Shown in pieces: positions 1-7,317 of a DNA stretch of 7,317 bases. This DNA comes from Tagaea sp. (GTDB taxonomy: Bacteria; Pseudomonadota; Alphaproteobacteria; CACIAM-22H2). A model generated the notes under the pieces. It saw only the letters and a program-made list of their open reading frames with translations, made no database searches and was not told the DNA's origin. Position 1 is the first letter of the stretch; each line of letters begins with the position of its first letter. The position numbers and the translations under genes are program-made. The DNA lies in assembly GCA_023653245.1 (NCBI GenBank), contig JAMNXK010000096.1, positions 1-7,317 of the forward strand. Reading direction: 5' to 3'.

Positions 1-3
1 CGC

Positions 4-2841
4 CTACTCCGCCGCTTCGGCGGCGCGTTTGCGCTTGGGCGCGTCCTCGCCGGCGGCGGCGAGCGTCTCGAGCAAAGCCGCGCGCACGCGTTCGAGCTTG
101 GCCTCGTCGACGATCTTATGGCCGAACACGTCCTTGACGTAGAAGACGTCCACCGCGCGCTCGCCATAGGTCATGATCTTGGCGGTGGAGATCGACAGGC
201 CCAGCGACGTCAAGGTCTGCGCGACGTCGTAGAGGAAGCCGATCCGGTCGCGCCCGTTCACTTCGATCAGCGTGTGATGCTTGGAGGCTTGCGTGTCGAC
301 GATCACGCGCGGCGGCACGGTGAACACCCGCGTGCGGCTGGGGATCGCCGGCCGCTTGGCGAGCATTTCCTTGACGCGCAGGCGCCCGCCCAGCGCGTGC
401 TCGATTTGGGTGGCGAGTTTGGCGAGTTTCTCGGGCCGGTCGAAGGCGGCGGGCTGGCCTTCGGGATCGGCGGGCGGCTCCTGGATCGAGAAACTGTCGA
501 GCGCCATGCCGTTGGACAGCGTGAAGATCTGCGCGCCGACGATGTTCGCCCCGGCCAGCGCCATGGCGCCCGCGATGCGCGCGAACAGGCCGGGATGGTC
601 GTGGGTGTAGATCGTGATCTCGGTGACGGTGCGCTTGCGGTCGATGCGCGTGTCGGTCGCCAGCGGCAGCGAGGCGCGCTCGGCTTCGCGCACGAAACGC
701 GCGTGGCGCGCTTGGCCGCTCGCGTCGAGCGACAGCCAATAGGCGGGATAACCCAGGCCCACGAACCAGGCGAGATCGGGCTCGGGCCAATCGACGAGCT
801 CGTCCTTCAGGCGCGACTGCGCGATCGCCACGCGCTTCATCGTGCCTTCTTCGGAATAGGCGCCGGCGAGCCATTCGGCCGTGCGGTCGTAAAGCTCGCG
901 CAGCAGCGTGGCCTTCCAATTGTTCCACACGCCCGGCCCGACCGCGCGGATATCGGCCACGGTCAGGCACAGCAACAGGCGCAGGCGCTCGGGGCTTTGC
1001 ACGAGCTCGGCGAAAGCGCGGATCGCCTGCGGATCTTGGATGTCGCGTTTGAACGCGGTCGCGGACATCGCCAGATGCTGGCGCACGAGCCAGGCGACGG
1101 TTTCGGTCTCCTCGGCGGCCAGGCCCAGGCGGGGGCCCAGGCGCAAGGCGATCTCGGCACCGATGACCGAATGGTCGCCGCCGCGGCCCTTGGCGATGTC
1201 GTGCAGCAGCAGCGCCAGATACAGCGCGCGGCGCGAGCTCACCTGCTTGATCACCTCGCTGGCGCGCGGATGGTCGGCGGCGAGCTCGCCCTTCTCGATG
1301 CGGTGCAGGATGCCGATGGCGAAGATCGTGTGCTCGTCCACCGTGTACACGTGGTACATGTCGTGCTGCATCTGTGCCACGACGCGGCCGAAATCGGGCA
1401 CGAAACGGCCGAACACGCCCGACTCGTTCATCCGGCGCAGCGCGACTTCGGCGTTCTCGTCGGTCAGGATCTCCATGAACAGCGCGTTGGCCTCGGCATG
1501 CGCGCGCAGCGCGCCGTCGACCCGGCGCAGCGATTGGCGGATCTGGCGCAGCGCGTAGGGATGCACGTCCAGCCCGTTGAGCTGCGCCACGCGGAAAATG
1601 CGCAGGAAATTGACCGGATCGGCGTCGAACGCGTCGGATTTGGCCAAGGTCAGGCGTCCGCTTTCGACGGCGAAGCGCCCATCGCCGAGTTTCTTGGGCG
1701 CGCGGCGGAACAGCTTGCCCACGTCGAAACGCGTCTTCTTGCCCTCCTCGATCTCCAGCGCCGAACAGAAGATGCGCGTGAGATCGCCGACCTCCTTGGC
1801 CACGAGGAAGTAGTGCTTCATGAAGCGCTCGACCCCGCGCGTGCCGCGATGGTCGGTGTAGCCCATGCGCTTGCCGATATCGGCTTGCACGTCGTAGGTC
1901 AGGCGGTCTTCGGGGCGGCCGGCCAGATAGTGCAGATGGCAGCGCACGCTCCACAGGAATTCCTGGCACTTGGCGAAGCGTGCGGCTTCCTCGGCGGTGA
2001 ACACGCCCTTCAGCACCAGATCGCGCACCGTATCGACGCGGTGCAGATATTTGCCGATCCAGAACAGAGTGTGCAGATCGCGCAAGCCGCCTTTGCCGTC
2101 CTTGACGTTGGGCTCGAGCACGTAGCGCGAATCGCCCAGACGCTGGTGGCGCGCGTCGCGCTCGGCCAGCTTGGCCTCGACGAACTCCGCACCCGTGCCT
2201 TTGACCAGCTCGGCGTGGAAGCGCTTCTTGACCTCGGCGAAAGGTTTGTCGTCGCCCCACAGATAGCGGCTCTCCAGCAGCGTGGTGCGGATGGTCATGT
2301 CCTCGCGCGCCAGGCGGATGCATTCCTCGATCGAGCGCGTCGCGTGGCCGACCTTGAGCCCCAGATCCCACAGCGCGTAGAGCGTCCACTCCACCATCTG
2401 CTCGATGCGCGGGCTGGATTTGTAGGGCCGCACGAACAGCAGATCGATGTCCGACTGCGGCGCCAATTCCGCGCGGCCATAGCCGCCCACGGCGGCGATC
2501 GACACGATCTCGCCTTGCGTCGGATTGGCGAGCGGATAGACATGGCGGTCGGCGAAGTCGTAGACCAGCCGCACGATCTGATCGATCAAGAAGGCGTTGG
2601 CGCGCACGGTCTGCGCGCCATTGGCCCCCTCGGGCGCGCCTTGCTTGATCTCGAAGCGGCGGCGGATCTCGGCGCGGCCGGCGGCGAGTGCGGCCTTCAG
2701 CCGGTCGAGCGCCGCGCGGCGCAAGCGCTCGGCCGGCCCGTCATGGGCTTGGGCCAAAGCGCGCAGATCCGCGTCGACCGCGCGGCGATCGACGATCGCG
2801 CGCTGGTTCGCCACATCGTCGCGGGGCGAGGATTCGTCCAT
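4..2841 (-). CDS. glnD: [Protein-PII] uridylyltransferase / uridylyl-removing enzyme GlnD
   Basis: GlnD is the glutamine sensor of nitrogen control: at low glutamine it uridylylates PII proteins (GlnB/GlnK), and at high glutamine it removes UMP. The 945-aa product shows the full family order. A nucleotidyltransferase domain carries GGYGRAELAPQSDIDLLF (about residues 119-136) with metal-binding Asp131 and Asp133. The linked GlnD-type region includes EPNVKDGKGGLRDLH (243-257). An HD domain carries DEHT around 502-505 and LLHDIAKG with His547-Asp548. Two C-terminal ACT domains follow: EITIYTHDHPGLFARIAG (about 741-758) and LIEVNGRDRIGFLYDVAQ (about 858-875). All expected catalytic motifs are intact and the length is normal for alphaproteobacteria. 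The reading frame stays open upstream, but the ATG at 2841 is chosen because family-like sequence begins after it and the divergent gene starts just beyond. No clear Shine-Dalgarno precedes it. The final 15 residues are a Lys/Arg/Ala/Glu-rich tail. The function is secure. Confidence 0.97.
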   Translation of the reverse strand: MDESSPRDDVANQRAIVDRRAVDADLRALAQAHDGPAERLRRAALDRLKAALAAGRAEIRRRFEIKQGAPEGANGAQTVRANAFLIDQIVRLVYDFADRHVYPLANPTQGEIVSIAAVGGYGRAELAPQSDIDLLFVRPYKSSPRIEQMVEWTLYALWDLGLKVGHATRSIEECIRLAREDMTIRTTLLESRYLWGDDKPFAEVKKRFHAELVKGTGAEFVEAKLAERDARHQRLGDSRYVLEPNVKDGKGGLRDLHTLFWIGKYLHRVDTVRDLVLKGVFTAEEAARFAKCQEFLWSVRCHLHYLAGRPEDRLTYDVQADIGKRMGYTDHRGTRGVERFMKHYFLVAKEVGDLTRIFCSALEIEEGKKTRFDVGKLFRRAPKKLGDGRFAVESGRLTLAKSDAFDADPVNFLRIFRVAQLNGLDVHPYALRQIRQSLRRVDGALRAHAEANALFMEILTDENAEVALRRMNESGVFGRFVPDFGRVVAQMQHDMYHVYTVDEHTIFAIGILHRIEKGELAADHPRASEVIKQVSSRRALYLALLLHDIAKGRGGDHSVIGAEIALRLGPRLGLAAEETETVAWLVRQHLAMSATAFKRDIQDPQAIRAFAELVQSPERLRLLLCLTVADIRAVGPGVWNNWKATLLRELYDRTAEWLAGAYSEEGTMKRVAIAQSRLKDELVDWPEPDLAWFVGLGYPAYWLSLDASGQARHARFVREAERASLPLATDTRIDRKRTVTEITIYTHDHPGLFARIAGAMALAGANIVGAQIFTLSNGMALDSFSIQEPPADPEGQPAAFDRPEKLAKLATQIEHALGGRLRVKEMLAKRPAIPSRTRVFTVPPRVIVDTQASKHHTLIEVNGRDRIGFLYDVAQTLTSLGLSISTAKIMTYGERAVDVFYVKDVFGHKIVDEAKLERVRAALLETLAAAGEDAPKRKRAAEAAE

Positions 2842-2847
2842 CGGCGC

Positions 2848-2855
2848 AGTATAGT
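2848..2855. promoter_or_regulatory. Overlapping divergent -10 elements between glnD and the lipoprotein gene
   Basis: In the roughly 40-bp divergent gap, the minus strand reads TATACT (2848-2853) and the plus strand reads TATAGT (2850-2855), each matching five of six bases of the TATAAT -10 consensus. The minus-strand box ends 6 nt before the glnD ATG, so a normal start point would fall on the A of the ATG and give a leaderless glnD mRNA. The plus-strand box would give a short leader of about 20 nt containing the GGAGG at 2874. Neither direction has a convincing -35 box, so this is tentative. Confidence 0.3.
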
Positions 2856-2873
2856 CGTCCCGTAAACCCCGAT

Positions 2874-2878
2874 GGAGG
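2874..2878 (+). promoter_or_regulatory. Ribosome binding site deciding a TTG start
   Basis: GGAGG lies exactly 5 nt before TTG at 2884. The alternative ATG at 2872 overlaps this Shine-Dalgarno and has no purine-rich site of its own upstream. This favours TTG 2884 as the initiation codon of the lipoprotein gene. Confidence 0.5.
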
Positions 2879-2883
2879 CGAAA

Positions 2884-3369
2884 TTGCGGCGCAAAGTGGG
2901 TGCATGGGGGGCGGGCGCGTGGGTTCTGGCTCTGGCTCTGGCGGCGTGCCAAGCGGCCCCGCCGGCGGCCCCGAGCCTGCGCGTGGGGCTGTTGCCCGAC
3001 GGGCGCACGCTGGAAATCCGCGCCGACGATCCTTTGGCCGTGACGGCGGCGGAGCTGCGTCTGCCGGGTGCGGCACCGATCCTTGCGCGCGCGATCCAGG
3101 TGACGGCGCCGCCGCCCGATTTGCCGCCCGAGCGCGGCGGCGTCGGCGTGGGCGCTTCGGGCGGCTCGTCGTCGGGCATGGATGTGGGCGTGCTGTTCCG
3201 CGTGCCGGTGTCGCGCGCCGAGCCCCGGCCGCGTTTGACGCGTTCGGTCGCGCGCATCGAACTTCCCGATCCCGAGCTCTATCGCGCGCGCGCGGCCGAG
3301 GCGATCGTGCGCATCGTGTTCGGGCCGGCGGGCGACGCGCAGCGCATTGTCGATTTCCCCGCACCCTGA
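2884..3369 (+). CDS. Predicted small lipoprotein of unknown function
   Basis: I do not recognise a family. From the TTG at 2884 the product is 161 aa. It begins with MRRK, a hydrophobic stretch (about residues 7-21) and a lipobox L19-A20-A21-Cys22, so it is predicted to be acylated on Cys22 and anchored in the envelope. The mature part has a Pro/Ala-rich linker, a short beta-rich segment ([18 protein letters not shown], about 32-49), a Gly/Ser low-complexity loop (about 85-98) and a C-terminal segment ending in [18 protein letters not shown]. An ATG at 2872 would add four residues (MEAK); the GGAGG at 2874-2878 argues for the TTG. The gene ends 16 nt before the FKBP gene on the same strand, so the two probably form one transcription unit acting in the envelope. 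It is divergent from glnD. The lipoprotein call is fairly good; the function is unknown. Confidence 0.72.
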
Positions 3370-3385
3370 TAGAAGCGCGCCCATC

Positions 3386-3835
3386 ATGACCCAACCCACC
3401 CGCCGCGCCATTCTGGCGCTTGTCCCCGGAGCCCTGTTCCTCATGACCGATTCGGCCGACGCGCAAAGCCCCGATCTCGCCACCGCGCGGCGCACGCGCT
3501 CGGGCCTGGGCATTCTCGACACGCGCGAAGGCGCGGGCGATTCGCCGGTCACCGGTCAGACGGTGCGCGTGCACTACACGGGCTGGCTGCTCGAGGACGG
3601 CAAGCGCGGCCGGAAATTCGATTCCTCGCGCGATCGCGGCCAGCCGTTCGAGTTTCCGCTCGGCGCGGGCCGGGTGATTCGCGGCTGGGACGAGGGTGTG
3701 GCTTCGATGAAGCCGGGCGGCCTGCGCACGCTGATCATCCCGCCGGATCTCGGCTACGGCGCGCGCGGTGCGGGCAACGTGATCCCGCCCAACGCCACGC
3801 TGGTGTTCGACGTCGAGCTGCTCGGCGCGCGCTAG
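3386..3835 (+). CDS. FKBP-type peptidyl-prolyl cis-trans isomerase, exported
   Basis: This is a 149-aa protein with a single FKBP domain that catalyses cis-trans isomerisation of X-Pro bonds. An N-terminal signal (about residues 1-27; [16 protein letters not shown] then ADA|Q) points to periplasmic folding; the TRR start is faintly Tat-like. Family motifs appear in order: VRVHYTGWL (60-68), KFDSS (77-81), [17 protein letters not shown] (88-104), [10 protein letters not shown] (116-125) and [14 protein letters not shown] (133-146). These cover the active-site aromatic and Asp positions of the family, including Tyr64, Phe78, Asp79, Val97, Ile98 and Trp101. The domain is complete. The last 20 codons plus stop (3773-3835) are repeated almost exactly at 5016-5078, so the present 3' end was probably supplied by an integrated element that restores the coding sequence. 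The gene is likely co-transcribed with the upstream lipoprotein gene. The ATG at 3386 has only a weak Shine-Dalgarno. Confidence 0.95.
3773..3835 (+). repeat. Direct repeat copy 1, putative attL (3' end of FKBP gene)
   Basis: Positions 3773-3831 are identical over 59 bp to 5016-5074. They are followed by one mismatch (C at 3832, G at 5075, both giving Arg) and the shared TAG stop. The bases on either side (3772 and 3836) differ from those flanking copy 2. The repeat starts exactly at codon 130 of the FKBP gene and covers its last 20 codons. It contains a perfect 10-bp palindrome, TCGACGTCGA, at 3807-3816, a possible recombinase site. Confidence 0.9.
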
Positions 3836-3850
3836 GCGAGAAACCTAGCG
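3830..3850. other. Hairpin joining the two convergent stop codons
   Basis: CGCTAGG (3830-3836) and CCTAGCG (3844-3850) form a perfect 7-bp inverted repeat around a 7-nt loop, CGAGAAA. The left arm contains the TAG stop of the FKBP gene, and the right arm contains the stop of the convergent 69-aa ORF. There is no T-tract on either strand, so it is not a canonical intrinsic terminator, although it could slow or end transcription in both directions. It spans the left junction of the proposed element and is absent after repeat copy 2. Confidence 0.45.
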
Positions 3851-4054
3851 GCGACGGCCGCGCGCGAGAAGGTCTTCGTAGAGCTCCTCCGCGTCGCGAC
3901 GGATCATTTCGCCCAATTTCGCCATCTCGGCGGCCGTCGTGTTGGGCTCGCCGGCGATCTTCGCCGCGAACTCCAGGGTCTCGTTGCGATGGACGACTTC
4001 GCCCATACTCGCGGAGCCCGTCGATGCCGGAGCGGCTGGAATTGTATCTGCCAT
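3845..4054 (-). CDS. Small hypothetical protein, second gene of the element cassette
   Basis: I do not recognise this 69-aa protein. The N-terminal 20 residues are Ala/Ser/Thr-rich and probably disordered. The rest (ETLEFAAKIAGEPN, then EMAKLGEMIRRDAEELYEDL) looks like two charged amphipathic helices ending in a basic tail, ARGRRR. No membrane segment or signal peptide is seen. The ATG at 4054 is chosen because GGGAG (minus strand, 4064-4068) lies 9 nt before it and the gene then begins 19 bp after the stop of the GAF-protein gene; the frame is open further upstream but would overlap that gene. Position and spacing indicate one operon with the GAF gene, and a possible partner, regulator or antitoxin-like role is only a guess. 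Its stop is 10 bp from the convergent FKBP stop. Confidence 0.65.
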   Translation of the reverse strand: MADTIPAAPASTGSASMGEVVHRNETLEFAAKIAGEPNTTAAEMAKLGEMIRRDAEELYEDLLARGRRR

Positions 4055-4073
4055 CTGGCGAACTCCCGATTCG

Positions 4074-4958
4074 TCAGTCCCGTTTATGCCTGAGGTGGAA
4101 AAAGGCGGCAAGCGTGTTGGCGGCGAACTCGATCGGCCGAATGGCGGGATTGCTGAAGCGGCCGGCTTTGTCGCTCGTCGCGACCAGCACGCCGAACGGC
4201 TCCGGGCCGCCATTCGCGCCGCCAATCGGCGCGGACAAGTACGACCGATAGAGCGTCTCGTCGTCGGGCTTGGTCATGCCGTGCGGCGCTTTGTATGCGT
4301 CGCGAACATCCGGATGCGTCGCGTCGGAGGAGAGGAGCGGCTCCCTTCGAGCCCAAGCCCTTCCGACATGTCCTTCGCCGACAGGCCACGTCCGTCCGAC
4401 CCGCTTGCTACCCGGATGGAGCTTGGGCGCAATTCGGTCGAAGTGTTTCAGGCTTGCCGATGCTTTGTCGTGCACATAGACGGTCAGACTCCAGAGTTCG
4501 TTGCGGTCGAACGCGAACAGCGACTCCGCGTTCTTGTCCATGGTGGCCAGGAACTCTTGGACAGCCTCTCTAAGCGCCGCGTCGTCGAGGCGCTGGAGTG
4601 TCATTTTCCGCTGGACAAGTGCGGCACAGGCGGAGGCCCACATGGCGAATGTCGCGCCGTAGCGCGCAGCGGCCTCGGTGTTGGCGAAGTCCCGCTCCAG
4701 TTCGGCGATCGCGCCGATCTGTTCGACGACAAGCGGCGCCTTGTACGTCACCCACGCGAACCAAATCGTCGCCCCGACCAGTACGACGATCAAGACCGTC
4801 GCCGAGCGCCAATCCATCTCGTTCACGAACGAGGCCGCGAAGCCCGAGCCGGCCGCCAAACCGGCCAAGATTACCGTCGAGTGTTGGTGAACGGCCTTCG
4901 CGTGTTGCCCCGCTTTGCGGGCGACGGCATACAGATCGCCGAAAGGATGGAACTTCAT
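4074..4958 (-). CDS. Membrane protein with two TM helices and a GAF-like sensor domain
   Basis: The 294-aa product has two hydrophobic segments, about residues 27-46 (STVILAGLAAGSGFAASF) and 51-72 (ATVLIVVLVGATIWFAWV). A helical region follows (about 75-150) that may form a coiled coil or linker. A C-terminal GAF-like domain spans about 155-290: WSLTVYV, then WPVGEGHVGRAWARREPLL, DATHPDV, YLSAPIGGANGGPEPFGVLV and a closing helix. GAF domains bind small ligands such as cyclic nucleotides, haem or tetrapyrroles, or act as protein-interaction modules. No kinase, cyclase, phosphodiesterase, DNA-binding or nuclease domain is attached, so the output must be through the membrane segment or a partner. 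It is the promoter-proximal gene of the two-gene cassette in the proposed element. The ATG at 4958 lacks a good Shine-Dalgarno and sits 6 nt from a -10 box, suggesting a leaderless mRNA. Function is unknown; a stress-sensing or phage-defence role is speculation from its mobile context. Confidence 0.82.
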   Translation of the reverse strand: MKFHPFGDLYAVARKAGQHAKAVHQHSTVILAGLAAGSGFAASFVNEMDWRSATVLIVVLVGATIWFAWVTYKAPLVVEQIGAIAELERDFANTEAAARYGATFAMWASACAALVQRKMTLQRLDDAALREAVQEFLATMDKNAESLFAFDRNELWSLTVYVHDKASASLKHFDRIAPKLHPGSKRVGRTWPVGEGHVGRAWARREPLLSSDATHPDVRDAYKAPHGMTKPDDETLYRSYLSAPIGGANGGPEPFGVLVATSDKAGRFSNPAIRPIEFAANTLAAFFHLRHKRD

Positions 4959-4964
4959 GATAAA

Positions 4965-4993
4965 ATATTACTCTCTAGTCAATCTTTCGTCAA
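4965..4993 (-). promoter_or_regulatory. Sigma70-type promoter of the element cassette, probably leaderless
   Basis: On the minus strand TTGACG (4988-4993) and TAATAT (4965-4970) are separated by exactly 17 nt, in the only clearly AT-rich stretch of the window. The -10 box ends 6 nt before the ATG at 4958, so the expected start point, about 7 nt downstream, is the A of the start codon. Lack of a Shine-Dalgarno at that ATG agrees with leaderless translation. The promoter lies within 50 bp of the right repeat, inside the element. Confidence 0.6.
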
Positions 4994-5015
4994 CAAAAAC
5001 CGCTTGTTTTGTCTC

Positions 5016-5078
5016 GGCAACGTGATCCCGCCCAACGCCACGCTGGTGTTCGACGTCGAGCTGCTCGGCGCGCGGTAG
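5016..5078 (+). repeat. Direct repeat copy 2, putative attR (orphan FKBP gene tail)
   Basis: This is a promoterless copy of the last 20 FKBP codons and stop, identical to copy 1 over 59 bp (5016-5074). The final Arg codon is CGG instead of CGC, followed by TAG. It is attached to no FKBP coding sequence. If the integration model is right, this copy and the DNA to its right are the original 3' end and downstream flank of the host gene. Confidence 0.88.
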
Positions 5079-5113
5079 AGCACAATGCGTTTTTACGGAA
5101 GCGTTCTTGGACC

Positions 5114-5187
5114 GGCCTCGCCCTTCGACAGGCTCAGGGTGAGGCCTACTCCTTAAACCTCATGGTGAGCCTGTCGAACCATGAGGT
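5114..5187. repeat. Paired REP-like hairpins with complementary loops
   Basis: Hairpin A has an 11-bp stem (5114-5124 with 5136-5146, one G-T pair) and the loop TCGACAGGCTC (5125-5135). Hairpin B has a perfect 10-bp stem (5157-5166 with 5178-5187) and the loop GAGCCTGTCGA (5167-5177). The two loops are exact reverse complements, and the hairpins are separated by 10 nt. The TTCGACAGGCTCA core is, from general knowledge, a widespread intergenic repeat in alphaproteobacteria. It lies between convergent genes, the usual REP location, where it could block read-through or protect 3' ends. The rest of the 142-bp gap (5079-5220) shows nothing further. Confidence 0.75.
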
Positions 5188-5220
5188 CGGCACGGCGTTT
5201 CCAACAGAACACATCATGCT

Positions 5221-6309
5221 CTAAGCGCGCACGCGAATCTCGATGTCGTCCGTCGCCGGGCGCATCGCCACCCATTGCGCGGTCTGGCGGTTCCACACCG
5301 GCGCTTGGGCGTGGACGCGCGCGAAGACCGCGTCGAGATCGCGGCCTTGGGCTTGCGCCAGCGCCGCCTCGACCATGTCCCGGCGCCGTCGCGACGTCGC
5401 CATCAGCGTGCGGCTTTCCCAATCGGTCGCGGGATCGAGCGCTTGCCCGACATTGCGCGACGCGAAAGGACTGTCCGCGTCGAAATGGTTCGTGCGCACC
5501 AGGAAGCCGCGCTTGGGCATCGCCACCGCGCGGCAGGCGATCTTTCCGTCCGCGCCGAAGCCGAATTCGAACGCAGCACCCTCCTCCGGGCCGACGCCGC
5601 ACAGCGTCAGGAACACGGGTGCGGCCGGGCGCAGTTTCTCGATGGCGGCGTAGGCGGCGGCGAAGGAATCGACCGCGTCGTCCTGCATCAGATCGCGCAG
5701 CAGATAGGTGGGATCGTCGCCGCGGCCGATTCCGAACCAGCCCCAGGGTGCCGAGTTGATCGCGATCGAGAAGCCGCGCCCCACGGCGGTCAGCAGACCC
5801 ACCATGCCGGCAATGCCCGCGCAGCGGAAGGCGGTCGTCCCGTCCGCGCGCCGGAAGCCTTTGCGCCGCGTGGCGCGCGCGATTTCGGCGGTCGAGCGCC
5901 AATCGAGGCTGCGGAAATGGCGCATCGAGCCGCGCTCTTCGTCCCACGCCACGCTCGACGTGCACGCGCTGGCGATGGCTTTCGAGAAGCTGTACTGCGC
6001 CTGCAGGAAGGCGACTTGCGCGGGGTCCGCGTCGGCGGCGAAGAATTCGCGCGCGAGATGGTCGCTCTCGGCCCCGTAGCGCGGATGGCGCGTGCGGCCC
6101 GTCGCGCGCAGCAGCCGCGGCACGACGCGCCACGCGATCCTGCCCGCCACGCTGCCGGTGACGATGCCGATCATCGCGCGGCCCAGTTCGCGCGCCGCCG
6201 CGCGATCGTCGTCGCGCGCGAGATCGGCCCAGATCGCCTCGGGCGCGGACGCCTGGAAATCGACGACCCGGTCGTGACCGGGATCGAGGGGGCGCACGCT
6301 ATTCGCCAC
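5221..6309 (-). CDS. Acid ceramidase/NAAA-like cysteine Ntn hydrolase
   Basis: The 362-aa product resembles the linear-amide C-N hydrolases of the acid ceramidase / N-acylethanolamine amidase group, which self-cleave to expose an N-terminal Cys nucleophile. The signature is ACTSSVAWDEERGSMRHFRSLDW-like: Cys116 is the predicted nucleophile, with Arg133 and Asp136 in the family's R-x-x-D-W context. Further family-like elements are GMVGLLTAVGRGFSIAIN (168-185), PTYLLRDLM (200-208), LCGVGPEEGAAFE (236-248), VRTNHF with Asn274 (271-276) and the C-terminal VWNRQTAQWVAMRP. Residues 1-115 would be the propeptide or small subunit. No signal peptide is seen. The GTG at 6309 is chosen: GAGG (6317-6320, minus strand) lies 7 nt upstream, and the start overlaps the stop of the alpha/beta hydrolase gene by 11 bp, implying translational coupling. 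The family call is good; ceramide, N-acylethanolamine, bile-salt-like or penicillin-type substrates cannot be distinguished. Confidence 0.82.
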   Translation of the reverse strand: MANSVRPLDPGHDRVVDFQASAPEAIWADLARDDDRAAARELGRAMIGIVTGSVAGRIAWRVVPRLLRATGRTRHPRYGAESDHLAREFFAADADPAQVAFLQAQYSFSKAIASACTSSVAWDEERGSMRHFRSLDWRSTAEIARATRRKGFRRADGTTAFRCAGIAGMVGLLTAVGRGFSIAINSAPWGWFGIGRGDDPTYLLRDLMQDDAVDSFAAAYAAIEKLRPAAPVFLTLCGVGPEEGAAFEFGFGADGKIACRAVAMPKRGFLVRTNHFDADSPFASRNVGQALDPATDWESRTLMATSRRRRDMVEAALAQAQGRDLDAVFARVHAQAPVWNRQTAQWVAMRPATDDIEIRVRA

Positions 6310-7123
6310 GCGCGAACCTCACGATGAGCGCGGCCATCTCCGCCTCCTGATCGGCGAAGCCGTGCGGCGAGCGGCCTTCGCAGGCGGCGAGATCGGCGGC
6401 GCCGGGCGCGCCGCCCGGGCCGCCTTCCATCACCGTCGCGCGTTTGCGGGGGCTCGCACTCGCGCGTTCGGCGATGCGCGGCACGTTGGACGGCGGCGAG
6501 CGCACGCAGGTGTCGCCCGCGTGCCCGAGCACGAACAGCGGCATCGCGATGCGCGCCAGCGGCAGCTGGAACACGTCTTGCGACACGAAAGGAAGATTGC
6601 CGCGCGCACCCTGGCTCACCGGCGAGGTGAGCACGACGCCGTCCGGTGCCGCCGGGCCGGTCAGCCGCGACGCGGCGTTGGCGGCGGAGATGGCACCCCG
6701 GCTCGTGCCCACCAGCCAGACCGGCACGAGATAGGTTTCGCGCAAGGCGGCGATCGCCACGCCCAATGCTTCGGCATGCGCGGGCTCGATCCGGAAGGTC
6801 GAGAGCCCGTGTTGGCCGCGCCACTCGGCCGGCGCATCGACCAGCGCGGTCACGGCGCCGCCCTTCGCGAATTCGGGAATCGCGCGGATCAGCGAGTTTC
6901 CGCGCAAGGCGCGCGGGCAGCCTTGCGGATCGAGATCGACCAGCCCCGATCCGCCGGCCAGCAGCACGAACACCATCGTGGGCGCCGCCGCCGGTGCGGC
7001 GATCGAGACCGTGAAACGGCCGCCGGACGGCGGATCGAAATGGCGCAGCTCGCCGCATTTGGTTTGCGCCATGGCGCTTCCAGCCGCGCAGAGCGACGCC
7101 AAGATCCATGCGATGATTTTCAT
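6299..7123 (-). CDS. Exported alpha/beta hydrolase
   Basis: The 274-aa protein starts with a classical signal peptide (MKIIAWILASLCAAGSAMA, cleavage before Gln20). The remainder has an alpha/beta-hydrolase pattern: VFVLLAGGSG (51-60) as the oxyanion-region loop, the nucleophile elbow GTSRG with Ser141, a catalytic acid candidate Asp204 in LGHAGDTCV and a catalytic His254 in SPHGF. Cys206 and Cys248 could form a disulfide near the active site. It is therefore probably a periplasmic or secreted esterase, lipase or amidase. The ATG at 7123 is preferred over an upstream in-frame start at 7156 because it begins the signal peptide and overlaps the stop of the upstream serine-hydrolase gene as ATGA. 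It in turn overlaps the Ntn hydrolase gene by 11 bp. The substrate is unknown. Confidence 0.85.
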   Translation of the reverse strand: MKIIAWILASLCAAGSAMAQTKCGELRHFDPPSGGRFTVSIAAPAAAPTMVFVLLAGGSGLVDLDPQGCPRALRGNSLIRAIPEFAKGGAVTALVDAPAEWRGQHGLSTFRIEPAHAEALGVAIAALRETYLVPVWLVGTSRGAISAANAASRLTGPAAPDGVVLTSPVSQGARGNLPFVSQDVFQLPLARIAMPLFVLGHAGDTCVRSPPSNVPRIAERASASPRKRATVMEGGPGGAPGAADLAACEGRSPHGFADQEAEMAALIVRFARGE

Positions 7124-7317
7124 CTTGCCCCCAACGATGCGCGCACGCCGCGCCACAGCGCCGTTTGTTGCGCGCCCTCCGGGTTGTTCGACGGCCGCGC
7201 GCGCGCCGCCAAATGGACCATCACGAGCTTCGCCTCCGGATCGACATAGATCGACTGGCCGTAAATGCCGAGCAACGCGAAGCCCCCCGTGTTGCGCGGG
7301 AAAATCCAGGTTTGATA
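7120..7317 (-). CDS. Beta-lactamase-fold serine hydrolase, C-terminal fragment (window edge)
   Basis: Only the last 65 codons and the TGA stop lie in the window; the 5' part continues past 7317. The fragment reads YQTWIFPRNTGGFALLGIYG, then QSIYVDPEAKLVMVHLAAR. This matches the C-terminal sheet of the class C beta-lactamase-like / EstB / 6-aminohexanoate-dimer hydrolase (NylB) group (YGYQxW, FxALGxxGQxIYVDPxxKLV). The catalytic SxxK and YxN motifs would be outside the window, so activity cannot be judged. The TGA overlaps the ATG of the alpha/beta hydrolase gene in ATGA, so this is the upstream gene of the coupled hydrolase operon. It could be an esterase, amide hydrolase or peptidase rather than an antibiotic beta-lactamase. 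Confidence 0.82.
   Translation of the reverse strand, partial: YQTWIFPRNTGGFALLGIYGQSIYVDPEAKLVMVHLAARARPSNNPEGAQQTALWRGVRASLGAR

Follow-up and report, generated by a model that had tools for sequence, protein, structure and literature searches.

How does the end of a gene come to stand twice on one stretch of DNA, with two other genes between the copies? In the window analyzed here (the whole stretch of DNA, 7,317 nucleotides), the question is raised by a gene for an FKBP-type prolyl isomerase, the tail of which recurs downstream in the same orientation. The original prediction read the DNA between the copies as a mobile cassette that rebuilds the end of its target gene. We describe herein the repeat, the same locus in relatives, the cargo and the flanks, and weigh the ways in which such an arrangement could have arisen.

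Duplication of the FKBP gene end

The following features define the duplication.

3386..3835, plus strand: FKBP-type prolyl isomerase gene, 149 aa, the target gene, intact (Pfam FKBP_C, E 1.7e-35)
3773..3835, plus strand: left repeat copy, the last 20 FKBP codons and the stop, candidate attL
5016..5078, plus strand: right repeat copy, candidate attR, its TAG coinciding with the first bases of a palindrome

The two copies form a direct repeat of 63 nt with a spacing of 1243, beginning at codon 130 of the 149 and identical at 62 of 63 positions; the single mismatch, C versus G, falls in the last sense codon. The longest exact repeat of the window is 59 bp, while dinucleotide-matched simulations (n=200) gave a mean of 14.2 and a maximum of 17. 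The last 20 codons are thus duplicated, with the exact run and the spacing that had been claimed. When the FKBP body is read into the right copy the protein is identical, and FKBP is intact on either copy. It had also been claimed that the repeat follows an exact codon boundary. The 20 codons do match, but the TAG of the right copy may belong to a 148-bp palindrome and not to the duplication, because that palindrome starts at 5076; the secure length of the duplication is therefore 59 bp.

The nearest match of both tail copies is the relative G018, and the left copy shares with it 59 of the 60 bases before the stop. A foreign donor lineage for the tail was considered and rejected, both copies being closest to G018 and no foreign tail being visible. 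A search of plasmid DNA returned four records with pieces of the FKBP tail only, and one record of a phage collection contained an FKBP-like stretch (68% over 55% of the gene). Two FKBP-tail patterns found no match in viral contigs, in a search that had no positive control.

The FKBP locus in relatives

An FKBP match was found in 12 of the 23 genomes of the family; that of G003, only 66% identical, is perhaps a paralogue. At the protein level G018 is closest to the window (91%), followed by three genomes at 82%. All 12 lack the cassette at this locus, so that the empty sites expected by the original prediction do exist, and because of this absence the cassette is an insertion relative to these relatives. 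Its interior (3864-5015) had no DNA match in the 137 loci searched. What lies behind the FKBP stop differs among relatives: the end of an SDR-like gene (named by eye) follows at once in L099, L100, L101 and L103, an esterase lies directly behind it in L001, L097 and L098, other sequence is present in L102, L104, L002 and L105, and in G018 the stop is followed by 33 extra bases and then the SDR-like gene. A partial glnD tree groups the window with G001, G013 and G016; G018, whose contig carries no glnD, was left out of it.

The original prediction had also called for a search for other cargo at FKBP 3' ends. A scan for a second tail covered 90 FKBP loci, namely the best 80 among the matches listed (L001 and L002 being those of G001 and G002) and ten further family loci. 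Downstream sequence was available for 89 of them (median 6 kb, at least 5 kb in 76), and none of these 89 has a second FKBP tail, four showing chance-like matches of 13-21 bases. Within the 23 family genomes the tail was found once in each of 12; G002, G003 and G021 each gave one extra weak match of 23-42 bases on another contig.

A probable footprint in G018

The 33 bases that G018 has in excess of G017 and G020 stand at the FKBP stop, flanked by GGCGCGCGCT on one side and AAACGCCGC on the other; with G019 as the partner, the aligner broke the gap into scattered pieces. These 33 bp align with the window bases that follow the left copy (after 3835) with a score of 12. As controls, stretches behind the stops of other long frames in family loci never reached this score (0 of 357, maximum 9), and two of 3000 random-position controls did, a figure uncorrected for the 12 relatives and the two sides looked at. 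Among the other 11 junctions, L105 came closest to the left end with a score of 9 and the remaining ones gave 0 or 1; the window bases after the right copy scored 0 against G018. Read on the minus strand, the G018 insertion retains RGRRR, which is the end of a 69-aa ORF in the cassette. The 33 bp are probably, from this resemblance, the scar of a related insert, the alternative being a native terminator sequence shared by the two genomes. The footprint suggests that the FKBP junction was used repeatedly, and is the sole sign of it.

In the FKBP body, the window and G018 are identical at 48 of 67 fourfold sites. An insertion dating back to the split from G018 should have left an unconstrained right copy with more than one difference in 63 bases; the right copy is too little diverged for such an age, which would call for either two visits or some upkeep of that copy. 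If the 33 bp were instead native by descent, then the left copy and its flank would be the native junction, which is unfit for a simple integration model.

Cargo and composition of the cassette

The DNA between the copies, read from left to right, is made up as follows.

3826..3856, no strand assigned: hairpin at the left cassette terminus (-16.1 kcal/mol, z -3.35)
3845..4054, minus strand: 69-aa ORF, cargo gene 2 (one relative, P0009, at 72%, besides the window's own P0008)
4074..4958, minus strand: cargo gene 1, for a 294-aa protein with a GAF-like domain at its C-terminus (Pfam GAF_2 at E 1.8e-5, short of the curated cut-off)
4959..5015, minus strand: AT-rich right cassette end, 57 bp, GC 33%, with a promoter-like site

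The two minus-strand ORFs, of 294 and 69 aa, are the two-gene cargo that the original prediction had described. By eye, the 294-aa protein begins with two membrane helices, and the profile of its family matches the solved NLH1 (E 2e-4), the matched chain of which we take to be a GAF domain. At least six relatives besides itself occur in 5.8 billion proteins, with identities of 88, 61, 53, 35, 34 and 34%, the one at 35% covering 53% of the query; in each such search the roughly 8,000 candidates with the most shared words were scored. More distant proteins of the same build (two membrane helices and a GAF domain, 2TM-GAF) occur in G330 and G293, three of 385 genomes of the class having matched, the third (G027, L095) marginally at E 7.8e-4. 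A further one is present in G422, and G734 has a partial match (L107, L129). The 23 family genomes contain no 2TM-GAF relative; three of them match the GAF part alone, two of these in 767-aa frames. Matches to the GAF part in larger frames, which make up most of those in 42 of 398 genomes and include the three of the 23, presumably represent PtsP and were not counted as relatives. Around the other 2TM-GAF genes (L126, L127, L128), a search for repeats gave only chance-like matches of 11-16 bases.

The distant gene of G330 (L127 7052-8011; L093 1057-2019) lies between mutS (named by eye) and glnD, and is missing in the other three of the four genomes of G330's family. The FKBP site of L001 likewise lies between mutS and glnD. 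This interval is possibly a shared hotspot, or the agreement is a coincidence, seen as it is in one of the three distant relatives examined.

The 69-aa ORF has no match in Pfam, NCBIfam, PADLOC or PHROG at E 1, and its relative P0009 retains the C-terminus LLARGRRR. Judged by domains only, the larger cargo protein probably serves as a GAF sensor anchored in the membrane, and the smaller one as its partner. A known defence system was rejected for want of a PADLOC match at E 1, P0004 giving only weak matches to SLATT_1 and DUF4231. Viral and plasmid origins were rejected as well: 7 and 94 pattern stretches were found in viral contigs and no relative was confirmed among them, nor was any confirmed in plasmids. 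A noncoding RNA was likewise rejected, with none in Rfam at E 0.5.

A promoter of the cassette's own had been proposed. A sigma-70-like site, TTGACG-17-TAATAT, does run from 4993 to 4965 on the minus strand, ahead of both ORFs; two overlapping matches of this kind were counted, against a mean of 0.2 in shuffled sequences. However, 6 bases separate the end of its -10 box from the ATG of the GAF gene (window 4956-4993); the mRNA of this gene would be nearly leaderless, or else the site is not the real promoter. At the opposite end, the two arms of the hairpin at 3826-3856 contain one stop codon each, that of FKBP and that of the convergent 69-aa ORF.

The GC content of the cassette is 62.4%, as against 68.7-71.2% in the gene-bearing flanks; a palindromic stretch to its right (5079-5220) is lower still, at 55.6%. 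Gene by gene, the cargo has 63.6 and 65.2% and the other genes 67.5-74.1%, with GC3 values of 0.77-0.79 versus 0.83-0.89. By these measures the cassette appears somewhat foreign in composition.

The right side of the cassette

Three further features lie to the right of the cassette.

5076..5223, no strand assigned: palindromic element, 148 bp, with a REP-like dispersed core (-75.9 kcal/mol, z -9.21)
5221..6309, minus strand: C45-type hydrolase gene (NCBIfam C45_proenzyme, E 2.6e-11, 43 bits against a cut-off of 85)
6299..7156, minus strand: esterase-like gene, a relative of which lies directly behind FKBP in L001, L097 and L098 (weak Pfam Hydrolase_4, E 0.0098)

The core of the palindrome is matched in 7 of the 23 family genomes, with nine matches in G001 and five in G016; its outer arms were not evident in the seven copies inspected. 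The REP-like core lies inside another pair of inverted arms, TAGAGCA...TGCTCTA, which gives the impression of a REP inserted into a palindromic element of smaller size. The C45-type hydrolase gene has no Pfam match and was found in none of the 23 family genomes, in a search run without a positive control. The region from FKBP to the esterase is thus variable, this gene lying between the esterase and the cassette. As a neighbor of the cassette, the gene may itself be another gain at this location.

Origin of the insertion

The cassette was predicted to lack a recombinase, and indeed no recombinase or mobility gene was recognized in it with Pfam, NCBIfam, PADLOC or PHROGs. On the FKBP contigs of the 12 family genomes, a search for Pfam Phage_integrase, the recombinase family covered there, gave no match up to 50 kb from FKBP; three of the 12 contigs (G016, G017, G020) reach 50 kb on both sides, and the nearest match found lies about 54 kb from FKBP, in G020. 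Nor does an inverted-arm core of the tyrosine-recombinase type stand out in the repeat, as 255 of 300 random 63-mers of the window do as well or better. That no such gene was recognized in the element or nearby on the contigs, and that the repeat shows no recognizable inverted-arm core, argues against a tyrosine recombinase. Database contigs of 1,237 and 1,251 bp were considered as a sign of a circle and dropped, the former apparently carrying no full GAF gene.

The account that we favor, at about an even chance of being right, is that a foreign two-gene islet came in through a single crossover between the FKBP 3' end and a circle, or a larger element, with the same end, and that any mobility would depend on an outside enzyme. 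A small circle, or a larger element that has since decayed, would have borne a copy of the FKBP 3' end. A single crossover between this circle and the chromosomal FKBP 3' end would then leave the islet between two tail copies and FKBP intact, so that the repeat, the intact gene and the insertion would arise in one step. Movement, if any, would be driven by an enzyme from another element or from the host, as for a CIME or the H47 island of E. coli. The circle and the crossover are what we infer from this pattern, and mobility, plausible from the sequence, is likewise what we infer and not what we observe, because none of the 89 other loci has a second tail.

Homologous recombination and break repair are real rivals, even if together we consider them unlikely. 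A RecA-dependent single crossover in FKBP with DNA carrying FKBP and the two genes, or a break repair that copied the tail, would give the same structure with neither site specificity nor later mobility. The tail is of the host's own kind, as its near identity to G018 indicates, and the lack of a recognized recombinase, of an att-like core and of other tail duplications all fit such an event. On the other hand, the crossover or copy must fall just where FKBP stays intact, and the G018 footprint at the same junction suggests repeated use. Taken to its limit, repeated use would mean that a family of recombinase-free two-gene cassettes of about 1.2 kb, each with a membrane GAF protein and a small partner, enters and leaves the stop codon of chromosomal FKBP genes again and again, with the captured gene end as its sole mobility feature and the G018 bases as a scar; we hold this to be distinctly unlikely.

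A different course of events would make the left junction native. In the common ancestor of G018 and the window, FKBP would have been followed by terminator-like sequence of some 30 bp; the genes would have been inserted beyond it, and the right tail would be a later local duplication beside the palindrome. The resemblance of the G018 33 bp to the bases after 3835 is explained in this way, and the right copy does abut a palindromic repeat. However, the 69-aa ORF ends at this same left terminus, and its C-terminus is kept in P0009 at 72% identity; an extra duplication event is required as well, and we regard such a course as very unlikely. An assembly artefact is scarcely credible. Were the window a contig from a metagenome, the identical 59 bp could have caused a false join, a stretch of this length being near the k-mer lengths used by assemblers, and the window is known from a single record; but the tail is passed twice, with distinct flanks and one base difference, and the longest contig in the cluster of the 69-aa ORF is 1,237 bp and not 7,317, so that it is probably another record, maybe of the same sample.

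Should the islet of the favored account prove mobile, a chromosomal FKBP gene would harbor an integrative unit of very small size that brings cargo genes but no enzyme, and a two-gene cassette would need nothing beyond a captured gene end to be mobile. If it is immobile, the locus is a clear gene gain accompanied by one gene-end duplication.

Comparison with known systems

XerCD pdif modules carry small cargo between short 28-bp dif-like sites and have no recombinase of their own, but the 63-bp tail of the cassette differs from such sites in having no clear inverted arms. The arrangement resembles integrative elements at gene 3' ends in that the sites of relatives are empty and FKBP is kept intact; the G018 site has its 33-bp footprint. 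A prolyl-isomerase gene has been reported as an integration site elsewhere: integrative and mobilizable elements (IMEs) of Streptococcus suis integrate in one. These IMEs have a relaxase, and the isomerase gene in question is reported to lie in ICEs of the Tn5252 family (PMC9652813, PMC12479173). The likeness is in the kind of gene, whereas FKBP here is chromosomal and the cassette has no mobility gene. The available part of PMC5357655 was found to make no mention of PPI, isomerase or CIME, and in such portions of the literature as were searched no report of a chromosomal FKBP gene as an integration site was recognized.

Closer parallels are found among elements without an enzyme of their own. 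CIMEs are a named class in which the integration and transfer genes are lost and attL and attR are kept, and the direct repeats of tyrosine-recombinase IMEs are generally 8-60 bp (PMC5704250). The cassette is like a CIME in being flanked by direct repeats that resemble attL and attR (as candidate sites) and in carrying no integrase or transfer genes; it differs in that no related ICE or IME was found at its FKBP site. At 1.24 kb, it is also very small beside CIMEs. The H47 genomic island of E. coli measures 13 kb, is flanked by direct repeats and has no recombinase of its own; its excision and integration were shown experimentally, and none of the 16 site-specific recombinases of K12, nor any of the RecA-pathway proteins tested, was reported to be involved in excision (PMC3191183, PMC5426353). 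The cassette shares with H47 the direct-repeat flanks and the lack of its own recombinase, the recombination function being supplied to H47 from outside; the movement of H47 is demonstrated, whereas the FKBP cassette is known from its sequence. The best reading of the cassette is thus a recombinase-less integrated islet, CIME-like or like the H47 island: a real and unusually small insertion that duplicates a gene end, of a known class but at an unusual site and of an unusual size.
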